This document shows, one piece after another, positions 1 to 64,000 of a stretch of 64,000 bases of DNA. The position numbers were made by a program, and so were the translations under genes. Where the stretch lies: positions 1 through 64,000 of IMG/VR virus record IMGVR_UViG_3300033146_001994. One strand, 5' to 3'. The notes beneath the pieces were generated by a model. The model was not told where the DNA came from. It searched no databases and saw only the letters and a program-made list of their open reading frames with translations. How positions within the stretch are numbered: the first letter of the stretch is position 1; every line of letters starts with the position of its first letter. Origin of the DNA: a virus.

Positions 1-4
1 TATT

Positions 5-205
5 ATGAGAAAATTTAATTTAGAAGCGAAAATAACAATTAGTGTTCATACTGTTGTTGATGCAAATTCACTTGAAGAAGCAATTAAAATTGCAGAACAA
101 AGAGATGATATTTTCCACGCAACATATCAAAATGGCAATGAAGATGAACATTGGATTATTGATGATTTTGATGGTTTACCTATGGATATTCATTTAGAAG
201 AATAA
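5..205 (+). CDS. Small hypothetical protein (66 aa)
   Basis: A 66-residue acidic protein. The first half alternates hydrophobic and charged residues as in a beta hairpin (KITISVHTVVDA), followed by a helix (SLEEAIKIAEQR) and an acidic tail with aromatic residues. This resembles small accessory proteins common in Bacteroidetes phages and mobile DNA, but I do not recognise a named family and assign no function. The ATG is almost at the window edge, so upstream context is missing. It is the first of three short ORFs separated by hairpin-rich spacers, which suggests a region of exchangeable accessory genes. The reading frame is clear; the role is unknown. Confidence 0.6.
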   Translation: MRKFNLEAKITISVHTVVDANSLEEAIKIAEQRDDIFHATYQNGNEDEHWIIDDFDGLPMDIHLEE

Positions 206-206
206 T

Positions 207-243
207 GCACCACAACGGTAAAGTGTATGGTGCGTTGCCATAC
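207..243 (+). other. Two mutually exclusive hairpins downstream of first ORF
   Basis: GCACCA at 207-212 can pair with TGGTGC at 228-233, or GTATGG at 225-230 can pair with CCATAC at 238-243. Both use the TGG at 228-230, so they cannot form together. No T-run follows, so this is not an ordinary intrinsic terminator. It could be mRNA-end processing structure or a remnant of a recombination site. Stem lengths are only 6 bp. Confidence 0.3.
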
Positions 244-280
244 AAAGAGATAATGTTCAATCTAATAAAATAAATTTGAT

Positions 281-486
281 ATGAGTGATAAAATAAAAAA
301 TACAGGACAAAGTGGCAATGACACTATACACAGTGTTATACACAGTCCTAATGAATTAGAGCCAGTTTTAGCAAAAATCGAACATATAAACGATTTGGGA
401 AAATCCGAATGGTATGAAGTAGTTTAAAAACATTTGAAGATGGTGAAAAAGTTGTAAAATGGAAATATTGTAAGGATTGTGTATAA
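281..486 (+). pseudogene. Frameshifted small ORF, two halves in different frames
   Basis: An ATG at 281 opens a 48-codon frame ending with GKSEWYEVV and a TAA at 425-427. A different frame entered at 421 continues with TFEDGEKVVKWKYCKDCV and stops at 484-486. I remember proteins from Bacteroidetes mobile DNA in which a KSEWYEVV-like segment and a TFEDG...WKYC-like segment occur in one chain, so I read this as one gene broken by a small indel near 421. No classic -1 slippery heptamer sits in the correct phase at the junction, so programmed frameshifting is less likely. Alternatively the first 48 codons are a small gene on their own. Confidence 0.45.
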
Positions 487-610
487 CGATTTGAATATGA
501 AATGTAGGCAATTTGAAACACCTACTTTCAATTACCAACAGAACTTAAATAAAAGAGATAAATTAACTAATTAATAACTTGTTGCCTATATTTTATATTT
601 GTTGTTAGGC
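481..610 (+). repeat. Long imperfect inverted repeat resembling an integron attC site
   Basis: The arm at 481-511 and the arm at 582-610 are near-perfect inverted copies: the inner 7 bp TAGGCAA / TTGCCTA match exactly, and the next 12 positions match apart from three that can form G-U pairs. The outer ends are GTATAAC (481-487) and GTTAGGC (604-610). GTTAGGC fits the attC core GTTRRRY exactly; GTATAAC differs from RYYYAAC at one base. A spacer of 70 nt makes the element about 130 bp, similar to long attC sites of the VCR type. An ORF starts 19 bases downstream at 629 and its end overlaps GCCTAAC (812-818), a perfect RYYYAAC. No integrase gene is visible. The inverted repeat is certain; its role is inference. 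Confidence 0.45.
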
Positions 611-628
611 AACGTAAATTAAAAGATA

Positions 629-817
629 ATGACAAGAAGTGAAGCATATTATCAGATGAAAACATTAGGAAATTTAGTAACTCATAAATCTTTTACGAAA
701 CACGAATTTTTAACTTGGGAACAAAATCAAATTAAAACAGAAGATGGGTATGACTTTTCGTCTCAATTTCATAATTTAAAGCAATTTGAAGATGGTTGGT
801 CGCTTTATGTTGCCTAA
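629..817 (+). CDS. Small hypothetical protein (62 aa), possible cassette gene
   Basis: A 62-residue protein with an N-terminal TRSEAYYQMKTLG helix, the centre VTHKSF...EFLTW, an EDGYDF turn and a C-terminal FEDGWSLYVA. The layout (E-A-x5-G-x-x-V near the start, D-G-W near the end) is common in small Bacteroidetes phage and plasmid proteins and faintly recalls the DUF2829 fold, which includes the Thoeris inhibitor Tad2. That likeness is only at pattern level. The stop codon lies inside GTTGCCTAAC (809-818), the reverse complement of GTTAGGCAAC at 604-613 just ahead of the gene, so the gene is bracketed by matching half-sites. Function is not assigned. Confidence 0.55.
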   Translation: MTRSEAYYQMKTLGNLVTHKSFTKHEFLTWEQNQIKTEDGYDFSSQFHNLKQFEDGWSLYVA

Positions 818-935
818 CTAGATGCTAGAAAACATATTTATTCAAAATGATAAATATGTACAATATAACTTTATATATAGAAAAACTAAAGAAACAAAAC
901 AATATTAATAAATAAACTAATTAATTAAATTTATT

Positions 936-1460
936 ATGCAGATAAATATAGTAAATAATTCAAAACTTGAATTACCCAAGTATGCCCACAATGGGGATGC
1001 AGGAATAGATTTAAAAGCTGATTTTTCAAAAGAAACTTTAAAATCATTAAAATTTACAGGACAACTTAGTGTAAATAATAATACTGATATTACAATTAAT
1101 AATGGAGAAAATCCGATACAAAGCATAGTTTTATTCCCAAATACTAGAGTATTAGTACCTACAAATTTACATGTACAATTGCCTAAAAACACACAGTTAG
1201 AAATAAGGTCAAGGTCAGGATGGGCACTAAAAGAGGGAATTACATTACTAAACTCTCCTGGGACTATTGATTCTAATTATACAGGCAGTATTGGAGCAAT
1301 ACTTATAAACTTAAGTAATTCACCTGTAACAATTAGTCAAGGCGATAGAGTTGCACAGGCTGTACTAATGCCCTACATTCCTATAGAATGGAATGAAGTA
1401 TATAATCTAAATACTACTAATAGAGGAACATCAGGATTTGGTGATTCAGGTAAAAACTAA
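936..1460 (+). CDS. dut: dUTPase (dUTP diphosphatase)
   Basis: Hydrolyses dUTP to dUMP and pyrophosphate, keeping uracil out of replicating DNA and feeding dTMP synthesis. All five motifs of the trimeric dUTPase family are visible: AGIDL near the N-terminus, RSRSGWALK, the catalytic GTIDSNYTGSI loop, QGDRVAQAVL and the C-terminal RGTSGFGDSG arm that closes over the active site. At 174 residues it is longer than the usual 140-150 because of an insert of about 20 residues between motifs 1 and 2 (NNNTDITINN region). It opens a run of nucleic-acid genes and pairs functionally with the uracil-DNA glycosylase at 16767. The start follows an A/T-rich leader. Confidence 0.95.
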   Translation: MQINIVNNSKLELPKYAHNGDAGIDLKADFSKETLKSLKFTGQLSVNNNTDITINNGENPIQSIVLFPNTRVLVPTNLHVQLPKNTQLEIRSRSGWALKEGITLLNSPGTIDSNYTGSIGAILINLSNSPVTISQGDRVAQAVLMPYIPIEWNEVYNLNTTNRGTSGFGDSGKN

Positions 1461-1474
1461 TAAATAATATAACT

Positions 1475-2164
1475 ATGAAATATATTGAGAATTTAACAGA
1501 ACAGGAAATTTTAAAGTTGACAAATACTGATATTGATAAAATGGTCAGGCTAAAGGTGGCAAAAAAAGGAATTAAGTTTCTTACTCTTCCAAAAGAGCCT
1601 GCGTACATCAAAACTACTCCACCTACAACAAAAGTATATTATTGCAATTTGTTAGGAAGAAAACTTTCCTTTACAGATAAACATGAATTAGACGATGTAA
1701 TAGATGTATTAAATTCCTGTAAAAGTAAATGTACTATTGATAGGGATTATAATTTGCCAGGAGATAATCCAGGATATTTAAAGAAGGAGCTTGAAAATGC
1801 AAATTGGAGTAGTGATACCCCTGATTCTATAAAGACAGAAATGGTATATACAAACAAAGAGTATAATATTTTCAGCAAAATTACAAGAGAAAATTCTAAA
1901 TTACAAAGTGTTTTTAAAAAAGCAATGCAGGAATATGAAGTATTTCAAAAAGAATTAGATAGTATAAAGGATGAAATATTGCAATATATAAAACCTGTTA
2001 TAGATAAGTATGCGTTGCTTGAAGAGTGTATTCACGTGTTTAAAAAAGAATATTTACCTTTAGCAGAAAATAATGAAGAAATTTCAATAGAATTTTTAGG
2101 TAAAGCATATAACTTATCAACAGAACAGAAAGATTATGTGCTAAAGAATTATAGAAAAGAATAA
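1475..2164 (+). CDS. Hypothetical protein (229 aa) between dUTPase and polymerase
   Basis: I do not recognise this protein. The N-terminal 50 residues are helical and lysine-rich, a central part has Cys-containing and Pro/Gly-rich turns (SCKSKCTIDRDYNLPGDNPGY), and the C-terminal 110 residues are strongly helical with heptad-like spacing (EYEVFQKELDSIKDEILQY), suggesting a coiled coil. No signal peptide or membrane segment. It starts 14 bases after the dUTPase stop and ends at a terminator-like hairpin, so it is probably co-transcribed with dUTPase. A replication or DNA-binding accessory role is possible from context only. Confidence 0.65.
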   Translation: MKYIENLTEQEILKLTNTDIDKMVRLKVAKKGIKFLTLPKEPAYIKTTPPTTKVYYCNLLGRKLSFTDKHELDDVIDVLNSCKSKCTIDRDYNLPGDNPGYLKKELENANWSSDTPDSIKTEMVYTNKEYNIFSKITRENSKLQSVFKKAMQEYEVFQKELDSIKDEILQYIKPVIDKYALLEECIHVFKKEYLPLAENNEEISIEFLGKAYNLSTEQKDYVLKNYRKE

Positions 2165-2210
2165 TTTTATGTATATTTATAAATTCTTTCATAATTGGTT
2201 TGTTTAGTTT

Positions 2211-2257
2211 ACAGCAAGGAGATATTTCAATAGATATTCTTCTTGCTGTTTTAATTT
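2211..2257 (+). terminator. Intrinsic terminator candidate
   Basis: ACAGCAAG at 2211-2218 pairs with CTTGCTGT at 2242-2249, and the stem can be extended inward by several pairs including a G-U. It is followed by TTTTAATTT. It lies between the 1475 gene and the small membrane gene at 2269, so it would separate the dUTPase unit from the polymerase unit. Confidence 0.6.
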
Positions 2258-2268
2258 AAATTATAAAT

Positions 2269-2481
2269 ATGGAAAATAAAATAATCAATCAAAAAGCAAT
2301 ATTATATATAGGAATGTTATTCTACTTTATTGGAATAGTGTTACTTATAATAGAATGTGATGCTTTTTCAATAGGAATATCACTTCTAGGAGCATGTTTT
2401 ATTGGAATATCTCTAAGCAACTTAAATAATTTATATAAAGCCTATGAAACAGACAGGAACAATAAGAATAGTTTCCGATAA
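2269..2481 (+). CDS. Small two-helix membrane protein (70 aa)
   Basis: A 70-residue protein with two hydrophobic stretches, roughly residues 11-30 (ILYIGMLFYFIGIVLLII) and 33-50 (AFSIGISLLGACFIGISL), and a charged C-terminal tail. It should span the inner membrane twice. Its last 38 bases overlap the start of the DNA polymerase gene in another frame, implying translational coupling. Position and topology do not identify a function. A second tiny two-helix protein lies upstream of the DnaB-like helicase at 6809. Confidence 0.55.
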   Translation: MENKIINQKAILYIGMLFYFIGIVLLIIECDAFSIGISLLGACFIGISLSNLNNLYKAYETDRNNKNSFR

Positions 2482-3668
2482 TCCAAAGTATTCTAAATTT
2501 ATACAATGGTCTAAAGAGGAAGCATTAGCATTCTTAAATACCTTAGATTCTATTGCACTAGATATTGAAACATCTGGACTAAATGCTCATAAAGATATAA
2601 TATATCTAGTGCAGTTAGGTAATGCAGATATTCAGGTAGTAATAGATGCACTTACTATTGACATAGTATTTTTTAAAAAATTACTAGAAACTAAGGAACT
2701 TGTTATACAAAATGCTCAATTTGGGTTACAATTCCTATTTAAAAAAGATATACAAGTTACTAAAATACATGATGCAATGCTTGTAGAAAGTGTGTTGTAT
2801 GGAGGATATAATAATAAGGCTGATTTAGCAAATATAACTACTTTATTAGATGCAAGTATAGCAAATAAGTACATAACTAGGAGATTTAGTTTAAATGCTC
2901 TAACAACTAAATACTGTAACATCACACTAGATAGAAATATTTACAGTATAATCACATCTATTGGAATAAACAATACAGTTATAGAATATGTAGCAGATAA
3001 CGTAAAATATATGCATGCTATAAAAGAGCAACAGCTTGCTGCTTATAAAAATCATCAAATTGTATACAAGGTAGATGGAAATTTAATTGACTTGGAAAAC
3101 AAAGTTGCTATTGTATTAGCTAAAATGCTTTTTAATGGAGTGCTTGTAGACAAAGAAAAATATAAAAACACTGTTATAGATGAAGTAAACACTGTTATTA
3201 TAGAGAGTATAAAAGAACTTGACAATAATATACTAAACGACAGTAGATTTAAAAAATGGCATGCTTATCAATTAGATTTATTTTCTACAATTAAATCCAC
3301 AGGCATAAATTGGAATAGTAACGTTGTGAAACTTGAAATTTTAAAAGAAATAGATGCTAATATTGAATCGACAGGTACACCCGTTCTAAGAAAACATGTA
3401 AAAGCTCATCCAATTATAGCAAATCTTGTATCATATAGTAAATCTAAAAAATTACAAAGCTCTTTTGGAGAAGCTTTGCTAGAGCATATAGATAGTAGTA
3501 CAGGTAGAATACATTCTAATATACAGCAGATATTGTCTACTGGAAGAATTTCTATGAGTAACCCAAATTTATTACAAATTCCTAGTAAAGGTAAACTGGG
3601 AAAGGTCATTAGAAGCTGTTTTATACCTAGAGATGGATACGATGTGGTAGGTGGCGATTATAGTAGCT
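2444..3668 (+). CDS. Family A DNA polymerase, exon 1 (3'-5' exonuclease and start of polymerase domain)
   Basis: First part of a T7/PolI-type replicative polymerase without a 5'-3' exonuclease domain. Residues about 36-200 form the proofreading exonuclease: ALDIETSGL carries the DxE metal ligands, then NAQFGLQFL and EYVADNVKY as the later motifs. From about residue 330 the polymerase domain begins (GRIHSNIQQILSTGRISMSNPNLLQIP) and runs into motif A, GGDYSS. The reading frame then hits a stop at 3677-3679. The missing FEL of motif A resumes at 4220 after a group I intron, so the exon boundary is placed after T3668, giving DYSS-FEL. Exons 1 and 2 together encode about 648 residues. The start overlaps the membrane gene upstream by 38 bases. 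Confidence 0.9.
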
Positions 3669-4219
3669 TAACTAATTAAATTGGCATGTTTATTTATGTA
3701 ATGTATACAACATTTTTTTTGTATATGTGTAAAAATGACATGGGTAAAGTAAATAAAAATGATGAAATGCTTGTAATAAAAGCATATAAAAGCAATTTTA
3801 GTTGTAATTCTATTGCAAAAGAATTCAAAATTAGTACTGAAACAATTGTCTGAATATTTAATAGATAATAACATTTTTTTTTACTAGTACATATACTTCT
3901 AATTTATACAGTATAAATATTCTTAGATATAAAGAAGTAACTAAACTGTACAATTTACTTTACAATAATGCATCTATTTTTCTTAAGCGAAAGAAAGATA
4001 GAATGAGGCTAGCTCCAGTGAAAATTGGAGTTAAAAATATACCTTAAATTCAGGGAAAGTTTGCATGCCAACCCTGAGCAAAATCTATACACCTTAATGG
4101 TAAATAGGATAATGAACTGTCCTTAGGAAAGTATATAGAGATGTGCAACGACTATAATAGGTATGCCCTAACATTAAGTTGAGGGTAAAGGGATAGTCTG
4201 GCTAGAAGAAAACTAGTTG
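3669..4219 (+). ncRNA. Group I self-splicing intron in DNA polymerase gene
   Basis: A 551-nt insertion that breaks motif A of the polymerase. Its 3' third has group I core elements: a P/Q-like region TCAGGGAAAGTTTGC...CAACCCTGAGC near 4050-4080, the R element GTGCAACGACTATA at about 4143-4156 and the S element GGATAGTCTG at about 4191-4200, whose GACTAT and ATAGTC form P7. The placed boundaries put U at the exon 1 end and G at the intron end, as group I chemistry requires, and restore DYSSFEL. The subtype looks like IA. The 5' half holds a broken homing endonuclease. Exact splice sites are inferred. Confidence 0.88.
3740..4047 (+). pseudogene. Degenerate homing endonuclease remnant inside the intron
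   Basis: Two fragments remain. An ATG at 3740 encodes 37 residues ending at a TGA (3851-3853), with a helix-turn-helix-like CNSIAKEFKISTETIV. In a different frame, about 3874-4047 encodes a C-terminal piece with YKEVTKLYNLLYNNASIFLK and a basic tail. Both resemble ends of HTH-plus-LAGLIDADG intron endonucleases, which commonly finish with LYxxATIYLxRK. The catalytic core between them is absent and the frames differ, so the gene appears to have lost its middle. The intron should still splice but not home on its own. Confidence 0.6.
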
Positions 4220-4941
4220 TCGAATTGGCTATAATTGCAGAATTATCACAAGACCCGTTGTGGATAAATACATTAAACGATGGTAAAAATTTACACACTG
4301 TTCTATGTGCACAAACTTTTGATATTACAGAAGATGAGGTTAATCATATATTTCCTTATAATAAGGATTTAACTTATAGGGCAGTACAGAAAACGATTGA
4401 TTTTGGATTAGCATATGGTATGTCAAAATTTAAGTTATCAGATACTATAGGTATTTCTGAAAAAGATGCAGAGATACTTATAGAAAAATTCTTTAGTAAA
4501 GTACCTAAAGTAAAACAGTTTTTAACCGTTCTAGGAACATTAGGTAGCAAAAGGGGTTTTATAAAAGTACCTAATCCTTACGGAAGAGTTAGATTTTTCC
4601 CAAAGTTTAATGTAATTGAAAATGAACAGGTAGATTCAAGAACTAAAAATATATGGATGGGGGAAATAAGTAGAGCTTCCATGAATACACCTATACAGGG
4701 AATAAATGCAAACGCTATAAAATTAGCATTGGTAAATGTACAAGCTTATATAGATGAACATAACTACCCTGCTAGTATATTATTAAGTATATATGATGAA
4801 ATTCAAACTGAATGTAAAAAAGAATATTCACAGGAATGGAAAACAATACTTGAGGATATAATGCTAAAAAGTGCTAAAGTATTTATAAAATCTGTTCCAA
4901 TACAGGCAGATTGTGATATACATGATTGTTGGACTAAATAA
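4220..4941 (+). CDS. Family A DNA polymerase, exon 2 (polymerase fingers and palm)
   Basis: Continues the polymerase from motif A: (F)ELAIIAELSQDPLW, then motif B, the O-helix RAVQKTIDFGLAYGM (K-x3-DFG-x2-YG), and motif C, SIYDEIQTE, where YDE replaces the usual HDE with the second catalytic aspartate kept. A TTG at 4225 could be mistaken for a start, but the coding match to motif A extends upstream of it to the intron boundary, so this is an exon rather than a free-standing gene. It is followed 6 bases later by the SF2 helicase. Together with exon 1 it forms a complete polymerase of ordinary phage length. Confidence 0.9.
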
Positions 4942-4947
4942 AAACTT

Positions 4948-6192
4948 ATGAAAGATAGAGAAAGTATAAATAAAGAACTAAGAGCCATTTATAGAAAATA
5001 TAATTTGCTAAATGGTACTTTTGTTGTTGAAATGGGTACAGGAAAGACTAAACTAGGCATAGATTTAATAAAGGAATATGAGCCTGACACAGTACTTATA
5101 GTTAGTCCTAGTACTAATATTTCAGGAGATACAAAAGAGTTAAATGTGTGGGAAAAGGAGTTTATTAAATGGGGTAATTCTATCAGCAAGGTTACTTATA
5201 TGACTATTAATAAAGCTTATAAATTACAAAATAGTTATTATGATATGATTATTTTAGATGAAGTACATGCTATATTAACTCCTGAGTTTTCCAAAGTATT
5301 AAAAAATAATTCTTTTGGTAGGATTATAGGGCTGACAGGAACACCAGATATTGTAGATAAAAAAGATAAACGATACCTTTATAACACCTTTTGCCCAATC
5401 ATTGCGGTGTATAAAAATGCAGCTAAAGATAGTATTATAAATAAAACCAGAATATTTGTATTTAATTATCGATTAACTAATGATTTAAAAACACTTAGCG
5501 GCAATCCTAAAAATCCATTTAAACAAGGTGAATTGGATAAATATGAATATTTGAATAAAAACGTTCGCAAGCTAGAAAAGCAACTATATTCTAATGGATT
5601 TGAGTATTTTTGGAAAGATTCCATGCATATTTTAAAGGATAAAAAGGCTCCTGATAAGCTAAAAATCCTTGCAGGCTCCTATATTAAGAGTATTCAGAAT
5701 AGAAAAGAATTTTTATTAAGTTTAAAATTAACTGTGGAATATGCAAAAGTTATAGCAAAAGCGGTTCTTGATGATATAAATAACAAAGTTCTTGTATTTT
5801 CTGAAAGAGTTGATGCACTTAGTGAAATTACCTCAAATGCGATTTCATATAAAAATAGTGCACAGCAAAATTCTAAGCTGATTGAAGATTTTAACAGAGG
5901 TACAATACGAATATTAGGTGCTTCTAAAAAACTTACTTTAGGAGAAAACCTAATTGGAGCTAACTATGGTATAATTAGTAATATAGTAGGTTCCTCTGTA
6001 CAATTTGAACAGAAGAAAGGGAGATTGCATAGGCTGTCTGTAAATGAAACTGCTACTATGGTTATTCTTTGCGCAGAAAATACTCAACAAAAAGCATGGA
6101 CACAAAATGCTTTAAAGACAATGGATTCTAAAACAATTGTAACATATAATGACCTTAACCTTTTAATAAAAGATATATGGAAAAATCATTAA
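4948..6192 (+). CDS. SF2 (SNF2-like) DNA helicase
   Basis: An ATP-dependent DNA helicase or translocase of 414 residues. Walker A is EMGTGKT (residues 28-34), motif Ia is VLIVSPS, motif II is DEVH (104-107), motif III is GLTGTP (128-133), and the C-terminal RecA-like domain ends with motif VI (GRLHRLS). SNF2/SF2 helicases are part of the crAss-like replication set, which fits its place next to the polymerase. It is compact compared with cellular SNF2 proteins and has no obvious extra domain. It overlaps the next gene by 16 bases, suggesting coupled translation. Confidence 0.88.
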   Translation: MKDRESINKELRAIYRKYNLLNGTFVVEMGTGKTKLGIDLIKEYEPDTVLIVSPSTNISGDTKELNVWEKEFIKWGNSISKVTYMTINKAYKLQNSYYDMIILDEVHAILTPEFSKVLKNNSFGRIIGLTGTPDIVDKKDKRYLYNTFCPIIAVYKNAAKDSIINKTRIFVFNYRLTNDLKTLSGNPKNPFKQGELDKYEYLNKNVRKLEKQLYSNGFEYFWKDSMHILKDKKAPDKLKILAGSYIKSIQNRKEFLLSLKLTVEYAKVIAKAVLDDINNKVLVFSERVDALSEITSNAISYKNSAQQNSKLIEDFNRGTIRILGASKKLTLGENLIGANYGIISNIVGSSVQFEQKKGRLHRLSVNETATMVILCAENTQQKAWTQNALKTMDSKTIVTYNDLNLLIKDIWKNH

Positions 6193-6812
6193 ATCACCAT
6201 GTGGAAACCTATCTAAATAATATAGAAACCTTAGGGCATAATACTTTCTATATATATTTCTTATTATACTTATGCTATAAAAAAGAGTATAATACTTTAG
6301 ATAAAATTCTCAACATTACAGATACACACGATAAAGTGTTAAAGTATTTTATTGGTAAAAGGTTTCTCTATTCCAATACTGATACTAAGATTACTTTTAA
6401 ATCAGCATTAGCTCCTAAGATTATTAATATGTTTAAAACAGAGACTGTTATTAAAAAGGAAGTTTTAGCTTTACCTGAATATAATAGTACTAATATTAAA
6501 GACTGGATTAATGAATGGAGAAATTTATTTCCAAAAGGGGTTAACTCTAATGGATATAGATACAGAGGAGACAAACAGGGATGCTATGTCAAGATGAAAA
6601 AGTTTTTAAAAGAGCATCCTGATATACCTGTAACAGATATTTTTAAGGCTACTAAACATCATATTGACATGCTGTCTTTAAAAGGTTCAATTAGCTATTT
6701 AAAATTAGCACATTATTTTATTTATAAAGATAAAATATCGACACTAGCTTCTGAAATAGAAAATTTAGGTAACAGTACTGATTTAGATTATTCATTTATA
6801 ACTAGATTATGA
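6177..6812 (+). CDS. Hypothetical replication-region protein (211 aa)
   Basis: Not recognised. The N-terminal third is helical and hydrophobic with several Tyr/Leu residues (FYIYFLLYLCYK); I would not call it a membrane protein because charged residues follow closely. The middle has IKDWINEWRNLFP and a Gly/Tyr/Arg-rich turn (NSNGYRYRGDKQGC), and the C-terminal part is helical (GSISYLKLAHYFIY). Position between the SF2 helicase and the DnaB-like helicase, with overlaps on both sides, suggests a replication accessory such as a helicase partner or loader. That is context only. Confidence 0.6.
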   Translation: MEKSLNHHVETYLNNIETLGHNTFYIYFLLYLCYKKEYNTLDKILNITDTHDKVLKYFIGKRFLYSNTDTKITFKSALAPKIINMFKTETVIKKEVLALPEYNSTNIKDWINEWRNLFPKGVNSNGYRYRGDKQGCYVKMKKFLKEHPDIPVTDIFKATKHHIDMLSLKGSISYLKLAHYFIYKDKISTLASEIENLGNSTDLDYSFITRL

Positions 6813-6979
6813 GAATATTTATATTTTTAATGTCTATTCTCATGTTAAGTATAGAGCTAATAGATTCTGTATTTATTGATATGCTGAATAAAATACTGAT
6901 AATTATATGCATTATTATTATAAATTTGGTTGTTTTAATTATTTACCCTGAAAATAAAAATATACATAATGATTTTTAA
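6809..6979 (+). CDS. Tiny two-helix membrane protein (56 aa)
   Basis: Starts in an ATGA overlap with the preceding stop and runs 56 codons to a TAA at 6977-6979, overlapping the DnaB-like gene by 11 bases. It has two hydrophobic stretches separated by IDSVFIDMLNK, the second being an almost pure Ile/Leu/Val run (ILIIICIIIINLVVLII). The tight overlaps on both ends argue that it is translated. Function unknown; a small inner-membrane protein that interferes with the host envelope or superinfection would be typical, but nothing here proves it. Confidence 0.5.
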   Translation: MRIFIFLMSILMLSIELIDSVFIDMLNKILIIICIIIINLVVLIIYPENKNIHNDF

Positions 6980-7766
6980 TAGAGTTATAGAACAAATAAA
7001 GATTAATAAGCAAATAAAAGATTCAGGTGGATATAATGCAATTCCTTGGACAAGTTTGCCTAAATTTTCATCTGTACTACCTGGAGTAATGCAGAAAACT
7101 TACTATTTAGTTACTGCTAATAGTAAGGTAGGTAAAAGTCAAATATCTGACTTTATGTTTGTCTTAGAGCCTTATAAATTTGTAAATACTTTTAAAGATA
7201 GTGGAATTACACTAGATATTGATTATTTTATTCTTGAAATGAGTAAAGAAGAAAAAATATTACAATATATAGCACATTTCTTATATACGGATAAAAACAT
7301 TAGAATATCACCTAAGAAACTTTTATCCATGTTTAAGGAAAAAACGCTCTCAAATGAAATTTTCAACATAACAAAGTCAATGGAAATGGCTAATAAATTT
7401 GAAAATTTCGAATCAATCATTCACCTAGAAGATTCTATAAGCAATCCTTATGGAATTTATAAAAAATGTAAACAAGATGCAGAAAAAAATGGACAGTGGA
7501 TAGCTAAGAATGGTAATAAAGTCAGTTGGGATGACTTGAAAAAGAAAGATTCTGATGTGTATAAATATTTATCACATTATGAACCATACAATCCTAAAAG
7601 ATATAAAATTATAATTGTTGACCATACAAGTCTTTTATCTCCTGAGAAAAGCACAGGGGGTACTACATTTGCTTCAATGGATAATTGGAGTGCTGTTAGA
7701 GCATTAGATTTAAAGAAAAAATATGGATTTACTATTGTAGACGTACAACAGCAAAGTGCGGATATT
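6969..7766 (+). CDS. DnaB-like replicative helicase, exon 1
   Basis: RecA-fold helicase of the DnaB/SF4 type. The P-loop is TANSKVGKSQ (about residues 49-58), where the first Gly of GxxxxGKS is replaced by Ala. Walker B is KIIIVDHTSLL, with the aspartate after four hydrophobics. The sequence then reaches TIVDVQQQSADI, the conserved Gln motif at the strand that senses the nucleotide, and stops in the intron at TAA 7767-7769. Exon 2 resumes at 8135. No N-terminal primase-binding DnaB domain is present, as in compact phage helicases. Joined exons encode about 391 residues. Confidence 0.8.
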
Positions 7767-8134
7767 TAAAAAAAAATAATTGTTGTTGTAAAAATATCTT
7801 CAAATCATATTAAAATATATTGTTGTTTAATAGTGTAATAAATTCTTTTATGTGTGAAAACATGAAATATAAATTACACAATGTCCGCATTAAATTGGAT
7901 GAATTGCTGGAAAACTAAATAAAATATAGAGTTTATATTTTACATGTCAATCAGCAGCCAAGCAAAACTTAGGTTAAAAGAGTTTTGAAGGTTCAACGAC
8001 TAGGAGAATGAGCCTAACAATAATTTCTCCCAAGAGCGTCCGACACTATGAATTTTTTTATAGTGATGATATAGTCTAAACTTATAAGAAATTATAAGAA
8101 CTAAGTGGTAAACTCACTTAGGGTAATAAAATTG
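7767..8134 (+). ncRNA. Group I self-splicing intron in DnaB-like helicase gene
   Basis: A 368-nt insertion without an ORF. The R element GGTTCAACGACTAG lies at about 7990-8003 and the S element GATATAGTCT at 8068-8077; their GACTA and TAGTC form P7. A P/Q-like segment lies near 7895-7970. Exon 1 ends with U (7766), the intron ends with G (8134), and joining restores SADI-SEKQQYSF in frame. The stretch between R and S contains GCCTAACA, also present in slightly different form in the polymerase intron (GCCCTAACA), so the two are probably related IA-type introns. Splice points are inferred. Confidence 0.85.
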
Positions 8135-8512
8135 AGTGAAAAACAACAATACAGTTTTAAAGGTAATTCAATTATAGAAAAGGTAAAACCATCACTAGAT
8201 GGACTTGGAGATAATAAAAAAACTCAACGAAATGTAGATATAGTTTTAGGATTATTCTCTCCTGCTAGATATAATATTACTAATTATCCAATAGGATATG
8301 GAGATTCAGCCTCGTCATATGCAATCAATAGGATGGGCGATGCTTATAGAGAGCTATCTATACTTGCCAACAGGTCAGGTGGAGGATTACACTCTGTAGA
8401 TTTATATTTTGATGGTGCAGTTAATTATTTTAAAGAATTACCTACAACATTAGGAGAACGAGATTATATAAATATTCAAAATAGAAAAATTAAACATGAA
8501 ATTACCTACTGA
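8135..8512 (+). CDS. DnaB-like replicative helicase, exon 2
   Basis: C-terminal part of the helicase RecA fold: SEKQQYSF..., then GLGDNKKTQRNVDIVLGLFSPARY, which corresponds to the region of DnaB-type enzymes with L.gS..i.q.aD.vl.l, followed by a C-terminal lobe rich in Gly and Ser (ANRSGGGLHSVDLYFDG). The Arg/Lys residues after the Asn-rich turn could act as arginine or lysine fingers. A GTG at 8105 gives a longer open frame, but that segment lies within the intron and matches no helicase sequence. The end overlaps the next ATPase gene by 17 bases. Confidence 0.78.
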   Translation, partial: SEKQQYSFKGNSIIEKVKPSLDGLGDNKKTQRNVDIVLGLFSPARYNITNYPIGYGDSASSYAINRMGDAYRELSILANRSGGGLHSVDLYFDGAVNYFKELPTTLGERDYINIQNRKIKHEITY

Positions 8513-9212
8513 ATTTATAGAGCCATTAACAATAAATCCTAGGATTTTAATATTATTTGGTAAGCCTAAATGTGGTAAAACCTCAGCATTGGCACAGTTA
8601 GAAGATAATCTATTAATTGATTTAGAAAAGGGTTCTGATTTTGTACGTGCATTAAAAGTAAATGTAAATAATTTAGAAGAATTAAAAGACTTGAAACAAA
8701 GCCTGCAAGAATCTAAACATAAATATAAATATATTACTTTTGATACTGCTACAAAATTAGAAGAAATAGTATTACCTTTAGCTCTTGCTAAATATAAAAC
8801 AACACCGCAAGGTAAAAATACTACTGTAAGAGATGTCAGGCATATAGCAAATGGATTAGGGTATCTCTTTTTAAGGGAGTCTTATAAAGAGGTAATTGAT
8901 GGATTTAGAGAATTTGCTGACTGTCTTATTCTTTTAGGGCATGTAAAAGATAAACAAATTACAAATAAGGACGGAGATTATACTGAACTTACATTGGATT
9001 TGTCAGGAAAATTAGCTAATATTATGACCGCTAATTCTGATGCTCTTGGATATGTGTATAGAAAAGATAATTTAACTTTAGTAGATTTTACTACTACTGG
9101 AACATTAGTAGCAGGCGCTAGAGTTGAACATTTAAGAGGTAAAACCATTACTTTAACAGAAAGTGATGAAAACGGAGTATTAACAACTCACTGGGATAGA
9201 ATTTTTAAATAA
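8496..9212 (+). CDS. P-loop ATPase, RecA/Sak4-like or AAA_24 type
   Basis: A 238-residue ATPase. Walker A is FGKPKCGKTSAL (residues about 21-32), then LLIDLEKGSDFV, and Walker B is YITFDTATKLEE. The order Walker A, a short DLEKG segment and TFD matches the phage AAA_24/Sak4-like group, small RecA relatives used in recombination and annealing; crAss-like phages encode such an ATPase in the replication block. LILLGHVKDKQI and SDALGYVYR are usual for the family. Overlaps the helicase by 17 bases. Whether it acts as a recombinase or as a helicase loader cannot be told from sequence. Confidence 0.75.
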   Translation: MKLPTEFIEPLTINPRILILFGKPKCGKTSALAQLEDNLLIDLEKGSDFVRALKVNVNNLEELKDLKQSLQESKHKYKYITFDTATKLEEIVLPLALAKYKTTPQGKNTTVRDVRHIANGLGYLFLRESYKEVIDGFREFADCLILLGHVKDKQITNKDGDYTELTLDLSGKLANIMTANSDALGYVYRKDNLTLVDFTTTGTLVAGARVEHLRGKTITLTESDENGVLTTHWDRIFK

Positions 9213-9244
9213 TAATTTTTATAAACAAATTAAATTAAGTAATC

Positions 9245-9547
9245 ATGGCAGAACATTTGAAAGTAAGTAAAGAAGAAATTGTAAATTTATTTGAACAAGG
9301 GTATTCAAAAAAAGAAGTTAAAGAAGAACTGTATCCAAACATTCCTGCAAATATGTGGAACTCTATTTGGGAACAAGTAGGATTAAAAGGTAAAGTAGCT
9401 CCTAAGTATACATTTGAAATAGTTGAAGATGTAAATGAGGTAGCAGAAACACTTACACCTGAACCAAACACCCTAGCAAATGGTGATGTTGAACAAGGGT
9501 CTAATAGTGAACCTCAAGATAAGGATGATATGCCTACATATCTATAG
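9245..9547 (+). CDS. Small HTH-like hypothetical protein (100 aa)
   Basis: The first 50 residues read as three short helices, with VSKEEIVNLFEQGYSKKEVK resembling the helix-turn-helix of small regulators or resolvases. The last 45 residues are acidic, Asn/Gln-rich and probably disordered (TLTPEPNTLANGDVEQG). It lies between the ATPase and the probable SSB and is likely co-expressed with both. The gene ends with TAG, supporting the normal meaning of TAG in this phage. DNA binding is a guess from the helical pattern. Confidence 0.6.
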   Translation: MAEHLKVSKEEIVNLFEQGYSKKEVKEELYPNIPANMWNSIWEQVGLKGKVAPKYTFEIVEDVNEVAETLTPEPNTLANGDVEQGSNSEPQDKDDMPTYL

Positions 9548-9593
9548 ACTAAGAAAATAAAATTAATTTTAATAATTTAAAACAAATAAAACT

Positions 9594-10502
9594 ATGGCTT
9601 TAACAGCAAACAAAGCAGACGAGAAAACAACTAAAGAATTTCTGAACTATACAGGAGTAATTCCATTTGAAGTAGTTGCATTTAATCCTGACAGTATAAA
9701 ATTGAATGAATTAGGACTAAATTTTGATGCAAAAAGTCCAATTAGTGATGACACTTTTAATGCAGGGCATAAAAATTATAGTGCTACTTTTTGGTTAAGA
9801 AACGCTAAATTTGCATATAAAAACGGTGAAAATGTTGTAGAAGTAGAAGCAGGAGCTATTCTAACTTCTATATCATTTTATATTGGAGACTCTGTTGCTG
9901 AATCTAAAACAGGTAAAACATTATTTATTAATGGTTATGGTGATACTATATATGCTGAAAGCATAGAGTATATCAAAGACAATTACGAGTGGTTTGATTC
10001 TTTCAAATTAAGAGGTGCTCATAAAGGAGAATCTGATTTATATTTATTCTTACGTGCATATGCAAACCTTAAATATTCTAAAAACGAATCGGATGAGAAT
10101 TGTTTAGAAAATCCTAAACAACTTTTTGAGGATGATACTGAACTTGTAGAGTATATAAATGGTCTTATTAAAGAAACTCCTAAAAGAATTGTATTTTTAT
10201 TAACTGGATTTAAAAATACAGGTACTGATGACAATGGTAATGTTAAAATGCGTCAAGTTGTGTATAAAAAATTCTACCAAAAGAAATCACAGTTTAATTC
10301 AGCAGTTTCTAATTTTACTAGTTTTATTAATTGTACTAGAATTAAAAAGAATAAAGAAGATAAAATTGCTGAAAGAGAGCCTAAAATGGACTTCTATACT
10401 ATAGAGCCACAAGGATTTGACTATAGCACTATTTGTAGTAAATTAGAAAAAACAGAAGATGTTAATGATGATTTATATAGCGGTGCAGAAGATATGTTTT
10501 AA
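9594..10502 (+). CDS. Probable single-stranded DNA-binding protein
   Basis: A 302-residue protein with a beta-rich core and an acidic C-terminal tail ending DVNDDLYSGAEDMF. An acidic tail with a terminal aromatic residue is the hallmark of SSB proteins (E. coli SSB, T7 gp2.5, T4 gp32), which use it to recruit replication partners. Position between the recombination ATPase and the primase fits. I see no OB-fold signature that would settle the question by eye. It is followed by a strong terminator at 10527. The call is inference from tail, size and neighbours. Confidence 0.5.
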   Translation: MALTANKADEKTTKEFLNYTGVIPFEVVAFNPDSIKLNELGLNFDAKSPISDDTFNAGHKNYSATFWLRNAKFAYKNGENVVEVEAGAILTSISFYIGDSVAESKTGKTLFINGYGDTIYAESIEYIKDNYEWFDSFKLRGAHKGESDLYLFLRAYANLKYSKNESDENCLENPKQLFEDDTELVEYINGLIKETPKRIVFLLTGFKNTGTDDNGNVKMRQVVYKKFYQKKSQFNSAVSNFTSFINCTRIKKNKEDKIAEREPKMDFYTIEPQGFDYSTICSKLEKTEDVNDDLYSGAEDMF

Positions 10503-10526
10503 ATAGCAGTTTTTAATTATTAAATT

Positions 10527-10559
10527 CAGGGAATATATTAAGTTATATTCCCTGTTTTT
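10527..10559 (+). terminator. Strong intrinsic terminator
   Basis: CAGGGAATATA (10527-10537) pairs perfectly with TATATTCCCTG (10544-10554) around a 6-base loop, followed by five T residues. It closes the polymerase-helicase-SSB unit ahead of the primase gene. Confidence 0.9.
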
Positions 10560-10575
10560 ATTTAAAGTAATAAGT

Positions 10576-11595
10576 ATGGCATTATCTAAAAGAAATAGTA
10601 TTACAATTACTGAATTATATCAAATGATTCCTCCTGAAAGAATTTTTGAATTTTATTGCACACATTGGAAAGATGTTTCATATAAGCTAGACACATTATT
10701 TATAAGTGATACTAGAGGCGATGATAAAAGACCTAGTGCAATGATAAAAAAGTCAATAAGTAATAAGTTGTATTATATTGACTTTGGAGATGGTATTCCA
10801 CAAAGTGCTGTATATTTAGTAAGCTATCTATACTCTATTACTATTAAAGATGCTATTGATAAAATTCTTTTAGATATTCCAAACAATAATGAAAGTAATG
10901 TGTCTACTGGTATAAATATGACTAGAACATCCTCCATACACAGTCCTAGAAGTACAAATACTAGAATTAATATACAGCCTGTTAAATGGAATAAAAGTAA
11001 TTTTAATTACTGGAAACAGTACGGTTGGACAGTGGAGAATTTAGAGAAATGTAAAATTTATCAAGTTACAAAGATATGGGTAAATGGCAAAAGAATATTT
11101 TTTTATGATAAGGCATTTTGTATAACTTATTATACGCATAATAATATTATACGTCGTAAGATATATTTTCCTGAAAGAACTGATAATAGGTTTATATCAA
11201 ATGTGGATACTACAATTGTACAAGGTTGGGAAATTTTACCAAAACAAGGAGGAGATGTATTGATTATTACTAAAGCATTTAAAGATATAGGGTCATTCCT
11301 GAATATTGGAATTTATAGTTGTGCTACTAATAATGAAACATCTTTTTTCCCTGAAAATGTAATAATAAAACTTAAAAAAAGATGGAAACATATTATTGTA
11401 TGGTGGGATAATGATAGAACAGGTGTAGAAATGGGATTATATTTTGCATTAAAATATGATTTAAAATTTATCTGCAATGACTATAAATTACCTAAAGACC
11501 CATCTGATTTATTTAAAGCTTATGGTAAAGAAAAATTTAAAGAATTTGTAAATTTAAAACTAAATTTAAATGAAAATACTGGAAACAAAACATGA
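10576..11595 (+). CDS. Toprim-domain primase-like protein
   Basis: A 339-residue DnaG-type protein. The N-terminal part has a small domain with YYIDFGDGI, similar to the strand around phage CHC2-like regions but without zinc ligands. The Toprim domain lies at about residues 230-310: DVLIITKAFKDIGSFL replaces the usual ITEGxxD with Lys at the catalytic Glu position, and IIVWWDNDRTGVEMG provides DxDxxG. Many phage Toprim proteins carry such a K variant, so activity is uncertain but primase ancestry is clear. It overlaps the rIIA-like gene by 26 bases. It would make primers for the DnaB/PolA replisome. Confidence 0.72.
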   Translation: MALSKRNSITITELYQMIPPERIFEFYCTHWKDVSYKLDTLFISDTRGDDKRPSAMIKKSISNKLYYIDFGDGIPQSAVYLVSYLYSITIKDAIDKILLDIPNNNESNVSTGINMTRTSSIHSPRSTNTRINIQPVKWNKSNFNYWKQYGWTVENLEKCKIYQVTKIWVNGKRIFFYDKAFCITYYTHNNIIRRKIYFPERTDNRFISNVDTTIVQGWEILPKQGGDVLIITKAFKDIGSFLNIGIYSCATNNETSFFPENVIIKLKKRWKHIIVWWDNDRTGVEMGLYFALKYDLKFICNDYKLPKDPSDLFKAYGKEKFKEFVNLKLNLNENTGNKT

Positions 11596-13762
11596 AATAG
11601 ATGTTTTAAATGTAGAACAAGCACAAAGTAAAATAAATACAAATAAATTACAAAAAGCGTTTGAATTACTTAGTTCTATATATAAAAATCCTATTAAATC
11701 TGTCATACGTGAGTACACATCTAATGCTGTGGATGCAAATGTTGCAAACAATAGTACCAATCCTGTAGCTGTATTCTATACTAAAATTGTAGATGACTAT
11801 TATTTTAATGTACGAGACTATGGTACAGGAATGAGTAAACAGTTTATGCAGGATATTTATTTTAACTATCTTGAAACAACAAAAGAAGATTCAGATGATT
11901 TTATTGGAGGGTTTGGAATTGGAGCTAAAAGTATATTCTCATACAATGTAAATGGTGTTTTATTTGTAGAAACTATTTATAATGGAGTTAAATATGTATG
12001 GACTTATTATAAAGACGAAAATAATATTCCTAGCTATACTTTAATGTCAGAAATGCCTACTACAGAATTATCAGGCACGTTGGTAAGATTTAAAATTGAA
12101 TGTAATGACTATTCTGTATTTTTAAATACTTCTAACAACATTCTACGCTATATTGACAATATTATTTTATTAGATATAGATAAAACAAATCTGTTTGAAC
12201 ATAACGAAGTGACTGAGTTTAAATACTTTAAAACTACTTGTGATAATGATTCAAGTATTGTATTATTGCTGGGAAATATTGTATATGACGTTGACTATAA
12301 CGAGATTACAGTTAATTACAATGACAAGCATATCCAAATTGCTGTAAAATTTGGTATTGATGAGTTAACACCTAGTTATAATAGAGAAACTTTTTATTAT
12401 AATGCTTCAACTAGAAAATTCATTCAAAATAGAGTGAATGCCGCAATTAAGGAAGTATATAGCATCCAAAAAGCACAAGCAGTTATTGATATTCCAAATA
12501 TAGAACCCAACCAATTTACACACGGTATAACTTGTAAAGATAAAGTACTAGATATGCCAAATCCCATAGAACAAAATTATAAATCCTTAGTGGAAGCTGT
12601 TCCCTCATTTGTACCTACATCTAAGTTTTCTGTTTTAGTACGTTATAGAAGAGTATATACTAAAAATTATGGGTTTAAAGGAAATTATAATGGAGAGGAT
12701 AAAATCATTGTAGCAGACAGCAAGTCGTTAACACAGCGTAATAGAAAATTGTACTGTAATATAGAGTTTGCAGACAAAAACATAATATTACTAATCAAAA
12801 ACACTAATATAACACTTGATATCTATCGTCGTATATTAGGTTTATACAGAGTTCCTAAAAAAGATTGGAGGAAATTAATAATAGCCCATCAAAAGTTAGA
12901 ACAATTAGCTTTAAAAGACAGTATAGAATTTGAAACAATTAAAATAACTCCTGAATGGAAACTTGCACATAGTGAGCACTTTACAAAAAATTATACTAGT
13001 GGATTTAAGTATAAAAACTATGTGCCTGGAACAATTATAGATGTTACTACTGAATCAGAAACATCAGAATTGCAAGCATTAATTGATTTTAAAGGTATTA
13101 TAATATACGGCATGCATGATGATAAAGCTATTTTACTTGCAATAAAAAAAGTTTTAAAAAGATGGAATTACAAAAATAACATTAAAGTAATAAGTATGTC
13201 TAAAAAATATTATACACAATTAGAAAAACTAGATAATCCTAAGTTTTTGAATGTTTCTGAATTTAATGGTAAGTTTTATAAACTTTTGAGAAACATAGCA
13301 ACTGCTGAGTATTTGCATGCAACGTTAGATATTGAGAATGTATTTGAAGACAATAAAATCTTAAATATGTTTAATACATCAATTTCAAATGAAGTTTATT
13401 TATTAGAACAGTTTTTAGATAAATACCTTATAAACAGTTACTATACTACTAGAGTACCATTTAGGAAAATCTTATTAAATGCTTTTATTGAAAATAACGA
13501 TTTAAATGAGGAAATTTTAGAAAAATTTAAAAAAATAAAAAAGTATTATAAATTTTATAGTGAAGTAGTTGTATTGGCAAATAAACAGGCATACGATGTA
13601 GAGTTTTATATTGGAATTGCTGGGGCTTTAAAATATAAATTACATAAATTAATTAATAATAATAAAAAGAAAGGAGTTGCTACTGACAAAGACTTATTTA
13701 TAAATCCTATATGGTATACAAATAATAAAAAATTAATTCGTAAAAAATATAATCTAAATTAA
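11570..13762 (+). CDS. rIIA: rIIA-like GHKL ATPase
   Basis: A 730-residue protein with the Bergerat (GHKL) ATP-binding fold at the N-terminus: the N box SVIREYTSNAVDAN (Glu and Asn for Mg-ATP), the G1 box DYGTGM, the G2 box GGFGIGAKS and SGTLVRFKI. The remainder is long and alpha/beta mixed without other known domains. This matches T4 rIIA, a membrane-associated protein that lets the phage overcome RexAB-type exclusion. The next gene is rIIB-like, one base apart from its stop, so the T4 pairing is kept. Its role in a crAss-like phage is inferred from T4. Confidence 0.82.
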   Translation: MKILETKHEIDVLNVEQAQSKINTNKLQKAFELLSSIYKNPIKSVIREYTSNAVDANVANNSTNPVAVFYTKIVDDYYFNVRDYGTGMSKQFMQDIYFNYLETTKEDSDDFIGGFGIGAKSIFSYNVNGVLFVETIYNGVKYVWTYYKDENNIPSYTLMSEMPTTELSGTLVRFKIECNDYSVFLNTSNNILRYIDNIILLDIDKTNLFEHNEVTEFKYFKTTCDNDSSIVLLLGNIVYDVDYNEITVNYNDKHIQIAVKFGIDELTPSYNRETFYYNASTRKFIQNRVNAAIKEVYSIQKAQAVIDIPNIEPNQFTHGITCKDKVLDMPNPIEQNYKSLVEAVPSFVPTSKFSVLVRYRRVYTKNYGFKGNYNGEDKIIVADSKSLTQRNRKLYCNIEFADKNIILLIKNTNITLDIYRRILGLYRVPKKDWRKLIIAHQKLEQLALKDSIEFETIKITPEWKLAHSEHFTKNYTSGFKYKNYVPGTIIDVTTESETSELQALIDFKGIIIYGMHDDKAILLAIKKVLKRWNYKNNIKVISMSKKYYTQLEKLDNPKFLNVSEFNGKFYKLLRNIATAEYLHATLDIENVFEDNKILNMFNTSISNEVYLLEQFLDKYLINSYYTTRVPFRKILLNAFIENNDLNEEILEKFKKIKKYYKFYSEVVVLANKQAYDVEFYIGIAGALKYKLHKLINNNKKKGVATDKDLFINPIWYTNNKKLIRKKYNLN

Positions 13763-13763
13763 T

Positions 13764-15068
13764 ATGGAAAATAAATTTAAAAAAATAAAGGCATTATTTT
13801 TAGATAATAATATCATTATTTCTATTAATAATAACATAATCTCTCTAAAGAGTAATAACACTGAATGGGAAACATTTAAAAAAGAACTTGCAGAGTTTAA
13901 TGGTATTTTAGATTCAGATACAGACAGTTCTAGTATAGAACATAAGTTTAAATCTATCAAAGAGTTTATAATAGAAAAAAGTCAAACGGTAAATACTACA
14001 AAAGAGGGGTATTCTTTAAAGCATATTTTAAACTTATTACGAATTGAAAATTTAGAAACAGAGGAATATAAAACTCTTAAGATTGAATTTTTAGAAGCAT
14101 TAAAAAAATCAAACTATGACCATCTTTTTAAGGAGATAAATGAAAATGTGGTATTTTTATACACTACTACTATAATTCCACCTATCTTTATGAAAGCATT
14201 TATAGATGCAGAAAAGAATAATTTATATTCAAAAATATCACTTATCAACTTTTGGAAAAACCTATGTGCAAATCCTAATAAGCAGATAAGATATGATGCT
14301 TTTAAATGGATTTATACTTCTAAGTTTGCTATTACTAATTCAGGCAATCTTATTACATATAGAAATGTGGATAACGATAGGGAATACAATAAGAATATTC
14401 TTAAAATAACTGTACAAGTTTTTGAAAAGGTAATTCAACTTACTAGAAGACAAGAAGATATTTACAAGTACAATATCTATAAAAATGGGGATGAGATAAT
14501 TATAGCAAAAACCAGTGAATTTCCTATGATAGCTACTTTGCAGGAAGAGTATGACAATTTAATTTCTACAAACAACTGTTCTCTTATTCCTAGATTCCAT
14601 GCACAACATCAAGGTGCTTATGGACAGGATATAACATTAGGTATTCCCGTTACAATGCCTAGGGATAAATGCGATATGGATGCTAATTCTAGTTGTAGTA
14701 AAGGTCTACATCAAAAATCTTTGGAATATGGTTTAAATTTGGGAGACACAGTTTTAGTATGTTTAGTAAATCCATATGATATTGTAGCTATTCCTACTAA
14801 CGATTGTACTAAAATGCGTACATGTAGGTATTTACCATTTGGCATAGCAGAAAAGGATAAGGCAGGAAATATTATACCTTGGGAAGAGGGTACATATAAT
14901 TTTCCTAAGAATATTTTAAACAAATTAGAAGTTGCCATATCATTCGATAACTCTGACAGGTTTATAGACGAACTTAAAGAATACAATGTAATATCAAAAG
15001 ACCTAACTAAAGAATTTTTTAATATAAATGTAACACAAACACGTAAATATTATGATGACAGAAGTTGA
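13764..15068 (+). CDS. rIIB: rIIB-like protein
   Basis: A 434-residue protein. Its centre carries the rIIB signature: FWKNLCANPNKQIRYDAFKW, then FAITNSGNLITYRNVD and later SLIPRFHAQHQGAYGQDITLG, LGDTVLVCLVNPYDIVAIP and TCRYLPFGIAE. The N-terminal 180 residues are helical, acidic and lysine-rich. rIIA and rIIB of T4 work together to counter host exclusion. Only one base separates it from rIIA, so both are surely translated from one message. The last 17 bases overlap the nuclease gene. Confidence 0.8.
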   Translation: MENKFKKIKALFLDNNIIISINNNIISLKSNNTEWETFKKELAEFNGILDSDTDSSSIEHKFKSIKEFIIEKSQTVNTTKEGYSLKHILNLLRIENLETEEYKTLKIEFLEALKKSNYDHLFKEINENVVFLYTTTIIPPIFMKAFIDAEKNNLYSKISLINFWKNLCANPNKQIRYDAFKWIYTSKFAITNSGNLITYRNVDNDREYNKNILKITVQVFEKVIQLTRRQEDIYKYNIYKNGDEIIIAKTSEFPMIATLQEEYDNLISTNNCSLIPRFHAQHQGAYGQDITLGIPVTMPRDKCDMDANSSCSKGLHQKSLEYGLNLGDTVLVCLVNPYDIVAIPTNDCTKMRTCRYLPFGIAEKDKAGNIIPWEEGTYNFPKNILNKLEVAISFDNSDRFIDELKEYNVISKDLTKEFFNINVTQTRKYYDDRS

Positions 15069-16023
15069 ATATAGAGCGTATGATGCTATAAATTATAGCA
15101 CCTTATCACAGTTAGATAAAGACCCTAAATATGTAAATTCGCCAAAAGAAGCAACACAGGCAATGCTTGAAGGGTCTGCATTAGATACTTTAATGTTTAA
15201 TGAACAGAATTTTTATAATCTTTTCTATGTAGCAGATGAAAGTATAAAAGTATCTGATGCTTTAAAGGCAGTTTTAGAAGAAATCAATGCTGTTTTGCCT
15301 AATAATAATTTAGATGATGAAGCTATAAGACCTAAAGTTATAAGTATAGCACATGCAAACAATTATTACAATGCAATTAAAAAAGAAGATACATTTTATA
15401 AAAAAATAGTAAATCCTGCTTCAATTGCATATGTTAAAGCATTACAAGAATCTGTAGGCAAAACTATTATATCATATGAATTATTTATATGGTTAAAAAC
15501 TGCAAAAGAAATGCTGTTAACAAATTCTTTTACAAAAAGTTATTTTAATTCTACCAATGCTGATATTAAAGTACAATTTCAAGTGCCTATTATATGGTAT
15601 AGTGATGAAAATGAATGTAAGTCTTTGCTAGATATTTTAATTGTCAATGATAAAGCTAAATGGGCAATTCCTGTAGATTTAAAAAAGTCAGGAGATACCA
15701 ATTTTATAGGTTCATTTTTCAAGTTTAAATATTTAATACAGGCTAGTATGTATTATGATGCTGTAAAATATAAGTATCCTGATTATACCGTACATACTCC
15801 TAGATATATTGCAGCATTTTTAACAGATGTTAATAGACCTAGAGTATATAACATAGATGAAAAACTTTTAGAAATTGGTAAAAATGGAGGTATACTTTCT
15901 AGTGGAAGAGAAATAAACGGATACAAACAACTTATACTAGACTTGAAATGGCACAGAGAAGCAGATTTATGGGAATATCCTAGGGAATATTATGAAAACT
16001 TACACTATAATATTAAAGCTTAA
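15052..16023 (+). CDS. PD-(D/E)XK exonuclease, RecE/YqaJ-like
   Basis: A 323-residue nuclease. An N-terminal AINYSTLSQLDKDPKYV and ATQAMLEGSALDTLMF match the start of RecE/PDDEXK phage nucleases (lSpSsl...p..f...pk.......lG...h.ll). The catalytic core shows ECKSLLDILI (Asp), AIPVDLKKSG (D-x-K, with Leu between) and the YLIQASMYYDAV motif (Q-x3-Y). Together with the Sak4-like ATPase and SSB this forms a plausible recombination set. Two ATGs sit side by side at 15052 and 15055; either can be the start. Confidence 0.78.
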   Translation: MMTEVEYRAYDAINYSTLSQLDKDPKYVNSPKEATQAMLEGSALDTLMFNEQNFYNLFYVADESIKVSDALKAVLEEINAVLPNNNLDDEAIRPKVISIAHANNYYNAIKKEDTFYKKIVNPASIAYVKALQESVGKTIISYELFIWLKTAKEMLLTNSFTKSYFNSTNADIKVQFQVPIIWYSDENECKSLLDILIVNDKAKWAIPVDLKKSGDTNFIGSFFKFKYLIQASMYYDAVKYKYPDYTVHTPRYIAAFLTDVNRPRVYNIDEKLLEIGKNGGILSSGREINGYKQLILDLKWHREADLWEYPREYYENLHYNIKA

Positions 16024-16025
16024 TT

Positions 16026-16766
16026 ATGTTTATAGAATGCATACAAAATAAGTATAGAGTACTGAATACTACAGTCGAATTTATAATAGAGACTGTAAAT
16101 AAACTAAGTATTATTAGTACTAGTCCTATAGAAATTACCGATTATTATATTAAAACAGGAGATATAATGATTAGACTAGGAGATGTTATAAAAGTAACAT
16201 TGCCGAATAAAGTCAGTACTACTTATACATGCAACTATATTTCAAAAGAAGATTTATTGTTTCCTAAGATATATCTAACAGAATATAAAGTCAATACGTC
16301 ACTGTTGTACATATTACCTACATTGGGAAAAGATGCAGAATATTTTAAGCCTGCTACTTTTATAAATACATGCTTAATAACTAAAAATGTTAGGTATTTA
16401 TACATTATAGCAAGAAAAACTGATACAATGAATTATATTGCATGGATAAATCTTCTTAAGTCACATAGTTTATTTATAAGTTCATTTAAAAATAAAAGTT
16501 TCATGTATCTAAAATTTCAAATTCCTGAAAAAAATATTGAAGATGTTAAACTTTTATTACAAGGTAAATTTTCAAAAATATCAAATTTGCTAAAACAACA
16601 AATCTTGCAATTTTTTGATTATAATATGGAAAATTCTTATATAGCACAAGTACTTTATAAATCACCTAAATTGAAAAAAATGATGGAACAAAAATTAGAT
16701 GTTAAAATACCTAAGGATATTGAATTGTACTCAAAACCTACATTACAATTAGAATTTTGGGATTAG
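16026..16766 (+). CDS. Hypothetical protein (246 aa)
   Basis: Not recognised. The first 80 residues are beta-rich, ending in IRLGDVIKVTLPNKVST, which could be a small beta-barrel. The rest is helical and basic, with KNKSFMYLKFQIPEKN and a Lys/Met-rich segment (SPKLKKMMEQKLDVKIP). No membrane segment. It sits 2 bases after the nuclease and ends with TAG directly before the ATG of UDG, so it is part of the repair and recombination operon. A nucleic-acid role is likely only by neighbourhood. Confidence 0.6.
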   Translation: MFIECIQNKYRVLNTTVEFIIETVNKLSIISTSPIEITDYYIKTGDIMIRLGDVIKVTLPNKVSTTYTCNYISKEDLLFPKIYLTEYKVNTSLLYILPTLGKDAEYFKPATFINTCLITKNVRYLYIIARKTDTMNYIAWINLLKSHSLFISSFKNKSFMYLKFQIPEKNIEDVKLLLQGKFSKISNLLKQQILQFFDYNMENSYIAQVLYKSPKLKKMMEQKLDVKIPKDIELYSKPTLQLEFWD

Positions 16767-17480
16767 ATGAAAAATCTATTAGGAATAGAATGGTATGATA
16801 AACTTTATCCTTTTATTGAAAAAGGAGAATTATCTAAAATTGCAAGAGTTATTAATTATCAACGTAGTATAGGAAAACAAGTAATTCCTGAAAAAGGTTC
16901 TATTACAATGTTTAGAGCTTTTAAAGAAACTTCTTTTACTAATACTAAAGTAGTAATTCTTGGTCAAGACCCATATTATTCTTATGAAAATGGTATTCCA
17001 GTATTTGATGGATTGGCTTTTAGTAACTCTAATAGTTACAAAGCTAGTCCGTCATTACATAATATATTGGAAGAAATTGCATATGAATATTATTGTGGGT
17101 TAAATCTAAAGACAGATTATAACTTATCTCTATTTAGATGGGCACAGCAGGGAGTATTGCTTTTAAATACAGCGCATACTGTAATTAAAAACTCTCCTGG
17201 TGCACATTTACATATATGGAAACCTTTTACAGAAAAAGTAATTGAGGTACTAAATACAAAAAAAGATTTAGTATGGCTGTTGTGGGGAGCAAAAGCGATT
17301 GAATATGAAAAGTATATTACTAATACATCACACGCTATAATTTGCACTTCTCATCCATCACCTCTAGGTTATAAGAAAGAATTACAGAAAAAATATCCTC
17401 CATTTTATAGAAGTAATTGTTTTATTAATGCTAATGATGCATTATATTTGAGAAATATAAATAAAATAAATTGGCTATGA
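16767..17480 (+). CDS. ung: Uracil-DNA glycosylase, family 1
   Basis: Removes uracil from DNA. Family 1 motifs are present: GQDPYY (residues 66-71, catalytic Asp68), FSNS for uracil recognition, the HTVIKNSPGAHLHIW segment and the C-terminal HPSPLGYKK loop (leucine intercalation). Length is 237 residues, typical. Uracil-DNA glycosylases are recurrent in crAss-like phages, and with the dUTPase at 936 this phage both prevents and repairs uracil. It starts immediately after the preceding TAG without spacer, and its stop overlaps the next start (ATGATG). Confidence 0.94.
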   Translation: MKNLLGIEWYDKLYPFIEKGELSKIARVINYQRSIGKQVIPEKGSITMFRAFKETSFTNTKVVILGQDPYYSYENGIPVFDGLAFSNSNSYKASPSLHNILEEIAYEYYCGLNLKTDYNLSLFRWAQQGVLLLNTAHTVIKNSPGAHLHIWKPFTEKVIEVLNTKKDLVWLLWGAKAIEYEKYITNTSHAIICTSHPSPLGYKKELQKKYPPFYRSNCFINANDALYLRNINKINWL

Positions 17481-18118
17481 TGTATAAAACAGTTGAGGGT
17501 ATAGAAGTTAAATCTGAAGAGGAATATTACTTCTCTTTGTACCTAGATGAATTAATTGTAAATGGGTTTGTAGAGAGTTATGGTTATGAAAATAATACCT
17601 TTAATTTAACTCCTAAAGTAAGTAGTACTTATAAGAACCTTTCTAAAACAAACAAAATAAGCATAAAAGAAGAGTTTTTATTACACCCATCTACATATAC
17701 ACCTGACTTTACAATTATTTGGACAGAAAAAGCTAAAAATATCTTTTATCTTGATAGAAATATACCTACTAGAAATAAAAAAATCATTCCTTTTAGGCTG
17801 GCTTCTAATGACAGATTAATTTCATATATTGAAATTAAAGCTGAAAACACATTTAGGTATAATGCTAGTGGAGATATTAGTTTTCAAGTCAAACAAAAGA
17901 TGGTATACGCTGTTGAAAAGATTTATATACAGAAGATTAAACCTTTTATTAATAAGAAAGATTCTAAGTGTTTATTTTGTAACACCTTTACTCCACAAGT
18001 GGTAGTAGACATGGAGATATATAAGAGGAACACAGCTTTTGCTTCTAAAGGGCAATCAAAACTAAAATATGTAAATACAAACTTAAACAAATTCTTAAAA
18101 AATTTTACAAATGAATAA
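17477..18118 (+). CDS. Phage endonuclease, PD-(D/E)XK / DUF1064-like
   Basis: A 213-residue nuclease-like protein. VKSEEEYYFSLYLDEL supplies the N-terminal Glu, YTPDFTIIW the Asp, and LISYIEIKAEN the E-x-K, in the order and spacing of phage endonuclease I / DUF1064 resolvase-like enzymes. Such an endonuclease is part of the crAss-like core. A longer frame opens at a TTG at 17471, but the ATG at 17477 (overlapping the UDG stop) or the one at 17480 is more likely. A late Cys-containing segment (SKCLFCNT) may bind metal. Likely role: processing branched DNA before packaging. Confidence 0.7.
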   Translation: MMYKTVEGIEVKSEEEYYFSLYLDELIVNGFVESYGYENNTFNLTPKVSSTYKNLSKTNKISIKEEFLLHPSTYTPDFTIIWTEKAKNIFYLDRNIPTRNKKIIPFRLASNDRLISYIEIKAENTFRYNASGDISFQVKQKMVYAVEKIYIQKIKPFINKKDSKCLFCNTFTPQVVVDMEIYKRNTAFASKGQSKLKYVNTNLNKFLKNFTNE

Positions 18119-18560
18119 ATTCATAAAAACAACACCTAATAAAATAGAGAAACTTAGAAGAAATCAAATATTTGTATTTGGCAGTAATACTTTTGGGAAC
18201 CATTCGGGGGGTGCTGCTATGAAAGCCCTTGAATTTGGTGCAATAATGGGTAATCCTGTAGGAATACAAGGTAATACCTATGCAATACCTACGGTTATTT
18301 TGGGGGGAAAGAGGATGAAACTAAGGCATATTAAAAGAGAGGTGAAAAAATTCATTAAATATGCCAAAGCTAATCCTAGAAAACAATTTCTAGTTACTGA
18401 GATAGGATGTGGTATAGCAGGATTTACTCCTTTAGATATTGCACCTATGTTTACAAAGGCTTTAAATATACCTAATATAATATTGCCTTATACCTTTATA
18501 AATACAATTCTTACTAAGCACAATAATCCTATAAAAGAATTCTTCTTTAAAAGATATTGA
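18111..18560 (+). CDS. Macro-domain-like protein of the 'IFVFGSN' family
   Basis: A 149-residue protein. QIFVFGSNTFGNHSGGAAMK places a Gly/Asn-rich loop after the first strand, as in macro domains that bind ADP-ribose; GIQGNTYAIPT and FLVTEIGCGIAGFTPLDIAPMF complete the usual pattern of this small phage and bacterial family. Macro-like proteins may bind or hydrolyse ADP-ribose or related nucleotides. The gene starts in an 8-base overlap with the endonuclease. Catalysis and substrate are unknown; a counter-defence role against NAD-derived signals is only a hypothesis. Confidence 0.65.
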   Translation: MNKFIKTTPNKIEKLRRNQIFVFGSNTFGNHSGGAAMKALEFGAIMGNPVGIQGNTYAIPTVILGGKRMKLRHIKREVKKFIKYAKANPRKQFLVTEIGCGIAGFTPLDIAPMFTKALNIPNIILPYTFINTILTKHNNPIKEFFFKRY

Positions 18561-18661
18561 AAATGAGAATGAAAAATAATTTCAAACAGAAATAGGCTAA
18601 ATGTGAAATTTTTAACTGAAATAGTAACTAGAAAAGTATAAACAAATAAACAAATTGCAAA

Positions 18662-19111
18662 ATGAAACAATATAAAAGCACATTGCCTGAAATTACATTG
18701 AAGAAAACTAAAACAGAATTTGCAAATGTGAAAATAGGGGGTGCTAAAGATGCTGAACAGTATATTAAACAGTTTTATCTCGATGATATAGAAGTATTTG
18801 AAAGCGTCTTTATACTTTTACTTAATAGAGCAAATAATACAATAGGGTATGCTAAAATTTCACAAGGTGGAATAACAGAATCAATAGTTGATGTGCAATT
18901 AATTACTAAACATGCTATTGAATCTTTAGCAAAAAGTGTTATTTTAGCACACAATCACCCTAGTGGAAGTTTAACACCTTCCGTAGCAGATAAAAAGATT
19001 ACAGTAAGGGTAAAAAAAGCACTGGAAATATTTAATATTAGCTTATTAGACCATTTAATTCTTACTGTAGATTCTTATTACAGTTTTGCAGATGCAAACA
19101 ATTTACAATAA
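18662..19111 (+). CDS. RadC-like JAB (JAMM) domain protein
   Basis: A 149-residue single-domain protein with a complete JAMM metal site: His97-x-His99-x7-Ser107-x2-Asp110 in AHNHPSGSLTPSVADKKI, and a candidate upstream Glu47 in a hydrophobic strand (FESVFILLLNRANN). Cellular RadC proteins have an extra N-terminal helix-hairpin-helix domain, absent here, as in many phage and plasmid RadC-like proteins. They occur often in mobile DNA and anti-restriction neighbourhoods but no biochemical role is settled. About 100 bases without a gene precede it. Confidence 0.85.
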   Translation: MKQYKSTLPEITLKKTKTEFANVKIGGAKDAEQYIKQFYLDDIEVFESVFILLLNRANNTIGYAKISQGGITESIVDVQLITKHAIESLAKSVILAHNHPSGSLTPSVADKKITVRVKKALEIFNISLLDHLILTVDSYYSFADANNLQ

Positions 19112-19135
19112 TAATTTTTAATTAAGTATAAACAT

Positions 19136-19612
19136 ATGAAACAACTGAAAGTAAAAAAAGAATTTAGAACTAACTATTTACATGAATTAAATTCTAAAAT
19201 AGCTAGAGAGTATGGAAATAGTTTGTTCCAAGCTAATGCTAAAAAGTTTATTACGTTTATAGAACGTGCTTATAGTATAGACAATGCTATTCCACAGAAA
19301 GTACTAACTGAAATTAGTAGAGTAACTAAACTTGGATTTTCTCCTGAACTTAAAAAGATATTTTTCATTGGGAATTCTATAGGAGGAAATTTAGAAATTA
19401 ACTGTTTCTTTGAAGTGTGTTGGGATAAACATAAAACAGCATTTCCACTGGAAAATGGGGAGTTTAAAATCCCAACTGCTGCTACATGGGAAAATGAGTT
19501 TTGCCATAGAAAAGCTACAAAAAAAGAAATGGAATATGCGAGAGATATTCTAAGTTTAATTAATTCAATTATTAATACAGGTGTAAATATTTATAAAAAA
19601 CTAGACAATTAA
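19136..19612 (+). CDS. Hypothetical protein (158 aa)
   Basis: Unrecognised. Helical N-terminus (residues 1-60, basic), a central strand pair (KKIFFIGNSIGGNLEINCFFEV) and a C-terminal helix (EMEYARDILSLINSIINTG). CxxxH-type pairs (WENEFCHRKAT) might bind metal, but there are too few for a confident site. It ends 6 bases before a strong terminator and starts 24 bases after the RadC-like gene, so both share a message. Confidence 0.6.
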   Translation: MKQLKVKKEFRTNYLHELNSKIAREYGNSLFQANAKKFITFIERAYSIDNAIPQKVLTEISRVTKLGFSPELKKIFFIGNSIGGNLEINCFFEVCWDKHKTAFPLENGEFKIPTAATWENEFCHRKATKKEMEYARDILSLINSIINTGVNIYKKLDN

Positions 19613-19617
19613 ATATT

Positions 19618-19647
19618 ATAGGAGTTGAAATATACTCCTATTTTTTT
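19618..19647 (+). terminator. Strong intrinsic terminator
   Basis: ATAGGAGT (19618-19625) pairs with ACTCCTAT (19634-19641) around an 8-base loop, followed by a run of T residues. It ends the unit running from the primase region to the gene at 19136. Confidence 0.88.
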
Positions 19648-19666
19648 CTAATATAAAATTTAAATA

Positions 19667-20194
19667 ATGAGTGACTGGATTAAAGTAATAAATGTAGCAA
19701 GAAATACTGTCAATAAAGAACCTTTAGGGAAAGAACCATCTTCTGCATGGAAAAGAAAGATTCTGCTAGCAGAGCATAGTCCTATACGTATAATTCGACT
19801 TGATTATACTTGGATTAATATTAAAAGTTGGATTAGTGTTCACTTTGTAAGGCACTGGCTAGGAATTACACATTTTGTTTCTACTCAAAGAGATGATAGA
19901 ACTGGTCTTGATAGAGATAGTAAACCACAAGATTCTCCTGTTAATCATTCATTTGAAGCAAATGCACAAGCAGTAATTAATATTAGTAGAAAACGACTAT
20001 GTTTTCAAGCGCACAAAGAAACAAGAGAAAAATGGATTGAATTCCTTGAAAATGCTGTGAGACCATCAGAACCTGAGTTACATAGTGTTTGTGTAAAAGA
20101 ATGTGTTTACAGAGGATTTTGTCCTGAGATGGTTAAATGTGGTTATTCTGAAACAAAAGAATTTGAACAAGAATTAATAAATTACAGGAAATAA
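19667..20194 (+). CDS. ThyX-like protein with altered signature and Cys cluster
   Basis: A 175-residue relative of flavin-dependent thymidylate synthase. EHSPIRIIRLDYTWINI and the RHWLGITHFVSTQR region fit the ThyX fold, as do NHSFEANAQAVINISRKRLC and EKWIEFL. In the signature RHRx2Sx4SxR the second Arg is Trp, the first Ser is Ile, and only the second Ser is kept, so normal catalysis is doubtful. After it comes a C-terminal cluster, C-x3-C-x5-C-x5-C (CVKECVYRGFCPEMVKC), which suggests a bound metal. Similar short ThyX-like proteins occur in gut phages. It may act on modified nucleotides, or be a ThyX derivative with another job. Confidence 0.68.
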   Translation: MSDWIKVINVARNTVNKEPLGKEPSSAWKRKILLAEHSPIRIIRLDYTWINIKSWISVHFVRHWLGITHFVSTQRDDRTGLDRDSKPQDSPVNHSFEANAQAVINISRKRLCFQAHKETREKWIEFLENAVRPSEPELHSVCVKECVYRGFCPEMVKCGYSETKEFEQELINYRK

Positions 20195-20209
20195 AATTGA
20201 CATTTAAAA

Positions 20210-20452
20210 ATGTTCTTAGCTAAACTTTTAGATTTGGAATTAAATTCCGTGAAATTTGAAATAGTATTTGATGATGATGTAACTATAGCAGAGATTTTAG
20301 AAAATTTCTATAAATACTTAGGACTAACATCTATAGATAGAACTGCTTTAAAAATAGATTATATAACATATAAAGAAATGTATAATCTGTTTCCACAATT
20401 TAATTATATCAAAAGTAATACTAGATTTTGTGTGAATAAAAAGAAAGATTGA
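20210..20452 (+). CDS. Small hypothetical protein (80 aa)
   Basis: An 80-residue mixed alpha/beta protein, acidic at the start (FEIVFDDDVTIAEILENFYK) and basic at the end (VNKKKD). No motif recognised. It begins 15 bases after the ThyX-like gene and ends just before a G9 tract. Confidence 0.5.
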   Translation: MFLAKLLDLELNSVKFEIVFDDDVTIAEILENFYKYLGLTSIDRTALKIDYITYKEMYNLFPQFNYIKSNTRFCVNKKKD

Positions 20453-20673
20453 AAAAAAGGAGAGGGGGGGGGAGTATAGTTAACCCCCTAATTCTTTTCT
20501 GTTTGCTGTTTTCTTTGTTTCTTATTGGGATTGTTAAAGGCTGGCTTTGTTTAAATACTGCTTGGTTAATTTGTTCTACTTATTATAATTGTTCAAAGTT
20601 ATTCAAATTTTCTGACAATATCAAATCTTTTGTAAAACTTATTTGCATTCCAGCTGCAATAGTTTTTATTTAA
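20449..20673 (+). CDS. Small membrane protein (up to 74 aa), TTG start, frame crosses a G9 tract
   Basis: An open frame from a TTG at 20449 encodes KKRRGGG and then two hydrophobic segments, about residues 11-27 and 33-45 plus a hydrophobic C-terminus. No ATG is available in frame, and the only candidates are TTG codons. The basic N-terminus followed by hydrophobic helices looks like a real small membrane protein, but initiation is unclear: the AAGGAG sequence inside the start of the frame might act as a ribosome site for a later start. It overlaps the preceding stop by 4 bases. Treat as tentative. Confidence 0.35.
   Translation: MKKRRGGGSIVNPLILFCLLFSLFLIGIVKGWLCLNTAWLICSTYYNCSKLFKFSDNIKSFVKLICIPAAIVFI
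20464..20472 (+). repeat. Nine-G homopolymer followed by CCCCC hairpin partner
   Basis: Nine consecutive G residues occur in a strongly AT-rich genome. CCCCC follows about 11 bases later, allowing a G5-C5 hairpin. The tract lies within the coding frame of the small membrane protein, so slippage by one base would switch the frame off. Confidence 0.85.
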
Positions 20674-20740
20674 TGACTTAAAGTTTTAAAATCTAATAAT
20701 TATTATTAAATTTACAGCAACAAAAAATAAAATATTTATT

Positions 20741-20974
20741 ATGCCAATATTTAGATGTGAAAATAAATCGTGTAGTAATTACAATAAGGATGTCAATTTA
20801 GAAGATACATTACATTGGGATACTGCACTAGAAGATTTTATTGTAGGCAGGTGCAAAGAATGTAAATCTGTTTTAAAACCTAAAGTGAAAAAGAATGTAA
20901 ATCTAAATTCTGTATTTACAATCAATAAGAGTGCTAGTAAACAACTAGATTCACACAAAAATACTATATACTAA
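20741..20974 (+). CDS. Small zinc-ribbon protein (77 aa)
   Basis: Two Cys pairs, FRCENKSC and RCKEC, separated by about 30 residues, make a single zinc ribbon over the first 45 residues. The C-terminal part is basic and probably disordered. Zinc-ribbon proteins of this size often bind nucleic acid or protein partners. It lies at the start of a block of small genes before the packaging genes, where regulators are plausible. Stop and next start share an A (TAATG). Confidence 0.6.
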   Translation: MPIFRCENKSCSNYNKDVNLEDTLHWDTALEDFIVGRCKECKSVLKPKVKKNVNLNSVFTINKSASKQLDSHKNTIY

Positions 20975-21387
20975 TGGAACTAAACTTTACAACTACCAAA
21001 GAGAAGTATTATATTCAAATAATAACATTATTTAGAAGTATTCCTCCATTTAATACCTTAAGAACACAGGAAATATTAGTTTTAGCATGGTTGATGTATT
21101 ATCATAATAAAATAAAAACTAAAAGAAATCTTAATGAACTCGAAACTAATCTTATTCTATTTGATAATGAGTATAAGAATAAAATTATAGATAAACTTCT
21201 TAAAGACGATGAGGATGGAACTGCATATGAAAAAGCACTTGCAAGGTTTTCTAATATTTTAACTTCACTGCGTAAAAAAAAGTTTATACTTATAATAAAA
21301 AATAAAAATACATTGAATACAAAATTCATATTTAATCATACTAAAATCTCTAATATTAATTTTAAATTTAACATTGTAAATAAATAA
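20974..21387 (+). CDS. Hypothetical protein (137 aa), winged-helix-like pattern
   Basis: The first 100 residues read as successive helices with RTQEILVLAWLMYYHNK and FSNILTSLRKKKFI, reminiscent of a winged-helix DNA-binding domain with the wing in the basic KKKFILIIKNKNTLN segment. No family assigned. Its start overlaps the zinc-ribbon stop by one base, so the two are co-translated. A role in regulating late genes is conceivable but unproven. Confidence 0.55.
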   Translation: MELNFTTTKEKYYIQIITLFRSIPPFNTLRTQEILVLAWLMYYHNKIKTKRNLNELETNLILFDNEYKNKIIDKLLKDDEDGTAYEKALARFSNILTSLRKKKFILIIKNKNTLNTKFIFNHTKISNINFKFNIVNK

Positions 21388-21389
21388 TT

Positions 21390-21692
21390 ATGACAGACAC
21401 AAAAAATTTGAACATGACAGAACCTGCAAAGGCTGTGACTGCTACAAAAGGCACAAAAAATTTGAACAAGAAAGCATCTGAAAAAACTGTAAAAACGAGA
21501 CCTACAAAAGATTCTACACAGGATGCTATTAAAAGCAGAGTTGCCTACTTACAACATCAAACAGATTTAATCAATATTGAAAATGATTATCTTGATGCTA
21601 AGGTTACTAATATGGAACTGACTATTAAGCATGTTAATCTTGCAACTAACTATGCCAGGGCATTAAAAATTCTACAAAAAGAAAATTCTTAA
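21390..21692 (+). CDS. Basic, coiled-coil small protein (100 aa)
   Basis: The N-terminal 45 residues are Lys/Thr/Ala-rich, low complexity and likely disordered, with an internal echo (TKNLNMTEPAKA and TKNLNKKASEKT). The C-terminal half is helical with heptad spacing (TDLINIENDYLDAKVTNMEL). The basic tail suggests nucleic-acid contact. A terminator follows at 21709. Confidence 0.5.
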   Translation: MTDTKNLNMTEPAKAVTATKGTKNLNKKASEKTVKTRPTKDSTQDAIKSRVAYLQHQTDLINIENDYLDAKVTNMELTIKHVNLATNYARALKILQKENS

Positions 21693-21708
21693 AAACAACT
21701 AATTTAAT

Positions 21709-21737
21709 AGGTAGCGTAATTGCTACCTACTTTTTTT
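21709..21737 (+). terminator. Strong intrinsic terminator
   Basis: AGGTAGC (21709-21715) pairs with GCTACCT (21722-21728) around a 6-base loop, followed by AC and seven T residues. It separates the accessory gene block from the packaging module. Confidence 0.85.
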
Positions 21738-21745
21738 ATTTTAAT

Positions 21746-21994
21746 ATGTTATCATTCAATTATAAAACTGTAGCAAAAGATGTTTCTAGAGATACTGGAA
21801 TAGATAAAGATGAACTTGTAAAAATACAATTCGCTATATTTGGAAAAGTTAAAGAAGCATTAGATAGTACAGTAGTAGAGAAAAATATTAGAAAAAATGC
21901 TAGAATAAAAGGATTTGGCATTTTTGTAGCAAAAGAGGGTATTATAGACTTTTTTAATAAAGCAAATGTAACTAAAAGATATAATAGAAAATGA
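21746..21994 (+). CDS. HU/IHF-like DNA-bending protein
   Basis: An 82-residue protein with HU/IHF organisation: two N-terminal helices (TVAKDVSRDTGIDKDEL and FGKVKEALDST), then KNARIKGFGIFVAKEG, which matches the HU strand r..i.gfG.f.v. The usual Arg-rich beta arm is shortened. IHF-like proteins are conserved in crAss-like phages. It sits directly before the probable small terminase and TerL and may shape DNA for packaging. It overlaps the next start by 4 bases. A second, larger HU/IHF-like gene lies at 44902. Confidence 0.7.
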   Translation: MLSFNYKTVAKDVSRDTGIDKDELVKIQFAIFGKVKEALDSTVVEKNIRKNARIKGFGIFVAKEGIIDFFNKANVTKRYNRK

Positions 21995-22533
21995 ATTTAC
22001 TTGACTATGTAGATGACGATATAAAAATTTCACCTGAACTTTTAGTTTTACTGCCTTTTAAGAAATTATGGGAAAGTAATAAAAGTAAAAGTAAAGCTGC
22101 TAAAGAGATTGCATATATATACTTCATGGTAAATAAAACTAATGAACTAGGATTCTGGCAAGAAGCAGATGCAACTGTTAGGCATAAGGAAATAAAAACC
22201 TTTATTTTTGGTAAAGATAGTAAATGGACTGCTTCTAAAGAGGTAATTGAAGCTAAACATTTCTATAGGAATCAAATCACACCTTTTGCTACAGGGCTCT
22301 TAGAAGATGCTATTAAGGCTGCTAATAGCATTAGAGAATATCTACGTGATGTTGACTGGAATTTAAAAGATAAATCTGATAAATTCACTTACGATGTAAA
22401 TAAAGTCAAAGAGTTATTGTTAAAACTGCCTGATATAGATAAAGCTATTACAGAGTTAAGAAATAGAGTTAAACAGGAAGAAAGTAATGATGCAGATAAA
22501 CGTGGTAATAAAAAGATAGGAATGTATGAATAA
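21991..22533 (+). CDS. Possible small terminase subunit
   Basis: A 180-residue helical protein immediately upstream of, and overlapping by 8 bases, the large terminase gene. KSKSKAAKEIAYIYFMVNK and the helical C-terminus with KDKSDKFTYDVNKVKELLLKL fit a small oligomeric DNA-recognition subunit, but no sequence motif proves it. Position is the main argument. An alternative is a conserved crAss-like packaging accessory. Confidence 0.5.
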   Translation: MNLLDYVDDDIKISPELLVLLPFKKLWESNKSKSKAAKEIAYIYFMVNKTNELGFWQEADATVRHKEIKTFIFGKDSKWTASKEVIEAKHFYRNQITPFATGLLEDAIKAANSIREYLRDVDWNLKDKSDKFTYDVNKVKELLLKLPDIDKAITELRNRVKQEESNDADKRGNKKIGMYE

Positions 22534-25500
22534 CTTTAATTCTGTACAAACACAGATTACTACAGAGCTTTTAGAAGAACTTCCTAAAGATGTTGTAGAT
22601 TCTTTAAATGACCATCTTGAAAATATTGAATTCATACGTAATTTAATAAATCCTAATAGAAAATTTGCAAAAGATTTAGATAGAGATGAAGAGGGTAAAA
22701 TCTTAGTAAATATAACAAATCCTCACATACTAGAAGATACTGACTATTTTAGACCTCTTGCTATAGAATTTGAAATGAATGGCAAATACACTAGTATATT
22801 TCCTAATCCTGCAAGAACTTCTGAATATAGAAAGTTTTGGGATGAACAAAGAGATAGATGTATAAATGGTTATGTTAGAGAATCAGATGGAGAGTGGATT
22901 CCTGGAAGTTTTTACTTCTATTTAAACTTTTGTAGAATACCTGTTGCAGTTGCAAAAACTACTAAACAAAAACCATCTAAAAAAAATAAGAGAAGTAAAG
23001 CAGGCAAAACAGTTGAAGCTGATAGAGTATTAAAACATCCTGATTTTTGGGATGGGGATTATTTATATTATCATTATTTAGACCAAGCTAAAAAAGCAGG
23101 TAAACATGCTAATGTGTTAAAAACTAGAGGTAGAGGATTTTCTTTTAAAGGCGGTGAAATGTTAGCTGAGGGCTATTTCTTTTATGATAATAGTAATAAC
23201 TATGCTGTCGCAGCACATGAAAACTTCTTAACAAATGATGGGCTTTTAACTAAAGCTTGGGATATTATAGATGATATAAATATAAATACCCCTTTTACTA
23301 AAACAGCATTGCCTAAATCACCAATGAAAAGAGTAGCTTCTTATGTAGATGCTAATGGAAATATTAGAGGTACTAAATCTGCTGTTATTGGCATATCTTT
23401 AAAGAATGATATTGAAAAACATCGAGGAAAAAGAGGAAGGATAATGCTATTTGAAGAATCAGGTGTTTTTCCTAAATTAAACACAGCATGGGATATTGCT
23501 AGAAACTCCTTTGAACAGGATGACTTAGTATTTGGATTAATGATATCTTTTGGTTGTGTATGCAAAGGTACTAAAGTATATACTAATAAAGGTGAATATA
23601 TTAACATCGAAGATTTACAACAGCCTGATGGTATAGTAGGGTTTGGAGAAAATAATATTTCTAAAGAGCCTATAGTGTATATGCAGCCTCCAGCTAAAAA
23701 AGAATGTGTTAGAATAACTACTTCATATAGAACTTTGGAATGTAGTATAGACCATCCAATTTTAATAAGAACAACTGGAACACATAGAAAAGGATTTGAT
23801 AAAGTTGAAACATACTTTTCTAAAAAAACAAGTAAATTTATTACATGTAAAACTAAATCTAAAGTAACATACCATAAAAAAGTATGGAGAGATGCAGAAA
23901 AACTTAAAGAGGGTGATTATTTATTAACAGCGGATATTATTGATATATGGGGAACTGATAAATTATTTGATGCTAGACTTGTTGGGATGCTTATAGGGGA
24001 TGGTTCATATGGTATGAGAAAACATTATACTAGAATGGAATTTAAAACGCCTGTTTTTTCTAATTGTGATGACGAATTAAATAAATATGTCTATACTAAA
24101 TATGACGCTGTAACTGAAAGTTCATATATTACTAAATTAGGAAAACATTATAAAGAAACTAGGATTAGAAAATTAATTCCTATTTTAAAAGAAGTGGGAA
24201 TAGCAGGGCAATCTAAAACGCAAAAAAGACTGCCTAGTAATTATATGTACCTAACTAAAAAAGATTCACAAGAGTTACTAGCTGGTCTATTTGATACTGA
24301 TGGCAGTATAATGTTAGATGTAAACAATAGAGCTTCTATTACAATAAGCCAATGTAATATAGAAATTATAAAGCAAATAAAAACCTTGTTAGAAAAATTT
24401 GGTATAGTAGGGTTTATAACTACAGTAAAGCCGTCTTTAAAAGAGGGTAGAAAAGATAGAAACTTACACTACAGATTAATTATTACAACAAAACAAAGTA
24501 TAAGGAATTTTAAAAAATATATTCCTATAATAATTAAATATAAAATAGCAAAACTGGATAAAATTTTAAATTCTAAAGAGTTTTCGACAGATTGTAGAAA
24601 ATATGACATATTTAAAGGTATTAGGGAAGAAAGAGTAACTAAGGTAGAATATATAGGGAAAAAAGATATTTATAATCTAACAGCAGGAAACACACACACA
24701 TATTTAGCTAACAATATAATTACACATAATACGGGAGGAACTAAGGGCAATAGATTTGAAAGTGCTAAAGAGTTCATATACAACCCTGTAGGATATGGTA
24801 TACTGCCTTTGAAAAATGTATTTGATAAATCAACTGGTAGTGGAATGTGTAGCTTTTGGTCAGGTATTTATCTAAACACCGCAGGTGCATATGATAAAAA
24901 TGGTAATTCTGATGTAGTAAAAGCATTAATAAGGATTCTATATAAAAGGTGGGAAGAAGTACAAAGTGGAATTAAAGCAGATACTATCTTGCAAAGAAAA
25001 GCTGAGAATGCTATTACCCCACAAGAAGCAATATTAAGTACAAGTGAAAACATATTTCCTGTACAGGATTTAAAAGATAGATTAGCAGAAATTAAAACTA
25101 ACCTAGGTGCATTTATATCAAAGCATTATATAGGCTTGATGGGAGTAAAAGATGGAGAAGTGGTATTTAACCAAAAACCTGAATTAACCCCTATTAGGAA
25201 TTATCCTGTTGATATAGATTCAGATAGAACAGGTGCAATTGAAGTATTTAAAATGCCTGCAAAGGGAACTAAAGAACTGTCTATTGGAGAAAGGTATGTA
25301 ATAAGTGTCGACCCTGTAAGATATGATAAAGTGTTATATAGTGTCTCACTTGCTTCTATATTTGTATTTGATTTATGGCTAGATGAAATTGTGGCTGAAT
25401 ATACATGTAGACCTGAATCTATTGAAGATTTTAATACTCAACTATATAGATTAGCCATTTGGTACAATGCTGAAATTAACTATGAAAACGATATTACAGA

Positions 25501-25960
25501 TATATTTACATTTTTTAGAAATAAAAATGCACTTTATTATATAACAGATACTCCTGAAATGATTAAATCTTTAGAAATAGCTAAAGAGGGTAGAGGTAAT
25601 AGACAAAAAGGAACTCCATCAAGTGTTAAATTAAATAATCAAGCTAGACTTTGGTTAACCCAATGGTTAAAATCTCCTGTCAAAAGTGATACTGAGGATA
25701 ATGTAACATTGAATTTACACAAAGTACCTAGCATAGGATTATTAGAGGAATTAATTGCGTGGAATATTGATGGAAACTTCGATAGAATTTCTTCAATGGG
25801 AATACTTATGGTTAGTAGAAAAGATAAATTATTGTACTTAGAAAGTAATATGACACAGGAAGTGGCTGAATATGAAGAAGATGAATTTTTCAATGATGAC
25901 TTAAGTATTACTAACCAAAATGAGAAAAGTATGAAAAATTTTGATTTAAAATTTTTATAA
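22526..25960 (+). CDS. terL: Large terminase subunit (TerL), precursor with intein
   Basis: ATPase-nuclease motor that packages DNA. The precursor is 1,144 residues; removal of a 392-residue intein leaves about 752. The ATPase has a deviant P-loop at about residues 199-210 (TRGRGFSFKGGE, no GKS), the adenine-contact region AVAAHENFL, Walker B RIMLFEES, and motif III SFG-TGG, which is split by the intein. The C-terminal nuclease begins at YVISVDPVRYD (metal Asp) and continues through YNAEINYEND. crAss-like TerL proteins commonly have this long form. The protein must be spliced to function. Confidence 0.92.
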   Translation: MNNFNSVQTQITTELLEELPKDVVDSLNDHLENIEFIRNLINPNRKFAKDLDRDEEGKILVNITNPHILEDTDYFRPLAIEFEMNGKYTSIFPNPARTSEYRKFWDEQRDRCINGYVRESDGEWIPGSFYFYLNFCRIPVAVAKTTKQKPSKKNKRSKAGKTVEADRVLKHPDFWDGDYLYYHYLDQAKKAGKHANVLKTRGRGFSFKGGEMLAEGYFFYDNSNNYAVAAHENFLTNDGLLTKAWDIIDDININTPFTKTALPKSPMKRVASYVDANGNIRGTKSAVIGISLKNDIEKHRGKRGRIMLFEESGVFPKLNTAWDIARNSFEQDDLVFGLMISFGCVCKGTKVYTNKGEYINIEDLQQPDGIVGFGENNISKEPIVYMQPPAKKECVRITTSYRTLECSIDHPILIRTTGTHRKGFDKVETYFSKKTSKFITCKTKSKVTYHKKVWRDAEKLKEGDYLLTADIIDIWGTDKLFDARLVGMLIGDGSYGMRKHYTRMEFKTPVFSNCDDELNKYVYTKYDAVTESSYITKLGKHYKETRIRKLIPILKEVGIAGQSKTQKRLPSNYMYLTKKDSQELLAGLFDTDGSIMLDVNNRASITISQCNIEIIKQIKTLLEKFGIVGFITTVKPSLKEGRKDRNLHYRLIITTKQSIRNFKKYIPIIIKYKIAKLDKILNSKEFSTDCRKYDIFKGIREERVTKVEYIGKKDIYNLTAGNTHTYLANNIITHNTGGTKGNRFESAKEFIYNPVGYGILPLKNVFDKSTGSGMCSFWSGIYLNTAGAYDKNGNSDVVKALIRILYKRWEEVQSGIKADTILQRKAENAITPQEAILSTSENIFPVQDLKDRLAEIKTNLGAFISKHYIGLMGVKDGEVVFNQKPELTPIRNYPVDIDSDRTGAIEVFKMPAKGTKELSIGERYVISVDPVRYDKVLYSVSLASIFVFDLWLDEIVAEYTCRPESIEDFNTQLYRLAIWYNAEINYENDITDIFTFFRNKNALYYITDTPEMIKSLEIAKEGRGNRQKGTPSSVKLNNQARLWLTQWLKSPVKSDTEDNVTLNLHKVPSIGLLEELIAWNIDGNFDRISSMGILMVSRKDKLLYLESNMTQEVAEYEEDEFFNDDLSITNQNEKSMKNFDLKFL
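23555..24730 (+). mobile_element. LAGLIDADG intein in TerL
   Basis: In-frame insertion of 392 codons. Block A is CVCKGTKVYTNKGE with nucleophile Cys1; block B is ECSIDHPILIRT (His). The two LAGLIDADG motifs are LVGMLIGDGS and LLAGLFDTDGS. Block F/G is KDIYNLTAGNTHTYLANN then IITHN, with penultimate His and final Asn, followed by Thr as the first C-extein residue. Splicing joins SFG to TGG, restoring the terminase motif. Both acidic residues of the endonuclease motifs are present, so it may still home. Host for spread is presumably other phages with the same SFGTGG site. Confidence 0.95.
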
Positions 25961-25990
25961 TAATATTATTACCTTTACATAAAAAATAAT

Positions 25991-28339
25991 ATGATACAAT
26001 TTCCATATCAAAAAAGAGCAACATCACAGAAAACATTAAACTTTTGTATTGAATGTTTAGAAAGTGCTGAACAGATGCAATCTGAATTATCTATAGCAAA
26101 TGATAGTGCGGACTTGATAGATAATGAAAATATTCTAAAAGGTAAATTAGACCCTGTAAGGCTTGAAAAAATTGTAAATCCTATTGGAATGAAATCTTCT
26201 ACCTTTAGAGTACCTACCCAATCATATCCATTACTAAAAGATAAAGTTGACTTATTACAAGGAGAAGAATGGAAAAGAAAATTTGCTTTTTCAGCTAAGT
26301 TGTTAAATCCTGATGCTATTAAAGAAAAATATACTGTAAAAAATAAATTTATTAAAGATGGATTAATTAGATTAATTACAGATACAGAATTAGATGATGA
26401 TACTAAAAAGAAAAGAATAGAGAATTTACAAAACTCTATTATAAACTGGAAGTACATTAAAGAAATTAGAGCAAATAGAATTTTAGAGGCAGAATATGAC
26501 TTACAAGGGCTAAAATCTCTTTTTAACAAAGGATTTAAAGCCCTGAATACTACTAGAACAGAAATATACGCTATTGAGTTAGTAAATGGTAGAATACAAA
26601 CTAGAGCTGTCAATTGGAAGAATATCAAGGCTGCTAGATTAGGAAGTTCAGATAGAATTGATGATGCAGATATTATTATAGAAGAAACATATGAATCTCC
26701 TGGATGGATTATAGATAGATACTATGATAAATTAAAACCTAGTGAAATTACAAGAATTGATAAAGGACTTGTAGCACAATACGGTAATAGTAGAGATTTT
26801 TCATATCCAGCTACAGCAGGAGAAGTTACATTTAGTCGTAGTGACTTTGGAAAAACAGATATAACAACTACAAATAATATACAAAATAGCTTGATAGATA
26901 CAAATGCCGTAGGCAAATCAAGTATATTAGATTCCTTTGGTAACATTAGAGTTACCAGACTTGTGTGGAAATCACTTAGAAAAATAGGTATAATTAAATG
27001 GATTGAAAACGGTAAAAACCATGAACGTACTGTAGATGAAAATTATACAGCTAATAAAGACAAAGGAGAAGAAATAAATTGGTATTGGAAACCTGAATAT
27101 ATGCAGATAACTAGAATAGGGGATGATATATACCCTAGTGATTGGGGTATAAAAGCTATTCAATTTATGCAAAAAGATAATATTACTTCAGCAGGCAGTG
27201 GCTATGTGGGAAATGTTCTAGATGTATGTATTACAGATGTAATGAAGCCCTTTCAAGTATTATATGATATTATAATGGCTAGGACTAAGCATGCCTTTAT
27301 AGTTAGTAGAGGTAAAGTTCCTGTTTTAGATTTAGCTAGAAAACCTAAATCATGGGATGTGGCTAAATGGGATTATTACCTCAATACTATGAATACCCTC
27401 TATGAAAACTCTTTTAATGAGGGTGCAGTAGGTGTAGCAAAAGGTAAAATATCAGGTAATATGCAACAATCCACTAGGGTAATGGATTTAGAAAATGGCG
27501 CCTATGTACAACAACATCTTTACATGCTACAATATATTGAAAAGAAAATTGGCGATATTGTAGGTATATCTAAAGCTAGAGAGGGGCAATCATCCTCAAC
27601 TGAAACAGCTACAGGTGTACAGAATGCAGTAACACAGTCTTATCATATTACAGAGCCTTACTATGCTATACATGAAGCAATTAAAGATAGAGTATTAAAT
27701 AATATATTAGAGGGTGTTAAATACTGTATTAAAGTTAACCCTGAATTATATGAGAGTTATTTAGGGGATAATGATTTTATTTTAGATGAAATTGATTCTA
27801 CACAGTTTACAGAAACTTCTTATAACGTTGTAGTTACTTCTAGTGGGGAAGATTATGAGCTACTTAATCAATATAAACAGTTAGCACATGCAGCTATTCA
27901 AAACAATGCTATGAAATTATCCACTCTTGCTACTATATATTCATCTAAATCAATATTGGAGGTTAGAGAAAAATTGGAAAAAGCTGAACAAGATTTAGAA
28001 CAGAAAACAGCTCAACAAAACGAAGCTTCTGAAAAGATGAAAAATCAAATGATTCAATTAGAGTTAAAAGATAAACAAGATGATAGGGAATCTAAAGAAC
28101 ATATCAGTAATGAGAAAAATAAAATGCTTCTCCTTACAAAATTAATGGAGATTCAACGAGGAGAAAATGGAGATGAAATCTCAACAGAAGAAATGTTTCA
28201 TAAAATGGAACAGAACTATTCTGAATTTTCAGCGCTTATTGAGCAAAGAGAAATAGAAAATAAAAGGGCTGAAAAAGAACAAGCATTAAAAGAGGAACAG
28301 TTGAAACAGCATCAAAATGCTTCACAGCAACAGAAATAG
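25991..28339 (+). CDS. Portal protein
   Basis: A 782-residue protein directly after TerL and before the capsid genes, the position and size of crAss-like portals. QSYPLLKDKVDLLQGEEWKR near residues 75-95 and the central wing/stem region (DVMKPFQVLYDIIMARTKHA, GISKAREGQSSSTETATGVQ) agree with the family; the latter is typical of the portal crown and stem. The last 130 residues are a long coiled coil rich in Glu, Lys and Gln (EAEQ/KE repeats) ending in a Gln-rich tail. It forms a dodecameric ring for DNA passage. It ends with TAG. Confidence 0.85.
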   Translation: MIQFPYQKRATSQKTLNFCIECLESAEQMQSELSIANDSADLIDNENILKGKLDPVRLEKIVNPIGMKSSTFRVPTQSYPLLKDKVDLLQGEEWKRKFAFSAKLLNPDAIKEKYTVKNKFIKDGLIRLITDTELDDDTKKKRIENLQNSIINWKYIKEIRANRILEAEYDLQGLKSLFNKGFKALNTTRTEIYAIELVNGRIQTRAVNWKNIKAARLGSSDRIDDADIIIEETYESPGWIIDRYYDKLKPSEITRIDKGLVAQYGNSRDFSYPATAGEVTFSRSDFGKTDITTTNNIQNSLIDTNAVGKSSILDSFGNIRVTRLVWKSLRKIGIIKWIENGKNHERTVDENYTANKDKGEEINWYWKPEYMQITRIGDDIYPSDWGIKAIQFMQKDNITSAGSGYVGNVLDVCITDVMKPFQVLYDIIMARTKHAFIVSRGKVPVLDLARKPKSWDVAKWDYYLNTMNTLYENSFNEGAVGVAKGKISGNMQQSTRVMDLENGAYVQQHLYMLQYIEKKIGDIVGISKAREGQSSSTETATGVQNAVTQSYHITEPYYAIHEAIKDRVLNNILEGVKYCIKVNPELYESYLGDNDFILDEIDSTQFTETSYNVVVTSSGEDYELLNQYKQLAHAAIQNNAMKLSTLATIYSSKSILEVREKLEKAEQDLEQKTAQQNEASEKMKNQMIQLELKDKQDDRESKEHISNEKNKMLLLTKLMEIQRGENGDEISTEEMFHKMEQNYSEFSALIEQREIENKRAEKEQALKEEQLKQHQNASQQQK

Positions 28340-28384
28340 TGTTAATGTAATATGGTATAGATAGTTAAAACTTATCTGTCTCAA

Positions 28385-28416
28385 TTTGATAGGAAAATAA
28401 ATTAATTGTATAATTG
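28385..28416 (+). promoter_or_regulatory. Candidate Bacteroidetes-type promoter
   Basis: TTTG (28385-28388) and TATAATTG (28409-28416) are 20 bases apart, close to the Bacteroidetes pattern TTTG-N19..21-TAnnTTTG, with one mismatch in the -7 box. It lies upstream of the scaffold and capsid genes in a 92-base gap. A/T richness makes chance matches likely. Confidence 0.3.
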
Positions 28417-28431
28417 TTAAAACAAAAACTT

Positions 28432-29619
28432 ATGAACACAGAAGAATTGTTTGATGGCATTGGAGGTTTAGATTTAGAAGATGATTCTATAGAACTAAAT
28501 GCTGATGGTGTACCTGTAGATAATATTACGGCAAGTACGCAAATACCTGAAAGTGCAGAAACACCTACAGGAGATAACCAAGGCAAACCTGAGGATGATG
28601 AAGATGATGGACTTATTGACATTGAAGATTCATTGCTTAAAGACCTTAATGGCGCAGATTCTACAGAGGATAGTACAAATAAGTCTGTAAATACAGATGT
28701 AGATGCATATCTTAATTTTTTGGATAATCTAGTAGATTCTAAAGTTCTTAAAGAATATGATAAAGACGCTTTTCTAAAAGAAGTTGAGGGAGGTAAAAAT
28801 CCTACAGAACTTATAGTAGCCTTACAGAAAGAAGAATTAGAAGCTGCTAAAAAAGAGTATTTTGATGGACTATCTGATGAAGATAAGGAAGTGTATAAAG
28901 GGAAAACGTCGGGAGTGCAATTAGATGAACTTGGAAATGTTAATAATGCATTGGAGTATTATAAAGATATTACAGATGAATTTATAGAGGATGTGAAAAA
29001 TGAAGATACCCTTAAACAAATCATTTCAATTGATTTAAAAAATAGAGGATTCTCCGACGATGAAGTTGCGGAACAGCTTGATATATATGAAGAAAAAGAC
29101 TTAATTACAACTAAAGCTAAAAGTGCTAAAGAGAAAATAGTAAGTACTTTAGAAGCAACTAAAGTAAGTCTATTTGAAAAAGCAGAGGCTGCTAAACAGT
29201 CTGATTTAGAAAAAATCAGTTCTTATAAAAAAGAATTAAAATCTACAATTGAAACAATAGATACAATAATTCCAGGAATCAAAATTGATAGTAAAATGCA
29301 AGAACAACTCTATAAGGATTTTACTGAGCCTGTAGAGTATGGAAAAGACAAGTCTCCTATAGATGTTATATCCAAAGTTAGAAATATAAATCCTAAAATG
29401 TTTGATATTGCATTAAGATATTATAATAGAATAGGTTTATTTAATTTTGATGATAAAGGTAAATTTGCACCTGACTTTTCTGAAATTAATAAGAACTTAC
29501 AAACAAAAGAAGCTAGACGTATAAAAGCAATTATTAGTACTGATTCTTTTTCTAAGAAAGAAAATTCTAAAAATACTCAAATACCTAATAATACAGGATT
29601 ATTTGATGGAATAGATTAA
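28432..29619 (+). CDS. Probable scaffold protein
   Basis: A 395-residue, strongly acidic, mostly helical protein between portal and major capsid protein, the usual place of the scaffold. Residues 60-100 are Asp/Glu-rich and low complexity; the middle (about 180-330) is helical with coiled-coil character (AKSAKEKIVSTLEATKVSLF). LFDGI occurs at residues 6-10 and again at 390-394, right at both ends. The start is the ATG at 28432; a longer frame opens at a TTG at 28414 but adds only KQKL-type residues. Likely removed or degraded during head maturation. Confidence 0.6.
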   Translation: MNTEELFDGIGGLDLEDDSIELNADGVPVDNITASTQIPESAETPTGDNQGKPEDDEDDGLIDIEDSLLKDLNGADSTEDSTNKSVNTDVDAYLNFLDNLVDSKVLKEYDKDAFLKEVEGGKNPTELIVALQKEELEAAKKEYFDGLSDEDKEVYKGKTSGVQLDELGNVNNALEYYKDITDEFIEDVKNEDTLKQIISIDLKNRGFSDDEVAEQLDIYEEKDLITTKAKSAKEKIVSTLEATKVSLFEKAEAAKQSDLEKISSYKKELKSTIETIDTIIPGIKIDSKMQEQLYKDFTEPVEYGKDKSPIDVISKVRNINPKMFDIALRYYNRIGLFNFDDKGKFAPDFSEINKNLQTKEARRIKAIISTDSFSKKENSKNTQIPNNTGLFDGID

Positions 29620-29636
29620 ATCTTAATTATATAAAT

Positions 29637-31106
29637 ATGAAACTAAGACCTTTTCAAATTACAACACCTAGGGACATATCAGGGCTAGTTAAAACTGAAA
29701 ATTTAGCTTATAACTTTGGTATAGTGCCTCAAAAAGCATCTAAAGTTGCACTTAAATTGCGTAGTGCAAATGTTGGTGATGACTTAAATGCCTATTTATC
29801 AAAATTTCCTGTAAAGAAATTTGAAACACAAGATGACTTTACTTGGGATATTGAAGCTGATGGAGATAAAAACATTCCATTGACAAAATGTTCATTAACT
29901 CCTTTAGGAAGTCAGGTACTACCTACTGACAAAGTTGGTGAGGGAATAACTCCTTTTTATCTATTCTTTCCTGAAAATTGGTTTTTTGAAACCAATGTAA
30001 TAGTTGGAGAAGCTTTAGAAGATTATCAAATTAGAATTTTAGAACCTGGACAGGCTGTAGCAGGAGGGTTAACTAGATATAAGTGTGAACTTGTAACTGG
30101 AGATGTCAATTTATTTATTCCTTTTGAAGAAGTAATGGCAGGTAAAAGATTCTCTAAAGACTTTTCTTTAGTAGAACAAGAACTTTCTGTAGATGGAGGT
30201 GGATTACACCACAGTTTTCCATATACTATGAAAGGTGCTTTCAGTATGATTAGAATGAAAACTGTTGTTCCTGGCAGTATGGTTAATAAATCTCGCCCTG
30301 TACAATTCTTTTGGAAAGATTCTAAAACAGGTAAAACTATAAGTTCATGGTTAGACAAGCTAACATATGACTTTGATATGCAGTTTCTTAAAGAGATTAA
30401 TTATCTTACCCAATATGCACGCTCAAATGAAGCTCCTGATGGTACTTATAAAAACAGAGGTACTTCTGGGAATATTATTAAGCAAGGTGATGGAATTAAA
30501 GCTCAAACACGTAAGTCTAACTATAGTACTTATAATGAATTTGATGTTAAAATTCTAAGTGACCATGTTTTAGCAATGTCTGTTGGTAAATATAAAATGG
30601 GTGAACGTGATGTTCTTTTAAACAGCGGTGAGTGGGGTCATAAACAATTCCATGAATCTGTAGAGAATGTTCCTGGAGCTACATTTGTAGCATCAAGAGA
30701 TACCCATAGAATCTATACCAATAAAGATGGTAATATGGGTTGGAGAGGACAATTTACTGAGTATTATGGTGCTAATGGAGTTAAGCTTACTAGTATTCCT
30801 GATATGACTAAGGATGACCCTGTTAGAAATAAAAGAAACCATCCTACTGAACAAGGACTTATTGAATCAAGAAACTATGATATTTATAATATGGGTACTT
30901 CATCAGGTGAAAATAACATTCAGAAAGTTCAACTTGCTACTGGAGGAGAGATTAGAAAATTTAGAGAGGGCTTAAGGTCTCCATTTAGTAAAGGTGAGGG
31001 TAGAATGGAAGTAGAAACAGATGGATGGGAAGAACATAGAGCATACATTGGTGGTGCAATGGTATTAGACCCTGAAGGAACTGGAGCTTATAATATTAAT
31101 TTTTAA
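29637..31106 (+). CDS. Major capsid protein
   Basis: A 489-residue protein, close to the length of crAss-like major capsid proteins, beginning with KLRPFQITTPRDISGLVKT, which I recognise as the typical crAss-like capsid opening. It should adopt the HK97 fold. It lies 17 bases after the scaffold gene and before a run of head-completion genes. No signal of proteolytic pro-domain is obvious. A 63-residue overlapping frame inside it is a shadow and is not annotated. Confidence 0.9.
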   Translation: MKLRPFQITTPRDISGLVKTENLAYNFGIVPQKASKVALKLRSANVGDDLNAYLSKFPVKKFETQDDFTWDIEADGDKNIPLTKCSLTPLGSQVLPTDKVGEGITPFYLFFPENWFFETNVIVGEALEDYQIRILEPGQAVAGGLTRYKCELVTGDVNLFIPFEEVMAGKRFSKDFSLVEQELSVDGGGLHHSFPYTMKGAFSMIRMKTVVPGSMVNKSRPVQFFWKDSKTGKTISSWLDKLTYDFDMQFLKEINYLTQYARSNEAPDGTYKNRGTSGNIIKQGDGIKAQTRKSNYSTYNEFDVKILSDHVLAMSVGKYKMGERDVLLNSGEWGHKQFHESVENVPGATFVASRDTHRIYTNKDGNMGWRGQFTEYYGANGVKLTSIPDMTKDDPVRNKRNHPTEQGLIESRNYDIYNMGTSSGENNIQKVQLATGGEIRKFREGLRSPFSKGEGRMEVETDGWEEHRAYIGGAMVLDPEGTGAYNINF

Positions 31107-31120
31107 TAAATATTTGTACA

Positions 31121-32044
31121 ATGACACAAAAAGTAGATAGTAAATTTAATCCCTTAGAAAATAGAGTTATTCTAGTAAAGCCTGTGATTAGGGCTACTAG
31201 GATAACTCCTAAAGGTCACAGTGGTAACTGGCTTTTTGACAATACTAGTATAGAATTTTGTACTAAATTGGATATAAATTCAGGTAACATGGTAGAACCT
31301 TTAAGTGCAAAAGAACGTGAGTTTTTTGAAAATCCTGAAAATAGAAATATTCATGGACTTGACTTTAACCCTGGAGATTTATCTGCAAATAAATTAAAAG
31401 ATAATTTTTGGAAAACATTTAAAGTTAAAATTATAAAAAAAGCTAAAGGTGCAATTCCTGAGGAAGCTACTTTAATGACATTGGATTTAAGTAAGCCTTA
31501 TGACTTTTTTAAATATAAAATTTTACTTACAAATGATTGTGAAAAAGGGTCTGTTGCACTTGGAATGGAAAATAAATTTTCTAGGGCTAGTAATAGAATT
31601 GTATTAGTTGAAAAAGATAATGAGAATATCGATACTATTAAAAAACTTGATATTTTAGAAACTGTAAATAAGTTTTTCTACTCAATTAATAGTTCTGCTG
31701 ACAATTTAAGAAATTTCTTAAGAGCCTATAATTTTACTTATAGAGCACACGTAGAAACTCCTGAGGATGCAGGATTAGATTGGTATAAAATTGAAGTACA
31801 GAAACTGATTAATTCTAATTTATCTAATGTTTATAAGTTAATTGTAGATAAAAGTTCATATAAAGATAAAATCTTTATTATTACAGCATTGAAAAATAAT
31901 CTTATAAAAATAGGTAAGTATAAAAACTTTGAAACTCAAGATGGTGTTGACTTAGGTAGAAATTTAGAAGAAGTTATTGTAAATATAAACTCAGATGAAT
32001 TTCAAGACCTGCTAATGTTGATTAAAACTAAAATATCTAAATGA
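31121..32044 (+). CDS. Conserved head protein downstream of the capsid gene (307 aa)
   Basis: A 307-residue protein 14 bases after the capsid gene. The N-terminal 200 residues are mixed beta and loop with several basic turns, and the C-terminal third is helical. A gene of this kind regularly follows the capsid gene in crAss-like phages. The exact role is unknown; a head-vertex or connector-associated protein is likely. It overlaps the next gene by 4 bases (ATGA), so the head genes are co-translated. Confidence 0.55.
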   Translation: MTQKVDSKFNPLENRVILVKPVIRATRITPKGHSGNWLFDNTSIEFCTKLDINSGNMVEPLSAKEREFFENPENRNIHGLDFNPGDLSANKLKDNFWKTFKVKIIKKAKGAIPEEATLMTLDLSKPYDFFKYKILLTNDCEKGSVALGMENKFSRASNRIVLVEKDNENIDTIKKLDILETVNKFFYSINSSADNLRNFLRAYNFTYRAHVETPEDAGLDWYKIEVQKLINSNLSNVYKLIVDKSSYKDKIFIITALKNNLIKIGKYKNFETQDGVDLGRNLEEVIVNINSDEFQDLLMLIKTKISK

Positions 32045-32700
32045 TAAAAGCCGACTTTATAACATCTGTTAAAAATAGTCTTTATTTGATGGGGAGTAAT
32101 GCTTCCCCATCATTTAAAGATGAATACATCTGTCAATATTTGGATAAAGCATACCATTCAGTAATTAATAGTATTATTGAAAGTGCTGATTTAACCTATA
32201 TTACCAACCTAATTGAAAGTAAAAGATTAAATATTACAGATTATACAGGCAAACAGAAAAACTTTACATTTGATGTAGGCAAAATATTTGCTATAGTATC
32301 AGGCTATGTATATACTAAATATAATGGAGGTACTCCAATAAAAAGACCTATCGAGGTATATTCAAATATATTTATAGATACATTGCTGGATAATTCTAAT
32401 TACTTATATTTTTCATCACCTAAGTTTATTTTGAATAGTAGGGATAATAATATTTCTATTATAATTGATAGTTATAGTGAGTTTACAACATATTCTTGCA
32501 CAGGTACTGCAATTCCAATAAGTTTTAAATATATAAAAATGCCTACTAAGTTTATAGATATGCAAAATAATGACACTCCTTTAATATCTGAAATAAAGCA
32601 TTTAGAAATTGCAGATAAAGCAGCAGAATTGATTGCAAATATATTAAGTCCACAAATGGCTCAATTTGAAATACATAATAATGATATAATTCCTAGATAA
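32041..32700 (+). CDS. Head-tail connector-like protein (219 aa)
   Basis: A 219-residue protein with an N-terminal helical segment (DEYICQYLDKAYHSVINS) and a beta-rich centre, ending with a helix. Position, size and the ADxITxVKNSLY-like start resemble adaptor or ring proteins located below the portal. No catalytic motif. It overlaps its neighbours by 4 bases and 1 base. Called from context and general shape; a specific structural counterpart is not claimed. Confidence 0.5.
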   Translation: MIKADFITSVKNSLYLMGSNASPSFKDEYICQYLDKAYHSVINSIIESADLTYITNLIESKRLNITDYTGKQKNFTFDVGKIFAIVSGYVYTKYNGGTPIKRPIEVYSNIFIDTLLDNSNYLYFSSPKFILNSRDNNISIIIDSYSEFTTYSCTGTAIPISFKYIKMPTKFIDMQNNDTPLISEIKHLEIADKAAELIANILSPQMAQFEIHNNDIIPR

Positions 32701-33413
32701 TGAAAGTATTACAGATATATAGATTGTTAGAATTAAAAATACCTAATTATTCTAAGTTAATACTTAAGGGATTGCATTCAGATACTGTTGAAGAAGCCTT
32801 AAATACGGCTGCATTTGATGTATTTTCAAAGTTCTTTGAAGTGTTTGAACAGAATCAATACACTAAGTTTGGTATCTCTAATTTAATAATACATAATAAG
32901 TTAATGGATGTTGTAGAAAATACTGAATTACATCCATATCAATATGGTAAAATCTATAATACAAACGATGTATATTTTTCAATGAGTGAATTTATTGATA
33001 TAGCAGGAAAGGTTGTAAATATTATACCGATAAAGCATGATTATTATTTGACAAATATTAATAATAATATGCGTAAACCTGATATTAATTATCATTTTTG
33101 GAGATTAGATATTGGTACAACTGATAACAATAATGTAAGTAGAGAAATAATACTTGATAAAGATTATTTAAATAACGATGTTAGATATTATATAACATAT
33201 ATTAAACTACCATCTAAAATAGATTTGTCAAATATTAATTCATTTATTGATATTAATGATGAAATCCTAGTTAAAAATGTTATACCTTTAGCTATAAAAT
33301 ATATTTTAGAAAAATTTGTTATGGAAGATGCTATTACAGAACATAGGCAACAGGTTCAACAACCTCAACAACCTCAACAACAGATACAGCCACAACAACA
33401 ACAACAACAATAA
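32700..33413 (+). CDS. Head-tail connector-like protein with Gln-rich tail (237 aa)
   Basis: A 237-residue protein with a globular first 210 residues and a low-complexity C-terminus of Gln with scattered Pro, coded mainly by CAA repeats (about 33346-33410). The start shares its A with the stop of the previous gene. Like its neighbour it is probably a ring or adaptor protein in the neck. The Gln tail may be flexible or vary in length by slippage. Confidence 0.5.
   Translation: MKVLQIYRLLELKIPNYSKLILKGLHSDTVEEALNTAAFDVFSKFFEVFEQNQYTKFGISNLIIHNKLMDVVENTELHPYQYGKIYNTNDVYFSMSEFIDIAGKVVNIIPIKHDYYLTNINNNMRKPDINYHFWRLDIGTTDNNNVSREIILDKDYLNNDVRYYITYIKLPSKIDLSNINSFIDINDEILVKNVIPLAIKYILEKFVMEDAITEHRQQVQQPQQPQQQIQPQQQQQQ
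33346..33410 (+). repeat. CAA/CCT trinucleotide repeat coding for a Gln-rich tail
   Basis: The 3' end of the connector-like gene holds three CAACCTCAA-type units and then a run of seven CAA codons just before the TAA stop. Length changes in multiples of three would be tolerated. Confidence 0.85.
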
Positions 33414-33453
33414 TGATATTAATAATTATTTTATGAACTTAATACTTTAAAAA

Positions 33454-34683
33454 ATGAAATCACAAAAAAACAGTGCCCAACTATTTGTAGTAGCTGATAC
33501 TGTAAATTCAGGTAATGTAGATGCCATAGCAGATGATAAGCTTGGATTTGAATGTGTATTAGATAGTACAGGTACTAAAACTCCTGGAGAAGTGTTTACA
33601 GTAATTCCTGTACACAGTGCCTTTAAGGTAATAGTACCCAGAGCTAATGGTATTTCAGAGGTGTCAGATGCAGTTTATACAGACGATATTACTGAAATTT
33701 CTATTAATGATGCAGATGCTGTTGCTGATGTGCAACAAGTAGACTATTTAGGATATAATCCTATTTTAGGTAGTGGAAATATTGAAGCATTAACAGATAA
33801 TATCTTTACTTTGAATATAAAGATTATTGGTGATACAATGGCTTCTTTTGCTGCACAGACTACAATTGATGCTAGTTTTAAATCAGGTGCATCAACAACG
33901 CCTTATGCTATAGCATTGGGATTAGTTGAGATAGGAACAGGTAACCTAAAATATACCCCTAATGACATTGTGCCTATTAGATTTGACATAGTAGCTAAAC
34001 ATGCAGGAGTAGCACTAGGTACTGGTGTAGGAACTCTGAGATTTACAAAAGGTAGTAAATACTTCTCTGCATCAGACATAGATAATGCTACAACCAATGC
34101 TGCATTAGCAGTAGGAGATTTTATTAGATTAGGTACAACACTTTCTGATGGAGTTTACAAAATTGTAGAATTAAATGCTACTACTAATATTGGTAAATTA
34201 GATAGAGTTGCTTCTATTTCAAAAACAGGCACACAAACTTCATTTAAAAGAATAACTGCTGCCACGGCTGCTTCTACTTCATTTGGAATAAAAATTATAG
34301 GACTAGCTACAATAAGCTCTCCTGGGTATATTGATACTTATATTACTAGATTTTTTACAAGTATTAATGGATTTGGCACAACTACTGTTTCAAGAGAAGC
34401 TGTAGTAGCATATAAGTCTGCTAAAACTCCTGAAGTAATTGCACAACTAGAGGCTGAATTAGCAGGTGCAAACGGAGTAATTTATAGGGCAACTCCGCAA
34501 TATAATGGAAATAGAGTTTCTTATGTTGTTAATGGAGTGACATATGACACTGTACATATTTCATTCAATAAAGACTATAAGAATAGTTTTGGAGAAACTT
34601 TAAAAATTCCTGCCGAGATAATTATAGCTATTAACTCAACTAAAACCGCAGGGTTAAAGACAATATTAGCATCTATTGACTAA
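33454..34683 (+). CDS. Virion structural protein, beta-rich (409 aa)
   Basis: A 409-residue protein rich in Ala, Thr, Gly and Ser with alternating hydrophobic strands, little charge and no membrane helix, the composition of a phage surface or tail structural protein. It closes the head block and is followed by a strong terminator. Possible roles include an auxiliary capsid or decoration protein or a major tail component; the sequence does not decide. Confidence 0.5.
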   Translation: MKSQKNSAQLFVVADTVNSGNVDAIADDKLGFECVLDSTGTKTPGEVFTVIPVHSAFKVIVPRANGISEVSDAVYTDDITEISINDADAVADVQQVDYLGYNPILGSGNIEALTDNIFTLNIKIIGDTMASFAAQTTIDASFKSGASTTPYAIALGLVEIGTGNLKYTPNDIVPIRFDIVAKHAGVALGTGVGTLRFTKGSKYFSASDIDNATTNAALAVGDFIRLGTTLSDGVYKIVELNATTNIGKLDRVASISKTGTQTSFKRITAATAASTSFGIKIIGLATISSPGYIDTYITRFFTSINGFGTTTVSREAVVAYKSAKTPEVIAQLEAELAGANGVIYRATPQYNGNRVSYVVNGVTYDTVHISFNKDYKNSFGETLKIPAEIIIAINSTKTAGLKTILASID

Positions 34684-34716
34684 GTCTTAAACTTTAATTT
34701 ATTATATGTTGAAATT

Positions 34717-34749
34717 AAAGGTCTTTTATTAATTTAAAAGACCTTTTTT
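34717..34749 (+). terminator. Strong intrinsic terminator
   Basis: AAAGGTCTTTTA (34717-34728) pairs perfectly with TAAAAGACCTTT (34735-34746), followed by further T residues. It ends the head module. Confidence 0.9.
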
Positions 34750-34751
34750 AT

Positions 34752-34760
34752 TATATTTGC
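34752..34760 (+). promoter_or_regulatory. Bacteroidetes-type -7 promoter box
   Basis: TATATTTGC matches the Bacteroidetes -7 consensus TAnnTTTG and lies 17 bases before the ATG at 34777, right behind a terminator. No good -33 TTTG is seen because the terminator occupies that region. It would start the tail-fibre transcript. Confidence 0.45.
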
Positions 34761-34776
34761 AATAAAACATAAAAAA

Positions 34777-35478
34777 ATGGTTAATAGCTTATCTTCATTT
34801 ATATATAGCAATCTTGACAGTTTACCTCCAATTATAAAATTAATGGTTTTTCCATTTCTATTTATACTATTTTTCATTTTAAAACTTATTAAAGCTAAAA
34901 AGAAAAATAAAGTCATATTCTCCCTAATAAAAAAGATTATAAATAGAATAGTAAGACAGAATTTGGAATATCATAATGTATTTATAAGTTTAAATATAAA
35001 TATAAGTAAAATATCAAATATAGATTTAAAAAACAAGAATAAAACTAAAGTGTTTAAAATATTATTAAACACGCAGTTAGCAGAAATAAAAAAACTTTTA
35101 ATTGAAATTATGGGATTTAAGAACATTAAAAGTTTAAATTCAGAAAATTTATATTTAAAAATATGTAAAGCAATGCTTGCGCATAACTCTGCTTTTAAAA
35201 CACAAGTTAATGTTAAAATACATGCTAAATATCCCGACATTGATTCAAAAAAGCTAACATATTTAATAGCAGGTAATGCAAATAAAGAACTTACAATGAG
35301 TATGAATACTTTACTATTGTATGTGGAAAAGCTTGCAAACAGTACTATATATGATGATAATTATGAAAGAATTACAGCCTTTTTTGATATGGTAGATACA
35401 ATAATAACTGCTTTAATGTTGGATGCTGAAAATAATTTCACTAATTTTAATGGAAATTTTGATTCTTTTTTTAAATAA
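34777..35478 (+). CDS. Membrane-anchored hypothetical protein (233 aa)
   Basis: An N-terminal hydrophobic helix at about residues 17-38 (PIIKLMVFPFLFILFFIL) is followed by a Lys-rich segment (KLIKAKKKNK), so the rest likely faces the cytoplasm by the positive-inside rule. The remaining 190 residues are helical and basic with no recognised family. First gene after a terminator and promoter-like box, ahead of fibre genes. A role in assembly at the membrane or in lysis timing is possible but unsupported. Confidence 0.5.
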   Translation: MVNSLSSFIYSNLDSLPPIIKLMVFPFLFILFFILKLIKAKKKNKVIFSLIKKIINRIVRQNLEYHNVFISLNINISKISNIDLKNKNKTKVFKILLNTQLAEIKKLLIEIMGFKNIKSLNSENLYLKICKAMLAHNSAFKTQVNVKIHAKYPDIDSKKLTYLIAGNANKELTMSMNTLLLYVEKLANSTIYDDNYERITAFFDMVDTIITALMLDAENNFTNFNGNFDSFFK

Positions 35479-35483
35479 AAGTT

Positions 35484-35753
35484 ATGAATTTTACAACATA
35501 TATATATAATTACTATTATTTTCTTACAAAGAAATTAGATAGAATGGTGGTATCATTGCAAACAGGCAGTCTAAATAAAAAAGACTTACATGATTATATT
35601 ATACATTCTAAGATATTACAAAAACTTGAATTGTTTATACCTGAAACTTCAGAACCACAACAATTTGATGTTGATACCTACATAAATATTCAAACAGAAT
35701 TAAATAAATACTTAGATATAAATTTACATTACTATGAGTTTACTTACAGTTAA
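35484..35753 (+). CDS. Small hypothetical protein (89 aa)
   Basis: An 89-residue protein rich in Tyr at the start (TTYIYNYYYFLTKKLDRM) with a helical middle. No membrane segment of normal length. It ends in a 20-base overlap with the following virion gene. Confidence 0.5.
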   Translation: MNFTTYIYNYYYFLTKKLDRMVVSLQTGSLNKKDLHDYIIHSKILQKLELFIPETSEPQQFDVDTYINIQTELNKYLDINLHYYEFTYS

Positions 35754-36261
35754 TAATAATCAAGACTATTCAAAGTTTAAAGTTGGCTATAGTACAGATA
35801 TACTTGGAGAGGTTGCTACATTAGTAATAACAATAACTACTACAGAACAGGAATACAAAGACAATTCTCCAAAAATAGTAACTTCTGAAATTCCCTTAAC
35901 TAGTGCCTTGTCTACAATAGATAACCCTGATGAAATTGTTATACCTGTTGAAGAATTGCCTGAAATCATTGATGGATTGTACTGTTTTACTGTATACATA
36001 CGAGATGAAAATGATAGTATAATTGATACAATCACTGCGAAATACATGATTATGTATAATGCAGAAGTAACTATAGGATTAGATTCAGTAAATTTGGCAC
36101 AGAGTTTAGATATTGGCAATCCTAATTATTTGCAAAAAGCTTTAGAAACTCTTTATCAAGAGGAATTATTAGTTGGAATACAACGAGGTAATGCTGTAGG
36201 ACTTATTCCTGAAACATTGCGTATACTTGAATACATAAAATATATACTTAAAAATAATTAA
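35734..36261 (+). CDS. Beta-rich virion-associated protein (175 aa)
   Basis: A 175-residue protein with an immunoglobulin- or fibronectin-like strand pattern in the first 110 residues (VATLVITITTTEQEY, GLYCFTVYIRDEND), then a helical C-terminus. It precedes the first long fibre and may be a fibre-attachment or baseplate-like adaptor. Inference from position. Confidence 0.45.
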   Translation: MSLLTVNNNQDYSKFKVGYSTDILGEVATLVITITTTEQEYKDNSPKIVTSEIPLTSALSTIDNPDEIVIPVEELPEIIDGLYCFTVYIRDENDSIIDTITAKYMIMYNAEVTIGLDSVNLAQSLDIGNPNYLQKALETLYQEELLVGIQRGNAVGLIPETLRILEYIKYILKNN

Positions 36262-36263
36262 TC

Positions 36264-39200
36264 ATGGATAAGGTAAATGATGGCTTTAAAGTAGGGAAAG
36301 AAGATATATATAATCCATTGAAAGGAGATTCTAGTGAGATTTCAGGTGTGTATGTAGTTAATATTGTAAAAGAGGATACAGAGTTAGTAGTTACATTTAG
36401 TAATGGTACTACAACTCATTTTGCTATAGGAGAAACTGGATTTTTAAATGTTAAAAATGTTACATATAATGAACATGATAACAGATTAGCTATTGTATAT
36501 TCAGATGATACTGAAACTATACTTCAGTTAAAAACATCCATTACAGGCTTAGCTGTAAATAATAAAAAGCTTTCTATAACCTACAGTGATGGTTCAACTA
36601 ACACTTTAAATATAGATGATTTACTCTCCTTTTCAGGCGATAATGATAGTATAGTTATTTTAAGGGATAATGTGTTAACAATATCTTCTTCTAAATTATC
36701 AGATTTTGTAAATAAAGAAGATGATAACGACTTTAATGGAGATAATACTTTTAATGGTAATTCATACTTAAGTAATTTAAAGTTTTTAGCTGATGACCCA
36801 CTAAGTAGCCCAATTCTCCACATATCTGACCTTACAGCAAAAGGTGATTCAGATACATCTACACTAATGACAAAACATGCAATCTTAAAATTATTTGGCA
36901 GTTTTACAGGAGGAGGTATAAATATAACAGGCAATGCTAATAACATTCCTGTAATAAACACAGATGGCGATGGATTAGTTGATTCTTTAATCAGTAAAGA
37001 TAATTTATTTCTATTAAATACTAAAGCCGATAGAGTTGTCACAGATGGTAATATACTATTTGATAATATAGATATTCAGATTAAAGAAAGTCTATCTGGT
37101 CAATTAGGAGCGTTACCAAAAGGTAATTTCTCATTATCAAACGGGATAAAAGTTAAATATATTTTAGATAATATTTCAAATACTTCTTTTGATAAAGATA
37201 AATCTTTAGTTACTGCACAAGGAGTTGAAAATTCAATAGCACAAGCACAGTTAAATAGCGTAACATTTACAAAAAGTGTAATTAGTGCATTACCTGATTA
37301 TCCTACAGGTGAGCCTGCATCACCCTCTCAAGGAGATAGATACATAATTAATATTGATGCCAACGAAACTTCAACATTAACAGGACAGACAATACCTAAA
37401 AATTCAATAATTGAATGGGAGGGTACAGGAACTGGATGGATTATTACACCTCCTGTCAATGCCCTATCCACATTAAATAGAGCAACTGGTACTTTTTGGA
37501 GAGTTGTCCAAGATTCAAATAATAGATTAGTCTGGGAAGACCCAAATTCAGGAGGAATATCATCACATGATGATGCTACAGATGTTAGAGATTCTGATGG
37601 AGTATCTATGGCAACTCCATCACAAGCAAGACATCTTAATTCACAGGAAACTGATTTATTATTAAAAGGTGGAACAGTTTCTACTGAACATACTCATGCA
37701 CCTGCAACTGCAACAAGACCAGGAAGTGTACCTGCATTACCTTTAGACAGTTCTAAATTTCTTAACGGTGAGGGTGAATTTGTCTCTATGGCAGATATTA
37801 ATAATGTAACTGACTTACAAGTAGAATTTGATACAGATACAACTTCTCCATTTAAGAAAGTCTCCCCATTGTCAAATGGAGTATCAGGATTTACAGTAGG
37901 AAATGTAACGACATTAAACTGTTCATGGATAGCAGACGTTACAACACGTAATTGGGTAATTACAGATATAACTTTTCCAAAAGAAGAATATACTACAAAA
38001 ATAACAATAACAAACAGCTATGGTGAGTATTTTCAATACATAGTAAGTACTAAAAATCCAGCACTTGGGGCAATTTCGTCTGTAATACTTTTAAATAAAG
38101 GTGTTGATGGTAAAAATTGTTCAATCAATGTTCAAGTCAGTACTGATGGAAAAACACACTCAATAGAAAGCAATCCAGGAAACACACATAGGGCATTACA
38201 TGAAGCATATGGAGACCCTAGATTTTATTGCCATATTGAATTAATTGGATACTCAGGTTATTCACTTGGGGATAAGATAACTATAATTCCTAGAGCAGAT
38301 GTAGGAATAAACGACCACATAACTCCAAATGTTTCAAATATTTTAGATGGAGCAGTTGGAGAAGCCAATTACGGATTAAATATTGGAGAAGCTGGAACAG
38401 GAATATATAAAGAGAAAACTAATTCAGTCTTAACCTTTAAAAAACTAAACTCGATATCTGAACATTTAACAATTAATGATTCAGAGGATGGGGAAATAGA
38501 ATTTAACTTTGACCCTAAAACTGACTTTAGTAAAACTGACTTCATAACTGCTGTTCAAGATGGTAATGATAAATATAAATTTAAAGCCGTAAATTTTAAC
38601 AGACAATTAAGTCAGCATACAATTATCTATTTACATTTTCCTGACGAAATGGATGCTGATTTAGACAATGCTAACATTTTACTAAGTATTGATGAGGGAG
38701 AACACTATGTTCCTATTATGGATAGTGCAGGAGAAACAATTAAACTTGTTAACGCATTTAAAAGGGGTCTTAAAATAGCCTTAATGTATGAGGAGGATTC
38801 AGATACAGAAGCAGAGGGTTGGTATCCATTATTTTCAGATTTAGATTTTATCAGATTAGCAGGTGAGGGTTGGAACGGAGAAACTATCCTAGATAATTAC
38901 TCAAAAAATCAAGTTCAAGATGATACTATAACAAATATATTATCTGCATTAGCGTCAGGTGGAGAGATTGTTTCAGAAATAGTTGCTATTAATGGGGTTA
39001 TTACTGCTCCTGTAGAGAAGACTAAAATTGACTTTGAGGTTGATATTCCATCAAACAACACAAGCTATTTAGATGTAGATGCAAGTAATGATATTTTATT
39101 AGAAAGTGAAAATCCCGCAGGATATCAAATAATTGGAAATTTTACAGTAAAAGGAACTCAACTTGATTCATCTGTATCAAGTAAGGTAAGATTTAAGTTA

Positions 39201-39758
39201 TATAATGGAGATGACCCAATAGATACGTTCAATATCGTTGTTTTAAAAGGTGAAGTAAAAAGTGTTTCTAAAAGTTTCTTTCACACTGTAGCTGTAGGAA
39301 ATGCTCCTGAAACATTAACAGTTACAGCAGAGGTGCTTAGGCACAGTATTGAAATAGAAGAAGCAAGCCTACAAGCAATAACGAGATTTACTATTGGAGG
39401 AAGTAGTGTTGATGGCATTATCACACGTAACTATATTCATCCTGTTGTTGATACTGGTAATTTAGAATTAGATTTTGCAGGTAGAAATGAAGTGTACGCA
39501 ACTAAAGATGGTGGAGGTGCTATTGTTATCAATGAAGATGTTGAAATAGCTTACACTAATTATCCAAAGTTTGATACTGCTTATATAGTAATTGAAGTAC
39601 AGACTGAAACAAGAACAATTACATTTCCTGAAAATCATAAGTCTGGTGACTTTAGATGGGAGAATTTAGTTTTAACTTTAGATGTAGGATTTTATCAGTT
39701 AACAATAAGTAATAATGGTGCATATTACAGTGTATTATGCTCACAACCTGAATTATAA
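36264..39758 (+). CDS. Long tail fibre protein (1,164 aa)
   Basis: Starts with repeated beta units (TELVVTFSNGTTTHFAIG, RLAIVYSDDTETILQL, KLSITYSDGSTNTLNI), a fibre-shaft pattern. Around residues 340-410 there is a DUF2793-like module (SQGDRYIINID, IIEWEGTGTGWIITPP). Further beta-rich modules follow up to the C-terminus (TITFPENHKSGDF...GFYQLTISNNG), which could be the receptor-binding tip. Such long fibres sit between capsid and tail-ring genes in crAss-like phages. Stop and next start overlap by one base. Confidence 0.7.
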   Translation: MDKVNDGFKVGKEDIYNPLKGDSSEISGVYVVNIVKEDTELVVTFSNGTTTHFAIGETGFLNVKNVTYNEHDNRLAIVYSDDTETILQLKTSITGLAVNNKKLSITYSDGSTNTLNIDDLLSFSGDNDSIVILRDNVLTISSSKLSDFVNKEDDNDFNGDNTFNGNSYLSNLKFLADDPLSSPILHISDLTAKGDSDTSTLMTKHAILKLFGSFTGGGINITGNANNIPVINTDGDGLVDSLISKDNLFLLNTKADRVVTDGNILFDNIDIQIKESLSGQLGALPKGNFSLSNGIKVKYILDNISNTSFDKDKSLVTAQGVENSIAQAQLNSVTFTKSVISALPDYPTGEPASPSQGDRYIINIDANETSTLTGQTIPKNSIIEWEGTGTGWIITPPVNALSTLNRATGTFWRVVQDSNNRLVWEDPNSGGISSHDDATDVRDSDGVSMATPSQARHLNSQETDLLLKGGTVSTEHTHAPATATRPGSVPALPLDSSKFLNGEGEFVSMADINNVTDLQVEFDTDTTSPFKKVSPLSNGVSGFTVGNVTTLNCSWIADVTTRNWVITDITFPKEEYTTKITITNSYGEYFQYIVSTKNPALGAISSVILLNKGVDGKNCSINVQVSTDGKTHSIESNPGNTHRALHEAYGDPRFYCHIELIGYSGYSLGDKITIIPRADVGINDHITPNVSNILDGAVGEANYGLNIGEAGTGIYKEKTNSVLTFKKLNSISEHLTINDSEDGEIEFNFDPKTDFSKTDFITAVQDGNDKYKFKAVNFNRQLSQHTIIYLHFPDEMDADLDNANILLSIDEGEHYVPIMDSAGETIKLVNAFKRGLKIALMYEEDSDTEAEGWYPLFSDLDFIRLAGEGWNGETILDNYSKNQVQDDTITNILSALASGGEIVSEIVAINGVITAPVEKTKIDFEVDIPSNNTSYLDVDASNDILLESENPAGYQIIGNFTVKGTQLDSSVSSKVRFKLYNGDDPIDTFNIVVLKGEVKSVSKSFFHTVAVGNAPETLTVTAEVLRHSIEIEEASLQAITRFTIGGSSVDGIITRNYIHPVVDTGNLELDFAGRNEVYATKDGGGAIVINEDVEIAYTNYPKFDTAYIVIEVQTETRTITFPENHKSGDFRWENLVLTLDVGFYQLTISNNGAYYSVLCSQPEL

Positions 39759-42217
39759 TGAGTTTATTACAAATCAATGCAATGTTAATGGGGAATCAGT
39801 ATAGATACCCTGCAAATGCTCTGTATACAAAAGAACAAGTTGATACTCTTATTCTTACAAATAGTTATATACCTATTGCAAATAGTTCTGAATTAGTTAA
39901 CTTGGTACAGTCTGCTTCTCAAACTATGGGAAAAGGTACACCTTGGCAAGGTAATTATACAACTGGATTAGATAAGAAATATATAGTTGTTACTAATTTC
40001 ACTATTGCATCGAATATTACTAACACTCTTGATAATTTTGCAGGTATTTTTGATGGAAATCAATTAAAATTAACTTATAACTATGGCAATTTATTTGGTA
40101 CTCCCGATGCTTTAGCTAAGTACTATAATCTTAATGTGTATGGAAATGTTACATCAAATGGCTATTTAGGAGGGATTTGGTATACTTTTTCAGCATATGC
40201 TGAGAATTGTACATTTACAGGAAGCATATTAAATGGTCAAGGAAGTCTTGCAAGATTAGGAGGATTGGCAGTAACTACTTCATCTTCAACAATATTGAAA
40301 AACTGTTCAACCAATGTTAATATAACATCTACAATTAATGACAGCAATGGAGGTTTAGGAGGTTTAGTTGCTTTAGGAAATGGTGGCACATTTGAAAATT
40401 GTCACTCTAGTGGAATATACAATGGATTTTCAAATACAGGTGGATTAATTGGAAGTATAAGTTCAGGAGATTTAATTTTGAATAACTGTTCAAGTGATGC
40501 TGTTATAACAGGAACAATAAATACAGGTGGTTTAATTGGTTTTTTTAATCGTAATACAAATTCATTTTCAACTATTGGAATTAATGAGTTTACAGGAAGT
40601 GTAGACGGAGAAAGTAATTTAGGCGGGATAATTGGAGGATTTGAAGGAATTTCCGCAAATGATATTAATGTATCAAAATTACATTCAACAGGAAATATAA
40701 CTGGAACTGGAAATTATATTGGTGGGTTATTTGGAATGTCATTTTTATCTACAAAAGAAATTAATATAAGTGATTCTTATTGTAGTGGGGATGTACAAGG
40801 GAATGATTATGTAGGTGGTCTTGGTGGACGTATTGGAGTGACAACAATTAAAGATTGTTATTCCACTGGTGCGGTTAGTGGAAATACTAATGTGGGAGGG
40901 TTGATTGGGGGTAATATTTCAACAATTATTATTAATTCATATTGGGATACAGAAACAAGTGGACAAGCAACAAGTGATGGAGGAACAGGTAAAACAACAG
41001 CAGAGATGCAACAAGGGTCAATTCCTGACACAAACATCTATGTTGATTGGGATAGTTTAATTTGGGGTTCAGGTTCAACAAGTGAATATCCAATATTGAA
41101 AACTGTAACTGCAAGTAATAAGTATCTTGCAACAGAAATAGTTAATGATGAACTTGTAGACCAATATGGCAATATCAATATACCAATAGTATCAGGATTA
41201 GTTACTGATGGTACTGCAATATTAGACTTAGCAGGATTTGGTACAACTTATGACAAGTCTTATTATATAGGTAATTCAGAGGGTAAAGATGAGAATTGGG
41301 ATTATCCATTTATCTATTTTGATACTAACAACCCTACTCATTGGAAAATTGAAGAGCTTAATTATCGAATGATTGAAGAACAGTATATTGCAGGAGATGG
41401 GAATTTGAAAAAACTCTATGCAAAGTTATTATATAGCGGAGGAACATTACAAGGATTAGAAGAGTTGTATATGTATAATACTTCTGTTCAAGATGAAACT
41501 GCAATATTATCTGTAATTGGAACGTCTGGACAAACAATTAAATTCAATGGTATTAATCAATACGCTCATGTATTAGATAATGGAGCATTAGATATTGTTG
41601 AAGCTTCGTCAGTCTTTTACTACGGTGGATGGGTAAATATTCCTGAAAGTAGTAGTGGAAATCATACATGTATTGCTAAAACAGATGGCTCTGATGTAAT
41701 GACTGCAGGAAATTACTCTACCTATTTAGGTGGAGATGTTCTATATTCATTTACAATGCCTGCTAATCACTACTCACAGTGTAAATTTGGATATATTCCT
41801 ACAATATCAGGTTGGCATCATTTGGCAACAAAGATAGATATTACCAATGCTAAATTATGGGTATATTTAGATGGAGTTAAGGGTGAGGGTAATACTTTAG
41901 ACGGAGGATTTTCTAATATATCTAATATATACCCATTCATACTAGGAGGTTCAACTAATTCAGACGGAAGTGGAGCTATCAACTTTGCTGAAATTGAGAT
42001 GAAAGATATTAGAATATATCGCAAAGACGTTACAGCAAACTTAACTGATTGGATGAATGGAGATATACTTAACGATGAAATTGCAATGTGGAAATGTGAT
42101 GAATTGGTAAGTGGGGAACTGCCTGATAATGCAGGAGGATTTAATTTAACACTTGAAAATAACCCACAAATACAACAATATTATACAGGTGAGATATTAT
42201 GTGGAAAAGAAGTTTAA
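39758..42217 (+). CDS. Tail fibre with GLUG adhesin repeats and LamG-like domain (819 aa)
   Basis: The N-terminal segment (ALYTKEQVDTLI) is a fibre-attachment-like part. Residues about 135-410 contain repeated Glug motifs (GGLIG/GGLVA-type turns after NCSS or NCHS strands), ending with YWDTETSGQATSDGGTG and KTTAEMQ, typical of bacterial adhesins and surface proteins of the GLUG family. Residues about 600-800 form a LamG/concanavalin-like domain (FNGINQYAHV, GWHHLATKIDIT, LWVYLDGV, WKCDE). Both modules fit glycan or cell-surface binding. It is likely the receptor-binding fibre. Confidence 0.75.
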   Translation: MSLLQINAMLMGNQYRYPANALYTKEQVDTLILTNSYIPIANSSELVNLVQSASQTMGKGTPWQGNYTTGLDKKYIVVTNFTIASNITNTLDNFAGIFDGNQLKLTYNYGNLFGTPDALAKYYNLNVYGNVTSNGYLGGIWYTFSAYAENCTFTGSILNGQGSLARLGGLAVTTSSSTILKNCSTNVNITSTINDSNGGLGGLVALGNGGTFENCHSSGIYNGFSNTGGLIGSISSGDLILNNCSSDAVITGTINTGGLIGFFNRNTNSFSTIGINEFTGSVDGESNLGGIIGGFEGISANDINVSKLHSTGNITGTGNYIGGLFGMSFLSTKEINISDSYCSGDVQGNDYVGGLGGRIGVTTIKDCYSTGAVSGNTNVGGLIGGNISTIIINSYWDTETSGQATSDGGTGKTTAEMQQGSIPDTNIYVDWDSLIWGSGSTSEYPILKTVTASNKYLATEIVNDELVDQYGNINIPIVSGLVTDGTAILDLAGFGTTYDKSYYIGNSEGKDENWDYPFIYFDTNNPTHWKIEELNYRMIEEQYIAGDGNLKKLYAKLLYSGGTLQGLEELYMYNTSVQDETAILSVIGTSGQTIKFNGINQYAHVLDNGALDIVEASSVFYYGGWVNIPESSSGNHTCIAKTDGSDVMTAGNYSTYLGGDVLYSFTMPANHYSQCKFGYIPTISGWHHLATKIDITNAKLWVYLDGVKGEGNTLDGGFSNISNIYPFILGGSTNSDGSGAINFAEIEMKDIRIYRKDVTANLTDWMNGDILNDEIAMWKCDELVSGELPDNAGGFNLTLENNPQIQQYYTGEILCGKEV

Positions 42218-42229
42218 AAATAATTAATA

Positions 42230-42640
42230 ATGAGAAGTAAAAGCAAAATAATAACATTCAATTATTCAGAATTACCACAAAAAGCAATTAACATCTTGGC
42301 TAATAGTACGGATGAAGCGAATAAACATTATGATTTTGAATTGGATGGAAAAACAAATCAATGGAAGTTATACTTACACTATGATAATTCTTATAAAGAA
42401 TTTGCAAAAGATTTATTAATGTATGCTCAATATATAACTAACTTTCAAAATACAGTCAAAGGTTCAGACTATCTTGATATGTATATTAAGGTTGAAAATG
42501 AGCCTGTAACTAATGCTGACATAACCTCTATCAAAGGTCATTATAAAAATATTAAGTTTTCAGAGATAACAGCAGGAACATATGACTTTTCAAATCTATT
42601 AACTGAAAAAGACGTAAATAATCTATTATGGCAAAACTAA
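42230..42640 (+). CDS. Hypothetical protein after the fibre gene (136 aa)
   Basis: A 136-residue soluble protein with no recognised motif, 12 bases after the fibre gene and overlapping the amidase by 13 bases. Could be a fibre chaperone or small tail protein by position. Confidence 0.5.
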   Translation: MRSKSKIITFNYSELPQKAINILANSTDEANKHYDFELDGKTNQWKLYLHYDNSYKEFAKDLLMYAQYITNFQNTVKGSDYLDMYIKVENEPVTNADITSIKGHYKNIKFSEITAGTYDFSNLLTEKDVNNLLWQN

Positions 42641-43215
42641 AGTATTTAATAATCCATTGTACAGATACTCCTCCTACAATGGAAGTATCAGAAGATGACA
42701 TTGACTTATGGCACAAAGGAGCTAAGTATGACCCTATAACAAAACTGTATAGGTTTATGGGACATAACTATACTAAAGATAAACTAGCTTATAAATATTT
42801 AAAATTGTCTAGTGGCAAGATAGTTAATGCACTTCAAACAAATGGAAGAGGCTGGTCTGTTCAAGGTTATGCTAAGATGTATAAAAGAGATGGCAGTACA
42901 TTTACTTGGGTAAAAGATGATGGCAACCAGTGGATTAAAGATAATGAAATAACAAACGGAGCTAGAGGTATAAACAAATACTCTAGTCATAAAGTATTAG
43001 TTGGAGGAAAAGATTGCAAATTTACAGATGCGTTCTTGAAAAATTATACCACAGCTCAATTTGTTCAATTAGAATCTGATATAAAAGAATATATTGCTAA
43101 ACATCCACAGATTAAGATAGGAGGGCATTATCAATTTTCAGCAAAACAATGTCCGGGATTTAATGTTAGAGATTATTTGAAAATTATAGGAACACCTTTA
43201 AAAAATATATTATGA
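42628..43215 (+). CDS. N-acetylmuramoyl-L-alanine amidase (endolysin)
   Basis: A 195-residue enzyme of the Amidase_2/T7 lysozyme type that cuts the bond between MurNAc and L-Ala in peptidoglycan. YLIIHCTDTPP gives the first zinc His (residue 10), YSSHKVLVGG a second His, and SAKQCPGFNV the Cys ligand with a catalytic Lys three positions before it (K-x-C). GGHYQFSAKQCPGF is a close fit to the family end. No secretion signal, so it needs the holin next door, whose start overlaps its stop. Confidence 0.9.
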   Translation: MAKLKYLIIHCTDTPPTMEVSEDDIDLWHKGAKYDPITKLYRFMGHNYTKDKLAYKYLKLSSGKIVNALQTNGRGWSVQGYAKMYKRDGSTFTWVKDDGNQWIKDNEITNGARGINKYSSHKVLVGGKDCKFTDAFLKNYTTAQFVQLESDIKEYIAKHPQIKIGGHYQFSAKQCPGFNVRDYLKIIGTPLKNIL

Positions 43216-43430
43216 AAAAATGGTTATATTTATTATTCAGCTCTCATTCAGTTGTGAGTTCTAAAAGAGTAAGTGGAATGATTTTACTTTTAAGTAGTAT
43301 TCTATTACTTTTTATAAATAGTGATTTTACAGACAATAAACTTTCTATTATTAAACTTGTAGTAGTTATTGGTGGTATATTAGTAAGTGGAGGTTCAATT
43401 GAAACAGTTTTAACCAAATTTAAAAAATAG
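43212..43430 (+). CDS. Probable holin (72 aa, two membrane helices)
   Basis: Two hydrophobic segments (GMILLLSSILLLFIN and KLVVVIGGILVSGGSIETVL) with a short loop, small size and position directly after the amidase, with ATGA coupling, fit a class II holin. The start KKWLYLLFSSHSVVSSKR is basic and amphipathic. Inference from topology and place. Confidence 0.65.
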   Translation: MKKWLYLLFSSHSVVSSKRVSGMILLLSSILLLFINSDFTDNKLSIIKLVVVIGGILVSGGSIETVLTKFKK

Positions 43431-43435
43431 AAATT

Positions 43436-43681
43436 ATGGATGGCAAAAGATGGTCTAAAGAGGTAACTACAGACAAAGGTTCAAAAAGAATAAGTGTTGA
43501 ACAGGTAGAAAATGGGTTTATTATAACTAAATCAATAGACACCTATGGTGATTCCACCATACCTAGTAAATATGAAACTAAAAAGTACATCTCAAAAGAG
43601 AATCCAATTAAAAATTATAAAGGATTTGAGGAACTTAATGATGAGGTACATCCTACAAAACTATATGAGGGAATAGAATGA
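43436..43681 (+). CDS. Small hypothetical protein in lysis cassette (81 aa)
   Basis: An 81-residue soluble, charged protein with strands (ISVEQVENGFIITKSID) and no signal or membrane segment. It lies between holin and spanin-like genes and overlaps the latter by 4 bases. Function unknown. Confidence 0.5.
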   Translation: MDGKRWSKEVTTDKGSKRISVEQVENGFIITKSIDTYGDSTIPSKYETKKYISKENPIKNYKGFEELNDEVHPTKLYEGIE

Positions 43682-44238
43682 ACTTGATAAAAGCACTAGT
43701 ACTTAGTATTGTTGTAGCAATAGTAACATTCTATATAGGGAAAACCTTTATATATCCACAACAATTACCTACAAAAGTAATTGCGTATGATACTATAACT
43801 AAGGATACAGGGAAGACAAAGTTTTATCCTGAATATATAGATACAACTATTTATTCTACTATACTTCTACATGATACAGTACATACTAAAATAGATACAT
43901 ATGCTATTCTAGTAGATTATTTTGCTAAGAAGTTTTATGTAGATACTACAATAGTAGACAGCCTGCTTACAGTAATAATAGAAGATTCTATTACTAAAAA
44001 TAGTATTGTATATAGGCACATTAAAACTAGGTATATAAATAAAACTACAACTATTTATCCTACCACACAATTAAAAGGTTTGTTTATAGGGGGAAACTTG
44101 TGGTTTAATACTATTGGATTAAATGCTAGTTATATTAATAATAATAATTGTTTTGATTTATCTTTTAATTTAAGTAATTTTAACAATAATATAATTTATT
44201 ATCCGACAATAGGATTTAAAAGAAAATTACAATGGTAA
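43678..44238 (+). CDS. Spanin-like protein with N-terminal anchor (186 aa)
   Basis: An N-terminal hydrophobic helix (residues 4-22) anchors it in the inner membrane, then a Thr/Asp/Ile-rich stretch of about 100 residues, and a C-terminal part with alternating strands and aromatic residues (GLFIGGNLWFNTIGLNASY...PTIGFKRKL) resembling an outer-membrane beta structure. Similar proteins follow amidase and holin in Bacteroidetes phages. It may bridge inner and outer membranes as a single-gene spanin. Inference. Confidence 0.55.
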   Translation: MNLIKALVLSIVVAIVTFYIGKTFIYPQQLPTKVIAYDTITKDTGKTKFYPEYIDTTIYSTILLHDTVHTKIDTYAILVDYFAKKFYVDTTIVDSLLTVIIEDSITKNSIVYRHIKTRYINKTTTIYPTTQLKGLFIGGNLWFNTIGLNASYINNNNCFDLSFNLSNFNNNIIYYPTIGFKRKLQW

Positions 44239-44915
44239 AAACATTAGATGTAATAGCATACTCAGTAATTGATACTATAAGACCTATATTAAAAACTACA
44301 GATTTTATAGATATTAGAGATGTTAAAAACTGGATAAAAAACTATAGGAATTTCTTTGCAAAACAGCAGGCTGATAAAAATAGCCCTTTCATTCCTGCAC
44401 AGTTTTTACAAATGGAAAAATTAAACATGGAAATTTTAGATAAAATTCCTAAATATCCAAACTTGACTATTACAAAATCAACAAATTTGCCAAATATTCT
44501 TACTGGTAAAAGTGGCAATTATCTTGTAGAAGCTATATCATATAATGACTCTATTATAGACAGTTTAGCACAAGTGGATAATATCAAAGCTCTAATTAGT
44601 TACGTCAATTCGGATAGATTTGATGATGATTGTACATACTGTGCTATTATTAATAAACAGTTAGTTATTGCAGGAAAACATAGTATATACAGTGATAGCC
44701 TGAAACAATTATATATAAATGCTATATTTGAAAACCCTGAGAATATTTCCATGTTCAATATTGATACAGAACAATATCCTGTATCTTCTAGTCTTATCAG
44801 CACTATTGAAACCTTTATATTAAAAGAAAAGTATGGTATTAACTTAGCTAATTATTCAGACAATACCAATGATGAGGTGCATAATCTAAATTCAGATACT
44901 GATGCTAAGAGGTAA
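44232..44915 (+). CDS. Hypothetical virion-region protein (227 aa)
   Basis: A 227-residue protein without membrane segment or known motif; the first half is helical (KNWIKNYRNFFAKQQADKN), followed by strands. Overlaps the spanin-like gene by 7 bases and the IHF-like gene by 14 bases, so it belongs to the tail-ring operon. A conserved tail or connector component is likely. Confidence 0.5.
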   Translation: MVKTLDVIAYSVIDTIRPILKTTDFIDIRDVKNWIKNYRNFFAKQQADKNSPFIPAQFLQMEKLNMEILDKIPKYPNLTITKSTNLPNILTGKSGNYLVEAISYNDSIIDSLAQVDNIKALISYVNSDRFDDDCTYCAIINKQLVIAGKHSIYSDSLKQLYINAIFENPENISMFNIDTEQYPVSSSLISTIETFILKEKYGINLANYSDNTNDEVHNLNSDTDAKR

Positions 44916-45420
44916 AAGAAAATATATTTCAGATTATACAACTGCTGATATTTACAGGGATTATAGAAATATCTATAAAGGAACTCTTTCTAAAAAAGAG
45001 TTTTCACATTACTATAAAGTAATTATAGATTTTATTTTAGAAAAGGTTCTAAATGATTCAGAAGAATATATATTTCCATTCAGACTTGGAACATTTAGAA
45101 TCAAACGTACAAAGTATGTATTAAAAACTGACGAGAATAATAAAGTTATTACAAACGGTTTAAAGATAGATTTTAAATCTAGTTGGAACTTATGGCACAG
45201 ACAATATCCAAATCTTACAGATAAAGAGATTATTAATATAAAAGGAAAGAAAAATATATATTTTTTAAATGAACACTCAAATGGATATTATAATAAATTC
45301 TATTGGGATAAAAGGACTTGTGTAGGTAAGAATCAATCTGTATTTAAACTATATATTAATAGAGATAGAAAAAGAGATTTAGCTTTTTTAAGTAAACAAA
45401 ATAAGATTTATTATGAATAA
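44902..45420 (+). CDS. IHF-like protein in the tail-ring operon (172 aa)
   Basis: A 172-residue protein whose first half recalls HU/IHF: helical KEFSHYYKVIIDFILEKVLN, then EEYIFPFRLGTFRIKRTK (strand with Gly-Phe turn). The rest is basic with many Lys, Tyr and Asn residues. crAss-like phages conserve an IHF-like gene just before the P22 gp4-like ring protein gene, as here. It may organise DNA in the head-tail channel or act as an internal DNA-binding protein. It is the second HU/IHF relative in this window. Confidence 0.6.
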   Translation: MLRGKRKYISDYTTADIYRDYRNIYKGTLSKKEFSHYYKVIIDFILEKVLNDSEEYIFPFRLGTFRIKRTKYVLKTDENNKVITNGLKIDFKSSWNLWHRQYPNLTDKEIINIKGKKNIYFLNEHSNGYYNKFYWDKRTCVGKNQSVFKLYINRDRKRDLAFLSKQNKIYYE

Positions 45421-46117
45421 TGGTAGATATGTAGATAAGGATACTATAATTAAAAGAGTATCGCAATATTATGGACTAGATGCATCAGGTAAAGATATAA
45501 ATGATTTTATTTATGATGGGCTTAGAGGTGTTGGTAAAAGAGCAATGTTTGATTTAATCGCTACTACAGGAGAGAATGGTATGCCACAGCCTATAGATGT
45601 TTCTGAATATAGAGGTATATTACCTACTAACATTGAAGCTCCTTTATTTGCACTAGACTATGATACAAATGAACCTTTAAGATGTATAAATAGTGTATTC
45701 AATGAGACACATATGTTACATACTGCTGCATCTAAAACATACTCATTAAAAAGAAATTTTATATTCACTAGTGAAAAAACACAGAAAATAGTATTAGTAT
45801 ATTTAGGATTTCCTTTAAACTCTATTGGAGAGCCATTGATTCCTGATGATGAAAACTATCTAAAAGCTATTACAGCTTATGTAGCTATGAGCATTGCTAG
45901 ACCTCTAGTTATAAGAGGAAAATTAAACCACCAAATATTCTCTATGATTGAACAGGACTATTTTGCATATGCTAATAGTACTGATGTAATGGAGATGCCA
46001 AATGAGGATGAAATGGAGCAGTTGAAAAATAACTTATTAACACTATTACCTGATTATAATAAGTACTCACATAACTTTTCTGATTTAGGGTTACCTACTA
46101 ATATAAAATACACATAA
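45413..46117 (+). CDS. Tail tubular / ring protein, P22 gp4-like
   Basis: A 234-residue protein of the head-to-tail ring family. KIVLVYLGFPLNSIGEPLIP followed by DDENYLKAITAYVAMSIARP is characteristic of phage tail-tubular-A/gp4-like proteins. It is located immediately before the 1,300-residue muzzle gene, the usual crAss-like order, and shares one base with it. It forms part of the multi-ring tail hub below the portal. Confidence 0.75.
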   Translation: MNNGRYVDKDTIIKRVSQYYGLDASGKDINDFIYDGLRGVGKRAMFDLIATTGENGMPQPIDVSEYRGILPTNIEAPLFALDYDTNEPLRCINSVFNETHMLHTAASKTYSLKRNFIFTSEKTQKIVLVYLGFPLNSIGEPLIPDDENYLKAITAYVAMSIARPLVIRGKLNHQIFSMIEQDYFAYANSTDVMEMPNEDEMEQLKNNLLTLLPDYNKYSHNFSDLGLPTNIKYT

Positions 46118-49100
46118 TGAATGCTAGAGGAACAAAACCACACAAGTTTAATTTTGAGGGAGGAATGAATAGAGATACTTCTTTTATGAAATATCCTAAA
46201 AATTCATACTTTGAGACTGAAAATTTTAAGCTATTTACTAATAAAGAGGGTTCTTTTTATGACCTTGAAAATGTAGATGGTACTTCAAAAGCATTATCAT
46301 TTACAAATGTGAAAATATTATATTTAGTAGAAGCAGTGGATTTTTTAATCCTGTTTTGTACTATAAAAAATCGACTAGTTATTCTTAGAGTAAATAAGTC
46401 TTTTATTTATAAAGGGCTAAAAACTGTTATACCTCCAATAGATGTAGAAGCTATAAATAAGTATGCTGGGAATACTATTAGTTTAATATATGTTGATACT
46501 ATGACTGCTGTAAGTAATACTATTTATTTTGCTAAGTATAACTATGAAAATGAAATTGTACAAAAAATATACTGGAAAGATGATAATGGATTTAGGGCTT
46601 TAAATGTTATAGAATCTGAATTTAATCATTTAGCAGGTAAAACATATGAAAGCACACTTACCTATACCTCTTTACTAACTACACAGGCTGAATTTACATC
46701 TTATACAACAGGCAATTTAAAGTCAGGTGCATATTTTTATACCTATCAGTTATTTGATGTAAATGGACTAGAATCAGCTTTTGCTCCATTGTCAGATGTT
46801 GTATATATTTCAGATAAGTACTCAAGTACGCAGTATAGTAAAATTTCAGGTGGAAAAGTTGGAGAAAAATCTTCACTGGGTGTTGTAGGGAAAATTTCTA
46901 ATATAGACACTTCTATATACAATAGAATACGTATTGTATCAGTATTTTATTCTGAAAAGACTAGTATTCCTATAATAAGTATTATTTCAGAACGTACAAT
47001 TTCTAGCAATATAACTTTTACAGATGTAGGTAATTCTCTTGGAAATTTATCATCAGAAGAATTGCTATTTAGAAATATTATATTAAATCCAAATACTATT
47101 GAAGATAAAGATGGCTTTCTATTTTTAGGTGCTGTTGATAAAAAGGATTATTTTGATGTAGATGACTATGTAAAAGAACACAATATTACAACTGGGGTTG
47201 TTACAGATTCAAATGGTAAATCCTTTTGGGAAAGCAGAATGTTTAGTTTTGGATTTGATGGTACTACTAGTTTTTCACAAACAGTTAAAAACCTAGACAA
47301 TACAGATTCTACTATAATACATTTCAATAACCTACCAACTCTTCCAAAAGAACATGATTGTATATATACTGGAATAGAAGATGTCAAAACTACTGAATGC
47401 TTTGCCTATAAACATGATGGTACAGGTATGAATCCTGTACTCTACGGATTAAATCCAAATGCTATAATAGCGGATGGCAGGGTATCTTATGGAGCATATG
47501 GAAAAAACATAGAATGTGAATTTTTAACTAGAACTGTGAATATAAACGGTACTATAGATAAAGCAGTATTTGATGATGAAATAGTAAGTCCTACATTCTC
47601 AAATGGAATGTTTAATGACTTTTCTAATCCTAATAATTGTAAGTATTTAGCAATAGATTATGATGAGGTCGATAGATACGGAATACAGTTTTTAGAAAAT
47701 TCTACAGGGAGGTTAAGTTATGTTAAATGGTGTATAGACTTAAGAAGTCCTAGTACATACAGTTTTGCAACCAACGGTGCAGAAACAACATCTATAATTC
47801 GCACTTGGGATGATAATGCTACTACTGATGCTTTAAAAGCACTTTATTTAAAATTCACAGTTAGGAATATACCTACGGGATTATCATGGAGAATAGTTAG
47901 AGTACCTAAAGAAGTAGAATCTGATTATAGCAATAAAAGCATTGGGTTGTTAAGTAATGCTTTAAAGTACTCTAACAATTATTATAATTGGATGTTACCT
48001 TACTCATTTGAAAGTGTGCAGCCTACTAATATACTAGATTATCCTTTAAATGTAGGTATTGTAGATTGGTCTAGGAAAATATTTACATTTATCTCTCCTG
48101 ATTTCTTATTAAATAAAGATTTACAGGTGCACTTAGATAAGAATACAAATGCTTTTTTCAGACCTGCTGGATATTTAGACTTTGTGAAAAGAGCAAGATT
48201 ACAACATGATTCAACATATTCTAATTTTGAATTTAATCTACTTAACTGGAAAATACAGTCATCGACTAAATTTTTATCTCCTGCAAATGCATGGTCTCCT
48301 TATTCTATAGATTTAATTAAACATCCCGAATACTCAGATACCTACATGGATGATATATTAGACATACCTACTGTTGAAACTGGGAAGTTTAATAATCTAG
48401 TGCTAGGCTCATTTGATGCTGTTGATACCTGTGTTTATGCAGGTGTAGGGGGTACTAAATTATTACTTCAAGATAATAGTACATATGGACATCAAATAAG
48501 CATATCTCCTACAGAAAGTACTACTGTAGGAATACTTAAAGAGGATAATTTTAATGTTAGATATGGAGGTGCATCCTATAATGATAGGGCATTTAATATC
48601 TATAATCCTGTATCTACGTTTACTACTGCGAGTACTTGTAATGTGTATGGAACACACTATTTTGGAGTATTTGAATATTTACAAGGGTCTATACAAAAAA
48701 ACGACACATTGGGAAATGAGCAGCCTAATGCAGTATGTACAACTGTTTGGTATCCTACTATAAGTAGAAGAAACCTTGCATATGTAAGTACAGCATTGAA
48801 CAGAAAAAAAGTAGATAAAACATCAATTGAAGCGATGTTAATTCAAGAAGCAAAAGGCGTTATTGATAAAGCAGGTACAACTATAACACAAGAGGAAGAC
48901 TACTATCAATATAATTCCGTATATGAACTTAGTAGAAATATGCTTGAGATTGCTTTACCTAAACCATTTGATGCTTATGCAGTTAAAAACAACATCAATA
49001 TTACATATTCTAATTACAAAATACAAGGAGAATATACAGACAGTTGGTTAAAATTTAATAATAAGACTATTAGCCTTGATAATAGGGGTAAAGATTTAAT

Positions 49101-50019
49101 CGCTTTAGTAAAATTTAAAGATAGAATTTATTATTTTCAAAAACAATCCTTTGGTACTTTATACATACATGAAAGACAAAATGTAACTTCTGCTGATTCT
49201 AAAAATATCACTCTAGGCAAAGGGGATGTTTTAGAGGGATATAGTCAACTAGGTGATTTAACTGGTATAGTAGATAAAAACCATGTTGTATGTACAAATG
49301 ATAATATTTATTGGATAGATGCCATTAATAAAGAATTTAGAACATTGGATAAATCAGGTTCAATTGATTTAGGAAATACTATTGGAATGGGTTCTTATTT
49401 TAAGAGTCTGACTTACAACAGTACTGCCCTATTTTTTGACGTGAATAATAAGGAAGTGCTTATTAAAATCAACCAAGGGTTTGTCAATTTCTATATAGTA
49501 TATAGTGAGGTATTTAAGAAAATAACAGGATTTATTAATACAGGAAATATACAATTTGTAAATTTAGATTCAAGGCTTTTTTCAATGGACTTGCATACTC
49601 AAACACCTGTATTATATGAGCATAATGTAGGAGAAAAATGTAATCTGTGTGGAATTGACTATAAACCATCCATTACTTTAATATCTAATCCTGGAGGTTC
49701 AATTATTACCTATTTAGAAGTAATTGAATTACTTATGGATACAAGTTATGATAGTGACCATGTAATAAATCCTGAAAGTTCAGAAATAATCGATTCTATC
49801 AGATTAACTAATTCTTATCAAGATGTTACATTAACACCGCAACAATTAGAGACTGCTATAAAAACTTTTAGAAAGCATAGAATAAACGAGCTTACTGAAA
49901 ATGGAGATAAATTATTAGACTATTATACTAAAATTAAAATAACTTTTAAGAATGATAGCAATTGGAGAATAATTTTACGTGACATTACAGTATATTTTAA
50001 GTTAGCACAACTAATATAA
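46117..50019 (+). CDS. Tail stabilisation ('muzzle') protein (1,300 aa)
   Basis: A 1,300-residue beta-rich protein beginning GTKPHKFNFEGGMNRDTSF, the type of start seen in P22-like tail stabilisation proteins and crAss-like muzzle proteins. The centre is made of repeated strand and loop units as in beta-propellers, and the C-terminal part ends in a charged helix and IILRDITVYFKLA. It caps the tail and probably opens on infection. Size, order and sequence style agree; individual residues were not compared with a reference. Confidence 0.78.
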   Translation: MNARGTKPHKFNFEGGMNRDTSFMKYPKNSYFETENFKLFTNKEGSFYDLENVDGTSKALSFTNVKILYLVEAVDFLILFCTIKNRLVILRVNKSFIYKGLKTVIPPIDVEAINKYAGNTISLIYVDTMTAVSNTIYFAKYNYENEIVQKIYWKDDNGFRALNVIESEFNHLAGKTYESTLTYTSLLTTQAEFTSYTTGNLKSGAYFYTYQLFDVNGLESAFAPLSDVVYISDKYSSTQYSKISGGKVGEKSSLGVVGKISNIDTSIYNRIRIVSVFYSEKTSIPIISIISERTISSNITFTDVGNSLGNLSSEELLFRNIILNPNTIEDKDGFLFLGAVDKKDYFDVDDYVKEHNITTGVVTDSNGKSFWESRMFSFGFDGTTSFSQTVKNLDNTDSTIIHFNNLPTLPKEHDCIYTGIEDVKTTECFAYKHDGTGMNPVLYGLNPNAIIADGRVSYGAYGKNIECEFLTRTVNINGTIDKAVFDDEIVSPTFSNGMFNDFSNPNNCKYLAIDYDEVDRYGIQFLENSTGRLSYVKWCIDLRSPSTYSFATNGAETTSIIRTWDDNATTDALKALYLKFTVRNIPTGLSWRIVRVPKEVESDYSNKSIGLLSNALKYSNNYYNWMLPYSFESVQPTNILDYPLNVGIVDWSRKIFTFISPDFLLNKDLQVHLDKNTNAFFRPAGYLDFVKRARLQHDSTYSNFEFNLLNWKIQSSTKFLSPANAWSPYSIDLIKHPEYSDTYMDDILDIPTVETGKFNNLVLGSFDAVDTCVYAGVGGTKLLLQDNSTYGHQISISPTESTTVGILKEDNFNVRYGGASYNDRAFNIYNPVSTFTTASTCNVYGTHYFGVFEYLQGSIQKNDTLGNEQPNAVCTTVWYPTISRRNLAYVSTALNRKKVDKTSIEAMLIQEAKGVIDKAGTTITQEEDYYQYNSVYELSRNMLEIALPKPFDAYAVKNNINITYSNYKIQGEYTDSWLKFNNKTISLDNRGKDLIALVKFKDRIYYFQKQSFGTLYIHERQNVTSADSKNITLGKGDVLEGYSQLGDLTGIVDKNHVVCTNDNIYWIDAINKEFRTLDKSGSIDLGNTIGMGSYFKSLTYNSTALFFDVNNKEVLIKINQGFVNFYIVYSEVFKKITGFINTGNIQFVNLDSRLFSMDLHTQTPVLYEHNVGEKCNLCGIDYKPSITLISNPGGSIITYLEVIELLMDTSYDSDHVINPESSEIIDSIRLTNSYQDVTLTPQQLETAIKTFRKHRINELTENGDKLLDYYTKIKITFKNDSNWRIILRDITVYFKLAQLI

Positions 50020-50021
50020 AA

Positions 50022-50055
50022 TATTATTCTTTACCGTTAATATTATTTTATTATA
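50022..50055 (+). terminator. Weak terminator-like hairpin
   Basis: AATATTA and TAATATT around an 11-base loop, followed by TTTTATT, directly after the muzzle stop. The stem is all A/T and so weak; it may be chance. Confidence 0.3.
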
Positions 50056-50075
50056 AATAAACTAGGATTTTTATA

Positions 50076-50083
50076 TAAATTTG
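50076..50083 (+). promoter_or_regulatory. Possible -7 promoter box next to the start of the internal-protein gene
   Basis: TAAATTTG fits TAnnTTTG but ends only 5 bases before the ATG at 50089, so it would give a nearly leaderless message. Possible but weak. Confidence 0.25.
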
Positions 50084-50088
50084 TTTCT

Positions 50089-52722
50089 ATGAAAAATAAA
50101 AACAATCTTACTAGAGATGATGTTTTAATTAATGAGAGATTAAAAGCATATCAAAAAGATTTAATACCTCTGTACCTGAACAAGTTAACAGGCGAGGATA
50201 AGGATAAATTATCTAAAATATATTCAAATAAAACATTTAATAAAAAAGATAAACAGTTTATAGCATCAATTAAAAAATCAATTGCATTAACCCCTGATGA
50301 TATAAATAATTACTTTAAAACTAAAAATATTACAGATAAATCTTTTGATGATTTAAGCTCTACAGTAAAACGCCATAAAAATTATAATACTAAAAATAAA
50401 AACTTGAATGTAAACTTAGATTTTATTCAAGACAATTTGACAAAAACAACTGATATAGAACAGTATGGATTTGGTGGGTGGCTAAAAGAACATGCAGGGG
50501 GAGTTGTAGGAGGACTTACTGCCATAGGAGGAGCTGCCTTAACAATAGGGTCAATGGGTGCATTGGCTCCTGTAGGAGTTGGTCTTATGGCTAGTGGTGC
50601 AAGTGCAATTGCTTCTGATATAAATAAAAGTGAAGCTGCAAATACAGCAATAGATAACGCAGAAGCACAAAAAACTCAATTTGAAAATACTCAAAAAGCC
50701 AATTTTATCCAACAAAAAAATGCTGAATTACTAAGCGAGACTAATACTCCTCAATATGCAATGGGTGGAGGTATAGAATCTTCACAAATACCACAAGGAA
50801 CTTCACAACAAGGTCTTATTCCAAACAATAACTATACAGGACAAACACATGAGGGAGCTGATGGAGGTATTCCAATAGATGCTAATGGTAATCCTGTGGC
50901 AAAAACTAATAATCCTGTGCAAGGATTAGCAGAGGATGGAGAAGTAAGCTATGGAAAATTTATCTTTTCAGACAGACTAAACATTGGTAAATCGAATGTT
51001 TCTTTTGCAGACAAGGCTAAGAAAATTATGTCTAAATATAAAAGTAGATTAGGAAAAGATTTAGAAAAGTACGATAAGCCTGCTGTAGAATCTTTAGATA
51101 GAGAATTACAAGTGCTAAGTGATGAACAAGAAGCACTGAAACAAGCATTAAAAGGAGATGATGCACAACAAGGAATGTCTGGTGAAGAGCAAATCCAACA
51201 ACCTGAACAACAATTAGATGCTGATGGGCAACCTATACAAACACAGATAGAACAATCTCAACAAGAATTAACTCCTGAGCAGTTAAGTCAGTTACAGGCT
51301 ATTCAAGCACAAAGAACACCTCAACAAGAACAGTTACCTCAGGAAGTACCTGCGATGGCATTGGGTGGGGATATACCTCCTGAGAATGTTGTTACTGATG
51401 ATTCTGGTATAACTACTAATACAAATACAAATACTATAGGTACTAACCTTATTAACAATATTGTAAATAACAATGACCCTGCAAAAAGAAAACCTATTGA
51501 GGGATTAAACGCCCTAAATCCTGCTGATATTGTAGAAAATAAAGATGTACAAGATTATCTAAATAAAAATAAATCAGTACAGATACAATATGGCGGTAGT
51601 AATGACCCTAATGTTACAAACTATAGAGTAAAACCTTTAGGTGCAAGAGTTTCTAAAAATTCGATAGGATTTGGTAATGATAGAAGATATGTTTATAATA
51701 TATGGGATAAAGACAACAATGCAATAGAGACATTAACACCTGCAGAATATCAAAACAGACTAAAGTCACAAGAGTATTTAAAAACTCTAAGTAAATATAG
51801 TGTGAATAGAACTCCTGCGGAATCATCTGTATATCCAAATACAATACCAATTCAACAGCGTGTACAAAAGTTAAGTAATGAAGAGTATTTAGCGGCAAAG
51901 TCAAAAGCAATGCCTAGGTATTGGGGTGGTACAAATGACTTATATCAGGTAGATGGAATCAATGATGACCCTCCAAAAGGTTCCTTAGAATGGTCAAATA
52001 ATAATTCCTATTCTAATATTGATGACAGTGAATACTATAATACTGTGAATAATACTCAACATGGAATTGAATCAGATATAAAAACACCTGAATCTTTAAA
52101 TACTTTTAATGGAGGTTCAGTAACTCCTGCTTATATTGGAGCTGGTGCAGCAGTTTTAGGTAATGCAGCTGAAATGATTTCTGCTGATGCTTATGCTGAT
52201 AAATTAAAGGATTCATATACTCCTGCTAAAGCTTATACCTATACACCAAAAGAGATTAGTTTAGGTAAAACTAGAGAAAATGATATAGCTAGAAGTTTAC
52301 AAGCTAGAAGAGAAGCTCTTAGAACCGCAAGAAATTCAGGATTAAAAAATTATACTGATATAGCAATTAATGCTATTTTAGGAGGAAATAATGCATTATC
52401 TGATAGACTTATAAAAAGTGAAGAAGCAGAAGATAATGCCAATGTAACTAACGCCAATAAAGCAAATGCAGTCAATGTTGCATCTAATAATAGAGTTGGA
52501 ATGTTTAATACTAATTTATTGCAGACTTTACAAAATGCAGGTAATAGTACTAAGCATAATGCCACTAACAATTTTATTAATAGTATATCAACTGGTGCAC
52601 AGCATGTAGCAGGTGCTTATCAAGATAGAGAAAGGTTTGCAAATACGACACAGATTATGTCAGAACACTTTATTCCAATGATGGATGAGAATGGTAAACT
52701 TGTATATATACCAAAAAAGTAA
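50089..52722 (+). CDS. Internal virion (cargo) protein (877 aa)
   Basis: The N-terminal 110 residues are helical and very Lys-rich. Residues about 125-185 are Gly/Ala-rich and hydrophobic (GGVVGGLTAIGGAALTIGSM, GALAPVGVGLMASGASAIAS), suitable for entering a membrane. GADGGIPIDANGNP and GLAEDGEVSYGKFIFSDRL are motifs I associate with internal virion proteins of Bacteroidetes phages. Gln-rich coiled coil at about 345-420, Ala-rich helices at the C-terminus. It would be carried in the head or tail and ejected with DNA. Confidence 0.62.
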   Translation: MKNKNNLTRDDVLINERLKAYQKDLIPLYLNKLTGEDKDKLSKIYSNKTFNKKDKQFIASIKKSIALTPDDINNYFKTKNITDKSFDDLSSTVKRHKNYNTKNKNLNVNLDFIQDNLTKTTDIEQYGFGGWLKEHAGGVVGGLTAIGGAALTIGSMGALAPVGVGLMASGASAIASDINKSEAANTAIDNAEAQKTQFENTQKANFIQQKNAELLSETNTPQYAMGGGIESSQIPQGTSQQGLIPNNNYTGQTHEGADGGIPIDANGNPVAKTNNPVQGLAEDGEVSYGKFIFSDRLNIGKSNVSFADKAKKIMSKYKSRLGKDLEKYDKPAVESLDRELQVLSDEQEALKQALKGDDAQQGMSGEEQIQQPEQQLDADGQPIQTQIEQSQQELTPEQLSQLQAIQAQRTPQQEQLPQEVPAMALGGDIPPENVVTDDSGITTNTNTNTIGTNLINNIVNNNDPAKRKPIEGLNALNPADIVENKDVQDYLNKNKSVQIQYGGSNDPNVTNYRVKPLGARVSKNSIGFGNDRRYVYNIWDKDNNAIETLTPAEYQNRLKSQEYLKTLSKYSVNRTPAESSVYPNTIPIQQRVQKLSNEEYLAAKSKAMPRYWGGTNDLYQVDGINDDPPKGSLEWSNNNSYSNIDDSEYYNTVNNTQHGIESDIKTPESLNTFNGGSVTPAYIGAGAAVLGNAAEMISADAYADKLKDSYTPAKAYTYTPKEISLGKTRENDIARSLQARREALRTARNSGLKNYTDIAINAILGGNNALSDRLIKSEEAEDNANVTNANKANAVNVASNNRVGMFNTNLLQTLQNAGNSTKHNATNNFINSISTGAQHVAGAYQDRERFANTTQIMSEHFIPMMDENGKLVYIPKK

Positions 52723-52738
52723 TATTAAATTTTAAACC

Positions 52739-54838
52739 ATGCCTTATAATAATAGATATAATAATTCGTATTCACAACAACCCTTACCTATACAGCAATC
52801 TGCTGATAAAGGTGTGCCTATTATATTGGGGTACAAGCCATCAATTGACCCTAAAGTACTACAAAGCAGTCTTGCAAGAGCAGATGCTAAATGGAATAGC
52901 GCTAAAAATTTACCTGCTACACTAATTACAGAATTGAACAAACATAAAATGTATGCTGCTGATAGAGAGCGTGTGGCTGAAAGTATAAACAAAGGTACAG
53001 ACGATATTGTAGAATTAGTTAAAAATGAATATAATGGTGATTGGAGTAAAGCTTATGATGATATTAAAAACAAAGTGAATACTTTACAGTCAGGAATCAC
53101 ATTAGGTTCTAATAATTATGCAGAGTATAAACCTTATGAAATGATGTTGGCTAAAGAAAGAGCACAGGGTAATAAAATTTATGATGCTAGCGGTATAGGA
53201 GATATCAGAACTAAAGGAACCTTGAGTTTTGATAATAATAGATTAAATACTAGAAAAGATATAGGAACAGAATTTTCAATTTACAATGATTCTAAAATTT
53301 TAGATAATATACATAGAAACATATCAACACCTCTTTCTAATACAGTTTCTTCAATATTATTAAAAAAGTACAACAAAAACGATATTTTAGGAATGTTACA
53401 AAGCGGTACTATTAAAGGTAAAAGTGCCGATGAAGTACGTAGTTATTACAAAAGACTTGCAAATTCTAATCCACAAGTAATTATAGACCAAATGATGTCC
53501 ACAGATGGTTGGAATGCTAAGATGAATAATGAATTGGGAGCTGGTTGGGAAACTGATGCCACTAGAATTGCAAGAGCACAAGACCTATTTGTAAACAATA
53601 TTGCATCACAGGTAACAAAACAAGTACAGCTTAATTATAGTAGAGACCCTAGTTTTACAAAAACTGTACCGCCATCTTCATCACAGCATGGATTATATGG
53701 AGATTCTACAACTGTAATAGCTAATACAGATGTAGCCCATTTTACTCCTGATGCTAAAAAAGATATAGATATATCTAAAGTTAGTAGTAAAACAGCAACA
53801 AGTCCAAGTGCAACGCCCTTACAAAAATATGCATTTCAACATAAGAAATTTGTTTATAGTGCTGCTAGAAAGAAAAGACAGGATGTAATAGATAAATTAG
53901 GTATTAAAGATGAAATAAAAGCACAACTTAACACATACTTAAAATTAGCGGATAAAGGCATACTGCACTCCACTGCAAATATTTCAAATTTTAGTACTGC
54001 TTCCACTCCTGACCCAATATCTAATAATAATATAGATGGTAAATTAAGTGAAGCAGATATACAAATGCTCAAGAATGTAGGAATTAAAACTGTAGGGGAT
54101 TTTGACAACTTGTATAATCTACATAAGAAAGTAGGAACTGCATTAGGATACCGTATGATACCTCCAACCATCAATGATTTAGCCAATGATGAATTTCAAA
54201 ACATGGATTTGCCTGTATCACATATCTCAATAACAAATATAAGTGGCAATGATGCAAAGACAAATATGTTTAGGTATTTACCTACTCTAAGTGAAATTAT
54301 TAATAAAGAACGACCAGTTAATATGGCAAATGCTACTGAAACTACTGCATGGGGGGATGATGGAGCTATAATTACTCTTAACGCTCACAAGGATGCTAAT
54401 TCATTTAAAGATTATATAATACCTATTAGAAGCTTGACAGAGGATGCTGCTAAAACACTATCTGCAAAATCAAAAAACCCTATGTATTGGATAGATAATA
54501 AGTATGGAGCAAAATTAACAAAAATAAAAACTACTTCTACAGGCAATACCCCTGATGAATTATATAATAATGCAATGCCCGCAGAAGAATTATTAGGGTT
54601 TAGCAATGTTAAAGGTAAAGTAATATATGATGCTAGTAGAAAGGAATATGCAATACTTATAAAAGATGCTGAAAATAAAATTAGTAAGATTCCTTCATTA
54701 TCAAGGTTACAAGTTATAGATACTTTATTAAGTCTAAACAAAGTTGATAATGCTAGTGCAAAAATAAACCTAAATATAATTAAAGAATTTCAATCTAACT
54801 CTTCTGAAATAAAAGAGCGTAAAAAAGATGTATACTAA
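52739..54838 (+). CDS. Internal virion (cargo) protein (699 aa)
   Basis: A 699-residue, mainly helical, Lys/Asn-rich protein. The N-terminus is Tyr/Asn/Gln-rich, then helical repeats (NLPATLITELNKHK, RVAESINKGTDDIVELV), then mixed parts. No catalytic motif seen. Lies between the first cargo gene and the giant gene, with 16- and 15-base gaps. Likely an ejected protein helping genome entry, based on order and composition. Confidence 0.55.
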   Translation: MPYNNRYNNSYSQQPLPIQQSADKGVPIILGYKPSIDPKVLQSSLARADAKWNSAKNLPATLITELNKHKMYAADRERVAESINKGTDDIVELVKNEYNGDWSKAYDDIKNKVNTLQSGITLGSNNYAEYKPYEMMLAKERAQGNKIYDASGIGDIRTKGTLSFDNNRLNTRKDIGTEFSIYNDSKILDNIHRNISTPLSNTVSSILLKKYNKNDILGMLQSGTIKGKSADEVRSYYKRLANSNPQVIIDQMMSTDGWNAKMNNELGAGWETDATRIARAQDLFVNNIASQVTKQVQLNYSRDPSFTKTVPPSSSQHGLYGDSTTVIANTDVAHFTPDAKKDIDISKVSSKTATSPSATPLQKYAFQHKKFVYSAARKKRQDVIDKLGIKDEIKAQLNTYLKLADKGILHSTANISNFSTASTPDPISNNNIDGKLSEADIQMLKNVGIKTVGDFDNLYNLHKKVGTALGYRMIPPTINDLANDEFQNMDLPVSHISITNISGNDAKTNMFRYLPTLSEIINKERPVNMANATETTAWGDDGAIITLNAHKDANSFKDYIIPIRSLTEDAAKTLSAKSKNPMYWIDNKYGAKLTKIKTTSTGNTPDELYNNAMPAEELLGFSNVKGKVIYDASRKEYAILIKDAENKISKIPSLSRLQVIDTLLSLNKVDNASAKINLNIIKEFQSNSSEIKERKKDVY

Positions 54839-54853
54839 TAAAACACAAAAAAG

Positions 54854-57800
54854 ATGCTAAATCCTGAAATAAATAAAACAAATATTGAAAGTACTGAAAT
54901 TGATGGTAATAAAGTGACACCTATTATAAATAAAAATATAAAAGGTACATCTACATCTACAAGAATTAATACTGCTTTAGATGATATTCCAGTAGTTGAT
55001 ATGGAAACAATTAGTTCTAATTTGAAAAAAGCAGAGCTTACAAAAAATAAAGAGGATGAAATACCTCCTGAACAACAGGTTACTAATGCTCTAAGTGAGA
55101 TGGAGGAAATAGATATAAACAGTATACCTAAGTATAAAACTAATATAGACAGTAGATTTAAAGATACATTTGATACTAAAGAATTTAAAATAGGTTCAGA
55201 TGTATATGAGCTAATAGATGACTATGCTGACTATACTGACCAAGAAAATGGAGATTTTAGTTATTCTCAAATATTGAATAAGTATGGTAGTTTCTACGAA
55301 GCTGATGCACAAACACAGGGAGGATTTACTAAAGTAATGAAAGGTATTCCTAGAATTTTAACACGTGCTACACATGATGTTGTTGATATGGGATTACACA
55401 CAGCAGGATTTGCTAGATGGATATTTAAAGATGGATTAGATAAAAATAAATTTGTAGATGTAGTAGATAACTCATATACAAGAGCAGCAGATAATTTCTT
55501 TAAAGAATTAGATAATGCTGCATTAACTAAAATTTATAATAGGGCTGAATATAATACAGCTAATTTTGGAAGTTCTTTAATGTCAGCAGAATTTTGGGGT
55601 GAAGATGCTGCATCAGGAATAGGTTCATTCTTATCTTTCCTAGTTCCTGGAGCTGCTTTAAAAGTACTTAACATATCAAAAGGATTAGAACTATTAGGTA
55701 TGGGAGCTAAACTTGCAGGTAAAATGGAAGTTGGTATAGGTGCAGGTATTAATACTGTAATGGAATCTAGTGCAGAAGCAGCAGGGGTAGTTAATGATTT
55801 GAAAGCACAAGGTATTACAGATAGAAATGTTTTAAGTGTACAAGGATTAAAGTCATTTGCAGATAACGTACTTATCACAGCTGCTCCAAATATGATAATG
55901 CAAGGATTAATGTTTGGTAAAAGTTCGCCTAATAAATTTAAAACTGCAAACGGGTTATGGAAAAATCCTAAACAGATTATATCTGAAATGTCTGTAGGAA
56001 ATACTTTAAAAACAATTGGAGAACCTTTAATTTCAGAGGGTGCAGAAGAAATATTTCAATATGGCTCAGAACAAAATCGTTCAAATAAAGAAGATTTTGA
56101 AGAAAACTATTTTACTGGGATGTTAAATAGTATAAAGCGTACAGCAGTTGGACTAGGTGAAACTGAAGGACAAAAATCCCTATTTTTAGGTTCTTTACTA
56201 GGTGCTCTTGGAGGAGTACGTGGAGCTGTTAGAGATAAAAAAGCACGACTTAGTACTGCTGAGGGTTTAAGAAAGTCACTTACAGAAATTAATAATTCTT
56301 TTATTGGATTAGAAAATCTTTATAAAACTAAAGTAGAGTATGATGATGCTGGTAATCCTACAATAAAACTAGACTTAAAAGATGGATTGATTGTAGAGAA
56401 AGACCCTGAGAAAATATATAAAGAGTTACAACGTATTGGAGGATTATATGCAAGGTCTGTTGTAATAGAGGCATTACACATTAAAAATGCAGGTGAAGTA
56501 GATGCATCTGCCAAAATAGAGGAATTGCCTTTATCAATAGAACAAAAAGATTATATTAATTCTCTTTCTGAAAAAGCTGCAAAAGAAGCATATAGTGATG
56601 AAATGAATAATTCTATTTTAGAATGGATTATTCCACATTTAGCAGTTGAGGGAGGAGCAGAAGTAGCTAATAATAAATTAGATGAAGTTTTAAACAGTAG
56701 TAGTATTGTAGGAAAATATCTAAAAGAATCTAAATTAACAGACTTTTTTAAAGAGCAGATAAACTCACTGCAAGAAGAATATATAGATTTAGAAACACAT
56801 CCTGAGAAATTAAAAGTAACTGCTAAAACAGACAAGCATATAAAATATAAAAATGCTTTTATAGAGAGATTGAAGATAATGAAATTATCTGCACTTTTTA
56901 ATACTAATTTACTTGATGCTAAAATTAAAGATAAAGAAGCTGAAATTGAAAAGCTATTAAAAGCTTCTGAAGATTTAAGCAAATCTGCTGAATTTGCATA
57001 TGCTAAAAAGAGAGGCACTAGACGTAAAAAGTCAAATAATACGGCAAGAAATAGAGAATTAAAAGCTCAAATACAGCAAAAAAAAGAAGAGTTTAAAAAT
57101 CTAACAGATAATAATTTACAGGATAATAAAGACATACAGAAAGAAATTCAAGAACTAGAAAAAGAACAAAAGAAAGTTCAAGAACAAGAAACTCAAGAAC
57201 AGTTAGAGCAAGAAAAAACACAGAGTAAGGTACATCCTGAATATGCACTTGAGCATAAACGTCTTGCAAGTGAATTAAAAGCTCTATATGAAGAAAAAGA
57301 ATATTTTCAAAAACAATCAGCAGGATTAACAAATAAAAATTCTAGACAAGACTTGTTTGATAACTTTGTAGGAATTAAATATAAAAATAAATATAAACAG
57401 GCTAAGTATGAAGCTGAACAGAATTTAAAAAAAGAAAAACAGACTGCTGAAAGATATTCCATAATCACAGCAAATCAATATAATTCTAAACTAAGAAAAT
57501 TACAATTAGACCTTAATTCTGTCAATGTAAATAAGATAAGTGAGACATTAGATAAATATACTAAGGATATAAATGAAGATACTAAATTATCAGATGAGCA
57601 TAAAAAGACTTTATTAGACACAATCTCAAAATTTAAGAGTGTTTTGGATGAAGTCAATTCTACTAGAAATGTACAGGTAGAAGCTTTAAATATGATGTTA
57701 AATAACAACGTAGAGGGCTTACAACAATTATTAACAGATATATCAAACGATAAAAATTTATCTACAAAAGAATACACAATACTGAATATTTATGTAAATA

Positions 57801-60800
57801 AATTATTAGATGATTTAATGATATATGGTGCTGTAAGAGTTGCAGCTAAATCAATAGCAAGAAGTACAATAGATAAAAACGGTAAAAAAGTAACAGTTAT
57901 TACAGATGTAATAAATAATGATTTTGAAGAAGCTAATGAGAAAAATAAAAAGAAAATAGATTCTTACAATGCTACTGGCATTTTAGAAAAGGAGCCTACT
58001 AAAAAGTCTACTAAAGAGCCTACTAAGAAATCTGTCAGAAATGTTACTAAAGATACTGCTAAAAATGTTCTACTTGCAATTTTACAGCATGGTACAGAAC
58101 GTGAAAAAGTACTAGCTAAAAATCTTCTTAATGTATTAGATTTTAGTGCAATTAAATTTGAATATAGTAATGAATTGAATGCTCCTGGGAAGCATAATAA
58201 AGGAACAATAACAATAAATACTAAACTAAGTATTAATGCTACTACATTACATGAATATTTACATGCACTTCTTTATCAAAAAGACTCAACTGAGTATTTT
58301 AATACTATAAAGGCTATTTTTGAATCTACTCTTAAATCATTTGAAGAAAATGCTGATGAAGCTTCAAAAGAGATGTATAAAAGAATGACAGAAGCTTTTA
58401 ATAAAAACCATAATCTAAAAGACTTCCTTGACAGCTTAACTGATGAGGAAGTAGTACTTGCTGAGAAACTATATGGATTATTAAACGAAAGTGAATTTCA
58501 TTCTACTATTACAACTGATGAGGATTTTCAAAGATATTTAGATAGCTTAGGAATTAAAGTAGATGGTATTTCTGTAGTAAAAAGAACTTTAAAAACATTC
58601 TTTAAAGAAATTTTAAAAATATTTAACAGCTTTACAGGCAAGATTTTAAAAAAAGATGACCCTCTTTATCAAAGCTTAGTTGCATTAGCAAACTTGCAGA
58701 CAGTAGAAGATGTTTCTACCGTTGAAAATGAAAGTACTGAAAATGAAAGTACTAAAAATGCTACTGACGATATTACTGTAACAGAAGAACTTATTAAGAA
58801 TGAACCTATTAGTCCTGAAAATCCTATTGAGCCTAAAAATCCTATTGAACCTATTGAACCTAATGATAATAATTTTCCTGATGCACCAAATCCTATACCT
58901 GATTTAGAAGTATCTCAAGTAGATAATATAGAAAATGAAAATGAAAATACTAATGAACCTGATTTTAAACAGGATGATGTAGTAATTTATAAAGGAGAGG
59001 TTTATACTGTTGTAAGACTTACTAAAGCACGAGTTGTTATTGCAGATGTTAATAATAATACTAAAGCTGTACATCCAAAATCACTTACATTAGAATCTTC
59101 CAATACTGTTATAGACGAATTTGAAGATACTCAAAAAACTGTAAAAATAAATACAGAGAATGAGATAAAAGCAGAACAATATTCCGTCAAAGAAGTTGAA
59201 TCTATTGATAATGAAACTACCACAAATGAAGAATTCCAAACAAAGGCTAATGCTGTAGCGCATAAAACTATTGAGGATGTTGGCAATGCAGATGGTACAC
59301 ATAGCTCTAAAGAAGTAACTAATACAGGACGTAATCTAATTGATGCTCACTTACAAAAAGGAGATAAAGTTACACTTGTCGCTGTTGATGATGATAGTAT
59401 TGAAATGTATACTTTTGATGAAGCGGGTAATAGAAAAACTACTACTTGGGGAGAATTTAAAAAAACAGCCTCAAGTCAAGAAGATATTATAGATTACCAA
59501 CCTATAGGAATTTACTCCAATGGTAAATTAATTGGATATATACATACTTCTGATTGGGTTTTTAATAATGCAGAAACATTTGAAAATGGTGTAAAAGAGT
59601 CTGAAAAGTTACATAATATTAGAAAAGATATTTTAGTTAAAGAGGGGAATATAGAGGTAAAAGTAGAAAGTGTTACAGGTGGAGTACTGTCAATTGCAGA
59701 AGTAGCTAAAAATGGAATTTTTTATCCTGAGAAAGATACATTGGAAAATAGAATATCTGAGGATACTCCTATTATAATAATGCATGCTAATGGTTCCATT
59801 TCATCTACACATAATATAAATACTACTGAACTTCTTGAAAATAATACTAATCTTATTTATGGTCATCCATACATTGTAATTAAAGACTTAAACGGTTCAT
59901 TACGTGCTGTTGCAATTAGGCATAATACATTAGATAATTTACTTGCTTTAAATCCTACACATACCATTAAAGCACTAGTTGCAGCTGCAATATTCTCAAC
60001 TACAAAGGGCAATTTAGATTCAATAGAATTTGAACCTTTTAAAAATCTTGTAGCGAAAGGTATTGAATATGCTAAACAACTAAATATTGATATTACACCT
60101 GACAATGTAGCTAAATATTCTCTAACAGGTGAAAATGGGTCTACCTTATCTTTAGTAAATTATATCTCACAATTTCTTTATCAACAATCAGACGGGGAAT
60201 TTGAAAACGCTGTACAAGAACAATCAACTAAAAAGAATGGTAAACCTGCTTTTAAATTTAAGGTAGTTACCGTAAATAATATAAATACCTTACAGTTCAA
60301 TTTCATATCTGAATTTCTTACAGCTAATGGAGATGATGGAGTGAGATTTATAAATCTAATGAACTCTAAAGCAAACGTAATTTCAAACCAACGGAAAATA
60401 TTAAATATATTAAATGGGTCATTTACAGATGCACTAAGTGCACAAAGAACTAATCTTAATGCAGAAGCACTTAGAAACAATAGAACTATTAAGGTAGTAA
60501 ATGAATCCAATGGAGAAATAGAAACACTTGATTATAATACTTATGCTAGGAAAGCTACAACTACTATATTGGAAGCTTCTAAGGATAATGATGATAATTT
60601 ATATCATTTCATTCAACCTACAGTTAGATTGGATTTAAGTTCTATTAAGGATAATTCTAAGCGTACACAGCTTACAGAAGAGGAAATATCATCAATTACA
60701 CCTTCTGCTACCAACAACAATGTGGTAGAAGCTGATACAGGTGAGGGGCTTGATGATGAATTTGCATTTACACATAGAGACTTAAAGGAATTAAAAGAAT

Positions 60801-63800
60801 CAACTGAAAATTTACTAGTACATGGTACTACACTTAAGTTGCAAACTAGAATTTTAAATGTCCTGAATACAGAAGTATATAATTATATATTGAAAGAGGG
60901 CAATATTTCTAATGGGTATAAGCTTAGTGGAGCTAAAATAGAAGCTTTTTTAGATTCTAAGATAGAAGAATTAAAACATAATGTAGAATTAACTAAAACT
61001 GAGCCTAATAAAAAAGCTAATAGGATAGGGAGATATTCTAAAACACAGTATAAAAGCTTAGATAAAATATTAAATTCCTCTGATACTATCAAATATAATA
61101 TAAAAAGAGCCTTAAATACTACTTTAGGTATTACACACAGTGAGGAACTTGAAGATTTAATTAATGATTCAAGAGGTAAACAACAAAATTGGGATATGGA
61201 TTCTTTTCAAATTAATCCTAATATTGGAATATCAGCAGAAGTAAAAATCTTTTTAAGTACCCTCACTACTGGGAAATTCTTAGGGTTTAATATGTCAAGA
61301 AGTATGAATGATTCATTTAAAATACTTAGGAATGTATTAAAAGATTTACCTCCAAACAAAAAGGTAATGTTAAATGAACTAGCTAAATTTACAAAGGCTT
61401 ATCCTGAGTTTAAAATACTAATTGAAAAATTAAATGATGCTTCTAATCAACAAATTTCAAATAAATTTGTATCTCAAATGTGCGGACATGTTGCTAGTGG
61501 AGTATTTATATTTGAAAATACTGCGTATAGTAAGGATTCAAAGAAAACAGAAACTGTTGTAACAGTAGAAAAATCAGACGCAAATGATATAACAAAAGTA
61601 ATCTTAAATAAGTGGGCAAAAAACTTATTTGATTCTAAGTATGTAAAATTAGAAAATGGAGAACATTACTTTACAGATAAAAAAGGAATAATAAAAGAAC
61701 TTGAAAGTATAAAAGTTGTAAATATAGCAACACTTAAACCCGTACTAGATGCTTTAGGTATAAAACTATCTGATGAACTTTACAATGAAATTGAAACAGG
61801 TAAGTATTTTTATAAAGGTAAAAAAGTTACACTTACTGTAGTACGTAATTTAGTAAAACTTACACTAACTTCTAGTAAAGATACTGCAAGTACTGCTGCA
61901 AGGAATGTCAGTCTAGAGACCTCAAATATATTTGGTCAGACTTTCCTAAAAGCTTTAGCAAAAGAGGATTCTAAATATAATGCTACTGAGACAGCAAATG
62001 CTCACATGGAGGGTACTAAAAAAGTATATTCTTATGGATTAAATTATAGGCTAAAACAATTAGAAGCAAAACTGTTAGGCAAATTTGATAATTTCAGTTC
62101 TTATGCAAAGGGCACATTTACTTCTATATTTTCAAGAAATTCCGCATGGCTAAAGAATGCTTACTATATAGATAAGGATGGTAATATCAAGCCTAGAGAA
62201 AATAGCTCATTTTTAGCTAACTTTGCTATTGGAACAGTTTCTTTACAAGCACATAAGAAAGCAAAAGCAAAAAACAAAGACAATGCAGATTTTAGAGCTA
62301 TTGAAAGAAAAGAAAAAGAGATAACTGCATTAGGATTTATGCATGCTAGTAGAACAGATAATTCAGGAAATAATGATAGAATTATTTCTTTGTTGTACTT
62401 AACACCATCTAATAAAAAGAAATCACCAATTGTCACTGTACCTGCATTTAAAGCTAATTTTAAACCTTTCAGTGCAGAAAACGATAACTATGAGTATACA
62501 GAAGAAACTATACAGAGAATGTTTGAACAACTGGTTGCTCCTGAACTTGATAGAATACGTTCTTTTGAACAACTGGAAGCTGTAAATAAATTAGACATAG
62601 CTACTAATTATAAGAATGGCTATAAGGCTTTTTACACAATACCTGCTTTAAACGCTTTATACATTAATGAAGATGGAAGTTTAAGAGCTGATTATAATTC
62701 AGATAATGTGAGAAGAAGAGCTAAAAAGTTAATGTTGAGTACATTAAGCAAATTAACTTCCGAAACAACAGACTATTGGGTAAAAGAGGGAATTGGTGTA
62801 ACTACTGACAGATTTAATAGCCCACATATAAATAGTAAATTTCTAAGCAGTGAGCATGTTACTTTAGATAAAAGGACACCTAGAAAATTATTAGTCTCAA
62901 TCGCATTAGATTTTAACTTACAATATTTAATAGGCAATGCCAATATGGCAATGACCCTTGCTGGAGATATTGCATCCTTTTATAAAGGAAAAGTTCCAAT
63001 TCAAAACCTTTCTGCTGAGGATAAAAATGCAGCTATACAGGTAGCATTTGAAAATTTAGGTAAGCGTCTAGCTAAAGATATTGCTCCTGGAACAGAATAT
63101 ACAGATAATACAGAAGATGGCTCAGAATCAAATATAACATATGCTGTAGCGGCTGATTTAAGATTAGATTCTAATGCCTTAGAAGAAATAAAAAAAGTAT
63201 CTAATGAAAATAACTTTAAAGGAATAACTGCAACAGATGCACAAGAATTTGTAACATTTACACATAGATTAAGTTTACTTGCTAGGGATGGTAGTATATC
63301 AGAAATACTGGCTGATAAAATTATAAATATTGTAAAAAGTGAAATAAAAAAAGGAAATCACTTTTACATGGATAATGTTAGAGCAATTTTGTCACCTAAA
63401 GAACTTAAAGAGTTCAATACAATAATATTTAAACCTACTAAATTGGAGTATACTGGAAATACTTTTAATAAAGTGGATGCAGATACAAATATTAAACAAG
63501 AACTATATGTTAAATCTTCTGATATTGTATTACAACAGGAAGAGCTTTATGGAAAACAATTAGATAAGGTTAGAATTGCAATGGAAAAAGCAGAGGTTGA
63601 CAGACTGCCTTTTAGTACTGCTGCAAAAATTTCAGGACAGTCAAATGAGAAACATGTAAAGCTGTTTAATGAAACTGGTGATGTATTAGATGTTGAAACT
63701 ATTACAGAAAATTTAAATAATGGAAAATTTGTAGTTTCACTTAGAGGACTAAAAGAACAGCAAAAATTACCCTCTCACGGAGAAAACTCACACATAAATA

Positions 63801-64000
63801 CAGTGACACAAACTTCTAAAAACTGGCTTACTGATGTTATTTCTTTAGATGACTTTGTAGATTTATCGGGGAATACTAAAACAGGAGATGAGTTACTTGC
63901 TGATTATAATGCAGAATTACAAAAAATCTATGACGCTTCGTTTGAAAATTTAAAGACATTTTTAGGGGTAAAGATAGATGGTAAAGGACGTTTGGATTTA
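54854..64000 (+). CDS. Giant virion protein with zincin motif, probable virion RNA polymerase precursor (partial)
   Basis: The frame is open from the ATG at 54854 to the window end, at least 3,049 codons, without a stop. In order: acidic N-terminus; hydrophobic Gly/Ala-rich segment at about 245-305 (GIGSFLSFLVPGAALKVL); a long coiled coil at about 675-875; a zincin motif HEYLH at residues 1133-1137 followed by NESEFHSTITTDEDFQRYL; an acidic Pro/Asn linker at about 1295-1370; then a long region with SFLAN..., GDIASFYK (about 2704) and ATDAQEF (about 2793). The last parts resemble segments that precede the DFDxD catalytic motif of giant crAss-like virion RNA polymerases. That motif is not in the window, so the polymerase call rests on order and recalled similarity. 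Confidence 0.6.
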   Translation, partial: MLNPEINKTNIESTEIDGNKVTPIINKNIKGTSTSTRINTALDDIPVVDMETISSNLKKAELTKNKEDEIPPEQQVTNALSEMEEIDINSIPKYKTNIDSRFKDTFDTKEFKIGSDVYELIDDYADYTDQENGDFSYSQILNKYGSFYEADAQTQGGFTKVMKGIPRILTRATHDVVDMGLHTAGFARWIFKDGLDKNKFVDVVDNSYTRAADNFFKELDNAALTKIYNRAEYNTANFGSSLMSAEFWGEDAASGIGSFLSFLVPGAALKVLNISKGLELLGMGAKLAGKMEVGIGAGINTVMESSAEAAGVVNDLKAQGITDRNVLSVQGLKSFADNVLITAAPNMIMQGLMFGKSSPNKFKTANGLWKNPKQIISEMSVGNTLKTIGEPLISEGAEEIFQYGSEQNRSNKEDFEENYFTGMLNSIKRTAVGLGETEGQKSLFLGSLLGALGGVRGAVRDKKARLSTAEGLRKSLTEINNSFIGLENLYKTKVEYDDAGNPTIKLDLKDGLIVEKDPEKIYKELQRIGGLYARSVVIEALHIKNAGEVDASAKIEELPLSIEQKDYINSLSEKAAKEAYSDEMNNSILEWIIPHLAVEGGAEVANNKLDEVLNSSSIVGKYLKESKLTDFFKEQINSLQEEYIDLETHPEKLKVTAKTDKHIKYKNAFIERLKIMKLSALFNTNLLDAKIKDKEAEIEKLLKASEDLSKSAEFAYAKKRGTRRKKSNNTARNRELKAQIQQKKEEFKNLTDNNLQDNKDIQKEIQELEKEQKKVQEQETQEQLEQEKTQSKVHPEYALEHKRLASELKALYEEKEYFQKQSAGLTNKNSRQDLFDNFVGIKYKNKYKQAKYEAEQNLKKEKQTAERYSIITANQYNSKLRKLQLDLNSVNVNKISETLDKYTKDINEDTKLSDEHKKTLLDTISKFKSVLDEVNSTRNVQVEALNMMLNNNVEGLQQLLTDISNDKNLSTKEYTILNIYVNKLLDDLMIYGAVRVAAKSIARSTIDKNGKKVTVITDVINNDFEEANEKNKKKIDSYNATGILEKEPTKKSTKEPTKKSVRNVTKDTAKNVLLAILQHGTEREKVLAKNLLNVLDFSAIKFEYSNELNAPGKHNKGTITINTKLSINATTLHEYLHALLYQKDSTEYFNTIKAIFESTLKSFEENADEASKEMYKRMTEAFNKNHNLKDFLDSLTDEEVVLAEKLYGLLNESEFHSTITTDEDFQRYLDSLGIKVDGISVVKRTLKTFFKEILKIFNSFTGKILKKDDPLYQSLVALANLQTVEDVSTVENESTENESTKNATDDITVTEELIKNEPISPENPIEPKNPIEPIEPNDNNFPDAPNPIPDLEVSQVDNIENENENTNEPDFKQDDVVIYKGEVYTVVRLTKARVVIADVNNNTKAVHPKSLTLESSNTVIDEFEDTQKTVKINTENEIKAEQYSVKEVESIDNETTTNEEFQTKANAVAHKTIEDVGNADGTHSSKEVTNTGRNLIDAHLQKGDKVTLVAVDDDSIEMYTFDEAGNRKTTTWGEFKKTASSQEDIIDYQPIGIYSNGKLIGYIHTSDWVFNNAETFENGVKESEKLHNIRKDILVKEGNIEVKVESVTGGVLSIAEVAKNGIFYPEKDTLENRISEDTPIIIMHANGSISSTHNINTTELLENNTNLIYGHPYIVIKDLNGSLRAVAIRHNTLDNLLALNPTHTIKALVAAAIFSTTKGNLDSIEFEPFKNLVAKGIEYAKQLNIDITPDNVAKYSLTGENGSTLSLVNYISQFLYQQSDGEFENAVQEQSTKKNGKPAFKFKVVTVNNINTLQFNFISEFLTANGDDGVRFINLMNSKANVISNQRKILNILNGSFTDALSAQRTNLNAEALRNNRTIKVVNESNGEIETLDYNTYARKATTTILEASKDNDDNLYHFIQPTVRLDLSSIKDNSKRTQLTEEEISSITPSATNNNVVEADTGEGLDDEFAFTHRDLKELKESTENLLVHGTTLKLQTRILNVLNTEVYNYILKEGNISNGYKLSGAKIEAFLDSKIEELKHNVELTKTEPNKKANRIGRYSKTQYKSLDKILNSSDTIKYNIKRALNTTLGITHSEELEDLINDSRGKQQNWDMDSFQINPNIGISAEVKIFLSTLTTGKFLGFNMSRSMNDSFKILRNVLKDLPPNKKVMLNELAKFTKAYPEFKILIEKLNDASNQQISNKFVSQMCGHVASGVFIFENTAYSKDSKKTETVVTVEKSDANDITKVILNKWAKNLFDSKYVKLENGEHYFTDKKGIIKELESIKVVNIATLKPVLDALGIKLSDELYNEIETGKYFYKGKKVTLTVVRNLVKLTLTSSKDTASTAARNVSLETSNIFGQTFLKALAKEDSKYNATETANAHMEGTKKVYSYGLNYRLKQLEAKLLGKFDNFSSYAKGTFTSIFSRNSAWLKNAYYIDKDGNIKPRENSSFLANFAIGTVSLQAHKKAKAKNKDNADFRAIERKEKEITALGFMHASRTDNSGNNDRIISLLYLTPSNKKKSPIVTVPAFKANFKPFSAENDNYEYTEETIQRMFEQLVAPELDRIRSFEQLEAVNKLDIATNYKNGYKAFYTIPALNALYINEDGSLRADYNSDNVRRRAKKLMLSTLSKLTSETTDYWVKEGIGVTTDRFNSPHINSKFLSSEHVTLDKRTPRKLLVSIALDFNLQYLIGNANMAMTLAGDIASFYKGKVPIQNLSAEDKNAAIQVAFENLGKRLAKDIAPGTEYTDNTEDGSESNITYAVAADLRLDSNALEEIKKVSNENNFKGITATDAQEFVTFTHRLSLLARDGSISEILADKIINIVKSEIKKGNHFYMDNVRAILSPKELKEFNTIIFKPTKLEYTGNTFNKVDADTNIKQELYVKSSDIVLQQEELYGKQLDKVRIAMEKAEVDRLPFSTAAKISGQSNEKHVKLFNETGDVLDVETITENLNNGKFVVSLRGLKEQQKLPSHGENSHINTVTQTSKNWLTDVISLDDFVDLSGNTKTGDELLADYNAELQKIYDASFENLKTFLGVKIDGKGRLDL

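Follow-up and report, generated by a model that had tools for sequence, protein, structure and literature searches.

The window analysed here, the first 64,000 nucleotides of the IMG/VR virus record IMGVR_UViG_3300033146_001994, begins with a row of small open reading frames (ORFs) and attC-like sites that lies to the left of a dUTPase gene (Table 1). The complete record is 87,547 bp long, and because its last 63 bases are identical to its first 63 we take it as circular. The start of the window is an artificial break in this circular record, and the larger part of the array to which the first 818 positions belong lies outside the window; an earlier note on this DNA, made from the letters alone, had missed both points. 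We consider it very likely that positions 1–818 are the end of a ~7-kb integron-like cassette array that spans the record ends, and that the cassette recognised in the earlier note is real.

Table 1. Features at the right end of the predicted cassette array and its right flank. R1 is the covariance model described in the text.
Feature	Positions	Strand	Observations
Right end of cassette array	1..818	+	Continues left past the record end to ~81,203; 63-bp terminal repeat; R1 sites at 81,203-87,471 and 207-613
66-aa ORF	5..205	+	Stop codon ends 9 nt before AAC
attC-like site	207..344	+	R'' AAC 214-216; crossover G335|T336; R1 101 bits, E 8.1e-18 (training sequence); AAC-GTT 121 nt
Cassette with broken ORF, attC included	336..604	+	5' TTATACACAGTC pairs with own 3' GATTGTGTATAA, 11.6/12
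48-aa ORF, phrog_23756-like, frame broken near its end	281..427	+	phrog_23756, E 2.4e-10
attC-like site of the initial finding	479..613	+	R'' AAC 485-487; stem ~21 bp; crossover G604|T605; AAC-GTT 119 nt; R1 109.9 bits, E 1.3e-19 (training sequence)
Last cassette, without the remainder of its attC	605..818	+	TTAGGCAACGTA at 605 pairs with TATGTTGCCTAA before 818, 11.6/12
62-aa ORF, phage family phrog_3474	629..817	+	E 1.4e-13; stop codon overlaps R''
R'' GCCTAAC, right end of array	812..818	+	Seen in sequence; no R1 site from 613 to 81,203 except a hit at E 0.63
dUTPase, right flanking phage gene	936..1460	+	PF00692, E 5.8e-23; phrog_135, E 1e-46

The earlier note had described one integron gene cassette bracketed by an inverted repeat at 481–610 and a GCCTAAC motif. 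The motifs lie where they were claimed (GTATAAC at 481–487, GTTAGGC at 604–610 and GCCTAAC at 812–818) and the inverted repeat is present, with arms at 494–511 and 582–599 that are 89% complementary. Folded as DNA, the single 481–610 element is weakly above chance (z = -1.72; 9 of 200 shuffles were equally good), and an Rfam search gave no match. A single fold proves little, and the case for the element therefore rests on the recurrence of such sites. The kind of element had been named correctly; the idea of a single cassette had to be given up, the ORF unit being the last of a long array. The 479–613 site, whose R box GTTAGGC fits the GTTRRRY motif, belongs to the preceding cassette, which has its 5' end at 335|336. 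Further left, the cassette of the 66-aa ORF runs from record position 87,463 to the R'' AAC at 214–216, its 5' end TTGTGGTGCGTT pairing with its own 3' end AATGCACCACAA. The first 55 bases of the broken 281–427 ORF fall inside the preceding attC, and a second frame, open over the last part, stops at the TAA of GTATAAC.

The assignment to the crAss-like phages (Crassvirales) holds on the similarity of the predicted capsid protein, the matches of the terminase and portal being to PHROGs that bear these names. Matches to the capsid protein occur in 114 phage records. Those listed, 20 in number, are 33–36% identical and mostly crAss-like, with Cellulophaga phages also among them, and identity to crAss-like records reaches 36%. 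Terminase, portal and capsid each match PHROGs so named (terminase and portal: 6681 and 6547). Capsid relatives at 70 and 73% identity sit on ~7-kb contigs only, and blastn of positions 1–3000 against phage records gave no match.

Two other observations concern the remainder of the window. The terminase large subunit ORF (22526–25960) is 1144 aa long, the best stretch of its TerL PHROG match covers residues 734–1125, and the sequence near 24,290 encodes LAGLFDTDGS, which we take to be a LAGLIDADG endonuclease motif; an intein with such an endonuclease is therefore likely in this ORF. Two neighbouring ORFs at 11570–15068 match the rIIA and rIIB PHROGs.

A covariance model of the attC-like sites

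We built a covariance model, R1, from eight attC-like sites of the record, with 20 assigned pairs. Over the whole record R1 identified 11 sites at E <= 0.00102, all on the + strand and running from 81,203 through the joined ends to 613. Eight of these are the training sequences, and the other three have E values of 6.1e-8, 1.9e-6 and 1.6e-5. A twelfth match (80,014–80,085, E 0.63) we take to be noise. The final site ends at 613, in agreement with the earlier observation that no complete second attC follows position 818. Seven complete sites in the array score 87–110 bits. Several sites are incomplete, with the R'' half only, and part of the array may therefore be dead.

Pairing in the R1 alignment shows covariation. 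Of the cells, 85.3% are paired, compared with 74.7% after shuffling (0 of 500 shuffles), and 21 cells carry changes on both sides, compared with 9.9 +/- 2.2 (0 of 500). Two of the five covariation measures were not above shuffles: pairs changed on both sides (9 versus 7.3; 107 of 500) and further pair types (67 of 500). Alignments slid out of register all pair less (34.7–53.2%).

The distance from AAC to GTT is 119–121 nt in seven of the nine phage sites measured, the remaining two having 110 and 52 nt. The R boxes share a shorter motif than that of the integron: GTTR fits 10 of 10 phage sites and 159 of 166 bacterial sites (the latter described below), whereas GTTRRRY fits 3 of the 10 phage sites with GTT (11 given) and 11 of the 166 bacterial ones (169 given). 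Of 9 phage sites, 8 have a 5' spacer that exceeds the 3' one in length, as do all 136 bacterial sites whose stem scores at least 9 (of the 169 given, 30 without a recognised core and three with weaker stems were left out); R1 itself selects for this shape. More generally, having been trained on the phage array, R1 prefers particular lengths and spacers and so favours sites shaped like those of that array. The array holds at least two attC-like sites in the same orientation with ORFs between them and has no intI nearby, the arrangement by which a CALIN (a cluster of attC sites without integrase) is recognised. It works like integron cassettes yet fails the defining GTTRRRY motif, and we file it neither as a canonical integron nor as a CALIN.

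Simpler patterns were also searched. A first descriptor scan also matched control stretches no longer than 7,480 bases (1–7 matches on the + strand and 1–10 on the - strand) and gave 10 matches on the - strand of the array. The exact 3' arm pattern was absent from IMG/VR, and the exact 5' arm pattern occurred in 91 stretches of GTDB contigs and 13 of IMG/VR. R1 had no match on the 93 of these 104 stretches that were scored (80 from GTDB and 13 from IMG/VR), and the contexts of the exact patterns, as far as viewed, looked like chance matches.

Cassette ends match within units

In integrons, the half-site beyond G|TT goes with the following cassette. The 5' end of a cassette should therefore match its own 3' end better than that of an array partner. 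We took cassettes between consecutive R1 sites, chosen blind to complementarity, leaving out sites without a recognised AAC or AAT and GTT (3 of 11 phage and 30 of 169 bacterial), neighbour pairs lacking a core (two phage and 23 bacterial) and 20 bacterial pairs of more than 2,500 or fewer than 40 bases. The eight phage cassettes pair their own ends at a mean of 11.1 of 12 positions, compared with 8.12 when the 3' ends of the array are shuffled among its cassettes (3 of 20,000 permutations). Eighty bacterial cassettes from 22 loci behave likewise (9.66 versus 7.33; 0 of 20,000). With the six core positions left out, own ends still match better, both in the phage (5.35 versus 3.85; 5 of 20,000) and in the 72 bacterial cassettes from loci with two or more (4.41 versus 3.02; 0 of 20,000). 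By comparison, pairing is lower between the two R boxes within a single linear phage site (mean 7.4 of 12), as expected if the half after G|TT moves with the next cassette.

The earlier note had placed the recombination breakpoint between G604 and T605. Our searches found no close relatives with this array in which recombination could be seen by comparison, nor any phage related closely enough for the 605–818 cassette to be seen gained or lost, and the breakpoint was therefore tested through the matching of cassette ends. It fits: a cassette cut at G604|T605 begins with TTAGGCAACGTA and ends with TATGTTGCCTAA, which pair at 11.6 of 12 positions. Stop codons lie at most 11 nt from R'' in 10 of the 10 cassettes measured, namely those with a clear ORF and a partner end. 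Judged from the matching of each unit's two ends, exchange of the cassettes as circles is well supported.

Phage-type genes as cassette cargo

At least three phage-type genes lie inside cassettes with matching ends: the ORFs at 281–427 and 629–817 and a YopX gene. Domains recognised in the array region are YopX (PF09643, 5.3e-19), KilA-N (PF04383, 1.2e-18), a relative of crAss001_48 (PF21825, 1.3e-15) and phrog_35036 (3.6e-15); many other ORFs of the region have no clear match. The phrog_3474 ORF at 629–817 is matched by 103 phage records in tblastn, all below 60% identity and, for the 20 listed, at 46.7–49.2%. In IMG/VR, tblastn confirmed no relatives of this 62-aa ORF or of the PolA ORF.

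Sites of the same type in other phages

R1 was run on 39 whole records of viruses, located for the most part by way of a flanking gene, and three of them have matches at E <= 0.01: G414 (168.6 kb, seven sites), G415 (88 kb, two sites) and G411 (145.9 kb, one weak site). All three were found from whole records, R1 having no match over 51 viral loci. G414 and G415 are 99.98% identical over 16 kb and therefore represent one lineage. Two adjacent cassettes of G414 have the ends TTGTGGTGCGTT and TTATGTGGCGTT, as in the crAss-like phage, and one G414 site is 81% identical over 128 nt to a site of the crAss-like phage. The ORFs of the crAss-like array had no match at 1e-3 in the fetched part of the G414 array, the cargo of which includes an MT-A70 methylase (1.6e-28). 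Over 40 aa, an ORF at the left edge of the crAss-like array shares 62% identity with a gene next to a second cluster in G414. In the Polaribacter phage P12002L, which carries a published phage CALIN, R1 found nothing at E <= 1.

The second attC-like cluster of G414 lies at G414:C1:57131-58101 (L244 7132-8101), after the gene whose last 40 aa give the 62% match. Both phage arrays also contain short sites (52–56 nt from AAC to GTT) among the ~120-nt ones, at L004 5854-5926 and at L243 6086-6142 and 9872-9926.

Sites of the same type in Bacteroidota

R1 matched at E <= 0.1 in four of the first ten genomes with named loci, the best matches being in Algoriphagus winogradskyi (G002, 1.2e-5) and Mangrovibacterium lignilyticum (G004, 3e-4). 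At E <= 1e-4 it matched in at least 47 of 395 genomes of the phylum of A. winogradskyi, a lower bound since eight candidates were scored per genome. No match was obtained in 50 genomes that came from loci whose titles do not name Bacteroidota, with up to 66 candidates scored; these controls were picked via chance 5'-arm-pattern loci, and a few are titled just 'bacterium'. Likewise, 70 loci not titled Bacteroidota contained no linked self-complementary units in 517,170 bases, searched on one strand.

Among 40 fetched array loci, 39 hold a total of 109 R1 sites at E <= 0.05 (L281 has none), against one R1 site in twenty control loci from the same genomes. None of the 46 loci that hold the 169 bacterial sites has sites on both strands. 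Such arrays can be long, as in G236, where locus L232 has 15 sites in 20 kb. Nine of the 22 genomes searched for 16S rRNA yielded it, M. lignilyticum among them; of the other eight sequences, seven are 79.8–83.8% identical to that of M. lignilyticum, and that of G399 is 75% identical. The phage array sites are of a type found in Bacteroidota.

The G236 array (G236:C1:2140000-2190000; L231 and L232) has sites of ~120–124 nt, no IntI at 1e-60, and an XerA-like gene 13.6 kb past its 3' end.

A candidate recombinase

By the usual account, cassette exchange depends on IntI, whose special insertion reads the folded single-stranded attC. The part of PMC8138268 covered here describes this insertion as essential for integron function and its conservation as incomplete. 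As the earlier note had said, the crAss-like record encodes no integrase that we could find: PF00589 (E <= 1), TIGR02249 (1e-3) and an alignment of XerA-like recombinases (1e-8) all had no match.

G414 carries a 267-aa tyrosine recombinase directly 3' of its array (L243 12131-12934). It scores 169.5 bits with NF040815 (cut-off 220) and 152.6 bits with the IntI model TIGR02249, and its best PDB match is 4a8e (XerC-like, 123.2 bits), followed by 2a3v (IntI4, 94.9 bits). We aligned this protein with six relatives (alignment A2); the two A2 recombinases scored with TIGR02249 reach 152.6 and 189.3 bits, under the cut-off of 265. The ~37-residue IntI insertion before the second catalytic arginine is absent from all seven A2 proteins and present in two aligned IntI proteins of the phylum.

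The A2 family is found at E <= 1e-75 in 112 of the 395 genomes, with six candidates scored per genome. It matches below this threshold in 31 of the 47 R1-positive genomes and in 81 of the 348 others (Fisher 1e-8), an association that can reflect shared ancestry. IntI above its curated cut-off shows no such enrichment (8 of 47 versus 97 of 348; Fisher p 0.16, odds ratio <1).

Gene position adds to this. Merging R1 sites less than 60 kb apart gave 70 array clusters, and an XerA-like gene lies within 50 kb of 14 of them, where ~1.6 would be expected from density; for the other 56 there is none within 50 kb on the contig, some contigs being short. All 14 linked genes lie 3' of their array (binomial 1.2e-4), whichever strand they are on. 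Five of them (in G056, G064, G121, G144 and G294) are part of the A2 query, having been picked for nearness and not for side, and the nine outside the query are all 3' too. A raw count by locus is weaker (a recombinase in 6 of 40 array loci versus 1 of 20 control loci). One genome holds both enzymes: on contig G015:C1 (L226) an IntI gene on the other strand occupies the canonical position 5' of the array, at 6.4 kb from an R1 site, and an XerA-like gene lies 14 kb 3' of another R1 site. Genome content and position thus make an XerA-like recombinase the likely mover of the cassettes and our first choice, with IntI second.

How the array may work, and alternative readings

We assign a probability of about 0.8 to the reading that positions 1–818 are the right end of an integron-like cassette array whose units are exchanged as circles by an enzyme acting in trans, likely XerA-like. 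In a typical unit, a small ORF on the + strand would come first and then an attC-like site, as a rule ~120 nt long, that can form a hairpin. Units would be gained or exchanged as circles through recombination between the G and the TT of the R box, as the matching of ends suggests. Because no recombinase of its own was found in the phage, the enzyme would come from the host or a co-infecting element; genome content and gene position point to an XerA-like tyrosine recombinase, of the kind found 3' of some such arrays, rather than a canonical IntI. The array would then be the phage's store of exchangeable accessory genes.

Alternatively, the array could be an ordinary CALIN, its cassettes moved in trans by a canonical IntI of the host, with the nearby XerA-like gene incidental. 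Such an enzyme is available in the phylum (IntI exceeds the curated cut-off in 105 of 395 genomes), in G015 it lies 5' of an R1 array, and in the part of PMC9892861 covered here IntI1 used five of six tested phage attCs, which are of another type. However, R1 arrays occur without enrichment in IntI genomes (p 0.16, as above), and R boxes departing from GTTRRRY make up 7 of 10 in the phage and 155 of 166 in the bacteria. We regard this reading as plausible but somewhat doubtful.

We think it unlikely that the array is a relic that entered the phage once, by illegitimate recombination with a host chromosome, and has since ceased to exchange units. The record without a detectable recombinase, the several half sites and the broken 281–427 ORF would all suit a decaying array. 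Against this, seven complete sites still score 87 to 110 bits, cassettes match well at their own ends, a second phage has the same site type with other ORFs, and several of the genes come from phage families.

A reading of the repeats as RNA hairpins belonging to phage genes, for example terminators, with a chance resemblance to attC, is very improbable: the single element does fold only slightly better than shuffles, the descriptor scan does match controls and the - strand of the array, and two of five covariation measures do not exceed shuffles, but own ends match outside the hairpin, AAC and GTT are 119–121 nt apart in seven of nine sites, Bacteroidota arrays have the same structure, and Rfam has no match.

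A broader proposal, which we hold tentatively and at a little short of even odds, is that these arrays represent a second kind of cassette exchange beside the IntI integron. It would use hairpin sites of ~120 nt, with an R box made of GTTR and a cassette-specific remainder, and XerA-like enzymes lacking the IntI insertion and encoded 3' of the array. Spread through Bacteroidota, it would move between bacteria and phages, crAss-like phages included, some phages carrying the enzyme (as in G414) and others borrowing it (as in the crAss-like phage). If this is true, the same cassette logic can run with another R box and a recombinase without the IntI insertion, and there is more than one way to build the mechanism. 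Phages of Bacteroidota, crAss-like ones among them, could then swap accessory genes singly. Such arrays would also lie in a phylum for whose complete genomes the part of PMC9024848 (IntegronFinder 2.0) covered here records hardly any complete integrons.

Comparison with known systems

As far as the sources were covered, Bacteroidota (or the Bacteroidetes/Chlorobi group) are named among integron-bearing groups in PMC8618304, PMC9668308 and PMC2426708, and the 11 taxon models of PMC8352920 include none for Bacteroidota. As a separate observation, the 105 of 395 genomes with IntI above cut-off are more than the scarcity in complete Bacteroidetes genomes reported in the covered part of PMC9024848 suggests. 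Our literature search had partial coverage, without preprints; among the titles and abstracts of the matches listed, neither such arrays with an XerA-like gene nor an integron array in a crAss-like phage was described. Integrase-less attC clusters in phages are already known, and it is the combination seen here that we did not find in the literature searched.

The closest of these known clusters are the CALINs of virulent phages described by Qi et al. (2023; PMC9892861), who, in the part covered here, report 17 CALINs in phages and use by IntI1 of five of six tested attCs. Those arrays resemble ours in combining attC sites with small ORFs without an integrase and in carrying DNA methyltransferase cargo (here the MT-A70 gene of G414). 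They differ in that our array has 11 modelled sites, lies in a crAss-like phage and has another site type, R1 finding none in P12002L at E <= 1.

With sedentary chromosomal integrons that encode IntI, the arrays share the cassette layout, a single orientation, a crossover at G|TT, R''/R' pairing and large size. In contrast to such integrons, their R boxes are mostly off GTTRRRY, an XerA-like gene lies 3' of 14 of 70 clusters, and among the R1 sites listed G015 is the only case with IntI within 50 kb on the same contig. The candidate enzyme itself resembles the simple XerA/Xer tyrosine recombinases (NF040815; PDB 4a8e and 5hxy), as the 169.5-bit score of the G414 protein with NF040815 and its best PDB match to 4a8e indicate. 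Unlike them, it falls below the curated cut-off and adjoins an attC-like array, and the distribution of its family, in 112 of 395 genomes, is not that of a housekeeping gene.
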